DNA of 64,000 nt from Polytrichum commune (lineage: Eukaryota > Streptophyta > Polytrichopsida > Polytrichales > Polytrichaceae): the NCBI GenBank assembly GCA_950295325.1, contig OX485809.1, positions 33,046,001 through 33,110,000 on the forward strand, given 5' to 3'. The notes under the pieces were generated by a model. It was not told the DNA's origin, did no database searches, and saw nothing but the letters and a program-made list of their open reading frames with translations. Of the stretch, positions 1 to 64,000 are shown piece by piece. Numbering within the stretch: position 1 is the stretch's first letter; each line of letters opens with the position of its first letter. Made by a program: the position numbers and the translations under genes.

Positions 1-409
1 TTTAGTGGGTTAAGGGTTAGTTTCCATGCACGCTGCTTGCACACCATATTCTAGTGGAAATGTGGATTCCATGTGGTGGCATCTATATTCCCACTAGAAT
101 TTGGTGGGAGAGTTGCTTGCATAAAAACTAACCATTAAAGGGTTTTACTATATATACAACACAAAGAATATTTTTTGTCAGGTTTTATACATTAGTCCAT
201 CTTATTTATGGGAAAAAATAATTATTCAACAACGTTGGCCCTCAAAATATAAGAATGGGATGTTGGAAATTCAGTCTGATATCTAAATCTAAATCTAAAT
301 CTAAATCTCCCTACACAACTTTTCAAGCATCCGACTATTATATTATGAGGACCCATAGATCAAGAGTTGAACTCTAAGTAATTTTATGGATGAGAAAAAC
401 ATGTATATG
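1..409. other. Intergenic, no gene seen
   Basis: AT-rich sequence with no recognisable coding similarity in any frame. The only structure seen is a short run of about five TCTAAA-type hexamer units near 279-309, just before the CACTA-like element. Confidence 0.5.
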
Positions 410-910
410 CACTAATAGAAAATTATGTCAAAAACAACTGTAATCCAAATCAATTATGGTTGTTTTGACCAGCTAGATCTGTAGTTGCTAAGAAAATGCA
501 TTTTTATTTTCTTCGTTTAGTGACTAAAATTTTAGGAATTTGGGGACGTGTAATATACCGCCAAAAGGGTCTTGAAAATTCCTTTCCAATTGTATATCAC
601 ATGCCCCAAAATTCCTAAAAATGCAGGTGCAAAATTAAAAAAGAATAATATGTAGTCGTTTAGTGACTAAAGATTAGGCTGGTCAAAACAACCGCAGCAA
701 ATTTTTCTTTTTCATTTATGACTATAAATTTAGGAATTTTGGGGCGTATAAAATACTATTGGAAAGGTACTTTGAAGACCGTTCCAACGGTATATTACAT
801 GCCCCTAAATTCCTAAAATTGCAATCTCTAAACAAAAACAAAACATCTACAGTCGTTAAACCGCAACTGATTACAACTACTACTTTTTTGGGCATGTTTT
901 TCTACTAGTG
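410..910. mobile_element. Non-autonomous CACTA-like (En/Spm) element
   Basis: The left end reads CACTAATAGAAAA and the right end, reverse-complemented, reads CACTAGTAGAAAA, which is the CACTA superfamily terminus. Subterminal sequences also pair in inverted orientation (GGTTGTTTTGACCAGC near 466 against its complement near 677; a related GCGGTTTAACGACTG near 860). The flanking triplets are ATG and ATA, so a 3-bp target duplication is only two-thirds preserved. At 501 bp it has no coding capacity. Related internal sequence recurs at about 15715-15915 and 59505-59690. Confidence 0.7.
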
Positions 911-3900
911 ATATAAAAGAAATATGAAAGAGAGGTTGGGTTCTTGCACATGGAGTACAATTCCTTTGTGTGTATGTCTGTTTGTCCTTTCAACCAACCA
1001 CATATTCAGGACAAACTTGTGATGGCCATGTAACTTGAAGGTGAAATTTATTTGGGAATCCCTCATAGCTCAAACATTATAAAATTAGCTTGTAAGACTC
1101 CATAATTAGGATGCCCTAAACTACTCTAATGAGATGAAGTTGGGATGAATTGATCACAAACCTAAAGAAGGGTAGGTTTTATTAAGCCCAATCATGGGCC
1201 CTTTCAATTGCTCTACTACCATGTTGAAATCAACAAAGGGATGTTGATGTATATCTTGTTTTTTTTACAATCATATGAGCAACAACTCTCAATTTACATA
1301 CATTTGTAGGAGGTCTTGGTCAAGCTTGGTGGACCAGCCATAGATGAAATCACAAAGGATGCTTGGCAAGTTAATTAAGGAGGATGCAAGTGGTACATAA
1401 CTAAGCTTAATCCTAGACGATCGAGTCACACCTCAGAGACTCTGAAGTGGAGTAGGATTCCATGTAGGTGAATTTACACTAAGAGAGGTGAGTTGGAATT
1501 CAAGTATGCCCTAATGAAGAGAAGAGAAGAGAGAAGGAGAACATAACTTAGTGTGCAAATACCAAGATGAACCGGTTGAGTTTGAGAAATAAGCAGTTTA
1601 AGTTCAAGACCCAAGGCGTGGACTCTTCATTAGAAACCTAAATGACGTGCATGGGTCACTATGAAATCAAATCCCCCATATACGAGAAGTTTATAAAGAA
1701 AAACAAAGGTATACATACTAACGACAAGTTAGAAAATGGACTCGTGTATTTATATTGATTTTTTCAAATAAATGTGATAAATGTCTCCACTACATATACA
1801 AAATATAAATCATGAATTCATCATGCCTTTATTACATGTAAACTCCATGTTCACTTTCTAATGAGAAAGTCATTGAACATTTCTTTTCATTCATAGTATG
1901 TACATCAATGATTGCATCATATAAACAAAGACAAGAGCACGATAACTTGGCCACAATTTAGAGAGCAAAACTCAAGGGAGCCCATGAGCACTCCAAGAGC
2001 CTCTATTTGTCCTAGAACCCAAATGCAAACCCTAAGAAGAATGGACAAAGGAGCCATTGGGGACTTTTTACATATGACAACAATAAATGAATGTAAATTG
2101 GATGAAACCAACACATCTATTGCCCAAAAAAATCTCTAAATCTTAGGGGCCCCTTTTGTACATCCACCTTTATTTGAAAAAAATTAAGAATCGTTTTGAA
2201 AACACACACCAGAGAAAAATAACACCTCTCCCTTGTGTATACTATATATGCTTATGCCTCAAGTAATACCCCTTCTTACACTCACGTTACTTCATACATG
2301 GCATGAAGACTCCAACCCCCATGATTCAAGACTTTCAAAAAATGACCAATCATTTTAGAGGATCCATGGAATATACCTTGATATAGTAAAGAAAACCCGA
2401 AAGATCACAACATGTAACCAGTTGGACTTGGAAACACTACGACATTTGACCGATTATGCCCAAAAACTCCCCAGACATGGGTTTGGGGGACTGGGGCGAA
2501 CCAACCCATACATTGGTTCCTTGAAGGCAAGGGTTTAGGCATCCAACAATAAACGAGTGTATGGATTGGTTCGCCCAAATCGGTTTGGGGGTGGGTGGCC
2601 ATCAAGAGGTCCAGCGCTCTTCTTAAAGGGAAGAAGATGCTTGCATTTCAAATCACTTGCACATAAGATACGTTATTTACATTGTTTGAAGCCACACTCT
2701 TGCTCGGCCCCTTGTGGACATGGCCCCTCCCCTCGGCCTCACCTTTGGCATCCTCGAGAGCCTCGTGTCCTTGTGGTTCACCACCATAACCCCCGTGTTG
2801 TGCCACCCATGTTGTGCCACCCATGTTGTGGTTCTCCATTAATGGGGAGAATAGTTACTTAATGGTTTTACGAGCCTCTCCCGCTCACATTTCCCATTGA
2901 AAAAAACGTAGTCTAAGGTAGGTGGAGTCTTAAATGGTTGTTTTTTTCAACCAGCCCATTTCTTCTACAATATGAAACATGTGATTTAGTACAAGATAGT
3001 CAACAATTCCAAATCGTGCCCATAGCCATTTGCCTCGAATAGCCTTGTCTTAGGTAGACATTCTTGACTGACCAGTGCACTTCTTCACCATATTCTAAAC
3101 CAAACCTAAAGTGAGGTGGTTTAGAGATCCTTTCATCATCTCATAGGGACCATTCATGGTTGGGGTACTACTTTTGGGACAAAGGACTTAAGGACTTTGT
3201 CGCATTGATCTTGGTTTTTATCATGATTTACTATTATTTGATCAATAAATTTTACATAAATAAGTAGATAGTTCATAAGCTTTATCAAGAAATATTATTA
3301 TTATTATTATTTAATAATCACCCTAAACCCTAGGCCACATCAATGGCATTTTTTTTGCTATTTAGGTGTGCATTGGTGGTCAATTATTTCCTATTATGTA
3401 TATTGGTACCTTGGTAAAAGTGTCATGTGTCCATTCATATAAAAAAAATTGTCCAATTCTAATACTAGACGTTCCTTTTACGTGTGGCCGTGAGTATATG
3501 TATATTTGGACATGTTTGATGCCACATGTAAAGTTGGACAATTGCTATTCAATACATATTTGGTTCTATTGGTACACACTTGAACGATGAGTGTGAGGAA
3601 ATTTTTTGGGATCGTTTCAATTGATTCTTGTTGTCCTTTTCATTCCTTGATCCTAAGGTGAACAATTAAGACAACACTCCTGAATGTCCTTTAAGGAATC
3701 AAAAGGATATCTTAGATGACCCTATTCCTTCTAAATTAACTTTGTCAGTGTACTCGATATGGAGTATGAAATGTAGGTATGATCCAAAATATGCTTCACA
3801 ATACAAATCTAAGCATACCAAGCATGTGAAGTTATCCAAAAAAATCCGTTTTCCGTTAGACGGCCAAAAGTAGTACCCCAACCGTGAATGGCCCCCATAA

Positions 3901-5376
3901 GCATGGGAGAAACGGTTACTACACTTTTAAACAGTTTCATAATGACATCACATTTGTAAGAACAAATTGTGTATTCTCATTTTCTTTTACTTCTACCTAC
4001 GCAAAACTTTGCACTGAATCCCCAAGATAAAGCGCTAGGCATTCAATAATTTAGATTCAAGCCGTATATTCATCTTTTTCATCATATTTTGGATAGGGTG
4101 AACACCAATCCATGTCTCTTTGCCAAAGGGGGATGACACACTCAACTAAAAAATTTAATTCATCTTGGAAAGTTTTACAAACATACACTCTATTCACTCC
4201 AGCCTCCTCCGGAAACCAAACTTCTTCTTCTTATGTTATTTCATCTCGCTATATACATTTATTGCTCGACATTGTTACCAATAGCTTTGATTGGATTGGA
4301 AGCTAATGAGAATGTCTCTATTTATCAAGGGCAATATACAAAGTAATTGCCTTTTATGTGGCACATATGATTTAAAAGAATAGTGAAATTATCAAGACAT
4401 TATTTATGGAATTATGATGTCATGTCAATAACATATAACTCAAAAACCATTTAACATCCGGATGTTTTTTATTTTGTTTTCTAAGTACACATTCTCTAAA
4501 GGTAATATGACATTTATAACATGAAACATTATCATTGAAAGAGTGGCTCAAGTACTTTGAGGCCAAATTGACCGTATCAATGAGAGAGACTTGAGTGTGT
4601 TGTCCATCATAACATAGCGTACAATTTGAACCTACCCGTGCTCCGTGACTTACACTTGGGGCTTATCCATCCCCTTGGAAAAAAATAAAAACAAACAAAC
4701 ATAAAAAACCAAAACAAAAAAAATTCAACATCCATGACAAAATCGTTCTATTGATGGGCCAATAAAGCTATTGATGGGTTTCTCCATCTTCGTGAGCCTC
4801 GATATTTTGGTAGAGTCTCCTAACATTTGAAAGTAACATGTGTGCTCACTTGATTGCTCATTAGGTGAAATGGGGACGAGTTTTAAGCTGCTTTGACCGT
4901 TTTGGAAATTTTGTTCGTGTGCATCATAATAAACACTAGAATGTAAAGCAAGAAACGTGATACATATTAGCTGGAGTTTCAATAGTTACCCTCTAGATCA
5001 TTAGTTCTTGGGTTCTTTACAAAGTATCTTCCCAATTTTTGCTTATATATCCAGTTTCGGTTCTGCATGAATTGGACAGGAAGTTATAATCCCATGATCA
5101 TAATTCTTCCTCAAATTATAATCTTTCGGTTACTAATCTTAATTGGACACCTCGAATCAAGTTGTGTGTGGTTAGATGAGGCTCCGAGAACATATACCAA
5201 AAAGACATGTATGAAATCTATTTGGTATATGCTCTCGGAGACGTGCATAAGATTCTAGTATATCTTCAGTTTTTCATGAGTCAGATATCCATATGAGCTC
5301 TAGAAAGTATGAGGAAAGTGGCTATGGCCTCACTTTGGATTTGCTAAGCATCTTGTACTCATCGCAAGTTTCATCC
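911..5376. other. Intergenic, no gene recognised
   Basis: Only short, unconserved open frames occur here. The composition resembles decayed repeat sequence. One small inverted-repeat unit lies at 2494-2576 and is listed separately. No exon chain, splice pattern or protein motif was recognised on either strand. Confidence 0.5.
2494..2576. repeat. Short inverted-repeat unit (83 bp)
   Basis: It begins GGGCGAACCAACCCATAC and its right end, reverse-complemented, is GGGCGAACCAATCCATAC, giving a small foldback. A homologous unit of the same size occurs in inverted orientation at about 22287-22369, inside the decayed transposase there. It looks like a very short MITE or a shared fragment of one. Confidence 0.5.
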
Positions 5377-5477
5377 TCCCTCTGTCCCAAAACGATTGTC
5401 CCATCCCCTAGAGTCTTTTATTCCAAAATGTTTGTCGGACAAACATCTTGGACAAACATTTTGGGACGGGGGGAGTA
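5377..5477. mobile_element. Stowaway-like MITE
   Basis: The left end is CTCCCTCTGTCCCAAAA and the right end is TTTTGGGACGGGGGGAG, its near-perfect reverse complement. CTCCCTCYGTCCC is the classic Stowaway terminus. A TA follows the right end; the left flank is TC, so the TA duplication is not intact. Length is about 101 bp. The internal GACAAACATTTTGGGAC is shared with the element at 8501-8784. Confidence 0.7.
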
Positions 5478-6934
5478 ACTTACAAGAAGTGGGCTAGTTG
5501 GAAAAAAAATAACCATTTAAGACCCATCTACCTTTAAACCTTAAATGCATGGGCATGTGCTCAAAAAGTCAAAGCAATGCATACGAGTAATTTATGTATA
5601 CTTAAAGGAGTGCAATTCTAAAAGAAGAATCCTACATAAGTAGGCAAATGTATTTTGAAGCCATGACCAAAACTTTGACATGTTTGAACCATGTTTGGAT
5701 GAGTTATGATTCTTGGCATGTATAAACCATCAGATTGAAAGAAGTATATTCTAAGCATAAAATCTCACCCAAAAAAGTTCATTTGTGGTAGAGATATTAT
5801 GTATTCATTAGTAGGTAAGAAGTTGCAAAGGAAAAAACTACAAGAAACACATGATTGAAACATCCCTAGAACTCAGTTTGCATTCCTGACACTCAAGTTT
5901 CAATTTTCTCAAACACTATTGCATCTACAAAATGAGGTCCTTCACTCAATCCAAACAAACGCAACGTCACCTAACTTAAACATCTGTTGGAAAACAATAT
6001 CCCCAATAGAGGCTTGGAAACCGATGATTTGGCCCTTTGACCACAAATCAACCGCTTTGTGCCATCGTGCCATCATTGCATAACTTAGTTGGAGGCTAGC
6101 CGGCTCCCCAATTTCCTCAACGCTTTTTTTTTAAGTGGTTATTTTTTTCCCGGTACATCAAAGGTACAAGACTAAAGTGTACGTTGAGGTTGGCCACTCG
6201 GCCTTTCCAAAACCACCTCTCATCTTATACGTGCACTTTTAATGCTCGAAAGTTGGCGTGGCCAAGGTACGCGTGTTGTGGTCTCAACTAAAGAGTACAA
6301 ACAAATGTTCAATGAGTTTCAACTTCCAAGCATTGTTGGCAAAGTCGTCGTACTTGTACTAAGGGGCTCCATCATTTGTGTGGGGAAAGCCTCCCCCACA
6401 CGCTTGGTGACTTGGTGAGGGGGTCTAGGTAACAACTATATTTGTATATCTTGCCGTACGGATGTGATCCTTTGATGGTGCTTCACATGTTAAAGGTGGA
6501 GATAGTTTTAATTGGACATTTTTCTCTCTACACGGGCACTTATTGTAGAATACGAAACACGCAATTAGTGCGAGATGGTTAGCAAATCCAATTATTACCG
6601 TGGTCACTTTTCTTATTATTCATGGAGCTCATTATTTATTTTCATAACGAAGATTCTCTAAGTTGTTAAATGATCATATAGGTCTATCTTAAGTACTGTG
6701 TTTGAAATGGTCAACACAATTTGAGCAAAAGGTCCAATCATTTCAATACATGTCTATTTGGAGTCAGTTCTTAGATTTACACCCTACCATACTAGCTCCA
6801 ATAAACGTGTCCATTAAAGAGCATATGTTGGATTAGGCACGTCTATCTTATCTTCTTCTTCTTCTTTATTATTTCTAAAGTACCCTTAGAGAATGTTGTT
6901 GTTTTATAACAAATCTTAAGATATCAAGGCTTTA

Positions 6935-7650
6935 AAGTAACACCATCCTTTTTGGCGACACCTAATTTTATTATCCTCAAGACATCAACAAGTGAGTGCA
7001 ACGATGCCATCAAGTAAGTCATTGTTAATGCCCTTAATCTATGCGGCATCAAGTACAATATAGCAACACTTTGGCCAAGCATAGTCACAACATTATTCAT
7101 ATGAGTTTGTACTCTGGGTGGGGATGAGAATTAGCTATATTCTATTCAAGAATTATCTCATGTTTATTGTCACAATAGAGCACTTCACTAGCATATTTGG
7201 GTTGAAAAACTTGGGTGAAGAAGTATATTGATTAAGAGTGGAATGGATGATAAAAGCTAAATAATGTTATGCTAGCGGTGCAAGAAGAATGCAAAATTGC
7301 TTTTAGAAGAGCACCAACTATTGCCAGTCATAATGGCCTAGCGGGGACTTATCCACTCAACAAGGCGGTGTAAGAAGTGACCCACAAAAGAGAGACAACA
7401 CCTTCATTCAATAAGAGATCCTCACCAGTAATAAGGTTGATATTGTGATGATTTTCACCTAGCAATCCAACATCAATAGAGAACCCTTCCCCACCCACCC
7501 ACACACACTTAGTGGACAATAAAAGGCTCATTTCTTCAAACGACTTTGCAAATTTATGTAGGTTACATATGAATGTATTACATTTTCCAAATAAATTTCT
7601 AACCTATGTCTAGATTTGCTAGTCTATGGAATTTGTTTGAAAATCTTCCA
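6935..7650. repeat. Dispersed repeat, copies at 36.0-38.1 kb
   Basis: The segment around 6940-7500 matches 36050-36420 in inverted orientation: both carry GGCGGTGTAAGAAGTGA, a following ACAACACC, and CACCTAGCAATCCAAC in the same order. The segment from about 7510 matches about 37662 onward in direct orientation (AATAAAAGGCTCATTTCTT, then GTAGGTT..CATATGAAT). The mixed orientation implies a composite repeat that was rearranged. No open frame spans it, so the family is unknown. Confidence 0.6.
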
Positions 7651-8009
7651 AGCTATTTAAGCTGCCTGAAATAGAAAAAAGAATCTTCAGGTGTGGCTTT
7701 AAGGCCTCAATCACTTTAGACGGAAAGCATTTCACTCTTCGTGTTTTTTGGGATAAACACAGGCTCCACCTGTCTTTCCAAGTGTGTGAGCACAATTAAG
7801 TATATCATAATGTATTCTTTAGGCCCTAATCATGCTTAAAAACATGCTAATTTGGTTTTGGGGTGCCATGTAAGATTGGCCCAATTGTGGATTGTGGTAC
7901 CTATTATAGAAAAACTTCACCAATAGGAAAAGCACGGAATGGGTAGAATTTAACACTCCTTGAAATTTATCTCCATGCAATGGACTTTGTTGCCCTTGTT
8001 AGGTAAGTT

Positions 8010-8200
8010 TAGTACACCGATTATGGTATTGAGTGTCACTTCCTATTTGGAATTATGTGATGCTAATAAGTTGTATGGACAATATACAACATAAATGACT
8101 TTACTTGGTAGAAACTACCATTCTTAGTAAATAGTTAGAGCAATGTATAACCCCAAATAGCAAGTGACACTAAATACCTTGAACGGGGTACTAGATTTCT
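8010..8200. mobile_element. Degenerate MITE (GTGTCACTTCCTATTTGG family)
   Basis: The left half reads TGGTATTGAGTGTCACTTCC and the right half pairs with it as GCAAGTGACACTAAATACC. The ends and the internal TAACTATTTACTAAGAATG-type stretch resemble the better preserved element at 35818-36044 and the copy at about 17004-17220. It is non-coding. Confidence 0.6.
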
Positions 8201-8500
8201 TGTGCACATTCACAACATGGTGCTTTTGAAAATCGAGATCTCTGAAGATGAAAGACTTTCAATGCTAAGTCAACATGTTATGAACCACTCAAAGATTACA
8301 TCCGCACCATTTGAAAGCTAAATTTAATCGGTTAAAAGGCAGAAATCCATGTTTAAGATTTATGTTGTATGTATTAAACTAGATATCATGGCAAGGCATT
8401 ATCCAACAAAATCGTATCCCAATGTTCAAGACCAACTCATGTATAACACAACTTGAAACAACTAAAGTATATTTATATGTAGAAATGGTAGCTAAATATA

Positions 8501-8784
8501 CTCCCTCGGTCCTAAAATGATTGTCCTACTTCCTGGATTTTTTGGTGCCAAAATGATTGTCCGGTTTATCTACCCAACTAGAAATTTAATGCTCAAAGTC
8601 AAATATTTTCGCGCCAAACTTTCAATATCAAGAAGTGTTTCAACACCGCAACTTCAGGGGACGTTTCGGAGTAGTTGTTGTTTTCTACTTTAAGAGTCAT
8701 ACTTACAACTGCTCGGTCAATGATCAGCATGCCTTAATCTCGCCAAAGTTAGAAACACGGACAAACATTTTGGGACATAAGGAG
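8501..8784. mobile_element. Stowaway-like MITE with TA target duplication
   Basis: The ends are CTCCCTCGGTCCTAAAATG and CATTTTGGGACATAAGGAG, which are imperfect reverse complements. Both are flanked directly by TA (8499-8500 and 8785-8786), the duplication expected for the Tc1/mariner-Stowaway group. Length is 284 bp and no coding capacity is present. It shares terminal sequence with the shorter element at 5377-5477. Confidence 0.85.
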
Positions 8785-11700
8785 TATAAGATATTCCCTA
8801 TAATTGTAATATGATGAAATCATATACATATCTCACCATATTATTCACATCCTTGTTCTCAAACTTATTTCTTCAATCATAGAAACTCATTTTGTCCAAA
8901 GGAATAGAACCATCTAAAATTGGGTTACTTTTCAAAGACACGATTAACAAGAAGTGAACGTACCAACAACAACATTTCATTTTTCTTGGCTTCCAAAGCA
9001 CCGTCCTGACTTTTTTGACATTTAAGGATGAAGAAGTGACTCCAAAATTCCTCGTAGCTTGAAAGACGGGCATGATCAAAGAGTGGTCAAACTGAAAGTG
9101 TCATAAAACCGGATAGCAAGTTATTAAAACATTGAGGGAATAATTGCATTCAAGTGTACCCCTCATCCATCCAACCTAAAAACTTGATCCCCTATAGATG
9201 TGTGGTCAATTCATCTCATATGACTTGGACTAGATTAATTTGAGCTATTTCCGGTGTCATATCACACACAAATAAGAAGCTCCATGTTGCATATTAATTC
9301 AAGGTGTTGGGTTGGATGAATGAGAGGTATGCCCATATGCGATAATTCCTTCTCTCCCACACAACACTTGTAAGTTTTAAGATTCATCGTGTATAAATCT
9401 ACACTGATTATCCCACTTAGTGCGTGTTACTATTCGGAGTTATGCAACGCTATAACTATTCAATGAGGATATAATTTCTTGCCAAGACAAGTGATTTATG
9501 TTCTATGTTGTCCAAACAACCTATTGAATTGTTGTTAGTAAAAAATGAAATCTTGAGTAAGACGCTATTATGTAACGCTCAATAGCAACACGTACTTGTT
9601 GGGATGATAAGTGTAGTAGCCACAATGATACCTATGTGCATAAATCCGACGCCTATCACCAGGCCTCCTTATTTTTGGGAAATGCGTGGCGGATTCTCAA
9701 AACTAACGAAATTAACTTTCATAAATTCCCGAGACTAGAGTATCATATTGCAATGTGTCCGGCATTTTTTGCAAGTTTGTCATGCGTTGTTGTAACCTGA
9801 TTACTAGTCTTTGCAACCATAATATTGGTAGGATGCCTCCAAAAGTCAAGAACCACTTTTCATAGCGAAATATCAACATCATCAATTCAGGCTCGGCATC
9901 AAAGCCCATCATGCTACCACTACAAAGGTCACCAATGTTGCTTGTCGTATCCGCATTACTTTCAAGAAAAAGAAAAAGAAAAGAAAAACCCACAACAGAA
10001 AGGCAACATCCAATGTGAAGTATATTGGAAATCAATGGATTAGAGATAAGATTGCACAAGCATATACACGTACACAAAGGCATGTGAATAATGCTTGAAG
10101 TGAGATGGTCTCATGCTCTCCTTGTTTTACCTTTTATTGTTTTTCTTCTTTTCATTGGTTCATACAAACAATATGGGATAACTCTTATCCCTTTTTGGAT
10201 TAGCATTGTAGCCTTATTCTAACCTTATTATTTCTCATACCTCTTCCATTACATTTCTATTGGCTACGAGCAATCTAATGCTCTACCTTCTACAAAGTAT
10301 TGTTAATCTTTCCATACCGACAACTACCTCTCTCATCTTCAAGGGCGACACCCTTTAAAGTTAATGAACTCAACCAACAATTTGTTATGTTCATGTGAGC
10401 ATATCATGAAAAACGTGCTTTTAAGGATGCAATCGAGCAGGGTGATAAAATCAAGACCGACTTCAAAGAGGCTTGGTCCTTGACCAACGGGCTTTCTTAT
10501 GTGGGCATTGTTATGTGGAGGATTTGCCTCTACTTTTCCAAACACCGCTATAGTGAAATTTGACTTCTCTTTGTTGGGATATGAGAAAAATGATCCAAGG
10601 AAGTGCCCAACTAATTTATCTTTAGATGATACTCTCTACTGTAAGCAATGGATAAATCTGAATAATCTTTCTCTACCTCGTTAGGCCAATCAATACACCG
10701 ATTTGACTCAAAATCATGCATTTCCGAATATAACGAAAACAATGGTAACAGATGTCCCGAAATTATCTTATATTCGGTATATTCATAAATTTCCAAAAAT
10801 AAGTAGGCTTGCCTATCACCCATAACATTCTTTAGTTGCATGGTTATGTTCCATCCTATATTTAGCATATGACACAGGCATACACTATCTTACCTTCATG
10901 AAAAGAAACTTAAAAAATAAGAAAAAACTGACACCGGTACGCATAATGAAGAATGTCAGTTTGAATAGTGAGACTATTGTGAATAGTGTCCGCATTTCAA
11001 TGACAATAAGTCTATTAATAGACAATTAATGAAATAATAATGGACTAAACGATGTTCATGTGGATATTCTTGGGATGAACAATAATTCTTGCGCATAATG
11101 CTGGGAGTATAACTCCACCCAAATGATAAAGTTCAACCTAAATGTATGAATAGTAAACAAACATTCCCAACTTGTTCGAAAGGCCCACGAAATAAAAATT
11201 AACATACTCCAGGTTCACGGAACCGGCCCACATGATTGAACAATGTTACAGCATTACTAACTAACAATCTATGAACAATAAGGTCGGTGTGTGTTCGTTG
11301 ACGTACTGAAACTTAGCACGTTGGGGTTTGAATATTTGTATGTGTTACAAAGGTCATGGCCACGGTTCAAAGGCTCATGTCTTGCTCATACAAACAAAAA
11401 ATCCTTCTAGGCCTGTAGGGTTAAGTGGGGCCATGAACTCTTGTGTATCTTTATTAGGTGAAAATGCAGTCAACTTTCGGAAGGTCATGTTTCCTAGCTA
11501 GTTCTTCTTTTTTATGGCAAATGAAAATTCAATGTGGGACATGTGTGGGTTGAAGCAACATAAGACCCATCACGTGTAAACAAATCAAGCTTGGTATAAG
11601 GTAGAGGGTGCTTAAACCAACACTTTAAGCTATTGCACATACATATGGCTACGTGGTTGATATAAAAAAAAAATATTCATATTAGCCTTTGGGCTAAACA

Positions 11701-13974
11701 TAGGTATGAAGAAAGAAAAAATATTTTTAGTCTCAATTGAATATTTGATGAATATTCAAAGTCAAAACTACTAGCTTCCTTGAACCAATCCGTAGGCCCC
11801 TTGTATGGCAACCTTGGATATGATGAGGACCCCCACCTTTATTGCCTAGAACCAACACAACATAGTTGGGTACTAGACCCAAACTACATCAAAGCCCAAG
11901 TAGTAATAGTATGCAATGATGGCTACCTCCATGATCCCACCCAGTTCGCTTGCAAAACCATCACCTTGCATCCCGGGAACCGACCCTCTTGCATCCTGGG
12001 AAATGACCCTTTTGTGCTTTGTGGGCCTACCTCCTTGGCGTTGTGAATAGAATGGTTAAAATAGGCATGGACAAGCCACCTTAATCCCACCTTGAACCAA
12101 CATGAGACAGAGTGGAACCCGTTACCTACCCGACATGGAGGTAATGGAGGCCACTATGAAGTGGCACCACTAATGGCACCTAAAACCGTCAGTCCGTGGG
12201 CCCAGACACTCCTACACCGCCGGGTACGGTTCAAGGTTATAGAGTGTTGGCAATTGGGAGGCGCTTATAGATGTTGGTTTTGGATGGGGTGTTGGTTTTA
12301 GCACCCTCTACCTTAGTTATTCACCGGTTTTGTCCTATAGCAAAGGCATTGGTTTCTTCTTCGTATTTCTCGGCCGCTAGTTCCTTCATGAATCAATGTA
12401 TGCGGGTGAATGTGGAAACTACATTGGTTATCCCAATTAGTGTGTGTGGTGCTAGTTCCTTAAACACATATTATTTTTGCCAAATCTCAAAATTAGTGAG
12501 GGCTAGATTTTTCATTAAGTGATACTAAATTCACGAATACATGCTAATTTACCATACATTTCAAGAAAACTTGTGTGCACTCTAAAATGTTTGTAGAGTG
12601 ATAAATCAAAATTATATGCAAAAGTGTATAGTGTTGGTATGAATAGTATAATCAATGAGTAATGTTGGGATGAACAATGCTTCCTAGATCTTTTAGTGAC
12701 ATTAGTTAGATAAATTGAGTATCACCTTCACTAATTTCCCACACTCACAAGTCACTATTAACTCTCCATGACTAATTGGGACAATCCATGTAGATAACTC
12801 AGTTGTGAATGTAATTAGGTTAATACAGAAAACTAGGAATCCATGTAGGGTTAAGAAGCTAGATTGAGCTAGTTAAAGCCTATGTTTACTCGTGCTCTTA
12901 AGTTAAGGCATGGGGGGAGCTACAGATGAGGGGAGAGGTCAATTTAAATCAATATTCTTAATTTTTAATGTAAATATGATTTTTTGTATTGTAGCACCCA
13001 CTATATCTCATTATGAAATCAAAGTCTATATATGAGATTCATGAAATTCGTGAAGAATAGCATCTCGTTGGAAGTTGAAACATGAACCACTCTACCATTT
13101 ATCTCAACACAAGAAAACAATCGTTTCATTAGAAATCATTTTTTATGTAGTATATTGAGGCAAATGAACCTAATTCAGTTGCTTATCTTAGATGATCACC
13201 TATATTTTGAGTGGTGTGTGGTTAGGAGAGGATTGAAGAATGGACATGTGATTAAAAAAACAACGACCTACATGCTCAAAATTTGTTGACCATTCTAGGC
13301 TCACATTTCAATCTAATTGGGGGGGGAGGGGTGGTGTCGACAAATCATTTGATGATAAAGAGAACCTTGATTTTGACGACAAATACCATGTCCACATGAG
13401 CTCCAAACATAATGAAGAAACGCCAACAACCCTCGTTTGGATTTGTTAATCATCTCACGTCAATGATGTGTTCCGTATCCTAGGCGAAAGTGTGCGCATA
13501 GATACAAGTGTCCATTTTAGACCTGTCTTAGAAACCTCAAAATACAATAAAAAAATAAAATCAACTAGGATGAATGAACAACTACAAACCTACGAAGCAC
13601 AAGTTCCGCTTTACCTTGTTAGGATATTTGGGGACTCGTCTTCAAGAGCAAGACATCTAGCCCTACCCCAAAAGTTCGTGTGCACATAGGCATCTATAAG
13701 TTGCACAAAGAAGACTTTGGAACCCAGTGGCATATGTCAAGCAAGGAGTGGTAGGCTTGCCATTAGATATGGGATAGGGCTAGACACCCACCTCTTTGAG
13801 TTGGGTCCTTACCACTAACTTATTATCCAAGGTGAAATGCAATTCAATATATTATAGCACATATATTTCTCTTCCAACCTGAAGTCATCCCAAATCAACA
13901 TCAAATACCCCGATTAAATTAAGTTAGATGAAGCATTATTCAGAATGTAGCTCTTCTTATGTGGGCTCGCATAA
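8785..13974. other. Intergenic, no gene recognised
   Basis: No exon chain or protein motif was recognised. The longest open frame (about 123 codons on the - strand near 9.7-10.1 kb) shows no recognisable domain. A TIR element lies at 9398-9618. The sequence ATTAGTGTGTG near 12437 resembles its end and may be a fragment of the same family. Confidence 0.5.
9398..9618. mobile_element. MITE with TIRs CTACACTKATYATCCC
   Basis: The left end reads CTACACTGATTATCCC followed by GTGTTACTATTCGGAGTTA. The right end, reverse-complemented, is CTACACTTATCATCCCAACA followed by CGTGTTGCTATTGAGCGTTA. The two arms are clearly alignable over about 50 bp. It is about 220 bp and non-coding. Fragments of the same terminus occur near 12425 and 58145-58195. 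Confidence 0.65.
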
Positions 13975-16517
13975 GGGGAGGTTTACACTATGGACCATGA
14001 AGTTGGACCAGGGCTCTGCAAGGCAGCTGATTGGCTCTTGAAGTTGTCCCGGGACAACTTCGGTTTACACTAAGGAAAAAATGGCAGAGGGACCATGAAG
14101 GTTGAGGTCCCCAAAATATAATTTTTAAGGCCTAATAAATGCATTGACATGGTCCAACGGGTTTTGCGGTGAGAGAGGCAAGAGAGGTGGTCTGATAGGA
14201 AAAGGCAAGGGCCCATGTCAGAGAAATGCCATTTCAAGAATGTTTTAATGAATCTACCTTTTATGTGCCTTAATTATATTATAGCCCATGAGACATACGG
14301 CAGACGCTAAAGGGACCCCAACGAGCTCTGTTCGGCGTGACAGATGTTGGTGGGGCCCACCATCGCCTCTGCCCCCCGAAACTTTTCGCATCCCTACCCA
14401 CGCGGTTCGGGCAACGCTGCCCGACATCTCTTCCCAAATGCTTTTCTTCCTTGATGTCTGCCACTTCACTAAAATAGCAATTGCCTTTTAGCAAAAAAAA
14501 TTCAATACTATGGTGTTGTCCTTCACTACGATTGTCCTTCAATAGGATTGAAGGCCGCTTCTCCATATAACCCATATTGAATGCACTTCATCTTCAAAGT
14601 CCAAAATCCAATATATATGTTCACTTCCATTGAGTAAATAAGCGATTGACTGGGATTTCATTTTCAAAATGAAATCGCCAATAAAGCATGTAAATAACTA
14701 GGAAGTCAAAAATATTATAAAACCCTCATTAGCACCGAGGTTATGATTTTTGTGACTTGCCATTGCAAGGGTCTTTGTCATTCTAAAATGGAAATAAAAT
14801 TAGTGGTTTTATTTTTAGTATGTTCAGTATTATAATCTCTTAGTTAATACCTTCTACTTTCACAAAGTTTCCATACACATTTAAACTAATTAAGTGTGAT
14901 TCAATGTAATTAAGTCTAGTTAATTCTAGCATAACACATTTGTAGATATGGATTGAGCGCATAACACTTTTTCAAAATGTGGATCTAGTGCATGACACAT
15001 TCGCAGACCTAGATCCAAATTTACAAACGTGTCATGCACCAGATCCATATTTATAAATATGTCATGCATCATATTCATATTTACAAATGTGTCATGTGTC
15101 ATATTTCATTTTATTTCCATTTTAGAATGACAAAGACCCTTGCAATGGCAAGTCACAAAAATCATAACCTCGGTGCTAATGAGGGTTTTATAATATTTTT
15201 GACTTCCTAGTTATTTACATGCTTTATTGGCGATTTCATTTTGAAAATGAAATCCCAGTCAATCGCTTATTTACTCAATGGAAGTGAACATATATATTGG
15301 ATTTTGGACTTTGAAGATGAAGTGCATTCAATATGGGTTATATGGAGAAGCGGCCTTCAATCCTATTGAAGGACAATCGTAGTGAAGGACAACACCATAG
15401 TATTGAATTTTTTTTGCTAAAAGGCAATTGCTATTTTAGTGAAGTGGCAGACATCAAGGAAGAAAAGCATTTGGGAAGAGATGTCGGGCAGCGTTGCCCG
15501 AACCGCGTGGGTAGGGATGCGAAAAGTTTCGGGGGGCAGAGGCGATGGTGGGCCCCACCAACATCTGTCACGCCGAACAAAGCTCGTTGGGGTCCCTTTA
15601 GCGTCTGCCAAGACATACCAGCACTACCTTGCCCTACCCCTTAAACCGGCTTACACGTGTTTCATCAAATAACGCGGGACATCTAGAACTCATGAATTCA
15701 AGTGCAGATTTGTTTTTTTGGTCTACCAGCTGCAATGTTTGGAATTTGGGGGTGTGTAATATACCGTTGGAAAGGTCTTGAAAATACCTTTCCAACGGTA
15801 TATTACACGCCCCAAAATGTTTAGAAACTACAGTTGCAAAACAAAAAAGAAAAATACGTAGTCGTTTAGTGACTGTAGATCAGGGTGGTCAAAAGAAGCA
15901 CAATGGGAAATCTTCTAACATTAATTATCAAAGAATTGAAATTCAGTGTTGAGCAAGGTTGGGTGGTAACAACATTAGATATAATCAAACACTAAATATC
16001 CTATTTAGTGTAGTGACAACACAAGGTACATGTCACATGTAAGTTACATTGAACATGTACAAATTAAATCGCTCATTCTTTTTTGTAAAAATTGTTGTGA
16101 GAAGATTTGCAAGCCACATCTTCGACACATTTAACAAGAAGTGAAGACAGTTGAAGCCCAAGAGATGACAAGAGAATGATCAAACTTTAAGGCGAAAAGA
16201 AGAAAAAACTAAGTGACAAGATAAGTGAAGGCATGTGTAGGCAAGTGAAGGCAAATTGAAGTCAACAAAATGGTCAAACTTCATTTTTTCCCAAAACTGC
16301 CCTTTTTGGGCTTACATTAAAAAAATCAGCACATCCATTTCTTGCCGCATGGTCATTCCTCTTGGTCCACATTCGGTTTACACCTAGTGAGGGGCCTAAC
16401 GGCTTTGTAAATCAATTTTTTAAGAACTCGGACCATGAAATGTAGACCATGAACTCGTACCGCGGAATAAGGCATCTTCCGTGGGACAAGTTCATGCTCT
16501 ATGGTGTAAACCGCCCC
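13975..16517. mobile_element. PIF/Harbinger-like element hosting a nested insertion
   Basis: The left terminus is GGGGAGGTTTACACTATGG and the right, reverse-complemented, is GGGGCGGTTTACACCATAG. Both are flanked by TAA (13972-13974 and 16518-16520), the target duplication typical of PIF/Harbinger-Tourist elements. Removing the Mutator-like insertion at 14299-15609 leaves about 1.2 kb, close to the 1386 bp of the related copy at 58768-60153, which it matches in inverted orientation. No transposase frame is seen, so it is non-autonomous. The superfamily rests on TIR and TSD only. Confidence 0.75.
14299..15609. mobile_element. Mutator-like foldback element A, 502-bp arms
   Basis: The arms span 14299-14800 and 15108-15609 and are reverse complements over 502 bp each, with only one difference noticed (the CTCTG/CTTTG site near 14330 and 15580). 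The terminus is GGCAGACGCTAAAGGG. The flanking 9-mers are GAGACATAC (14290-14298) and AAGACATAC (15610-15618), matching at 8 of 9 positions, which is the 9-bp duplication of Mutator-like elements. The 307-bp loop holds degenerate repeats of an ATGTGTCATGCAYCAGATC-type unit. The long open frames in each arm are mirror images of each other and not genes. It sits inside the PIF-like element at 13975-16517. Confidence 0.9.
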
Positions 16518-17003
16518 TAATATAACAATGGGATGTTCAAAAAGTTGCGCACGGAAACTCAGATTCATATTGAGCTTCTAGCATTACATTGTTATATTTT
16601 GAGAGTCCACGTCGATGAGTGATGTTGTAGAGACCCACTTGTGATGAAATAACTGTGAACATATATAGGTCATGTTCTTATTAGACCCCCTTCAATGGTG
16701 GGGACCACCTCAAGAGGTCGGGTTGGATGGCCATGGATTAATTTGTCTTATTAGAAAATAGCTTTCCAAACCGCCAACCACACACACCAATGTCTTGTAA
16801 TACCATACCGTTCCCCAAGTATTGGGGGAGTGGGGCCCTATATATGTTTGCCCATTCCATGCATATTCTTCATTACCTTATATAGCACGCGTGTGGTTGA
16901 GATCCCTTCACCAATATAAACATAGGCTTATTCCCTCCATGCCTTTTCATGTATAATAGAGATATATGTAACGTAAAGCAGATGAAACCATGGGTCCACA
17001 CCG

Positions 17004-17220
17004 TTTATGGTATTTAGTGTCTCTTCCTATTTGAAATTACGCAATGCAATAACTTCTTTACAATGGAGTCAAGTTTTTACTAACAAAGGTTGTATAGGTT
17101 GTTCATATATCATAGAATATATATGACTTTGTCTACTAGAATAGTACATTCTCAATAAATGGTTAGAGCATTTTGTAACTTTAAATATTAAGTGATACTA
17201 AACATCATTAATGGTGTAGT
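17004..17220. mobile_element. Degenerate MITE, 35.8-kb family
   Basis: The left end reads TGGTATTTAGTGTCTCTTCC with TTTGAAATTACGCAATGC following. The right end carries ATTAAGTGATACTAAACATC, which pairs with it imperfectly. The order of internal blocks is the same as in 8010-8200 and 35818-36044. Confidence 0.6.
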
Positions 17221-17797
17221 CCCAAACCATGAGTTCATGAGAATGAACACAAAGTCATCCAAGTTTTCTTCATGCTAAAACTACCACACGCAAAGAGTGG
17301 TGGTGGGCTATTAAAGATTGGGTTTCTAGCTTGTCCTACTAGAATGGGTGGGCCAAGCTAGCCTTGCATAACTTGATATGGGATTTAGGACGGTTGGTCC
17401 CATGTGCATACTCTATTGTAGATCAAAAAATTCTCTCAAAGTTTGAGAGGTGGAGAAAAGAGGTCCCAAAAGTTTCACCCAACTTTCAAAATAGGCTCCA
17501 AGGAATGATGAGCTAATGACTTTTTAGTAGAAAGTGTTTTCAAAGAAGGATCAAACCCACAATTTTGTCCCTCTTTGAGGATAACTCTAATAACCAATGA
17601 GGATGGGATGGAGAGTGATCCTTGATATTCCATCCTTGTGAACCACTCTTATAAACTTAAGGTAGGCATGCCTAATTCCAACACAAAAATATGTTGGACA
17701 TGAAAGAGCAATACGTGCGAGATAATTAGCAAATTCAATATGTGGGAAACACACAAGATAACAATACATTGGACACTTCTTATATCTATGTTGTCAT

Positions 17798-17801
<4 letters not shown>

Positions 17802-17836
<35 letters not shown>
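17802..17836. repeat. (CT)n microsatellite
   Basis: An uninterrupted CT dinucleotide run of about 17 units, followed by CGCTCT. No gene adjoins it. Confidence 0.95.
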
Positions 17837-17838
<2 letters not shown>

Positions 17839-19616
17839 CTTGTTTAAAGCCATATGTTCAGTTTAAACTTGTATTCCTTTACTTTATACCTATCATGTAC
17901 ACATGGATGAAAAATATAGTTACTATATGGACTAAGTTTTCATAAGCATAGATGAATGGTACAAGGAGACTAGGGTTAAGGATGTAGAACACATCCCTAA
18001 CACGTGGTAAAATTAGGGTACATAACTTACCTTGGGTAAGATCTCCTATATAAACCCGTAAACCCTAAAAGAGGCTCTTTTTTACCATTCGCACAAGGGC
18101 TTGGTGAGGTAACTTAGAGCACACTTACTGGGATACTAGATACGTGTGCTAAGTGAAGTAGAGGATACTAAGGCTATTCACCAAGGAGAGCATTCTACTT
18201 GTGGTGATACAATCATGGCTAAAGAACAGGTTTGAACACCCATTTGACATTTTGTAATGAGTGTTACTATTAGAAATACTACTATGCATGTAATGTAAGT
18301 TTAATGTGTGTGACATGGATAACAACTGGGTCCTGCTGTTATTTACCTCGTGTACGTAACTAATCCTCAATTATTTGTTGGTTGGTTGCATGGGCACAGG
18401 TGAGGCAGGCCCTTCACACTCTCAATACTACGAAGTATTGTGAATATGACATTTTATGCATTTCTTTTGGTTGATACTACTAGGCATATCTCCTGGTATG
18501 TTTTCCATATATATAATAGCTAGGGTACATCCTTGTTGGAGCAATGCATGAAGATAGGTAATTAGATCTACAAAGGTATGATGGGGTCAGCCACAATTTG
18601 TTTTTGGGTACTTAGGAACCATGTATGAGTACTGAAACCCTAAGTATGATACAAATACTTATGAAAGTACAGTATATCGTATTATTACATGTTTGTATTG
18701 TTTACATACAATTAGACATGAGCATTTGCAATGAGCATTGAGCATACTTAGCCTTAAAACGATATGATGAGAAGGTTAGATTTGAGATAATGAGGGTTAT
18801 GAAAAAGTTCCCACCCACCCACCCTTGCATTGCAATGAAGAAGACATTGAAGGATTAGGCCTCTGAAAAGAGGAAGTTCAAGCTTTGCAAAAAGCATTGA
18901 AAAGTCAGCTCTCTCTGTATATATATATATATGTATGTATGTATGGAAATTATTAAAAATGGTCATATAGGCATGTCATGTGGTCACATGACCTATCAAA
19001 ATTTGAGTTTTCATCGAACTCATGAAGAGGAGCAAGGTATAACCTTTGTGTTAAAATTCATAAACTTGACGAACTTGGATGACAAGTCATAGCATGGTTG
19101 ACAACTTACATATATGAAAATGGTTGTTTTAATCAATGTGTGGTTGATTTACTATAACAATCCCTTATTTGTAAAATATTGCTCACGGCTAAAATCCAGG
19201 TGAACTCTCTCTCACACACGCACACAAACATAGTCATAATTAATACTCCTTACGTGCACCACGTGCTACAAGTATGGAACTCCAATGCACCCCGGGAAAG
19301 ACCCATACAACTTCAAGCAAGGCCATGAATGGGTGGATTGTGATTCTACGGGATTCTAATTTCTTGTAGAGAATCTTTGTTGGTCTAGTCAAACACTAGT
19401 TGGACTTTGTGTAAAAGGAGCGTGAAGTGTGCAATGAAGTGACAAACGGGAAACCTTTTAAGTTACTCGACTTAGATTCATGTGCAGTACCCACATAGAG
19501 TGTTTCATGCGACACTATATTGTATTTAATAGTCGGTTCCATCTTTGCATTCCCTCAATAGTATCTTATGTACTCTCAATCTAATTTACTAATTTCTGTG
19601 TTGCCTTGAGCTTGAA

Positions 19617-19944
19617 AACTATGCTAAATATGATATTTAGCGTTTAATTATAGTTAGTGTTGTTACCACCCTACCATGCTCAACACTAATTTTCAATTCC
19701 TTGACAATTAGTGTTAGACATAAATGTGCTGCTACCTTCCCTACTACCACCTCCCTTATCATATCCTTCTTTTAATATCCTTACTAACACTAAATTCAAA
19801 CGTGTAACTTCCACATATTACCATAGCTGATATTTAGTGTTTGAGTTTACATTCAATGTTACTTACTTCCATAGGGTTATTGATATTTAGTGTATGCGTT
19901 TGTATTTAGTGCATCAAACACTAAATTTCCTATTTAGTGCAGTG
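19617..19944. mobile_element. MITE, ATATTTAGTGTTTGA family (full length)
   Basis: The left end reads GCTAAATATGATATTTAGCG and the right end is CCTATTTAGTGCAGTG preceded by AAACACTAAATTT. The internal landmarks CACCCTACCATGCTCAACAC, TTTTCAATTCCTTGACAATT and AACTTCCACATATTACCAT recur in the same order in the copies at 58342-58668 and 59180-59497. Partial copies lie at about 15905-16015, 23234-23382 and 24650-24775. It is about 328 bp and non-coding. Confidence 0.8.
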
Positions 19945-21398
19945 AATGGGAAACCATGTTTATTTCACTCATAATAAATCTAGTTGGTTGCCTTTGATTC
20001 TAGAATACATGTGCAAGATGTAGAATCTTAATTCAATTTAAGCTTGAATCTAAAGTGAATGTGTGTGAGGGATGCCTACAGGTGGGGACACTTCTTAACA
20101 CGTTACAAGCATCACAAGACTTACTTTGACTTTTGTGTTCAAATCCTTTCGAAGTTTCTCAATCCTAAAACTCGAAACATGCATACTCTTGAAATTTAGT
20201 TGAATCGATGCCCAACAGGGGCTCCATAGCTTCGGACTTCGAAGTGATACGTTTTGGCAAACATTGCAAGAAACTTATGAATTTGCTTTCAATAAACTTC
20301 CGCAAGTTGTTGTTGTTTGCCTCAATTCTCAAACATTTTGACTAAGAAATTCTAGGTCACTGTAATTTCTCCTTGACATGTTGCATGTCAAGAAATCCCT
20401 TTTGTAATGTTAGTTTTGGAAGTAGCTATAGAGTTAGACCAACTTGATGTATGTGGGTTTCTATGGCCGGCTAAAGCTAATTGATCAAATGCGGGCATCT
20501 TAGCCACCAATGTAGAGAAATTTGCAAAATAAAAAGAGAAGGTATTGGCCATCAAGAAGGGGGGGGGGGTAGAATGGTGTATTCTTTGTACTTGTGTGGC
20601 TTACTTGTAAGTCACCTACCGTTATGCATTGTGTGTGCGTGTCATTTGGAAAGTTTACCTATGTATTTACGGTTAACCATCCCTAATGGTACTAAAGTAC
20701 CTTAATCTGATGCCAGTCCTCCCCATTTCCCCCTTGCCCGTAGTCTTTTTTTTCCTTGTGATCCTCTTTTGTTGCTAGGGCGTTGCCATTCTTTATGGTG
20801 TATGGGTTGTGAGAGAAACTTTGGAGGATTGTGGAGCATGTGTGCCGCAAGCTGCAAATTTCTTTTGTCATTCAATTTTATATTCCAAAATCAAATCCTC
20901 CTCCTCTAATGAGTTTAAGTTGGGATGGATTAGCAACAAACCTATAATAAACAAGTTTTTATTATTATTTCCCCTCCATCAGTAGGTGTTGTGAATCAAA
21001 ATCTATCCATGAACTAAGTTGCCCTTAGTGTCCACATGTGTCACACATGTCATGCCATGTCACATCCAATTGAAATTTGGACGTGGATCATTGATAACAA
21101 ATATCATTATGCTACACCGTTCACCTTATATAGTGTGGGTGTATTAGTAATGTGTGTCAAAATGAAGTGGACCACATTACTAGGGTTTTGGAACTAAATT
21201 GAAGATGACCCATGTTGAGGGACTAGGGTTCAACCTAGCCAAGACCTAGTTGTCACCTTTGTTTTCGTCTCCTTATGTGCCAATGTACTCACATCGATCC
21301 TCGACAACTCTCTGACCCTTCTTTATTTCAAGCATTAGTCTTTTGCAATCTCATTACATGCTCAGTGATGTCGTGTTTTGAATTAATAAATTTCTTAC

Positions 21399-22420
21399 AA
21401 TGGAGGCACCTAGAGTTGCAAGGAGGAGTTTACAAGGAGCGAGTACCTTGAGTGCACGCTTGAGTGTCTACCAACAAGTTGAGAATTGGATGATAATTAA
21501 TTCGGAGGCTAATGATGAGCAATTGTTGCCATCAAGGGTGGTGAAGGCATTTCCATAACATTTTGGAGAGAATAACAAGGCAAACATTCAAGAAAGGCTA
21601 TGTGGTGGTGAGTAGCTCAATTTGAGGTTTTGTGAATGGGTAATACACTTGATTTGTCTTATAAACATTTGTCTATACCACAAATTGGTGTTGTAGTTCA
21701 ACCTCTCATAAAAATGAAGAGAGGGAGGGGTTGAAAGCGCTAAGTTTGGGCTTCTTGGTTGTATGCACAATTATTAGAGAGTTTTGAGAGATTGGGAGCA
21801 GTGGGTGTGAAATTGTTGTTATCAATTTTGCAAGAGTTTTTAGCCAAGTTTTTGATTATACAATAACATACATAGAGATCCTAGAAATGAATTTAAAATA
21901 AATCATAAACAAGACTAGCTCTTGATGGATTCAAGCGTTCATGGATGTGAGTGATATTGTTTTGTGACAACAAACTAGTAATTTCCAATGCAACCCTCAA
22001 AAAAGTTGCATGTAGAAAGGATTGTTTCTTTTCAATTGGGAGTCTTGAGAAAAGAGTTTGCAACAAGGATTTTCCATGAAGATCATATGGAGAATGTTGA
22101 TGAGACCCATTTCGTCATCAACTGTGACAATGGAAAAAACATCGGGGTTTTGAGGTCAAGACGAGGTCGTATGCCAATGTGGTATCGAAAGGAGAGAAAA
22201 TCACCATGATAGTGAGAACTACATGCAATCATTCAACAATAATAACGGCTCCAATGATGATCTTTACGAGCAGGAGACGTGGATTTGGGCGAACCGACCC
22301 AAACACTCGTTCCTTGTTGGATGCCTTAATCCTTGCCTCCAAAGAACCAATGTACAAGTTGTTTTGCCCCAGCCAAGAGACGTGTGTATCCCATTCGAGG
22401 TGTGGAAAATAATTTTCATA
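21399..22420 (+). pseudogene. Decayed DDE transposase (pogo/Tigger-like)
   Basis: An N-terminal segment from about 21399 reads MEAPRVARRSLQGAS... and ends VENWMIINSEANDEQLLPSR before a stop. The catalytic core begins near 21988 and contains ENVDETHFVINCDNGKNIG, resembling the first-aspartate block (V-D-E-T-H-F) of pogo-type DDE enzymes, followed in another frame by KGEKITMIVR and APMMIF. At least two frameshifts and several stops break it, and an 83-bp inverted-repeat unit (22287-22369) interrupts the C-terminal half. It cannot make a functional enzyme. Family placement is from remembered motif similarity and needs a profile search. Confidence 0.6.
22287..22369. repeat. Short inverted-repeat unit, copy of 2494-2576
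   Basis: It begins GGGCGAACCGACCCAAACAC and shares the central GTTGGATGCCT and CCTTGCCT blocks with the reverse complement of 2494-2576. It lies inside the transposase remnant, directly after the APMMIF-encoding stretch. Confidence 0.5.
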
Positions 22421-23233
22421 AAGTTTGTTACCGTACAAAACCAAGAGGATGGATTAATTTGGAGTTGCTACCATAATGGTTCTTTGAGCCAAGAGCCTAC
22501 CAACTTGAAGTACATGGGAGAATGAAGCATGTATGGATGGACATTTGCTCAACCTATACCCTAACTCCTCAATTATCTTGGCCGGTTGCGGATGACGTTC
22601 TCATATCTTGTCTCCTAATGCAACTCACTTGGTTCACCTAGTGGATACATTTACAATCTTGTATAGATTAACGATGATTTGCAATGAAGGATGAAAGGGA
22701 AATTAAATTGATGGAAGCCAGTGAATGGCAAAATGATGTTGGATATGGAGGAGGGTGGTCTAGCAAGATACGAAAACTTGGAAAGAAATATCTCACCTTA
22801 TTTCTAACTACAAGAAATAAAGTGAGTGAAAATTGAAGTGGACTATTTTATATCATGTTTATACGAATTAATGTAGATTTTTCTGAAATAGGGTGGTCCA
22901 CACTATACAAAGTGAATGGTGTAACCCAACAATAGTTGGGACCGGTCACCAAGCTTGCAAGATTGTTCATATTGTCGCTAGCCATAGCATAAGATAAACT
23001 AAACTTTAGAACCACGCGGAGTTGTCCACATGCCATTGTGGATTTCCCCCTTTTTTTTTTTCCTCTCTCACTCAAGTTATTGTTGCAAATCCAAATCCTC
23101 ATCCTCTAATTGTTAATTTATCCCAATTTTATAATTCCCCCTCTCTTGGTAGGTGTTGTGAAATGTAAGCCATTAGTAGACTACTACCCTCCCCACACCT
23201 ATTGGTGGGCACAATCAACAGACAACTCCCACT

Positions 23234-23850
23234 ACACTATTTATGATATTTAGTGTTTGATACACTAAAAATCATTAACCCTATGAAAGTAAGTAACATT
23301 AAATGTGAACTCAAACACCAAATATCAACTATAGTAATACGTGGAAGTTACATGCACGAATAAGAAAAATTCGTGTTAGTAAGGGCAAGCCCAGTGACCC
23401 TGCACCTGCATCTGCATCTGCGCTTTCTCATCCGCGATGCGGATGCAGATGCAAGATACTGGCCCAGTCACCTTGCTATACCCTAAAATTGGATGTAAAG
23501 TAATACAAGAAGTGCAAAACTCCTTGCATTTCGGCGAGATATGCAGGGAGCCTGCTATCAGCTAAGGACAAACAACTTCATGGCGACTTTTAACTAAAGA
23601 CAACTCAATAAGGTAGGGCCGCAGAAAACTACAAATCATTTTAGAGGAATTTTTTTGGTAGTAAGGTGGAATGAGTGGCAGTTTTGCCTGGGGATGCATC
23701 TGCATTCTGGGTGGAGGCCACTTTTCATTCCTGGATGTAGATGCAGATCCAGGAACGACTGGGCTTCCTCTAAGTATATGAGAAAAATTCCCATCGGATC
23801 CACCTCATCACAACTCAACGACGTCCCACTAAAAACCTCACTTCTAAGTT
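23234..23850. mobile_element. MITE of the ATATTTAGTGTTTGA family, interrupted and truncated
   Basis: The left end CACTACACTATTTATGATA begins an inverted copy relative to 19617-19944 that proceeds through AACATTAAATGTGAACTCAA to GTGTTAGTAAG. It is then interrupted by a 388-bp element (23383-23770) and resumes as TAAGTATATGAGAAAAAT, equivalent to the AAGGATATGAACAAAAAT of the 58-kb copy. The rest of the element is lost or unrecognisable, so the right limit is approximate. Confidence 0.6.
23383..23770. mobile_element. Tourist-like MITE with TAA duplication
   Basis: The left end is GGGCAAGCCCAGTGACC and the right end, reverse-complemented, is GAGGAAGCCCAGTCGTTCC. TAA flanks both sides (23380-23382 and 23771-23773). 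The internal ends are rich in CTGCATCTGCATC and its complement, so the arms pair beyond the termini. Length is 388 bp. It interrupts a MITE of another family. Confidence 0.75.
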
Positions 23851-24649
23851 AACCCCCACCATTGCTCCACACCTTTCACCAACTACAACATAAACTTCCC
23901 TCCCATGCCTCCTCTTCTCAACCACAAAACCATCTCCAACTCTTCAATTCCATGTGCAGACAGACATACACACCAACACACGTCATCAACACTCCCGCTA
24001 CTATTAGCCTTTGAAAGACTGCGATGAGACGATTTAAATCTACGCGCATTGCATGCACATCTAAGAATCAAGGAGAATGTGGAAAGAAGTTGAAGAACAG
24101 ACACAGAATACAAAGCAGCATCCCCCGAAGGTCGACTGCTTGAATGTCGAAACTTTCGGTGTGCATTGGACGCGAAGGCTGAAGCCCAATCTTAGCGACT
24201 ATGTTCGGCAGATGTCTCTCGATGTCACTCGGCTCAGATAATGTGCAAAACTAACAGAAATTCGAAGCTTTGAACGTGATGTCTCCATACGATCAACCTC
24301 CCAGCCCAAGCATGAGCGTTTCTTCCAGATTCGCTATATAAGTCTCCAGGAACTGAGGATAATCCACTGTATATGTGCTCGCTTGTAATTCATGTAAATA
24401 AAGAGACATTCAAGGAGTAACGTACATGCTATGACTCTGTACAAACGAGGCACCTACCTTCAAGCGAATTCGTCTTGCCACCTCACAAATTTACCGGTTC
24501 AGTAGCAAGATAGCACCCGAGCTAGCGAGCGAAGGTGGCGTTGCGATGGTGATCCTTGAGGAAGATTGCGAGGGTTTTGGTTGAATGGAAGCGGAGAGAG
24601 AGAGAGATTCTTGAAGCGATCGAAGAAGAGTGTCTCACAGGGTGGGAGG

Positions 24650-24775
24650 TGGCAGTAGTGTCAAAGAATTGAGGGTGGCAATAATGTCAAAGAATTGAAG
24701 ATTAGTGTTGAGCAGGGTAGGATGGTAACAACACTGAATACAATCAAACACTAATAACTATCATATTTAGTGTTA
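24650..24775. mobile_element. MITE fragment
   Basis: It contains TCAAAGAATTGAAGATTAGTG, GAGCAGGGTAGGATGGTAAC and ATCAAACACTAATA, the inverted form of one end of the family typified by 58342-58668. The other half is missing. Confidence 0.6.
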
Positions 24776-24924
24776 GTATGGAGGACTTTACCGGTTGCTT
24801 TTAGGCAATGAACGGTTGAAACTTGCGTACATTACATTACATTCAGTCACTGGCTAAAAGTGACGGGGAAAAATCCTCCATAATGGTGGGAGCCGTCCGT
24901 CGACTGTTACCACCGGTAGGCGTG

Positions 24925-25282
24925 GGGAGGATGTAAGTTGCCCTTATTATTAGTGTCCACCATGTGTAACACATATCAAGTCATGCCATGTCACACAGGC
25001 CACAGAGGTGGATCATTAATAATGAAGATCATTCTGCCAGCCTGGCAAGTGGTTGGGCTTGGTCACCGAGCCTGCGAGGCCGGTCACCGTGCCGCGATCT
25101 TATAAGCTAGAGCGCAAGACGTCGGCCTTAACCTTAAACTCACGCGGAGTCGTCCACGTGCCACGTCTGCGGATTCCTCCTTTTCCTCCTCTCACTCAAG
25201 TTCCTGAATCCTGTTTCGGAATCCGGATCCTCCTCCTCATCAAAAATTAGAATCCCCACGCACGCACCCCTTGTTGAAGAAT

Positions 25283-25285
<3 letters not shown>
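24925..25285 (+). promoter_or_regulatory. Probable promoter/leader region of the choline kinase gene
   Basis: This GC-richer segment lies directly upstream of a CT-rich leader and the choline/ethanolamine kinase gene. It contains CCACGTGCCACGTC, two overlapping ACGT-core elements of the G-box class (known from plant bZIP/bHLH binding). A diverged copy exists at 21012-23100. Its promoter role is inferred from position; no transcript evidence is available. Confidence 0.4.

Positions 25286-25320
<35 letters not shown>
25286..25320 (+). repeat. (CT)n tract in probable 5' leader
   Basis: A pure CT run of about 17 units. Pyrimidine-rich CT tracts are common near plant transcription starts, so this may mark the core promoter or the first non-coding exon of the downstream kinase gene. 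Confidence 0.8.
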
Positions 25321-25322
<2 letters not shown>

Positions 25323-25539
25323 CGCTCTGTGTGTCGCTTTGTCTCGCTTTTAAGTTAACTTATGTGCGCAGTCTCTGCAACCCGACCCGACCCGACCCAA
25401 CGTACTTCATAACATGAGAAAGACGAAGAGACAGGTGCCATTAGCACTCTCGTCGCTCATTGCATGTCGGTGGCTGTTGCATCTCCGTCCTTCTACCTGC
25501 CTTGCTCCCCACTCTTATTATTATTGTTGTTACTTTCCA

Positions 25540-26250
25540 GGTGTTGCAAGCCTGTGATGTATGATTTGGAGCCCGTTCTGTTGTTTGGATTGTGATGTGG
25601 TGGTGGCTGCAGTCATCCTATGCGAGCATATGTGAGGGAAATTTTGGAAATAAGTCATGCATGTACAGCAGCCTGAGAGGTGGGATTGAGATTCTTGCGT
25701 TCTTCTAGCGATTTTTTTCGGGTGTTGGAAGGATTTGATGTAGTTTTTGGAGGCGTTTTGGTGGCGTTTTGGTGATGTGATATGATGGTAGGTGCAGTAA
25801 TGGTATGTGAGCGTTTGTAAGGGGGGTCTCGAAATATGCATTTGTACCAGAGGTGGGATTGAGTTTCTTGCGTTTCTTTAGGGGATTTTCAGGGATTGGG
25901 AATGTTTTTTGGGGATTTTGGTTTGGAGGTGGCGGTTTTATTTTGGAAGAAGTGAGAAGTGAGGGAACATTCTGCCTCTGTAGCAGAGAGGCAGGGGAGC
26001 TTGTCCCCTGGATCTTGGTTCTCGAGGTTTTGTGGGCATTGGTGACGTTTGACATTCATGTTCATTGTGTTATCTCTGTGGTGGGTTGGCTTGTGGTGCC
26101 AATTTTAAGGTACGGGGGTAAGAATTTGTGAGGTTTTCTTTGGTAGTGCTCGGTGACTTGTTGTGATGGGTTGTCCATGCAAGAAGCGAGCACTAATGAA
26201 ACTCCGCATTTGCAGCAGAGGTTGGAGCTCCTCTGAATCTTTGTTGAGTT
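25540..26250. repeat. Degenerate ~170-bp repeats in the leader region
   Basis: Successive units carry related blocks. AGAGGTGGGATTGAGATTCTT (near 25677) recurs as AGAGGTGGGATTGAGTTTCTT (near 25850). TGTAGCAGAGAGGCAGGGGA and TTTGCAGCAGAGGTTGGAG resemble the same block more distantly. GATGTGGTGGTGGCTGCAGT and GATATGATGGTAGGTGCAGT pair in the first two units. The open frames on both strands here are by-products and not genes. The region is probably leader or leader intron. Confidence 0.5.
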
Positions 26251-27249
26251 TTCTGTCCGGGCTATGTGGTATTTGGCCTTGCGAGTTTCTGATTTTGGGG
26301 TGTGAGTGAACTTTTGTGGCTGTTTTCCCCACATGATCTGGCACTGGGCGTTTGCTCTCTGGATCTTGTTTTTGAGGTTATGTTATGGGTAGTAGATGGA
26401 ACTGAGCGAGGGGCAATATTATGTGAGGTTCAATATTCGTGCTGTTTGGCATTCCACCTTGTGCCTTCTGGATTTTGTGGGTCTCTTGTTTGCGAGGGAA
26501 TTTCCTCTTCTTTAAGGTTCCTCGTGTGCCTATCCTGTGGAATTTTACTGAGAGACATCTATACTTCTTCTTAGTCGTTTCTACTCACCTTTTACGCAAC
26601 TTCGGGGATCACAATTCCTCAGAATTTGGTCTGAGTTATCTTCTTCCCCCTTCTTGCTGAGCTTGAGTGTTTCTTCGTTGTTCTTGTGAAGCCTATCTGG
26701 TCGTCTTGTAAATACCAAATTCCAATTCCAGGCTCACAGAATTGATCCTCCTGATAATGCATTTGTGTCGACATTGCGAGTTTAGAGCTTTTTGAGAGCT
26801 TTGTATAAGGATTTGCAACATCCCAGCGAATGATCACTTGTGGTTGCCTGATTATCAACCCATGCAAACATCCTGTAGTGCAGGAGAACCAAAATTCCAC
26901 CATAAAGGCATGTGCACAATTGTTAACGCAGGGAAGGGAAGGGTTTGATTGGGTCTTCATTTTGAGCCAATTTGCTGACAGTGCCATCATGCCCTGCAGG
27001 TACCAGGAGTCCAAGGAATTCAATAACGCTGTGGATTTTCTTACACAAACACAACCATAATCTTCTTAAGTGTGCTCAAGTCTGAGCTTCGAGAGAGGAC
27101 AGCTTGACAGCAGGCCTTTCTTAGCCCATAGTGACCTTGTTTCAGGTGAGCTAGGTAATGGTCAGATTCCTGCTTCGATACTAGAGCTATCCTTGAACTC
27201 AATGGGACTTCTTTGTCCGGAGTTGGTCCCCTATGATTTTTCATTGGGC

Positions 27250-27530
27250 ATTTTGCGCACAATATCATTAATTTCTTCGCACGAGTGGTGCATGCTTGGA
27301 TGTATCGTTTGAATTTGAATGAAGAGCAACCTATTTGGTTCATTGAGGGCTAACCTCATTTCGGCATCTCTTGACATGCCAAAATGAGTTTGACCCTCAT
27401 GAACTGATATAGGTTGTGCTTTCTCAAACCTCCACACTACCTCCAAGCACGCACGCACCGCAAACTTACTGAGCATGGAAGGTGTTCTATGCAAAACCAC
27501 TAACTCCAGACCAAAAGTCATGTTGAGTTA
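27250..27530 (+). repeat. Dispersed repeat copy 1 (leader intron)
   Basis: It is homologous and co-directional with 29022-29300 inside intron 3. Shared landmarks in order are GTTTGAATTTGAATGA, TTTATTGAGGGC-like, CAAATGAGTTTGACCC, TCAAACCTCCACACTACCTC and GTTCTATG. The two copies have diverged substantially. No terminal repeat or coding frame was found. Confidence 0.75.
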
Positions 27531-27700
27531 CAGAATGACCCTACGATGGGCTTGTTTTTCCCTTCGAAGAAATTGAATTTCTATATTTGGATGTTGGGAG
27601 TGTGTTTGTTTCCATCATTGAAGTGTGTTTCTGTCCCTGTTTGTTTGCCAGTACGCAGGTTTGGAAAACTTTAATCGTCCCATACTCATTGGGATCGGTG

Positions 27701-30700
27701 ATGGAAGTCTCCACCATGCAAGACATCACAAAGCCTCTGGACCACATGCCTTTGAAAAGGGTAAAGTCGAAGGAAGAAGTTGAATACGAAAGCACTGTTT
27801 CCACTCTTGACCGCCTTCTTTCAATTGAGCTACCAGAATCAGCATACAGTGTTCTTCACAATTTGGCAGGAAGATGGACCGACATCTTAGACCCCAAGGA
27901 TCTCACGTTGAAACGGCTGAGTGGGGCTATGACCAACTTTGTATATGAATGTCACTGGGAGAGAGACAACGGCCACCGGCCTCGCAAAGTCATTGTACGA
28001 GTTTATGGGGAAGGCTCCAAGTATTTCTTTGACCGAAATGATGAAATCCTTACGTTTGAGCGCATGTCGCAGAGGCATCAGGGTCCACATTTACTTGGCA
28101 GATTTCCCAATGGCCGTGTCGAAGAATTCCTACGAGCCCGGGTAGGTTCAGACTGTTCTGTTTCTGTTGTTTCCTTTTGTTTACAGGTCAATTGGTATTC
28201 TGGGCTCTGAGTGTATGAAATCAGGTGCATTTGTGCATCTGGACATCGATGGCTTCTCATACCTCTTACATCTTCCAATTTTGTCAACCTCTTGTATTCT
28301 GTACTTGCCTGTTGAAATTGTGCATGTTCAGATTCTGAGCTTGAAGTTAGGCTTAGTGGTATCAAATTAAATGCTATTTATTCTTCTTCTTTTTTGCCAT
28401 TGCAGACATTGTCAAAGGATGACATACGCAACCCGGAGATTTCCAAGAAGATTGCTGTTAAACTAGTGGAGTTCCATACGCTTGACATGCCAGGGTCTCG
28501 CATGCCAAAGTTGTGGGAGAGATTAAGGTTAGTTATTATTTTTCCTTTCTGACTGTAGTTCATTCGAGTAGTGCATTATATATATATATATCCTGTCTGC
28601 TTGATGAAATATTTGAAATTTGTGTCTTACACGCATTTTCTTTGTAGCATGTGTATTTGGCATTATAGTCTAGGAAAGAGAAATGGATTTGCAGATCTGT
28701 AGGTTCTCAATGAGTTTTTTCCAGTTCCAGGGATTGGTTGAACAAGGTCTTGAAGCAAGGTGACCCTAGTATAGTGAAGGAGTTTTCATTGGAGCGGCTG
28801 GATGAGGAGATTGGTGACCTTCAGCGGTTATTGACTACACCAGATCAAAGAATTGGTTTCTGTCATAACGACCTGCAGTATGGCAACATTATGATATCAG
28901 AGAAGGATGATTCCGTCACCATCATTGTAGGTCTTGCCACAACAGTCTACATTATGTTTCTTTGTTACTATTCTGGTTCAGATCCATATGGGAGTTAGTT
29001 CCGTATGTTTTTCCATGGATTTGTTTGCATACAATATCAATAGTTTCTTTCCACTTTTGGAAAGCGCCTGGAGATAGTGTTTGAATTTGAATGACGAGCA
29101 AAGTATTTTGGTTTATTGAGGGCCAAACTCGTTTTAGAAACTCTTGGTATGCCCAAATGAGTTTGACCCCAATGAACTGATTGAATTTTGTTTGTTCAAA
29201 CCTCCACACTACCTCCAAGCATGCACCAAAAACTTACTGAACATGAGAGTTGTTCTATGTGAAACAACCAACTCCCGACTGAGTCATGCTGAGTTAGTGG
29301 TTAACTGTATTGTAACATTGTCACAAGTGGGATGCTTTATATGCCATGCTTTGAATCTGGTTTCTAATATCTTGGATGTATTTTGGAAGAAAACATTTGG
29401 TCCTGCTTGTGCTTCGTTTTCCTGGAACTAAATAGTAGACAGAAGAACTAATATAATTGTAATATGTGAATCAGGACTACGAGTATGCCAGTTACAACCC
29501 TGTTGCATTTGATATTGCCAACCACTTTTGTGAGATGACAGCTGATTATCATTCAGAGCAGCCACACCTCCTGAATTTCGAATTATATCCTGGTATGTTT
29601 GCAAAACTCGACAATTGCAGGCTTCCTGGATGATGAGTATAAGCACTTCAAACCTTAGTATACTTTTCATGCTACCACTTCATTGCATTACAGTCAATAG
29701 ACAGAATTTGACATTTTTAAGTGCCCTGCAGATCATGAGGAACGCAGCAGATTTTTGAGAGATTATTTGGAAGCCACAGGTAATTTTCTTGTAGTGAACT
29801 TGTTTCACATGGTGTCATATACATTGTCCATTCTTAACAACATGCACAACATGTATAGGGTATATTTCATTCAGATGCAGTACATTTTGTGGTTATTTTG
29901 AGACCAACCTTTAGGGGAGAGAGCAGACTCCGATATATCCACCATAATGCCTCACCTTCAAATTAGTATAATTATATATGTAACTTTGAAATGGACATTC
30001 TCTACTAAGAGCAAGCCCCTAGGTAACCACATGGTTGGTTGAATTTTTTTGGTTCAGCTGGATACTCCAACTATGATTGGGTGTACCATAGTGTCAGGGT
30101 GCACTGGAAATCAAATGCTCAGGAGGGTGACCCATCTGAGCACTATTCTGGCCTTAAGGGGCTCAACCTTTGAGTTCGCATGGGATCCTTGGTTTAAGCC
30201 ACCCTGGTCATTGTATTTGTCTCAAATTATCGGTGGTGGTATGTTAATCTACCAAGGAGCATAACCATGTGGTGTTGACTTTACAGGAGAGCTGGTAACA
30301 GAAGCTGACGTGGAGAAGCTTGTGAATGAGGTGGAGCAGTTTGTTCTTGCAAGTCATCTACACTGGGCTCTTTGGGGCTTGTTATCAGTAAGAAACCTGA
30401 TAATCTGTTTCTCAAATCTAGCAATTCAAATAGGAGTCAAGTATGTACCCATCGCTCTTTAGATGATATCTCAAACTCATTAGATTCTGACCAAAAAGGA
30501 GCATTCTACATCCAGTCAAGGTCATTGACTGGAAAACCCATGAAGAGGGTGATGTTTTGGACCCATGATGTAGGCCTACTCTGAAGGAGCTTGAGGTGAG
30601 AAATAAAGTCTTGTTTTGGGAATTTTGGTATGTAGATTTTCAATAGAAAATGAATACTATTTCAAGGGTCAACAAATCCTCAGAAGGCTTAGCCTGTCCA

Positions 30701-30892
30701 ATTGGATAGTAATGATTTCTTCTGCAATTTTTTTTTAAATTTGAACAGAAGTTACCTGTTTGACATGAATCCTTGGTTGTATTGTGATAACAGGCAGCAG
30801 TCTCTGATGTCGAGTTTGACTTCCTGGGGTATGCAAGGCAGCGGTTAGTCAAGTATTTTGAATTGAAGAAGCAGCTCTTTGGACAAAGTTAG
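27701..30892 (+). CDS. Choline/ethanolamine kinase, seven coding exons
   Basis: ATP-dependent phosphorylation of choline or ethanolamine, the first step of the Kennedy pathway to phosphatidylcholine/phosphatidylethanolamine; usually cytosolic. Coding exons by GT-AG junctions and frame: 27701-28141, 28406-28527, 28731-28926, 29475-29592, 29732-29779, 30287-30387, 30794-30892 (TAG). They sum to 1125 nt, 374 residues, a normal family length, with no stop or frameshift. The Brenner-type catalytic motif [10 protein letters not shown] lies near residue 233 in exon 3. The choline-kinase motif [20 protein letters not shown] begins exon 4 near residue 254. Other family blocks are [21 protein letters not shown] and [10 protein letters not shown]. 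The start at 27701 follows a good acceptor (27657-27658, pyrimidine-rich), suggesting a leader intron; ATG 27716 is an alternative. Substrate preference cannot be read from sequence. Confidence 0.93.
29022..29300 (+). repeat. Dispersed repeat copy 2 (intron 3)
   Basis: The counterpart of 27250-27530, lying between coding exons 3 and 4 of the choline kinase gene. The best preserved shared block is CAAACCTCCACACTACCTCC near 29199. Confidence 0.75.
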
Positions 30893-32810
30893 GTTTGTAG
30901 GCGGCCTGCAACATTTTCATCAATTTCGGTTTATCCCTTGCCTCCCACTTACAGGGGATTGAACATTGTGTAGTACAGAGCTACAGTTGTACAGATACAT
31001 ATGATATACTGGTAGGGAGCCAGAAGATTTATGTCATTTAGGGTTGACTTTATAATGATCAACACTTGTTAATTGCTTTGTCATATTTCCTACTTACATT
31101 CTCAGATTCCACAAGTCAAATGATGCAGCGTACTAGTAGGGTAACCTACACTTATCTATCTTGAAGTACATGCTGTAGATGGAGTATTGCACACCTCCTG
31201 CGATAGCTTCAGCCATCTGGATGTTTGCAGTGCAAGTTACTGTTACAATGACTTAACTGCATCTTTGAAATTTCCTTTCCTCTTTTGCTTCCTGGAGTGC
31301 ACTGAGCTAGCCATGTTAAGCAATTGTTGTGTAGCCAGCTCTGTGTCAAAGTGTGAAATTGTTTCTCAGCAATTGCTGGTGCCCATGGTGGCAGACATAT
31401 AAGGTAAGCGGGCCTAATTTGGTTACATATCTTGATCAGAATATGTATTTGAGTGGTGTTAGGTGTATTTTTGAGCACAATTGGCTGATATCCTAGTGTT
31501 TCCAAGTCCAACCAGTTACATGTTGACATCTTTCACTTCTTCTTTATTAAGTTGGGGTATATTCTCTAAATTCCTCTGAGATGATCAGTAATTTTCTTAA
31601 AGTCTTTGAACTTCAACTGATTATTTCTCAAACTCAACTTGTTCATCTGTAACTAGCAGCCAGTTTCTCCCCGTTCATTTCTTGGGTTTTGGCCTGCAAC
31701 TCAAAGAAATTCAAGTAACGTATACATGCGGCCTAAATCCAACATAGACACCTATATTTGATGTCTCAATAAATGGTTCAGTTGTCCATGTCTAAACTAC
31801 ATGCTCAAAATATGCATACCATATTAGGTTCAAAAATCGACATGATCAGGGAGGATTTCTATGACAACTTCATGAACACAACAATTTTCACTTTAATAAC
31901 GAATAAAGATATTCATATGAGCTCTGAAGATTATGAAGCAAATGGTTACATGCACAGTTTGAATTTTCTAATTATCTCGCACTGATTGCATGCTTCATAG
32001 CCTATGAGAAGTGGTTGCAGAGAGAAAAGTACTCAAATTACACAAATCTACCGTGACCGTAGTCAATATGATAGTGGTTTGGTGTCTCAAAATGAGGTTG
32101 GGCACCTACTACAATCCAAGCAAGGCTCTTCAACCCAGTCACAAATTTCACAATCTAAGGACCAGCAAGGGTATATATAGTTTTCCTCAAGAAGTTTGTA
32201 GTCTGATCAGATGAAACTTTGTGCAGGCTCATAAGCTGCATTCCCTCTGCTTCCCACAGCAATGTCTTTGATCAGGGTCTCTTTTGACAACATATTTGCT
32301 TGAAAGTGCCACTCAGGTGGTTCAGTAGTTGATATTTCGCATTTGAAACGCAGTGTGTCTTATGTGTCAGTTTTGTTTTGACAACAATAATTATTAGATA
32401 CACATGAACTTACCCAATGAAATTGCATAGTGACATGTGTAAATCAGAACTCTCGACTGGATACAGTAAAAGAGTTTTGACTACAAATCCCTCTTATGTC
32501 AAGTGCCTGATTCTTACATAAAATGTATTCAACGTTGGCAATGATCCTATCAGGTATGTGCACACGAATTGGCCAGCTAAAGTAGTGATGAGTGCATCTA
32601 CTCCTGCCACTCCAATTAATAGTCGGTGATTAATCAGTGGCAGCTGAATCCTTATTGTTGGTGTAGACTCCACCCTGAGACTGGAAGTAAAGAAATTTGG
32701 AGCTCGAAAGAGGTATGCCATACCTGATAGCGCGTGATTATAGTGACTCTTTGTTAGGCAGTTGGATTGTGTTGAATAGGTAGCGGTTTAATTTCATACT
32801 TGTACTCTAA
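30893..32810. other. Downstream of choline kinase, no gene recognised
   Basis: It begins with the 3' untranslated region of the kinase gene. No further exon, domain or repeat could be assigned. Only short frames without recognisable motifs occur on either strand. Confidence 0.5.
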
Positions 32811-33345
32811 GGCCCACTTTACACCTAGAGGCCGGGCCAATTCGTTGTGTGAGAGGCTTGAAATCCTCACTTGTGATTGGTCAAAAGGTTGAAATCAGCC
32901 CCAACCCCTTTACACCTAGAGGCTGGGCCAATTTGATGGTATGATTTTTTTAATCAAAAAATGCATGGTATGACACATCCCGAACTCATTGAATTGGGTG
33001 CATCCAAAATGGAAGGCCAATTCTTGGCCTCAGGGCCAATGTCACATTGCAATTAAGAAAAAATTTCTTTAATAAAATGTGATTTTTCAACAAACTATAT
33101 CCATTGGATCATGTGGAAATATGAACGGCTCTATGCTAGATTATGCTAGATCCGTTGGATTATGCTAGATTTATTGAATCAGTCTAGCTTCTTGGCCCTA
33201 AGGCCTTTGCATATGGAAAAATTGGCCCCCATTATAATCTTATTATAATGTGTAGTTGAGGCCGGCCTCCAACCCAAAAGGGACTGAAATTTCATGCAAT
33301 AGGCCTCAAGGGGAATTGGCCCGGCCTCTAGGTGTAAAGCGGCCC
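32811..33345. mobile_element. TIR element, PIF/Harbinger-like
   Basis: The left terminus GGCCCACTTTACACCTAGAG and the right terminus (reverse-complemented) GGGCCGCTTTACACCTAGAG pair over more than 30 bp, extending through GCCGGGCCAATT. Flanks are TAA on the left and TTA on the right, a one-mismatch trinucleotide duplication. A third copy of the CTTTACACCTAGAGGC block sits internally near 32912. The termini resemble the GGTTTACACYAT family at 13975 and 58768. It is 535 bp and non-coding. Confidence 0.7.
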
Positions 33346-33639
33346 TTAGCATAACCTAGCATTACTCAAAACTCTACTCCCCAACAGAAATGACTAGATT
33401 TGCAAAACCCTAAATAACATGTTTCAAAGTTTGATCCACATTGCGCATTTCTGTCAATTTCAGAACACCAACACAAACTTATGACCACTCAAATTGAAGG
33501 AGGGGGTGCTTCATTGTAAATGCAAATTGCAAGCCTAAGACCTCCAAGAATCTTTCATTTATGAGATCATACAATTCCGAAGTTGCATCCTTCAACATTA
33601 CGTACGTTATGTATACAATATCCTTATCATCATCATCAT

Positions 33640-33815
33640 CTTGTTCCCGTTGTTCTCCTCTTCGTCTTCTTCATGTGCAGATTCCTATACCTCCTCTTCA
33701 GGCTCTGGGAGGCTCTGGGATTCCTAGATTCTTCCGCTCCTTGTCCCGCCTCTCCCAACTGTAATCTACCCCCGGGATATCCTTCAAGGTGTACTCTAAC
33801 CCTCGAATATCACTT
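33640..33815 (-). pseudogene. Broken tandem copy of the F-box gene 3' end
   Basis: It matches 33899-34120 at an offset of about 303 bp. AATCTACCCCCGGGATATCC, AAGGTGTACTCTAACCCTCG and AATATCAC align with the same blocks in the coding tail. Translated on the - strand it preserves DIRGLEYTLKDIPGVDYSWE and then a shortened, frame-disturbed acidic tail. It lacks everything upstream, so it is a fragment left by tandem duplication. Confidence 0.85.
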
Positions 33816-33898
33816 TCATGCTTTATGACATACATACTATTTCGAGGTTGTACCCTTCACCATACCCTAATTTTAAGTGTACAGGATACTCATCCTCA

Positions 33899-35266
33899 TC
33901 AGGGTTCCTCTTCTTGTTCCTGTTCCTCCTCCACTTGGTCTTCATTTTCTTGTGCAGAATCCTCTTCCTCTGCCTCTTCCTCCTCAGACTCTGGGATTCC
34001 TAGCTTCTCCCGCTCTTCCCTTTCCTTCTGCTCCTTCTTCCGCTTCTCCCAAGTCTCCCAACTATAATCTACCCCCGGAATATCCTTCAAGGTGTACCCT
34101 AACCCTCGAATATCACATTCCTGCAAAATACTGCACGCACCGAACGGAATGTCCACTTTCTCCCAACCTTTTGTGTCCAAGTTCCCCATCACAAATCTCT
34201 CTGCCAAGCCTTCCTCCAGGAGCCAAGAGAACACCACAAAATGCTCACCGCAGAAGCTGGTGCGAAACTGCACGTCGTTTATGTGTACAGGCGGGTCAGG
34301 GTCATCCTCATACGATAGCCATGCAAACAGATCCTCCGGCATAAACATCACCGCAGACCACTTCTGGTCAGAGTGATCAAGAAGCTCCCACGCTGCGATG
34401 GTTCGCTCGTCCAGTGCAACTGTGACATCAAAAAGCCTGCCCTGCATTGCTGCGATGGTGCGAAGATAGTCATCACAGTCTCCAGGTGGAGCATCCACGT
34501 ATCCCCAATCGCCATTCCCAAGGTCATATGTCACCACTCCGTCGATTTCTGTCCTAAGGTACATGTAGCCATTTGCTTCAGCGCAAGTGGACTGTCCCGG
34601 TGCCATCTCGGGCCGTTGCCCATCCTTAATCGTCCAGGAACCGGTCCTGGAGTCGTAAACCTGAGTTGGAATCCCAGGGCTTGAGTATACAACTTGAAAT
34701 GCGTATGGGAAGACCGATGTGTCAACACGGAGAGCAACAAATGGATCCTGGGCTGTGGACTCCAGAACGGTAGGGAGCTTATGCCAAACCCTAGTGTGAA
34801 GGTCAAACACATGGTGAATGGTGGCATAGTAATCCTCGGTGGCGAATCCATACATCAATCCCTTGACCTCAAGAAATCTTCTCCGATTTGGCATCGAAGG
34901 CAACCGTGTCCAGTTCCATCGTTTCCTTAACGCATCATATGATAACAACCCCTCCAACTCCTCGCTCCAAGATCCCCCGGTCACCACGAAATAGGGCTTC
35001 GCGAGAGGCCGAGTGAAACTGCTCTCGAGAAACCCTCGGTCTACCGCAGCTCGGTTCCATTCCTTGCACACTAAACGTAGCTGGAAAAACTCGCGCAAGG
35101 GAAGCTTCGCAAAAATATGCTTCAGATCGATATGGTTCTGCAGTGTGCCCCACACGTTTGGGTCCATCATACCATCGCTTTCTTTTTCGCCATCGCTCAT
35201 CGCCATAGCCACCAAATTCTCCACACCGTAATCCAAATCCCTCTGATGTAGATCTAATATACTCAA
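33899..35266 (-). CDS. F-box/kelch-type protein with acidic C-terminal tail
   Basis: A single uninterrupted frame of 455 residues. An F-box-like segment lies at about residues 40-80 (HIDLKHIFAKLPLREFFQLR, then VCKEWNRAA), the SKP1-binding helix-loop pattern. It is followed by a beta-propeller-like region with kelch-type blocks such as YDALRKRWNWTRLP, FDLHTRVWHKLP and YDSRTGSWTI. The last 45 residues are strongly acidic (runs of E and Q), encoded by a low-complexity CTC/TTC-rich template strand. By family knowledge it would be a substrate receptor of an SCF ubiquitin ligase. The start at 35266 gives the longest product; Met-21, Met-23 and Met-33 are alternatives. It has no introns in the coding region. 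The 3' end has been partly duplicated at 33640-33815. The target is unknown. Confidence 0.85.
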   Translation of the reverse strand: MSILDLHQRDLDYGVENLVAMAMSDGEKESDGMMDPNVWGTLQNHIDLKHIFAKLPLREFFQLRLVCKEWNRAAVDRGFLESSFTRPLAKPYFVVTGGSWSEELEGLLSYDALRKRWNWTRLPSMPNRRRFLEVKGLMYGFATEDYYATIHHVFDLHTRVWHKLPTVLESTAQDPFVALRVDTSVFPYAFQVVYSSPGIPTQVYDSRTGSWTIKDGQRPEMAPGQSTCAEANGYMYLRTEIDGVVTYDLGNGDWGYVDAPPGDCDDYLRTIAAMQGRLFDVTVALDERTIAAWELLDHSDQKWSAVMFMPEDLFAWLSYEDDPDPPVHINDVQFRTSFCGEHFVVFSWLLEEGLAERFVMGNLDTKGWEKVDIPFGACSILQECDIRGLGYTLKDIPGVDYSWETWEKRKKEQKEREEREKLGIPESEEEEAEEEDSAQENEDQVEEEQEQEEEP

Positions 35267-35817
35267 ATTCTATCATGCCCTTTACGGCATCATTGGAGAA
35301 GCTCCTAATTGAACCCCATTCGTTGGCCATCATGAGCAAGCTTTCAACCTCTTCTGATCTGATGCCAGGGCCAAATCTCCAAATGACAGATGACGATCGA
35401 AAAATCTCAGCTTGAGCGTGCATCCCTGCGCAAGAATCGCGAGGAAGCATCACGAGAGATGCATGAGTGCGGGCCGCAACCGGACTTAGCTCAAAGGAAG
35501 CCCTGGTGCGTAGGAATGATGACACGTGTCAATCACTTGTCGTCGCTTATTTACTATACTGCTATTAAGCGTCTAATGCACACTCCGACAACAAGGCTGT
35601 ATGATTTGTTCACATGTGGGGTTGGCACATGAGGTTAATGAGGCCTTAAAAGTGTCACTTTTGGTTGGTAAAATAGATTCGAATTTATTTTTTAAATTCC
35701 ATAGATTAGCAAATCTATACATAGTCTACATAAAAAAAATTTGGTAAAAATGATAAATTCATATGCAACCTACATAAATTTGCAAAGTTGTTTTAAAGAA
35801 ATGAGCCTTGTACTCTC
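35267..35817. other. Upstream region of the F-box gene
   Basis: Probable 5' untranslated region and promoter on the - strand. An overlapping 196-codon frame (34935-35525) lies mostly opposite codon position in the F-box gene and has no recognisable domain, so it is not called. No other structure was seen. Confidence 0.4.
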
Positions 35818-36044
35818 CACTACACAAAATATGATATTTAGTGTGACTTACTGTTCGGAGTTACATGTTCCTATATCTTTTTACTATTAATGTATTTTTT
35901 TACCAAGTAAAGATGTTAATGTTCTATAGTGTGCAAACAACCAAATTGACCATGGTTGGTAAAAAAAAAGATACACAGTAGACAATTATAGCATTGCGTA
36001 ATTCCAAATAGTAAGTCACACTAAATATCATATTTTGTGTAGTG
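35818..36044. mobile_element. MITE with perfect 35-bp TIRs
   Basis: The left arm begins CACTACACAAAATATGATAT and continues through TTAGTGTGACTTACT. The right arm is its exact reverse complement over 35 bp, with weaker pairing beyond (GGAGTTAC against GTAATTCC). Length is 227 bp and it is non-coding. It is the best preserved member of a family with degenerate copies at 8010-8200, 17004-17220 and 36417-36545. No convincing target duplication could be read. Confidence 0.85.
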
Positions 36045-36049
36045 ATGTT

Positions 36050-36420
36050 CATTGACGTTGGATTGCTAGGTGAGAATCACCACAAAAACAACCTTATTGT
36101 AGGTAGGAGACTAGGAGTCTTCTATTAGATGATGGTGTTGTCCTCCTTCTGTGGATCACTTCTTACACCGCCTCGATGAGCAGACAGAGCCCCGATTAGC
36201 CATCATGATTGGGCAAAGTTGGCGCTCTTCTTAAAGCGTCCTTGCACCCTTCTTACACCGCCACTGTGAATGGCCAATGTGGTGTTGTTTTATACTTAAT
36301 GTCTCATGTGATTAATTGCTTTCAACAAAAGGGGGGCTTACTTGATGCCATCATTGCACTCACTTGTTGACAACTTTAGGATGAAAAAATAAGTGTCACC
36401 AAAAGGAAGGTGTTCCCACT
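36050..36420. repeat. Dispersed repeat, inverted copy of 6.9-7.5 kb
   Basis: It matches the reverse complement of about 6940-7500, sharing TTGGATTGCTAGGTGA, TCACTTCTTACACCGCC and TTACTTGATGCCATC in collinear order. The 6.9-kb copy holds extra sequence (about 7100-7330) absent here. Confidence 0.6.
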
Positions 36421-36545
36421 ACACAGTTTATGGTATTTAGTGTCACTTACTATTTGGAATTACAACATGTAGTGACTTCTTAATTGGGGGTTCAATTTTT
36501 ACTAGAAAAAGTTGATTAAGTTGTTTGGACATTATAGAACATAAA
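36417..36545. mobile_element. Truncated MITE of the 35.8-kb family
   Basis: It begins CCACTACACAGTTTATGGTA and continues TTTAGTGTCACTTACTATTT, matching the left half of 35818-36044. The right half is missing. Confidence 0.6.
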
Positions 36546-39500
36546 TGACTTTTTGGCAACCCCTTTCAGTTATTTTCAAGTCCAAAAAAAAAGTTTCCAT
36601 TGTTGTTAGGGTTGGTGTTTAGGATGTACCATATTGCACAACTTGCTATGGATGGGGTTGAATTCGCGTTTCACGGGATATCTAAAGTATCTACATATTA
36701 GGAGCCTAGGGCGCTAGCCTAGGAGAAATGGTAGCCAATGGGATATGGACCCAACACCTCATGGATCCCAAAGCAAGTCCTTGGCCATCAAGTGCACTCA
36801 CACCATCCTAGCATTAAACAGTTTTCTTAGGCATCAACATTCGCTCACATCATGGTATATGTGGCACCACACTTGTTGTCAAGTTCTCAACATGGTGGGA
36901 TGGTAGAATAGTTCAATGACGATCGCCTCACTTTTCACATGTTGTTGCCATGTTCTAGCCATGGCCATCTCGCTCGTTGAAATCTTGTGTGTCACTTTCC
37001 TTTATAAATCTCTTGGTTTTGTTTTTGGCTTTGAAATATTAAAACATTGAAAACCTAAATGTCATAACTATCAAGTCAAGTGATCCAAGACGACCGTTGA
37101 GTACACATTAAGACATCCTAAATTCATAATTATCAAGTTAAGTGTTTCCAATGTGATTACTGAGCACATACGAAAACATGAAAACCTTAAATTTATAATT
37201 ATCAAGTTAAGCTATCCAAGATGATTGATGAACACCTTTTTCCAAATGACCTCAACATCAATTGTTTGTGATGGTTTGCAGCGGTTTCATCGAGTGAAGT
37301 CATTCAAGATGACCGTTGAACACCTTTCACAAATGGTCTCAACCTCAACATCCACGGTTTGCAATGGTTTTTGTTAAGAGAAGTTATCCAAGTTGACCAC
37401 TAAATAACTTTCCCAAACAACCTCAACCTCAACACTGATGGTTCACAACATTCCTTGGCCTCATCAACTTGCCATAGATTTGCCTTAGCCTTACCTTTAG
37501 CCACCCCCATTCATATAAAGATGATATGCACACAACCAAAAGATAATGAACATAATTGAGTAATGGGGTTATTTTATGTAGTTATTGCACATAGTTACTA
37601 CACAAAGTTATTATATATAATTAAGGGTAGTAAATATAAAGTGATAGTAAATATTATTGGAGAATAAAAGGCTCATTTCTTGAAACAATTGTGAAATTTT
37701 GTAGGTTGCATATGAATTTATTATTTTTTGAACAAAAAAGTTGTAGACTCTTTGTAGTTGTTTAGATTATGGAATGCTCTTGAAACTTGTCCGAGCTACT
37801 CAATTTTCTCAAACCACTTAGTTCCTAAAAATACTTTGGGAATCTATGTAGGTTGCATACAAATTTATTATTTCTTGATAAAAAAATATGTAGAAATTTT
37901 TATTGGTTTCTAAATCTATGAAAGTTTGCTGAAATTTATCCAAGCTATTTAAGCTACCTAGAAGGCCCACCTTTTGGAAAGAAAACCTTTGGGAATTTTT
38001 GTAAGTTGCATATATATATATATATATAGAATGCTTATAGATTTTTAGATCTATGCAATTATTGTGAACCTTTTCCAAGTAATTGAACATGCCCGACAAT
38101 CTATCTCATGCTTTTAGTTTCCATTACTATCTTAGGCTTTGCATATTTGACAAGGTTGTGGGGTTAAACAACTAGGCTTACAAAGTGGCCATATGCTCAA
38201 AGTGACCACATGTTCAAAGTGACACAAACTAGTCAAAAAGACCGTGGCCTTGAGTCATGTCACTAGGGTGTAAAAATGATCACCCAAATAGTCCTTTCAA
38301 ACGAGGAATGCTATTTCATGAGCATGCTCATGTGAGCATACTCACAAAATCGGGGTTGTTTATATGTGATCCTAGACCCCCCATGGTCTTTTTCTTTTCT
38401 TCCCCTTCCTTTCATCTACGAGCAATTTATTTATTTATGTGTATGGATATTTGGGCAACCCATAATTTTTTTTGAAGGTTGTGGAACTTGAATATTTCCT
38501 ATGATAACCCACTTCCTATCATTTCAATACGATTTTGGTTTTTTTTTGGGGGGGGTCTCTCTCTCCATGTTTGTAATTTTCTCCTTGAAAACAATGTTGC
38601 TATAATAAATTACATACTACATTACTAACCAATTAGATCCATACATTACTTGTGCACATGCACATCCCACACGATAAACGTCATTATCCCACACGATAAC
38701 ACGATTTCTTAGCCATGTGTTTTTAAGGGACCCTATATTGATTATAAGGTTTTGAAACGATTTCTCTACATTGTCCAACAATAATGCAATCAAATATAAA
38801 GCATTATGTTGGTGGAAAAATGATTTTGAGCATGTCAACGCTCTTTACCACTGTGCACCTCCTACATATTCACTCCTTTCAATAGTGATGACAAAGATAA
38901 TGCCCTTGATCGAAGCAAAACTCGTATAATTTAGTCATCTAGAAATACATTAAAGTGACACGAGAGTCATAGCTTCATTGAAAGAAGAAGAGCACACAAG
39001 TTCTAAGCTCTTGTTTACCTCTTGCCAAATGCCAATGCATATGTGACTTGCTCTTGCAACCCAATTCATAGTGTCCGTAGTTGTTCACAACCTCAAGGGT
39101 GTGATAAAATTATGAATCCTAATTAAAACCTTCAAAGTTCCAAACCTTCCCTCACCAAAAAATTGAAATCCCCAATTGTCCAAGATATATTCATGTTTCA
39201 ACACAAATATAACGTATTTTCATCAAGCCATTGAACCTGCTATACAAAAATTAGAATATTCTATGCACATACTACATTTGAAAAAATATAATCTAACAAC
39301 ATGAAATTTGTAGAATTGTATATTAATTGATATAGCATCCTAACTTTAAAGCTACTAATTGATACTATGTAACTTCAACTCGAAATATGATAATTATTTT
39401 AAAGGAATGAACTGCACCCTACATTTTAACTTGGATTTTTTTGTTCTAATTTACCTCAAATGGAATCCCCGGGCTAGTCGTGTGATTGGAATTGTCTTTC

Positions 39501-40949
39501 AATGCACGTATGAGTTTTATGCAACAATTTGCTTCATTTCACTATACTATGGTGCATAATAGAAAGAGACGAGAAAGTCTTATGATTATCATACAAAATT
39601 AAATATTTGTATGATGCTATTTCAACATTTTATTATCCTGACATTATAAATTTGCATCTAGAAAGTGTGTGATGTCACTAAAATTACAATGTCGTTGGTC
39701 CTATGTGGACAATTTATATGAACAACATGCTTTACAACTATTATTTTGGATTTATTCCCCTCGTTAATTCCGTACTTTAAATCTTTATCTAATGGATCCC
39801 TTGCCAAGACTTGCAGAAGGAACCCATACATAAAACCTACACTATCTTTGTCGATGCTCCACGAATTCCAAGAAAAGGTTCACCAAGGTGGAACGTGTTA
39901 TCTCCACATGGATAAGTGCAAACCTCAACATAGATCATGTTGTCCAATCGGAATTTGCATCTACATTCACAAGCTTCACAAATTAAAATGCAATATCTAG
40001 ACAAGGATTTATAAAAGTCCGAAAATCGGAAAATGACCAATTAACAAGTAAAGAAATTTTCAATATTGGGTGATTTTGAAGTTTCTTCATGTCAAAGAAT
40101 GTTGAAAGAAATTTTGCAAAGCCCATGAAATGTTTGATCCATCTCACGCCAAAGTTTGATGGGTTTTGCTCTTCACCTCTCATGGTGAACTTTTGCACCA
40201 AAAAAGAAGTTGGCTTTGCCCATAAAAAAACATTGTATGTAACCACTTTCAATGAAAGCCTTCCAATTGAGCGTTGTTGTTGTTGTTGTTGTTGTTGTTG
40301 ATATCGATTGCTAAAATGTGGAAACAATGTTATGCTTTGTGAATGTCGAGCACCTTTTTCCTCGAGTGGGTTGCGAAAAAAATTACAAAAATTACCTTTT
40401 CTTTGTTTTTTCTCCCCGGTGGTACAACAAATTCGCAATCACAATGATGGGAGTATTCTTCCATACAAAATCAAAGTCTTGCAAATATGGTTTGACCTTC
40501 TTGTGAGGAGAGAGTTGGAGAAAACATTATTTGCATGTAGATAGTTCCAATGATGGAGTGGAGAGTTGAGAAAAGGCGTGAGGCAATGTATATTGCTTTG
40601 TTTTGTTCATGAGTAGATGAGATATGCAAATACTTGCAAAGTTTTGTGGGTAGACCATGAAGGAGTTGAGAGTTACATACATGGAATGGATGCATTAGAT
40701 GCACAATCAACATCCATTCAATATAAAATGCCTTGTCTTCATATGGCTATGCTAAGTGCCTTTATTGACCCCCTCTACAATATACACATTTGTATGTAAA
40801 AAATCTTGCAAAGAAAATGTAGTTATACTTACACAAAGCTCAAAGAGGTTGCATTTTTTGAATCAACTTCTGATTGTGTTCAATAGTACCACACAATATC
40901 CTTACATCCATTGGATTCCGGATCCAATAATTAAGGATGTACATGATGC
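36546..40949. other. Intergenic, repeats and decayed sequence
   Basis: 37660-38060 contains two degenerate tandem copies of a block with GTAGGTTGCATA.GAATTTATTATTT, related to 7.5-7.65 kb. A TTG/CAA trinucleotide run lies at 40273-40300 and a short TA run near 38010. No coding exons were recognised. Confidence 0.5.
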
Positions 40950-41455
40950 ATCCACCTACCAAAGGCCTATGGTATCTCTTACAAGCCTATTTACTAACAT
41001 ATTTGGAAAGGGGGGACAAGAAGGCCAAGCCAACCTCCAATATCTCCTTCCACATTTTACAACTAGTTACTCAAGCAAGTTCTAGGATGTCAAATTAATC
41101 CATGCATTGTGTATCTTGTATAGGCCATTACTATCAAGTGCAACACGTCAAAAATGTCAATATACCAAAGGCCTCTAGTATCTACTTTAGGCCATTCCAA
41201 TCAAATAAATCCAACAAGGTCAAGGAAGTTGAGTTCCACAATGTCCCTTGAACCTCACTTGAGCCTTTACACACATTTAAATATAAAGATATCAAGGAGG
41301 TTAAATTATCCCAAAGCCTCATAAATATATTCTAAGCCTTGACATCTACGTAAGTTGACTCTAGTCCGAAAGATCATGTTGCCCACTTCCTCTAACATTT
41401 CTCTTCAGCTAATACCTAACGCCTTACATTTTCAAGCCTACACAACCATATATTT
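40950..41455 (-). pseudogene. Decayed LRR units beyond the NLR stop codon
   Basis: On the - strand this stretch still shows the periodicity and wording of the LRR array: for example NLTSLISLYLNVCKGSSEV near 41300 and STSLTLLDLF near 41220, with the diagnostic CCAAAGGCCTCTAGTATCT and CCAAAGGCCTATGGTATCTC blocks equivalent to the CCAACGCCTCCGGTATCTCC of intact units. Roughly five or six units can be traced, full of stops and indels. The present stop codon therefore truncates a formerly longer LRR array. It may be transcribed as 3' untranslated sequence. Confidence 0.75.
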
Positions 41456-44400
41456 TCATCGAGAACACTGAAGCCAAGACATCAATTTTCGACAGAATTG
41501 ACTCAAACGTTTGCCCATGGATAACTTCACCTCTTTGACCTCCCTTGTCCCGCAAATATCAATTTCCTCCAACATTGTCACAAAGGACTTATCGACAGGC
41601 TTTGGTATCTCCTTCAAGCCTTGACACCCATTTAAGTTGAGGGAGGTCAAGGAGGTCAAGTTACCCAACGCCTCCGGTATCTCCTTCAAGCCTTCACACC
41701 AACTTAAGTCGAGGGAGGTCAAGGAGGTCAAGTTACCCAACGCCTCCGGTATCTCCGTCAAGCCTTCACACCATCTTAAGTCCAAGGAGATCAAGGAGGT
41801 CAAGTTACCCAACGCCTCCGGTATCTCCTTCAAGCCTTTACACCCACTTAAGTTGAGGGTGGTCAAGGAGGTCAAGTTACCCAACGCCTCCGGTATCTCC
41901 TTCAAGCCTTCACACCAACTTAAGTCAAGGGAGGTCAAGGAGGTCAAGTTACCCAACGCCTCCGGTATCTCCGTCAAGCCTTCACACCATCTTAAGTCCA
42001 AGGAGATCAAGGAGGTCAAGTTACCCAACGCCTCCGGTATCTCCTTCAAGCCTTTACACCCACTTAAGTTGAGGGTGGTCAAGGAGGTCAAGTTACCCAA
42101 CGCCTCCGGTATCTCCTTCAAGCCTTCACACCAACTTAAGTCGAGGGAGGTCAAGGAGGTCAAGTTACCCAACGCCTCCGGTATCTCCGTCAAGCCTTCA
42201 CACCATCTTAAGTCCAAGGAGATCAAGGAGGTCAAGTTACCCAACGCCTCCGGTATCTCCTTCAAGCCTTCACACCAACTTAAGTCGAGGGAGGTCAAGG
42301 AGGTCAAGTTACCCAACGCCTCCAGTATCTCCGTCAAGCCTTCACACCATCTTAAGTCCAAGGAGATCAAGGAGGTCAAGTTACCCAACGCCTCCGGTAT
42401 CTCCGTCAAGCCTTCACACCATCTTAAGTCCAAGGAGATCAAGGAGGTCAAGTTACCCAACGCCTCCGGTATCTCCTTCAAGCCTTTACACCATCTTAAG
42501 TTGAGGGAGGTCAAGGAGGTCAAGTTACCCAACGCCTCCGGTATCTCCTTCAAGCTTCCACACCCACATAAGTGGAGGTAGGTCAAGGAGGTCAAGTTAC
42601 CCAACGCCTCCGGTATCTCCTTCAAGCCTTCACACCAACTTAAGTTGAGGGACGTCAAGGAGGTCAAGTTACCCAACGCCTCCGGTATCTCCTTCAAGCC
42701 TTCACACCCACTTAAGTCGAGGGAGGTTAAGGAGGTCAAATTACCCAACGCCTCCGGTATCTCCTTCAAGCCTTTACACTTCCATAAATCAAGGGAGGTC
42801 AAGGAGGTCAAGTTACCCAACGCCTCTGGTATCTCCTTCAAGCCTTCACACCCACTTAAGTCGAGGGAGGTTAAGGAGGTTAAATTACCCAACGCCTCCG
42901 GTATCTCCTTCAAGCCTTTACACTTCCATAAATCAAGGGAGGTCAAGGAGGTCAAGTTACCCAACGCCTCCGGTATCTCCTTCAAGCCTTCACACCCATT
43001 TAAGTCGAGGGAGGTTAAGGAGGTCAAATTACCCAACGCCTCCGGTATCTCCTTCAAGCCTTTACACTTCCATAAATCAAGGGAGGTCAAGGAGGTCAAG
43101 TTACCCAACGCCTCTGGTATCTCCTTCAAGCCTTCACACCCACTTAAGTCGAGGGAGGTTAAGGAGGTCAAATTACCCAACGCCTCCGGTATCTCCTTCA
43201 AGCCTTCACACTTCCATAAATCAAGGGAGGTCAAGGAGGTCAAGTTACCCAACGCCTCGGGTATCTCCTTCAAGCCTTCACACCCACTTAAGTTGAGGGA
43301 GGTCAAGGAGGTCAAGTTACCCAACGCCTCTGGTATCTCCTTCAAGCCTTCACACCCACTTAAGTCGAGGGAGGTTAAGGAGGTCAAATTACCCAACGCC
43401 TCCGGTATCTCCTTCAAGCCTTCACACTTCCATAAATCAAGGGAGGTCAAGGAGGTCAAGTTACCCAACGCCTCGGGTATCTCCTTCAAGCCTTCACACC
43501 CACTTAAGTTGAGGGAGGTCAAGGAGGTCAAGTTACCCAACGCCTCCGGTATCTTCTTCAAGCCTTTACACTCACTTAACTCAAAATAAGTCAACATGTT
43601 TAAGTTGCCTATGGTGCTTGGTAGGGATCGCAAATTTTTGCAACTTCTTATTCTCATTTTGTATAAGAATTTCAATTGTCCAATACTATCACTAATATCA
43701 TATAGAGTAGATACGCCTTCAATCACCAAAATTTGCAAATTTATGTGATTGTCCCATTTGAACATAAATGGATTTGAGGTCATTTCAAAATGAGGATTTG
43801 ATTGGCAAATCACCATTAAACAGTGGAGATTTTTGGATTGATTCAAAAAAATTTCAAATGACATTGAACCCTCAAAACCTTGAAATCCAAAAAATCGAAG
43901 CGAAAACAAAGGTATTTCCACGTCAAAGTGTTTTTGAAACTCCTTCGTTGGTTCATTGAAAGAAAGACATTCAATACGCTCCATAACGTTTCGTGTTTTC
44001 CCACTCCATGTTGCTTTTTGTATTTTCCACCATCGAGTACCAATATACATGGGGTTTGTTTCCACAATCATACGTCCCATATCTCGTAATTGTTCATGGA
44101 CCTCATAGATTCCATCTTTGTCAATCTTAACCAAAGATTTATCTTCCAGACGTTTCAAAGACTCTTCAGCATTTTTGTTGACATTTCTCCATAAACATGA
44201 TGAGCTCACAATTTCTAATGTATCCATTGGGACCAAATCTTTGCTGAAATAACAACATAGGTCCAAGAACAAATTCTTTTCTTCTTGGGTAAGGTCATCG
44301 AAGCTTATCCGTAGACAATGCCAAACCTCATTGTTATTTTCCAATCCCAAGGCTCTTGCCCTTTGTAGTCTTTGCAAAGCTCGCACCCAAATGCGTAGTC

Positions 44401-45046
44401 TCTTGAATCCATACAATGTTCCACCCACAACCTTCAAGCTCAAAGACAACCCTTTACATGCATCTACAATATTCTCGACGATGTCCACCATATGAGATGG
44501 TGTTTCATATCCTTGATCACCAAAAGCATGCCTCGAGAATAATTTCATAGCTTCCCCTTTGATGAGTTCATCCAAATCTACACGACCAACATCTCCGAGG
44601 TGTTCCACAAGGTGCCAATCACGAGTTGTGATGATCATTTTGTTAGTGCGCTTGGCTTTAAAGATTTCAACATCCATCAATTCATGAATTTGTGTACTAC
44701 TGCCAATGTCATCAAGAACAATGAGAGTTCTTTTATTTGTGATTGTTTCACAAAGATGGGTCTTTGCTTCTACAATGTTTTTCACATCATCAACATTTGC
44801 CCCCAAGTTGTTCAAAATTTCTTTGAATATCTCGATATTGCCACAATTTTCGTTCTTCATGAAAGTAAAGCTAAAAGCTTCAAAACAACCACACATGCAC
44901 TCCATCACAGTTTTGGCCAATGTAGTTTTGCCCATTCCACCCACCCCTATAATGGCCACTATAGAGTGTTTCTCCAATGCCTTCATGACCCCTGGGATTC
45001 TTTCTTGGGAACCAACAAACTCGTTTCTTTGCATTTGCGTCCCCAT
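41456..45046 (-). CDS. NB-ARC-LRR immune-receptor-like protein (NLR)
   Basis: A 1196-residue frame without introns. The NB-ARC ATPase switch module is complete: P-loop GVGGMGKTT (34-42), kinase-2 TLIVLDDIG (107-115), RNBS-B MIITTRD (137-143), GLPL-equivalent CKGLSLSLK (197-205), RNBS-D-like LFLDLCCYF (259-267) and an MHD-equivalent written VHE (316-318). A few irregular LRRs follow, then 27 almost identical 24-residue LRRs (about 503-1150) of pattern LGNLTSLxxLxLxxCxGLxE, then a short basic tail. There is no TIR, RPW8 or coiled-coil domain in front. Instead the kinase gene at 45165-46589 ends 118 bp upstream on the same strand, so the two may be one receptor split by a stop and frameshift or joined by splicing. 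By family knowledge it would act in pathogen detection and cell-death signalling. The ligand is unknown. Confidence 0.88.
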   Translation of the reverse strand: MGTQMQRNEFVGSQERIPGVMKALEKHSIVAIIGVGGMGKTTLAKTVMECMCGCFEAFSFTFMKNENCGNIEIFKEILNNLGANVDDVKNIVEAKTHLCETITNKRTLIVLDDIGSSTQIHELMDVEIFKAKRTNKMIITTRDWHLVEHLGDVGRVDLDELIKGEAMKLFSRHAFGDQGYETPSHMVDIVENIVDACKGLSLSLKVVGGTLYGFKRLRIWVRALQRLQRARALGLENNNEVWHCLRISFDDLTQEEKNLFLDLCCYFSKDLVPMDTLEIVSSSCLWRNVNKNAEESLKRLEDKSLVKIDKDGIYEVHEQLRDMGRMIVETNPMYIGTRWWKIQKATWSGKTRNVMERIECLSFNEPTKEFQKHFDVEIPLFSLRFFGFQGFEGSMSFEIFLNQSKNLHCLMVICQSNPHFEMTSNPFMFKWDNHINLQILVIEGVSTLYDISDSIGQLKFLYKMRIRSCKNLRSLPSTIGNLNMLTYFELSECKGLKKIPEALGNLTSLTSLNLSGCEGLKEIPEALGNLTSLTSLDLWKCEGLKEIPEALGNLTSLTSLDLSGCEGLKEIPEALGNLTSLTSLNLSGCEGLKEIPEALGNLTSLTSLDLWKCEGLKEIPEALGNLTSLTSLDLSGCEGLKEIPEALGNLTSLTSLDLWKCKGLKEIPEALGNLTSLTSLDLNGCEGLKEIPEALGNLTSLTSLDLWKCKGLKEIPEALGNLTSLTSLDLSGCEGLKEIPEALGNLTSLTSLDLWKCKGLKEIPEALGNLTSLTSLDLSGCEGLKEIPEALGNLTSLTSLNLSWCEGLKEIPEALGNLTSLTYLHLCGCGSLKEIPEALGNLTSLTSLNLRWCKGLKEIPEALGNLTSLISLDLRWCEGLTEIPEALGNLTSLISLDLRWCEGLTEILEALGNLTSLTSLDLSWCEGLKEIPEALGNLTSLISLDLRWCEGLTEIPEALGNLTSLTSLDLSWCEGLKEIPEALGNLTSLTTLNLSGCKGLKEIPEALGNLTSLISLDLRWCEGLTEIPEALGNLTSLTSLDLSWCEGLKEIPEALGNLTSLTTLNLSGCKGLKEIPEALGNLTSLISLDLRWCEGLTEIPEALGNLTSLTSLDLSWCEGLKEIPEALGNLTSLTSLNLNGCQGLKEIPKPVDKSFVTMLEEIDICGTREVKEVKLSMGKRLSQFCRKLMSWLQCSR
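41597..43540 (-). repeat. 27-unit, 72-bp tandem repeat encoding LRRs
   Basis: Twenty-seven head-to-tail 72-bp units encode 24-residue LRRs. The downstream third is a 216-bp higher-order repeat (three LRR types RWCEGLTE / SWCEGLKE / SGCKGLKE repeated three times, 41597-42244). The upstream part alternates two types (WKCxGLKE / SGCEGLKE) as a 144-bp repeat (about 42677-43468). Because 72 is divisible by three, gain or loss of units keeps the frame. The complementary strand is also open for 314 codons twice (41637-42581 and 42645-43589). Confidence 0.95.
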
Positions 45047-45164
45047 TGTGCTCCATAGTATCTATTGTTGGTAGAATATTCTCACTAGTTTCTTGAGTTT
45101 GAGGCATGCTGGACTTGTCAATCTTCACAACATGGTTCATATTGATTGAAGCATTCAAATGAAG

Positions 45165-46589
45165 TTAATGCTTAATTTGGCAAAGCCTCGAACAAATATC
45201 TTGAAAGGTTGGCCTTTCTAATGGTTCAAAAGACCAACAGTCTTTGATCAAAGATGTTAATGACTCGGGACAATCGGGAGGCAACCTTGGCCTCTCTCCA
45301 GCTTGCATCCTTTCTTTGACCTTGGATCTCTCACCTTGCGAGAATGGAGTCACCTTCGTGAGAATGTAAGAACACACCATGGCAAAGCTAAATACGTCAC
45401 TTTTGAAAGCATTCACATGAAGTTTCAATAGATCATCAAATCTTGAAAATGTCTCTGGTGCCCTAAACCCGGTCGTACCTAGATTATGGGATGTTGGCTC
45501 TTCGTATGCATCTTGTGCTTCAATTTTTGAAATTCCAAAGTCCACCAATTTAACTTTCATGTAGCCTATGGAATCCAATATGGAATCATTCAAGGAGCTC
45601 ACAAGTATATTATTGGGCTTCAAGTCACGGTGTGCAACATTCATGTCATGGAGATAGAGCATTCCGCTTGCAATTTGGAACATGACATCAACGACAACAA
45701 GATTAGATCGTTGCAAATCAACGTTCTTCTTGTCTACAACTGCAAGATTTCTCTCCATCTTCTCCATCACTATATATCGCCATTTGCCATCATGGTCATA
45801 TCCTTCACCACAACATATGAACTTAACAATGTTTGGATGACTCAACCCTGCTAAGATACCCGCTTCTTTCTTGAAGTTTTCATACGCTTTATCATCATAA
45901 CGAATGTCAACCGCTTTAAGAAACTTCATTGCCAATTCCAAGCCGAAGCAATTTGTTTTGTATACTTGTCCACAAGCACCGCCTCCCAACCGAGTTGATC
46001 GTTCAAGAATCTGGTTGTATGTTGGAAATGTTCCATAATTCAACTCAACGCCTTCTCCTTGCATTAGACAAACCAACCGGTCGTAAGCATACTTTGCAAC
46101 TTCCTCATCCTTCAAGGACTTTGTTGCATCAATATGTTTCAACAATTGTATGACCAATGCCTTTCGGTCTTTCTCCACTTCTGTAATATTGATCGGATTG
46201 AAATCTATGGACTTTCGAAGGCCCATGGTCATTATCCCCAATGTTTGGAATTGCTCACACAATGTATTGAAAACATAATTGAGCTCTTCAAGCAATTCAC
46301 GAAACTCCTCTTCATTATTCATCTGCCACAATGATGCATGGATCCAATCGTCCCTGCCGCAATCTTGGATTAATGCCTTGATTTTACAGACAACTCGATA
46401 TAAATCCTCCATATTTGGTCCAAGCTCCAGTTTGTGATGAGCTTGTCGAACCAAAGTCTTGAAATATTCTACAACAAGATTCGATATGATTTCTAAATGC
46501 AAACATTGTTTTGCATTCAATAAAATTTTCTTTTGATCCAATTGCTCCAATTTTTTTGAGCACTCCATAAATAACAAGGAGTTGTCCAT
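45165..46589 (-). CDS. Protein kinase with helical N-terminal domain
   Basis: 474 residues. Residues 1 to about 130 are predicted from composition as an all-helical bundle without recognised motifs, comparable to the helical N-termini of moss kinase-NBS-LRR proteins and of MLKL-like proteins (inference). The kinase domain is intact: glycine loop LGGGACGQVY (201-210), lysine 222 in AMKF, catalytic HRDLKPNN (320-327), DFG 350-352, APE 377-379 and a conserved C-lobe ending near 470. This suggests an active serine/threonine kinase of the tyrosine-kinase-like group. The stop TAA is followed in the same frame by about 30 further codons with linker character (MNHVVKIDKSSMPQTQ), leading up to the NLR start in another frame. 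A membrane segment and signal peptide are absent, so the product is probably cytoplasmic. Confidence 0.88.
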   Translation of the reverse strand: MDNSLLFMECSKKLEQLDQKKILLNAKQCLHLEIISNLVVEYFKTLVRQAHHKLELGPNMEDLYRVVCKIKALIQDCGRDDWIHASLWQMNNEEEFRELLEELNYVFNTLCEQFQTLGIMTMGLRKSIDFNPINITEVEKDRKALVIQLLKHIDATKSLKDEEVAKYAYDRLVCLMQGEGVELNYGTFPTYNQILERSTRLGGGACGQVYKTNCFGLELAMKFLKAVDIRYDDKAYENFKKEAGILAGLSHPNIVKFICCGEGYDHDGKWRYIVMEKMERNLAVVDKKNVDLQRSNLVVVDVMFQIASGMLYLHDMNVAHRDLKPNNILVSSLNDSILDSIGYMKVKLVDFGISKIEAQDAYEEPTSHNLGTTGFRAPETFSRFDDLLKLHVNAFKSDVFSFAMVCSYILTKVTPFSQGERSKVKERMQAGERPRLPPDCPESLTSLIKDCWSFEPLERPTFQDICSRLCQIKH

Positions 46590-47573
46590 GATGCAATACT
46601 TGCCACACGCCCCTCAAATATATCTACTTTATAAAACCTTGATTCCAAAGGAATTTGTATTACAAAGGAAGTTTGAAGGATCATATAATCATCTGCACAT
46701 CCAAGCCAAAAGTCAAAAATAATAATGCACCTCCATGTACTACACACTTGTATCAACTTATTGTATGCAACATATATTACATTCGTCAAAATCAAATCTA
46801 GGATTTAAGAATAAAATGATGTATTCTTAAAGATCCTCCTTACTAGTTCCAACGCTATATAGTCTACCAGGGAACATACACAGCTTAATCACTTCATGTG
46901 ATAAACATGTTTGTAACATAATCTAGGACGTTAAATGATCTTGGGCAACCTAGATTTTCTACATTTATAGAAGATATTAAGGTGTTAAGAAACCTTCATA
47001 AACCATTCATACAATATAATCCACTTTTACATCTTATGACACTTACAATAAATCGGTCACAACAAATTACAGGAAAGTAAAGTAATTTCTTGAGCGAAGG
47101 GAAATTTAGATCACTTTTTACACCACAATGTTCTCATGGGAACTACATGGTGACAATCACATCAACAGCATCCGTTGCAGGATAAACAAGTGTAGCAGAA
47201 AGACTTGAATGGTTACAAACATTAATCAAGTAGAGCATGGTTGAGAATCTGAAGGTTAAATGAAGAGAAGCATCAAGCACAAAATGCAGGAAGCAATTAT
47301 ACCTCTGAAGAATAGAGTCAGGTAACATCGGAAGGGATTTGTCACTTGACCTGCATTCTGACCTCGAAGGTACCATCACAAAGATGTACTTGAGAAAGCA
47401 GTGGCTCCAGAAAAGTTGAATTTAGATTCTTTATAAGTTTCTATGCCTCATGGCCCTTACAACCTTGGAACCATTCTGTTGGAGGAAAATACACAATGGA
47501 GGTGAAGCACTCCAGTCTTCAAAAAAATCTAAACCACTCGCATCTCCAAATCTGTGAGGTGATTGTCATTGGT
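46590..47573. other. Intergenic, no gene recognised
   Basis: Contains the probable promoter and leader of the kinase gene on the - strand. No other exon or repeat was identified. Confidence 0.45.
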
Positions 47574-50500
47574 ATATTACAGGAGTGTATCTTATATATT
47601 TCCCTTTGCTCCTGTCACTTTCGATGATACAGCTGCAAATAGAATAGAGCACAGTGATTAGAAATCCAGCATATTCATTCATGCAGCCAGCTCCCCATGC
47701 CCAGATATCCAGTAAAAACACCTTCACTATAGTATTATGCATTACACTAGGAACACACAAGGGAAAAGAATACGGCATTCCTATTGGGGAATGCCTTGGA
47801 GAATGCATATAGGACCATTGTGAGAGAGTACCTGTAACGCTTCATCAATGAACGATACGCTGGTAGGAGCACCTCGGCAACTGCCGGCCTTGCGGCCTCC
47901 CTAAGCTGTGTCTGCTATTGTCCACTGTGTTTGCCGCTTATACAGTTCCTCAAGAAGTAAACTGAAGTTTTTGAATCTGGACAGAGAAAGACAATAAATT
48001 GCAGTCACTCATTTTAGAGATAGTTGCAGGTCCTAGTCAAATATGATGACTGCTTGCAATAATAAGAAACCTGTAAATTTCCAAAATACTTCAATTGGTT
48101 CACAATTAAATATGCCAAACATACTGCTCTTTGATAGCAGATTTTGAAATGCCACTGTTGTTATCAGAACCACCACTAAGCTGTCCACTACAACAAGCAG
48201 AACCACTGAGATAAAATAGAGCCAAGATAAGATCAGAAAGACAATCAATCTTGACTGTTACGCATGTACAGAGAAAATATGCTTGAATGCAAGACTATCT
48301 AATATGCTACACACAAGCCTTGCAGTAGGTATACATGTTTATCATGTGAAACAACGAAAAAGAGTAAAACTGTCAAAAGCTACTCACCTTGGCCCAAGCA
48401 GCACGCTGATATGCATTAGCATGCTGCTGCACAATACGCCATTGCCTTTGGACCCAATCATCCCCCAACAGATCCTTGGGTTCTCATCTGCCACATCATG
48501 GATGCAATCATGTAAGCAGACAAAATCTCAAACTTAACCATTTGTTTCTCCAGCTTAGGTTTTGTATAAATAGAAACAGAAGCGATGGATGCCAGTAACT
48601 GAGTGACAGCCTCTGTAAATTGGTTGATAAGGAATATCAATGGCATGTACATGATGTAAAGATTAAAATAATCTGTGTAATAGCCATCAGAAACAGGATC
48701 CTTGAGCACACCCAAGTCTGGAAGAGGTCCCACCTATGTGAAACTTACATACATATGAAATGAGTGGCGAATGCAATGGTTATGTATATGAGTTGATATT
48801 TGCTTACTTTCTGACAGATCGGACCATGTGATGAATGTTGTTCATGAGGAACAGCTCAGTGAGAGCTGGATCCCTACATAATTTTCACTTTCCATCCAAG
48901 TTTGTTTGAAGAGCAGACATGATGCACATAGTAGCTGCTGCCAAGTGAGATGGGGAATCATTTGATTGACCTTGCGCACCGCCAAAGAGATGATTCAAAG
49001 TGTTTTCATAGCTGCCATCATCACCCACCAACAAGAGGGAGACCTCCTCACCATTAACTCAAATGAGAGTATAACCAGACATGTCTGCAGAAATAAAGTA
49101 ATGGCATAACACAAGACGGTTCAATGGGATGAACCATGCATGAGGTAGAACTTACGCAAATAGGAATTTCTTCACATTGTTGATAACATAACTTGTGAGT
49201 GGATGCGCTGTCCCATCCAAGACTGGTGTTTTCGTACCATCTGTTGCTACAGCATCCTCAAAATCACCGAAAGTCTCCTTGGCAGTTTGTGCTGGTCGCT
49301 GCATCTAACCTTGAGCAGCTTGCCTCATGCCATTTGCTGATGACAAGGAAAAGACAACCTCTATCTGCAAGCCTCCAAATCGACGTCATATGTCACTAAT
49401 CTACTCCAGACAATTGTTGGATCTTATAAGAATATTGCCATCAATTCCCCTCGTGCAATAAAGCTAGATGACGGTGCACCTGCACCGAAACATCAACCCT
49501 CCAATTATCTAATCACAACCATTTTACAGATAAAGGAGTCCCTATGCATTCCTACAGGTGGGTACATAAGCTTCAAACCAAACCAAAACAAAACAAAAAG
49601 TAGCACCGACAGGTGCTGCTGACCATGTAGATGGACCACAAATATTTCTACTTAAACATCCACTACCAATTACATCATAAGATCATTCCATCAGATGGGA
49701 AGGTGGCAGGTCAAAACCTCGGGAATTAGCTCATGCATTGTTTCATACATATCAAGCAATACAAAGAGTTTGTCTCATGACTTCTTGCTCTTTGCAACAG
49801 CTTCTCCAAAGCTATGGAGCATGTGCAAACTCCAGTCTGTCACATCTGCAAAGCATTTCTCCCTGTGTGAATCTAAGTGGTACCAGATCTGGTCACACAA
49901 CGTGCGCTCAGCAGCAAATAAGAGCTTCGCCTGAACCCACCAACCACCAACAAAGAATATGAGATTCAACAAAATCCAATGATGTACTGCTTCCTTGGAG
50001 GATAGATGAGACAATAATAATATTTACAGAAAATATACTCTGCATTTGCCACCCATCATCACTTGGATGTCACTTAATGCATTGCAGGAAAAAAAAGACA
50101 ATGTCCTTCTGATTCTCAATCCAAGAAAAACATGCCAAACACTAAACAAGCTCAAGAGATTTTTTAAAAGCAGGTAAAAAGCAACTTACAGCTATATGCA
50201 TGTACTGGTTCCACCTGACAATCTTGCCCTCTAGAGCCTCCCATTGCATCTTCTGCACATCCTCCTTACTCAGCCTCTCAATTCCAAGCTTTCTTAAACT
50301 CTGCTCCAGTGTTGAAGCCCGTGCATCTCTGTATCAAGCACAACCAACCATGGTTCACATCCACACTTGCGACAAAAATGTTGGAACAGAATCCTCCAAA
50401 CTCCTTCAGAATCCATCGTACAAGACTTCATAATCTTTTCTTTCTAATTCGAACTTCACTGAAAGAAGTCAAATTCTTGAAGAATCTTGCAGAATTATTA

Positions 50501-51598
50501 TCCCTACTCCATTTATGCAATTTCAGAGAAGCGGTTCCAGATAATTGTTCTGATTGTACTTGAGGAAACTTCACGACTTACAATATACTTCTGCTCAATC
50601 AGACATTGCTAAGAACTCAATCAGACATTGCTAAGAATCAGGCTTCAGATTACAGACCATTTTGTCGGCAAACTTGGAGATCATGTCCAGCTGTAAGATA
50701 ATCGAGATAGACATGGAGACAATTGTTGTTTATCAAAGTTACACAATCGTAATTGTGGCTTCACAGCTAACACGAATATTCATAGTTCACATTTTCTTAT
50801 CCTTCATCCTCCCCCTTCCTTAGGCAATATATTCACTTTGTATCGGTGTTAATATTGCACTAAGATTGCCTTCACCACAGACTGTTGTCTTGGTTAAAAC
50901 ACATGTTGCTGATAGTCAGCGTTCAGTTTAGAGAGGAAGACTATTAATCTTAAGATCGATTCACTTAGGCCGATAAACCCGGAGAGAAGATAACCTGCTG
51001 TGAAGTTTATCAACCAAGATATACATTACAGTACATCATTATCCCCGTGTATTCATGTCTGAAACCTCTAAGAAATTAGTGAACGTTATACAAGTGATAC
51101 GACATTAAAACAAGCATAAGAGAATTGTCTGCAATGAAATCGAGAACCGGTTCGCAAGCCGGCACTCAAACTAATTTGGTTCAAGTTTTGGCAATGTGAG
51201 CCTTGGACATCCACTCCACTCTTGAAAGTTCAGTAGGACAAGGAGCAAGTGCAATTGCGCAGACACGTCCGCCTTTGCCCGCATCAAGATTGACGTTCAA
51301 GAAATTATTGCGCAATCGGAGTGGTTCCGCAAAAATAATTCTCTAGATACCGATGTTCAATAATCGTGGCTGATATGAGAATTGGCCAAAGAAGTACTTG
51401 AGTAGGACGCATTGCAGATTCGAGCATAGAGAGACGGTGGTCAAGGAAGCCGAGGATGGAGATCATCGACTCCGTCGCGCTCTGGCTCTTGCCGAGGCTC
51501 TCCCGCATCAACTGCGCACGCGCTTGCAGCATCTCAACCTCACTGGAGGCCCCCTTATTGCTGCTGCTCTCACTTTCTCTGTTTCTTTCCTCCTCCAC
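47574..51598 (-). pseudogene. EXO70: EXO70 exocyst-subunit pseudogene
   Basis: EXO70 tethers secretory vesicles to the plasma membrane within the exocyst. Nine exon-like blocks are collinear with plant EXO70 and mostly bounded by AG/GT sites: 51398-51598 (MLQARAQLMRESLGKSQS), 50190-50328 (RDARASTLEQSLRKLGIERL), 49718-49930 (KLLFAAERTLCDQIW), 49156-49364 (PVLDGTAHPLTSYVIN), 48808-49084 (PALTELFLMNNIHHMVRSVR), 48388-48487 (DLLGDDWVQRQWRIVQQHAN), about 48120-48220 (SDNNSGISKSAIKEQ), 47832-47976 (FSLLLEELYKRQTQW) and about 47574-47632 (GKYIRYTP). It is broken by TGA at 49775-49777, TAG at 49305-49307, TGA at 48885-48887 and a frameshift near 47898. The exons that should lie between the first two blocks were not found in 50.33-51.39 kb. 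Introns are retained, so it arose by genomic duplication or decay of a resident gene and not by retroposition. Confidence 0.88.
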
Positions 51599-51678
51599 TC
51601 CTCTTCACTTCAACCTTGTCACAAATCGCCGCAATGCATCTCCGTATTCTCATGTCCAATTACATCATTCCTCCCACA

Positions 51679-52145
51679 CGCTCCCAAGCCTTAGTGATGT
51701 GCGCATGTTGCAATCTTCCTCTTATTCCGCCTCCATCTCGGCCCAAATACCCTGTTCTCTACAATGCTCTTCTTTCCCCTTACACAGAAACTTCAGCTAC
51801 AATGTTTTGCTTCCCAACAACACTCCTCAAGCATTACCAAGGTGATCTTCGTCTTACTCCGCCACAAATGCATCTCCGTCTTTTAATTTCCAATCATTCC
51901 ACAACATGCATAACCTAACACAGCGTTGTTGCATCTCATACGCTCCCAAGCCTTAGCGATGTGCGCATCTTGAAATCTTCCTCGTCCTCCACCTTGAATC
52001 TCGGTCCAATCCAAATCCCCTGTCCTCTACAACTGTAACCGTAAAACACAGCAACTTCAGCTACTTCCATGTTTTCCGTCCGAACAACACTCCTCGCGCA
52101 TTAACAAGATCTTCTTCGTCTTGCTCCGCCACAAATGTCGCATCA
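51679..52145. repeat. Local tandem duplication, ~264-bp unit
   Basis: 51679-51880 and 51943-52140 share ACGCTCCCAAGCCTTAG, GATGTGCGCAT, CTGTCCTCTACAA-like, ACTTCAGCTAC, AACAACACTCCTC and TCCGCCACAAATG in order. It lies just upstream of the EXO70 first exon and may duplicate its leader/promoter. Open frames on the + strand through it look like by-products of pyrimidine-rich sequence. Confidence 0.7.
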
Positions 52146-52551
52146 CTTCAAACATCCTCAATGTATGTACACTGCACCTCGAAGAGAAGCTTAGGTTGAG
52201 CAGAATGTTTAGGCTCTCCGAACAAGAGGTCTCCTATCTCAACCGTCGCCACACCCGCCGTTTTTCACCATCTCCCCCTCAAATCTGACACGGTCACTAC
52301 AGATCGTTCCAACCTCTCTCCATTCCACTTCCACTTGTACTTACCTCCCCCCTAATGCATGCCCTCACTGTTTCGCTATGGCCGATCTATTGAGTAATCC
52401 CTCGGGCATCCTCTCTGCTCTGCGTGCTCGTTTCTTACTCACAGGGCCATTTTGGCTACCGTTTGCACAGCTGTGCACCGATTCGGGTCATCCGGCCATC
52501 GCTAGGGAGCCCTCGGCGACGGGAATCCCGTCCTCGCAAACACTGCGCCTT

Positions 52552-54133
52552 GGCGGACGTTCAGTTGCCCCCCCTCGGCACTAGGCGCTCCTCGTTTGTG
52601 AGGAGTTGCCGCTGCCCGGCTGCCCGAGACTCTGTCGGCTGCCCTCGACTTTGCCCGGCCCAAAAGTCCCTATTATCTTTCCATGAGCTTAATTAACTAA
52701 CAATTTGAAACAAGTTTAAACCCTTCAAAGTTTAGACTTTGAACTTGTTTCAAATTGTTAGTTAATTAAGCTCATGGAAAGATAATAGGGACTTTTGGGC
52801 CGGGCAAAGTCGAGGGCAGCCGACAGAGTCGGGCAGCAGACAGAGTCTCGGGGGCAGCAGAGTCTCGGGCAGCCGGGCAGCGGCAACTCCTCACAAACGA
52901 GGAGCGCCTAGTGCCGAGGGTTGCCCCCACGAACTCTTCGGGGGAGGCATATTCGGGCAGGGGCAGCCACCCGATAGATTTTCTGGACCCGACCGAAAAC
53001 TGCTGCCCGCCTGCTCGACTTCGAAAAAATTATTGTCCTTGTATTCTTGAAGGCCAGTTATCCACAAATTCCATATTGAGTGCACTTCATTTTCAAGGTC
53101 CCAAATCCAATATATATATGTTCACTTCCATTGAGTAAATAAGCGATTGATTGGATTTCATTCACAAAGTGAAACCGCCAATAAAGCATGTAATTAACTT
53201 GGAAGTTAAAAATATTACAAAATCCTCATTAGCACTGAGGTTATAATTTTTGTGACTTACCATTGAAAGGGTCTTTGTCATTCTAAAATGAAACTAAAAT
53301 TAATGATTTATTTTTTATATGTTGAAAATTATAGTCTAGTTAATAACTTCTACTTTCACAAAGTATTCATATGCATTTAAATTAATTAAATGTGATTGAA
53401 ATTAACTAATTCTAATTAATTTTGATTAATCCTAATGAAGCCAAATTAAATCAGAAAATATGCTTACCAGAATAATTAATCCTAATTAATTATAAATTAT
53501 ATTTACTGGAGTTAATTCTATTCAATTGTGTTTAATTTTAGTAAGTATATTTTATAATTAATTAGGCTTAATTATTTTGGTTAGCACTCTTTCTGATCTA
53601 ATTGGGCCTAATTAGAATTAATCAGGATTAATCAGAATTTATTAGACTTAGTTGCATTCAGTCACACTTTGTGCATATGAATACTTTGTGATAATAGTAG
53701 GTATTAACTATGAAATATAAAATATAAAAATAAATCATTAATTTTAGTTTCATTTTAGAATGACATAAACCCTTTCAATGGTAAGTCACGAAAATTATAA
53801 CCTCAGTGCTAATGAGGATTTCGTAATATTTTTAACTTCCAAGTTAATTACATGCTTTATTGGCGGTTTCACTTTGTGAATGAAATCCAATCAATCGCTT
53901 ATTTACTCAATGGAAGTGAACATATAATATTGGATTTGGGACCTTGAAAATGAAGTGCACTCAATATGGGATTTGTGGATAAGTGGCCTTCAAGAATACA
54001 ATGACAATAGTTTTTTCGAAGTCGGGCGGGCGGGCAACAGTTTTCGGTCGGGTCCAGAAAATATGTCGGACAGCTGCCCCTGCCCAAATATGCCTCCCCC
54101 GAAAAGTTCGTGGGGGGGAACTTAACATCCACC
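52552..54133. mobile_element. Mutator-like foldback element B with nested hairpin
   Basis: The left terminus GGCGGACGTTCAGTTGCCCC and the right terminus (reverse-complemented) GGTGGATGTTAAGTTCCCCC match each other and the terminus of element A (GGCAGACGCTAAAGGG). Flanking 9-mers are CTGCGCCTT (52543-52551) and CTGCGCCAT (54134-54142), 8 of 9 identical. Long arms pair from about 52921-53380 with 53690-54120, and share internal blocks with element A such as TTCACTTCCATTGAGTAAAT and CGCCAATAAAGCATGTAA. The arms are visibly diverged, unlike those of A. The left arm is interrupted by the hairpin element 52572-52920. The AT-rich loop near 53.4-53.65 kb is made of repeated TAATTAATC-like words. Confidence 0.88.
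52572..52920. mobile_element. 349-bp near-palindromic hairpin insertion
   Basis: It starts CCCTCGGCACTAGGCGCTCC and ends with the reverse complement. The arms meet at about 52715-52740 around CCTTCAAAGTTTAGAC. The right arm carries an extra run of GGGCAGCAGACAGAGTCTCG-like repeats. TTGCCCC stands on both sides (52565-52571 and 52921-52927), a 7-bp (or 8, given the C run) target duplication. It lies within the left end of Mutator-like element B, proved because B's terminus resumes directly after it. Confidence 0.8.
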
Positions 54134-54142
54134 CTGCGCCAT

Positions 54143-56107
54143 CGGCAGCACATCCCCGATGTCATTCCTTGTATGTAAATACAAATGTTGCGCCACAATC
54201 TTCCCGAGATCTGAATCAATAGAGCAGGATTGGCCAAATGACATGGCGGGCCCCACTCACACTACTCACCCTGCCCCCGCCCCACGTCCCCATCGAGGTC
54301 CTTAGACGCTGGGTCTCAACCAACTTTAGGACCCTGCTTGAGATCTCGATGAGGACGTGGGGTTCTGGGGCCATCATCTCCTCGTTTCTTCATCCAATTT
54401 TTCGAGATTCATTCCCTGGTTATGATCCGGATACGTTTAATAGTAGTGAGGTTGGGGAGGATGAATAACTCATCCTTTTGTAGTTTGTCATCCATCCCCT
54501 TCCATGATAAGTTAGTGCATATTGTGGCAAGGCGACATGTATATGATTTCGAACGTAGCATTCACCATATTGTGAGGTCGTTTGCTACTTTCTATATATG
54601 TTGTGCTCGTGTCCAATGAAGAGAGGACACATCAACAAGATTGAGGTGGTGAGCGTTGTGGTATGTATTTGTTGTTTGAAAATAGCAATCCCAAGGTCTT
54701 CGCATTAACGCTCTAAGAAACTCCATTTGTGCATTCGTTGAGGTGTTAAGACCCCCTCAAGCCCCACATGGGTATTATTGCAAAGTAAAAGTTGTGTCAT
54801 TTTGCCAAGTTCCATTGGTCCGATTTTTGCTTGAATTCATTAAGGTAGTCATAATCATGTTGTGTTTGCTAACATGGTTGAGGAGGACGAATGGCTCACA
54901 ACTTCCATAGTTTGTCACCCATTTCTTCTCCACGATTATATATACATAGTGCATAGCATATACTTGTTGTGTTTGATGTGTTACAAATTTGAACATGATA
55001 ACCTTAGTCATGGAGTGATTTAGAATCTCCATACTATTTAATTTATTTTAGCAACAAAATATGCATCATCTCTAACCTTGTTCTCCTCCTAACACATCAA
55101 TGAGATAGAACATTACCAATTTCATATGAAAGCTTAAGAAAACATATAATTTAAAAAAAACACTAACCCTACAAATTAATTTTTTCCTTTAGAGACTACT
55201 TATAACCAAAAAAAAATGCAACCACTTCTGGGCCTCTAAGATTTTTTAAGAGCGTGATCTCTAAAATAAATAACCAAATAATTCCCACACCGATTCCACC
55301 CACAATGTTAATGTTTGAGAATGAAATCGGGATGAAACCCTCAATGCTTACCAAATGAACACCAATGTATTTACCAGTTTGAATTTACCTAGTGTTATTG
55401 GTTGAAATCATATTGTCCAAATTGACCATGAGCCCATCATACATTGATAGTGGTCTTTGCAAAATGTGGAGGACGTTGCATCTGGTTTGGTGAATTTATT
55501 ATTTAGTTTACAACATACACTTGGTCACTAGTATTGGCTCACACTACAATAGCTCTAACAAATTGATGACCAATCATTAGGCTTGAATCAAAAATATACA
55601 AGGTACTATGCTATGGACATGTTCATCTACTGCATGTGTAAAGTTGAACACTTGTTCAACTTCGGAGTGTCGAAGTATCCATTGCCACATTGAATTATGG
55701 AGACATTGCATAATGATTTGAATACTTTGTCGCAGTGCCTTCCGGCCCCGCCTTTCGTCATATAACAAAAATTGAGGAATGCTTTAAACACTTTCTCAAA
55801 GTACCAAGTCTTTGTCCTATCAACTTTGTTCACTTATGAGTTTATGCAGACAAAATACATTTGAATATCCAACTGCCTCTCACGCTATCACTGTAGAGGG
55901 CATTTTCACAACATTTAGGCTTGTTGCATACAAAGGAACTTAGACAACCACGCAATTTACACATACCTCCGAATGGTTGCATGTGGACCGTGAGGTCCAA
56001 AACAAACGATTTGTTTCATGAATTCTTTTGTCATCGAGCGAGTCTTCTTCGATCCCTCCAAGTTCTCATCGTACATGGCCGGTTGTTCCTTGTCATCCCA
56101 TGTGCTC
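54143..56107. other. Intergenic, no gene recognised
   Basis: No coding exon could be recognised. Decayed transposon sequence downstream of the CACTA transposase remnant is possible but no specific block was identified. Confidence 0.4.
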
Positions 56108-56563
56108 TTAGCGAGAGGGGTAAAAGTCGACACATACTAGTTTAAAGGAGCCAATGTGCATAACCATGTGCGACTCTGAATGTGGAGAATATTCCACAGA
56201 TATAATGTCAGTCCCACATAAAACTGTTATGGATCTGAATAATGTTATGATGCTACCCTCCGGCTTAGTTTTGTTTAAAACAAAACCTTTTAAGCCTTTC
56301 ATGTAGCTTACCTCTCTCAAAAGGGAACGTCCACCTAGTTTGGACAGGCATGTAGAGGCAGGTGCATTTGTAATTACGAGAATAGAAGGTGGACATTCTT
56401 TCTCCAAGCTACATATGATGGTTTCAGCTATGTCCTCTACCGTTGCTAGGCATCTACATCCACCACTTTTGAACCTTTTATTTTCTTTTTCTTTTTTTGG
56501 AACAGCCGACTCACCCTTATCACTGGCCCGACGACGTTTGCGTTTCCAACGCTCTTCAAGCAC
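56108..56563 (-). pseudogene. Possible CACTA transposase fragment (DUF4218-like)
   Basis: A 151-codon frame contains YMKGLKGFVLNKTKPEGSI, which resembles the ERYMKxLKGYVxNxxRPEGSI signature of the DUF4218 region found downstream of the transposase domain in plant CACTA elements. The rest of the frame (a basic, lysine-rich start and a C-terminal stretch) is not recognised, and the remaining transposase domains are absent nearby. It is probably a decayed remnant. A profile search against DUF4218 would decide. Confidence 0.45.
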
Positions 56564-56688
56564 ATTGGAAGAACCTGATGAAGAAGAACACGAAATTCAC
56601 GAGTTTTTAGTCCTCGAAGTTTGCCATCTTGAACCTTTGTTGAAAGCGAACCAACGTAGTTCGAGGGAGATTCTAAATCGACGTAAAC

Positions 56689-57016
56689 CCCTAACATTAC
56701 CCAACCCAATACTCTTAACTCCGGCGCGGAGTTCGATGCGGCTCCGGGGAGGTTCGGATGCCAGCTCCGGTGGGTCCATTTTTCTGGCCCTCCCCGTTTT
56801 GGCCCCTTGATGACTTTTTTTGTTTTTTTTGCTAAATTTGGGTTCTACGGCCCCAAATTACTCTAGGAGGCCCCTTATGAGATCAAGTAAGGCCCCACCC
56901 AATCAAAAAAATAGGGGGCAATTTTTGCCCCAACCCACCCGAACCCACCGGAGCCGCATCGGAGCCGCATCGAACTCCGCGCCGGAGTTAAGAGTATTGG
57001 GTTGGGTAATGTTATC
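56689..57016. mobile_element. Small Mutator-type MITE with 54-bp perfect TIRs
   Basis: Arms 56692-56745 and 56961-57014 are exact reverse complements (TAACATTACCCAACCCAATA..., continuing through CTCCGGCGCGGAGTTCGATG). CGACGTAAAC occurs on both sides (56679-56688 and 57017-57026), a 9- to 10-bp target duplication consistent with Mutator-like elements. The GCATCGGAGCCG unit is duplicated inside the right arm. It is non-coding. Confidence 0.85.
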
Positions 57017-57029
57017 CGACGTAAACTCT

Positions 57030-57830
57030 TCCCTCTCTTTCCATGGTCAACCCCCACGGTGCATTTGGGCATAAATGTTTCAGACCTTGCACAACTAACC
57101 AACTAATTCAACTATTAGTTAACTGGTTGCCTTTCGTAACTATCGTTGTCCGTGATTTGAGCTGCCAAAAAATGTAGTTAACTATGGTTGTTTTCATTTT
57201 GGTCTACCAATAAATCTAGTTAACTATAGTTAAGTTATATGTAGTTAACTAAAGTTGAGCGCAACATGTAGTATGGTACCATGACAATTTAGAGCATCTA
57301 TATCTTTTCCTTTTCTTTTATTCAAAATTTAAAATTTGGGACTTGATTCCATTTGTGACTCGGACTCAATCAACACCCAATGAGCATGACTTCATTATCT
57401 ATAAGTAACTTAGAGTGTAATGGGTTCATTTACCACAAGGAACAATAATAATGGGTATAACTTAGAGCATAATGGCTTCTATTCCTTCTTGGGATGGGCC
57501 GGCATGGGTGACAAGCATTGATTCTTACGTAAGGTCTCTTGAAAAAGTTATTGTAATATATATTCATTTCATTTTTTGAGATAAACGAAAGAACTTGCCG
57601 GCTGGCTCCTTACAAATTTTGGGACTCTCAAGTTATAGTTGTCTAAAATTTTTCTAGTTAACTGTAGTTGTTTTTGAATTTGGTCTTGAAATTTTTTAGT
57701 CAACTATAGTTGTTTTTCAAATTGGTTTGAAAATTTTATAGCTAACTATAGTTTTTCCCTAAAATGTATTGAAAAAAATCTAATTAACTATAATTATTTT
57801 GACAATTCTCCAAGCTTTGAAATATTTGTC
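57030..57830. repeat. Field of TAGTTAACTATAGTTG motifs
   Basis: Variants of TAGTTAACTATAGTTGTTTT recur about eight times, at about 57165-57260 and 57645-57800, spaced roughly 40-60 bp in the second cluster, with TTTGGTCTWSMAA-type spacers. The GTTAAC core is palindromic. No gene is seen. Confidence 0.6.
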
Positions 57831-58341
57831 GCCATTTCCAAGTGGACGAAGGTGCAAGTGCTTTGTTCTCACGTGAGTTAATTCTCACAATGCATAGCAT
57901 CCAACACATGCCACACTAGAAGCTTCTGTTGCAGAATTACTTACACATCAATATTTAATTTCCAAACACATGTAAAAATGACCCTACAACAACATATCGG
58001 CTAGAAATTTCAAATACAAAAGAAAACCACATTGCGCCAAAGAATGAGTGTGGGACCCACGGGCCAATAACTCACTTCCCAATATGGCAACTGAATTGAA
58101 CTTTCCTTTGTCAAAATTGAACTCATGAGTGAGCCGTTATTGCATTGCGGAACTCTGAATAGTAACACGCACTAATTGGGATAACCAGTGTACTTGTATC
58201 TCTAGATCCATATATAAGTGCGGGAGAATGTTTGAGTAAGAACAATTTGTCATCGGTAATGTTGACTATTTTAAAACAAAATAGTTCCGTCTCTTACCAA
58301 GAGCGGTGCGGGAAGGTAACTATCCCGCCCATATTTTTGGT
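57831..58341. other. Intergenic, no gene recognised
   Basis: Near 58145-58195 a fragment of the 9398-9618 MITE terminus (AATAGTAACACGCACTAATT) is recognisable. Nothing else was identified. Confidence 0.45.
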
Positions 58342-58668
58342 ACACTAAATAGGATATTTAGTGCTTGATTATATATTAGTGTTGATACCACCCTACCCTG
58401 ATCAACACTAATTTTCAATTCTTTGACAATTAGTGTTAGACATAAACGTGTTGCTACCTTCCCTACGGCCACCTCTCTTATTATATCATTTTTGTTCATA
58501 TCCTTATTAACACTAAATTCAAACATGTAACTTCCACATAATACCATGGTTGATATTTAGTGTTTGAGTTTACATTTAATGTTACTCACTTTCGTAGGGT
58601 TATTGATATTTAGTGTATGCGTTCGTATTTAGTGTATCGAGCACTAAATATTCTCTTTAGTGTAGTGA
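58342..58668. mobile_element. MITE, ATATTTAGTGTTTGA family (full length)
   Basis: The left end CACTAAATAGGATATTTAGT and the right end ATTCTCTTTAGTGTAGTG pair as TIRs. The internal block order is identical to 19617-19944. It is about 327 bp and non-coding. Confidence 0.8.
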
Positions 58669-58767
58669 GTTTTGACGATGGCAACATGTTGACTTTTAAA
58701 TCCATCGCATAGAAGGCATCCGCACAAGTAACTTGGAATACCTTGTCTAATCTCTAGAGCTTGCTCA

Positions 58768-60153
58768 GGGCCGGTTTACACTATGCACCATGAAGTCACA
58801 CCATGGAAGAGGGCCTTTTTCAATGGTATAAGTTCATGGTCCAATTTCCATGGTTTGACTTCTTGAGAAATTAGTTTTGAAAGCTTTGGGCCCCTCACTA
58901 GATGTAAACTGAATGTGGACCAAGAAGAATGACCATGCACCAAAAAGTGAAAGTGCGGATTTTTTTTTAATACATCCCCCAAAAGGGTAGTTTTGAAAAA
59001 AAAAAATCAAGTTTGACCATTCTCTTGTCTTCTCTTGGGCTTCACTCGTCTTCACTTCTTGTTAAATGTGTCGAAGATGTGGCTTGCAAATCTTCTCACA
59101 ACAATTTTTACAAAAAAAATGAGCGATAAAATATGTACATGTTCAATGTAATTTACATGTGACATTTACCTTGTGTTGTCACTACACTAAATAAGATATA
59201 TAGTGTTTGATTATATCTAAAGTTATTATCACCGTACCTTGCTCAACACTAATTTTCAATTTTTTGATAATTGGTGTTACAAGATTTGCTAGAAAATATG
59301 TTGGAATTCTCCTTTTATCATTGTTATAATTTTTTTACCAACACTAAATTAAAACAAGTAACTTCCACATACTATCATAGTTGAAATTTAGTGTTTGAGT
59401 TTACATTTAATGTTACTTACTTTCATAGGGTTATAGATATTTAGTGCATGCGTTTTTATTTAGTGTATCAAACACTAAATATCCTATTTAGTATAGTAAA
59501 AAACTATGCGAAAAAAAACCTCAATCATTTTCCCATTGCGGTTCTTTTGACCACCTTGATCTATAGTTGCTAAACGACTAAAAAATTTTATTTTTTAATT
59601 TGCAACTGTAGTTCTTAAAATTTTTGGGGCATGTAATATTACAAGCCCCCAATTTCCAAAAAATATAGTTGGTAGACCAGAAAAACAAATATGCACTCAA
59701 GTTTTTGAATTCTAGATGTCCCACATTATTTGATGAAACATGTGGGAGCAAGTTTAAGGGATAGGGCATGGAAGAACTTGCTTCTCAAAATTCATTACAT
59801 CACATAGATGTCGAAAAGTGTGCCTCGTGAGCCTTACCTAGTGGGAAGAGATGTATATAAACCCCCAAACATGTATCATTAAAAAGTATTATAACGGCAT
59901 TTCTTTGGCACGGCCCCCCTGCCTTTCCCTACCATAGCACCTCTCTTGCCTCTCTCACTGCAAAATGCGTTGAACCATGTCAGTGCGTTTATTAGACCTT
60001 GAAAATTTATATTTTGGGCACCTCAAACTCCATGGTCCCTCTACCATTTTGTCCTTAGTGTAAACCAAAGTGGTCCCAGGACGAGTTCAACATCCAATCG
60101 GCGCTCTTACAACGCCCTGGTCCGACTTCATGGTCCATAGTGTAAACCGACCC
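58768..60153. mobile_element. PIF/Harbinger-like element, second copy
   Basis: The termini are GGGCCGGTTTACACTATGCA and, reverse-complemented, GGGTCGGTTTACACTATGGA. TCA flanks both sides (58765-58767 and 60154-60156), a 3-bp duplication. It matches the element at 13975-16517 in inverted orientation, including the GGACCAGGGC, GGTTTACACTAAGGA and GAGAGAGGCAAGAGAGGT blocks. No transposase frame is present. It carries a MITE at 59180-59497 and, next to it, sequence related to the CACTA-like element at 410-910. Confidence 0.75.
59180..59497. mobile_element. MITE nested in the PIF-like element
   Basis: It begins CACTACACTAAATAAGATAT and ends AAATATCCTATTTAGTATAG. The internal order matches 58342-58668. 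The corresponding place in the 13975-16517 copy retains only one half of this MITE (about 15905-16015). Confidence 0.75.
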
Positions 60154-60156
60154 TCA

Positions 60157-61909
60157 ATATGGTAAGCTCGCATTGTCACGACACCTCCAAGCACGTATTC
60201 ATTCCAAAAACTTTAGCAACCTCATCCCGGCACAAGGTTTGTTGAAATCAATCTAGACAAGGGATATCTCTATATTAAACTTAATGACATAGAGGGGGGG
60301 GGGGTGATTACATGAAGTAAATGAGATTAGTTTATGAACTTCCTATGTGTAACAGTAACTAATGAATGGAAATCAGTCCAAATACTTCTATCATAGGAAC
60401 CTGGGAGGCATTCCAAGCCCCCTACATAGTGCACATCCTAGGACCCTCTGCGTACACAAAGGAAAGGGGGTCGATTTTTGGGATTTCCTTTGATCCTATA
60501 ACACATTTGGAACTTTGTCCGATCCTATATAACCTCTAACCTTCTGCATAAATAAAGGGAAATGAACGTGACACCTGACTTAGGATGTGCAAATGTGTCC
60601 AAGCAATTGACTCGGATTTCATTTTCAAAGTGAAACCGCCATGAAGATACGGGCGTTATTTTTTCTTTTCTTTTCTTTTCTTTCTGCAATTGTGTCCACG
60701 ATAATAGTTAAAGAGATCAACTTCGTGCAAACTGCTATTGCTGGAGCGAAACGGTGCAACGGCACTGCAAATTCAACTTTGCCGTGAGTCCCAAGAACTG
60801 GGAAAAGGATCGTCTAACAACAGTACGAGCCTTCACATGTGAATTGCGAGACCTTGTTTCTTCTCCGACAGTAATGTCGTGATCTCTTCAAAATGTACGT
60901 AATGTTTATATGAGCTCTTTATAAACAATCGATCTTGATCACAACATTACAAGTAAAACCGGTGTTGTGGACGACCTTTTAAGGGGGGAAATTTTTATTG
61001 TAAGTTGTTACACTCTGCAGTTGAACCTTGGAATCTTCTGTTAGTAATCAGCTTCGTGCAAAATGCTTTCGCTCTGGCTCATTTCTATGATATTTCGCTT
61101 ATGTTGCTAAAGACTCCCTCTACATAGATGGCAATGACTCCCTCCAAAGAAGAGAGAAGAAGAGAAAAGAAGAAACGTTGACCCTACGATCAGCGTGATT
61201 GGAATGCCCGTTCGACCCACCCTTGGTATTATGTCCTCATGACATAATACCAGTGGTGTAGGACTACCGGACTCCCTCCACATCAAAGGACACAATTCGA
61301 CAAGTTGACAAAGACAACCTTGGAGCTCTTCTATAAGTACATTAGTTTGCAAATTTGGTTTTTTGGAGTAGTAGGCACTCCATCCTTTAATTTCTTCCCA
61401 AAAACCTGGAGAGGCTACAACCAACCTTGAAAGGGGTATGACAACAAAAATGTAGTAACAAATGCCATGGAAGTGAGGCTCAAAGAAAGATGGACTCGTA
61501 TCCTAAATAACTTGGGAGAGAGTGCCTAACAATCGGTCTCGGTTTATTTTGAGTCGTCCTCCATGTCCTTGACTTTTCCACAAAATCTTCAAAGTCTTTG
61601 TTAAATGCTAGACTTTACACACGTCAATATATAATGTACTAAAACCTAGTCACCTAATTAGATAATCTTGGACAAGGTAAACTTTCAATAGGATAGTGTT
61701 TTTATTACATAGGACAAAAATACCTTTGAATAGCATATCAATGCATGTGTCTTTGCATGTCTTATTGGCTCAAAAGAGGACACACTCCTTCTATGTAGCC
61801 TTTGACTCTTGATGGGGTTGATCTATGTCAATAGACACATACATGTACCATTATCTATATTTGTATGAGTATATGTATTGTGTTGCTTAAATTATACATA
61901 CATTTCTAC
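60157..61909. other. Intergenic; copia long terminal repeat may start here
   Basis: No gene recognised. Near 60600-60645 a short relic (GGATTTCATTTTCAAAGTGA followed by AACCGCCA) matches the arm sequence of the Mutator-like elements. The 3' long terminal repeat of the adjacent copia element should lie in the right part, but its second copy is outside the window and its limits cannot be set. Confidence 0.45.
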
Positions 61910-64000
61910 ACTCCCTTTGTATTTTATAATTTAGCTACTCACTATTCCTCCTTTGTACTTGTAACTCCACGCTTAAGTTTACATAACTTGTGTTTAGGTT
62001 GAGGTACACCTTTTGTAAAGAAATCCACATATTGCTCTTTTGTGTTGCAATATTTGATTTCCACTTCTTCACTAAGCATTTTTTTCGCGTGCTAAGTGAT
62101 GATGAATTTTCACATGATTATTTCTATTATGGAACTTAGGATTTCGAGTTAAAATGATACAACATGGTTGTCAAAAAAAATGTTTGTCGGTTTAACTTGG
62201 TGAAAACCAATATCCTTACAAAGTTGTTGAAGCCATATAGCTTCTTTCGTTGCATTTGTGGAAGCCATATTATATGCCTTTGTACTTGAAAGGGCTACCA
62301 TTGGTAGTTTTTTACCATTCCAATTGTTGGCCCCTTGGCCTAGTTAAAAACAATACCCAGTTGTTGATTTACAGCCATCCAATTCACCCACCCAATCAGA
62401 ATCGCAATATCCGACCACTTGAGTGTCTCCATTTGTGTTTGGACCATAATATACTCCATGAGTAGCGGTACCATGTAGGTACCTCGTAATTTGTTTGATG
62501 ATGCTCCAGTGTTGGACACCTAGGTCCTCTACATATTGGCTTACAATACCAACCAAAAATGCAATATCTGGCCGGGTACATATCATGGCGTATACCAAAT
62601 ATCCTACCACTCTTCGATATGGAATGTTGGCCATGGATTTCTTTTCTTTGGATGTTTTGGGGGTCATGTCTTTTGACTAGATAACATTGGCCTCCATAAG
62701 TGTAAATGAAGGTTTACAAATTTTTATATTAAACCACTCAAGTACATTTTCTAAATATTTTAATTGACTCTAGTGAATGGTCCTATTTTCTCTATCGCAT
62801 ATGACTTGTAAACCCAAATAACAATGCACCTCACCAAAATATTTCATTTCAAATTGTTGAAATAAGACATTTTTGTGTGCTTTGACAAATCTATATTGTT
62901 GCTAAATAGAATGTCATCATGTCTACATAAAGCCAAAATGACATATGCTCTCTTTCTCTCTCTCTCTCCCTCTTAATGTAGGTGTTGCTATCGGACATGA
63001 CTTTGAATTTATTTTTTATCTTGGGTAGGGGAGGAGTTTATCTTTTTATGCCATGCTCATTGATATCGTCGAAGACCATATAAGCCTTTAGCTAATAAAC
63101 ACACAAAATATTCATTACCCTTAACGACATATCCTTTTGGTTGGTCCATATAGATAATTTCTATGAAGTCCCCATTAAGGAAAACCGTTATGACATCCAT
63201 TTGGTGGATGTCTAAATTGAACACAACCACTCTGGCCAAAAGGACGTGAAGGTAGTAATTTTGACTATGGGTGATAAATATCATGGTAGTGTATCCCTTT
63301 GACTTGAGAATAACCCTTTGCAACAAGTCTAGCTTTATAGTGGTCATTTTTTCCATTAGCTTTACATTTGATTTTAAAGATTCACTTACAACCAACCATT
63401 TTACGCCCGGGAGGTGATTGAATAAGGGTCCATGTTTCATTCATTTAATAAAGCTTGATACTCGGCATCAACGGCCTTTCGCCATTCATGGGCATTGGGA
63501 CCACTTAATGCCTCTTTGACGGTTTGGGATTATGTACCTTGGATTAAATATAATTCTTCAATAAGGTCCAAAGAATCAATCAATCTTTGAGATGGGCGCC
63601 GTTCTCTTGTGGATCATCGTAATGAGGAGGTTGATGCTTGATGGTCATCTTGTGGAACTTCTTCGGAATGGACAATTTTATTTTGGAATAGTAATATTTT
63701 GAATTATCATAATCCGAGTCTTGATTTGAAATGGATGCAAGGACAACCCTTATGTTGGGGCATTTTCTTGTGTGTTGGCCATGTGGGGGGGGGGGGGGTT
63801 GCCCATCTTGCTTTATAGTCTAGTCTTCTTCAAGAATAAAGATTGCAAATTAATGAATATATAATTTTCTGGTAGTTGTGCTCCCCCTTGGTGTTGGATG
63901 TCTTCCTTAAATGCTACATTACAACTAATGATGACAAATTTTGTATAAAGGTCGTACAAATAGTATATATTTAACATTCTCATTGTAACTGACGAAGATG
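61910..64000 (-). pseudogene. Decayed Ty1/copia pol, running off the window
   Basis: Read on the - strand in order: an integrase C-terminal block (near 63990, FVSYNENVKYI), NAHEWRKAVDAEYQALLNE (near 63500), reverse transcriptase blocks MDVITVFLNGDFIEIIYMDQ and YFVCLLAKGLYGLRR (63057-63230), a broken active-site region near 62920, YRRVVGYLVYAMICTRPDI (near 62600), DSDWVGELDGCKSTTGY (near 62350), then RNase H tail blocks ATKEAIWLQQL (near 62240) and QYVDFFTKG (near 62030). Stops and frameshifts occur throughout. AAAGGGAGTG near 61911-61920 resembles a polypurine tract next to the long terminal repeat. Gag and most of integrase lie beyond the right edge. Confidence 0.9.

Follow-up and report, generated by a model that had tools for sequence, protein, structure and literature searches.

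Two open frames at one locus

When a protein kinase and an NB-LRR protein are encoded one behind the other on the same strand in two different frames, are they a pair of genes, or one gene that has come apart? The question is raised by a stretch of 64,000 nucleotides from the moss Polytrichum commune (hereafter the window), which lies on contig C7 of an assembly of 407.8 Mb in 64 contigs. According to the original prediction, the two frames could be a single receptor divided by a stop codon and a shift of frame, and three states were considered for it: a recently split fusion acting as a two-gene pair, a receptor joined by an unusual splice, or a broken gene with each half still intact.

On the minus strand, the kinase ORF (46613..45165, with its ATG at 46589) comprises 474 codons and then a TAA at 45167-45165, and the NB-LRR ORF (45061..41456, 1201 codons) has its ATG at 45046-45044 and is closed upstream by a TAG at 45064-45062; the ORF list confirms the positions that had been given for both stops. 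The first product (45165..46589) consists of an N-terminal region of about 190 amino acids and a protein kinase domain at residues 196-469 (PF07714, 5.3e-42 in Pfam). The second (41456..45046, 1196 codons plus the stop), as delimited by the ORF, Pfam and the C-termini of related copies, begins with NB-ARC (PF00931, 1.3e-30), followed by a long LRR array matched by LRR families of Pfam, and its C-terminus resembles those of L001, L004, L005 and L023. Beyond its TAA the kinase frame continues open across a linker-like stretch, and, across about 5 kb, the two halves contain no other stop. Between 41456 and 43700 there is a long run of near-alike LRR units (EALGNLTSLTSLDL...), where long open frames also occur on the opposite strand.

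Upstream of the kinase, about 430 bp (46590..47018, minus strand) belong to a 5′ flank common to the family, 96% identical to that of L002. In the window copy the shared flank ends at about 47018, apart from a 39-bp block further up that matches L002 and L004. Among L001, L002, L004, L005 and L023 the shared flank extends over 744-962 bp, and L001, L005 and L023 mutually share about 955 bp, while L003 has just about 157 bp in common.

The linker is coding in the sister copies

Sister copies were collected with a search using the start of NB-ARC, in which 150 of 392 candidates were scored. These comprised the window itself, 24 copies at 81-95% identity, one at 76% (L054), 12 at 55-59% and 112 at 29-38%. 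All 24 close copies (L001-L024), nine of the 12 members of the second clade (L025-L033) and three of the 112 distant ones (L034-L036) were fetched; L054 was also examined and stands outside the counts of 23 given below, and L022 was left out of the linker count since its linker is interrupted. In all of the 23 fetched close copies whose kinase and NB-ARC lie at normal spacing, an open linker joins the two domains in a single frame; it has 50 codons in 22 copies and 47 codons in L006. The linker-like codons that had been noticed past the TAA are thus the remains of a genuine coding linker, and all 23 support the proposal that a stop and a frame change divided a single receptor. Moreover, L001, L004 and L005 are free of stops from the start of the kinase to the C-terminus of the family. 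The same arrangement extends to the second clade, 53-57% identical in NB, where the kinase end and NB-ARC share one frame in 9/9 fetched copies and the ORFs reach up to 3,674 codons.

Taken as a family, these are intron-less kinase-NB-LRR genes of two clades distributed on C2-C7. The length of the ORF varies greatly among copies, and the number of LRRs probably does likewise. Many relatives at 29-43% identity are also present on C2-C7, with their kinase and NB-ARC matches mostly in separate, shorter ORFs.

Private lesions in the linker

In the window the former linker between kinase and NB-ARC (45026..45167, minus strand) measures 142 nt, against 150 nt in all but one of the 23 close copies, the exception having 141 nt. 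The TAA at 45165..45167 is private to the window and stands in the place of GAA (glutamate) in 23/23 of them, so that in the alignment a G>T at linker position 1, private within the clade of seven copies described below, turned the glutamate codon at the kinase end into a stop. Furthermore, an 8-bp deletion at 45023..45028, whose exact breakpoint is ambiguous, pushed the NB-LRR part out of frame. The bases deleted are GAAAGGAG in L001, L003-L005 and L023, and a second GAAA adjoins them; slippage between the GAAA repeats may have caused the loss. Neither the TAA nor the deletion occurs in any of the 23 close copies. The apparent NLR start, ATG at 45044..45046, is new as well: it results from a private G>T at 45045 and reads AAG in 23/23 close copies. 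It has A at -3 and G at +4, the bases by which a start context is counted as favourable. Both tidy frames of the window therefore go back to three private changes within 142 bases.

The pattern could be dismissed if the junction had been misread or misassembled, which we regard as very improbable. Two lesions of different kinds, together with five other private substitutions in the linker, resemble ordinary divergence, and there is no near-identical second copy that might have been collapsed or mis-joined: a search of the assembly with the junction DNA gave 27 matches, of which the window itself is 100% identical and the next best 89%, making mis-assembly of a second copy unlikely. Of the remaining matches, 22 extend over the full 201-base query, and every one of these is 209 bases long. 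Within the seven-copy clade, six linker substitutions are private to the window (that of the ATG included) and, by a like count, six to L004, against one to three for each of the others. It should be noted that the linker is only about 3% of the gene by simple arithmetic, and two lesions plus a new ATG falling there would be a coincidence under random decay, which counts mildly against the reading that we prefer.

Sequence constraint and the possibility of a pair

In the kinase tree the window, L001-L005 and L023 make up a clade of seven (support 100/100), and in the NB tree the window groups with L001-L005 (100/99), L023 being placed outside with weak support. Substitutions in the kinase were counted over 23 rows including the window, with L020 and L022 omitted, and those in NB over 14 rows, namely the window and the 15 of 24 loci that had been extended, minus L006 and L019, which end early. 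In the set of seven, the nonsynonymous/synonymous counts of codon differences private to the window are 9/8 in the kinase and 8/5 in a stretch of 399 codons that reaches from NB-ARC into the LRRs. The pooled values for L001-L005 are 27/16 in the kinase and 18/20 from NB to LRR, so that the totals of 17/13 for the window and 45/36 for the five have the same proportion, while the broken copy L023 has 20/8 plus a stop in the kinase and 29/10 from NB to LRR (49/18 in total). L023 thus shows more change, although the separate branching of its NB part also has to be taken into account. For the window, 17/30 differences are nonsynonymous, below the roughly 80% expected from sites, although its branch includes the time before the break. 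The kinase dN/dS between the window and L001-L005 is 0.40-0.50, compared with 0.36-0.60 among those five; the corresponding NB values are 0.29-0.37, at or just above the upper end of the 0.19-0.35 found among the five. Judged from these substitutions, the halves of the window show no sign of long neutral drift, and this lack of excess amino-acid change suggests that either the gene broke only recently or constraint still acts on its halves.

The latter would be expected if the locus were a recently split, working two-gene pair, in which the stop frees the kinase, the new ATG starts a free NB-LRR protein and both cooperate. Both frames are open at full length, the ATG of the NLR is private to the window and is in frame with it because of the 8-bp deletion, and the substitution pattern matches that of L001-L005. 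However, the arrangement is found in 0/23 close copies, there is no sign of a separate promoter, and the ATG would lie about 1.5 kb into any shared transcript. Private changes also hit conserved motifs: P194S converts GLPL, uniform in the other 13 rows, into GLSL within NB-ARC (44400-45025), possibly a mark of relaxed constraint, and the kinase of the window has HRDLKPNN where the eight other copies listed have DN or EN. We thus consider a functioning pair quite unlikely. That a single receptor is being caught in the act of turning into a two-gene system, with a stop, a well-placed start and a deletion leaving two clean, still constrained frames, appears about as unlikely.

Paired NLR genes such as RPS4/RRS1 and RGA4/RGA5 offer a comparison. 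The window locus resembles them in having two neighbouring ORFs of immune-receptor type, but here the two lie on the same strand, derive from one former gene, give no indication of two promoters, and only one of them is an NLR.

An intron across the junction

A protein could still be made in one piece if an intron across the TAA and the frame change were spliced out. Kinase-NBS-LRR fusions had been cited as a described class in mosses, and indeed such a class, PNL (protein kinase-NBS-LRR), is reported by Xue et al. 2012 (PMC3352924), where it is described with phase-0 introns at the kinase/NBS and NBS/LRR boundaries. The same class is called Pkn-NLR in Chia et al. 2024 (PMC11218826). The three distant relatives examined (L034-L036) all have a phase-0 intron between kinase and NB-ARC, with a phase-0 donor (AGAAG/GTAAGAAC) 123 nt past the kinase and a phase-0 acceptor ahead of NB-ARC. 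In the window itself, 44 of the 240 GT-AG pairs tested across the junction would restore the frame, and among the pairs listed the donors at 45334 and 45353 score 5/7 each.

Against this stands the state of the linker in the relatives, where it is protein-coding without a break. The coding frame has a stop in none of the 22 linkers of 150 nt, while the other two frames have stops in 22/22 and 19/22, and the pooled pN/pS is 0.66 over the same number of linkers (22, L006 being omitted because its linker is 9 nt shorter). Moreover, the donors near the linker are weak and the better ones lie well inside the kinase domain, as far as the 12 of 44 pairs listed and the 10 that restore the frame from a donor at 45300 or lower are concerned; all of the latter have poor donors. 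If 45334 or 45353 were used, the kinase domain would be cut short at about residue 413-419, and most of the listed acceptors would take away the start of NB as well. In addition, the 8-bp shift would persist if the intron were one that the in-frame relatives also have and its end lay upstream of the deletion. The unusual splice considered in the original prediction thus has only a very small chance of being right.

Since the family has an intron-free, coding linker and the intron is present in 3/3 distant relatives, the boundary intron was apparently lost in the family of the window, perhaps via a cDNA intermediate. The window copy follows the PNL class in its order of N-terminal kinase, central NBS/NB-ARC and C-terminal LRR, and the genome likewise holds many incomplete copies. 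It differs in that its three domains are not in one gene, being separated by the TAA and the frameshift, although the kinase end, the linker and NB share one frame in the 23 close copies. The phase-0 intron at the kinase/NBS boundary is missing from the fetched copies of the family, whose linker is continuous open sequence, and that at the NBS/LRR boundary is missing from the window copy, in which NB-ARC and the LRRs share the single 1201-codon ORF.

A probable broken gene in a family with frequent lesions

Taken together, the window gene is best explained as a single kinase-NBS-LRR gene of an intron-less family that was inactivated in its linker, probably recently, and we put the probability of this at roughly 80%. 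Among the three options first considered, the broken gene with individually intact halves fits best, given the in-frame linker of the close copies. Inactivating lesions set against unbroken relatives are what marks a pseudogene, and the locus has two of them. In the unbroken gene, by analogy with its class, an activated LRR/NB-ARC sensor would cluster or release the N-terminal kinase module to signal. In the broken one, the outcome would be a truncated kinase protein, or loss of the mRNA to nonsense-mediated decay, because about 3.7 kb would trail the stop; decay of an mRNA is expected when a long 3′ tail follows its stop. Translation of the NB-LRR half would probably be poor or nil.

Damage is not confined to the window. 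Stops within the kinase are found in L007, L023 and L030, the kinase frame is damaged in L020, L029, L054 and L055, and the ORFs of L006, L011 and L019 end inside or just past NB-ARC. In L029 and L030, which belong to the second clade, the lesion is further up in the kinase though the kinase end and NB share a frame. In L022 the kinase is about 15 kb off on the same strand (C6:3348592-3350010), since its kinase-NB linker has likewise been split, by an insertion of about 15 kb; AGCACAAGGGGG flanks the inserted DNA at either end, in the manner of a target-site duplication. The ends of this insert (C6:3348300-3348700 and C6:3333000-3333300; L052/L053) are similar to each other, rich in GAGAGCGG and opposite in orientation, like those of a DNA transposon. 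In Physcomitrella, according to Xue et al. 2012 (PMC3352924), only 6 of 45 PNL genes have all three domains and 39 are shortened. Because lesions are so frequent across the family, decay is favoured over a pair, and the window gene is most likely a further decaying copy in a large family rather than a new kind of receptor pair. A search of the literature on split or pseudogenised NLRs in mosses brought up no such case by title, from which we do not claim its absence from print.

The kinase half and its possible likeness to MLKL

In a phmmer search of the PDB with the kinase half, the two best matches were 6lba and 6ka4, labelled 'Protein kinase family protein' and 'F22L4.1 protein', which we take to be Arabidopsis MLKL proteins. 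With a family profile of 14 sequences, 6lba again came first, an EGFR entry ranked ahead of 6ka4 (third), and a second stretch of 6lba on the N-terminal part was weak (16.6 bits, i-Evalue 0.023). The first 190 residues gave three Pfam matches at E up to 10, all below the cut-offs, and structure prediction of the kinase half from the window protein alone yielded a mean pLDDT of 36, too poor to test the fold. Kinases are recognised as catalytic by the HRD and DFG motifs, the glycine loop and the lysine, all of which look intact here.

The intact motifs would be in line with a locus where only the kinase half functions, as a truncated kinase by itself, and the NB-LRR half is dead sequence. Chia et al. 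2024 (PMC11218826) report that a kinase domain from P. patens, when expressed by itself in Nicotiana benthamiana, elicited a response that was modest yet variable. But a lone kinase would leave no reason for the NB-LRR frame to remain open, and the long 3′ tail speaks against it as well, so that this, too, is decidedly unlikely beside the inactivated single gene.

MLKL is described as a pseudokinase in the same paper (PMC11218826). Plant MLKL-type proteins thus differ from the window kinase, whose motifs look catalytic, and from the sister copies, in which the kinase module is joined to an NLR. It is possible, on the evidence of sequence likeness, that an MLKL-like module has been fused to NLRs in this family. 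Such a module driven by an NLR sensor would be an attractive model, and may suggest a testable link in non-flowering plants.

With these results, the candidate 'split receptor' becomes a case of birth and death within a moss-type kinase-NLR family, and the more useful by-product is the intron-less kinase-NLR family itself.
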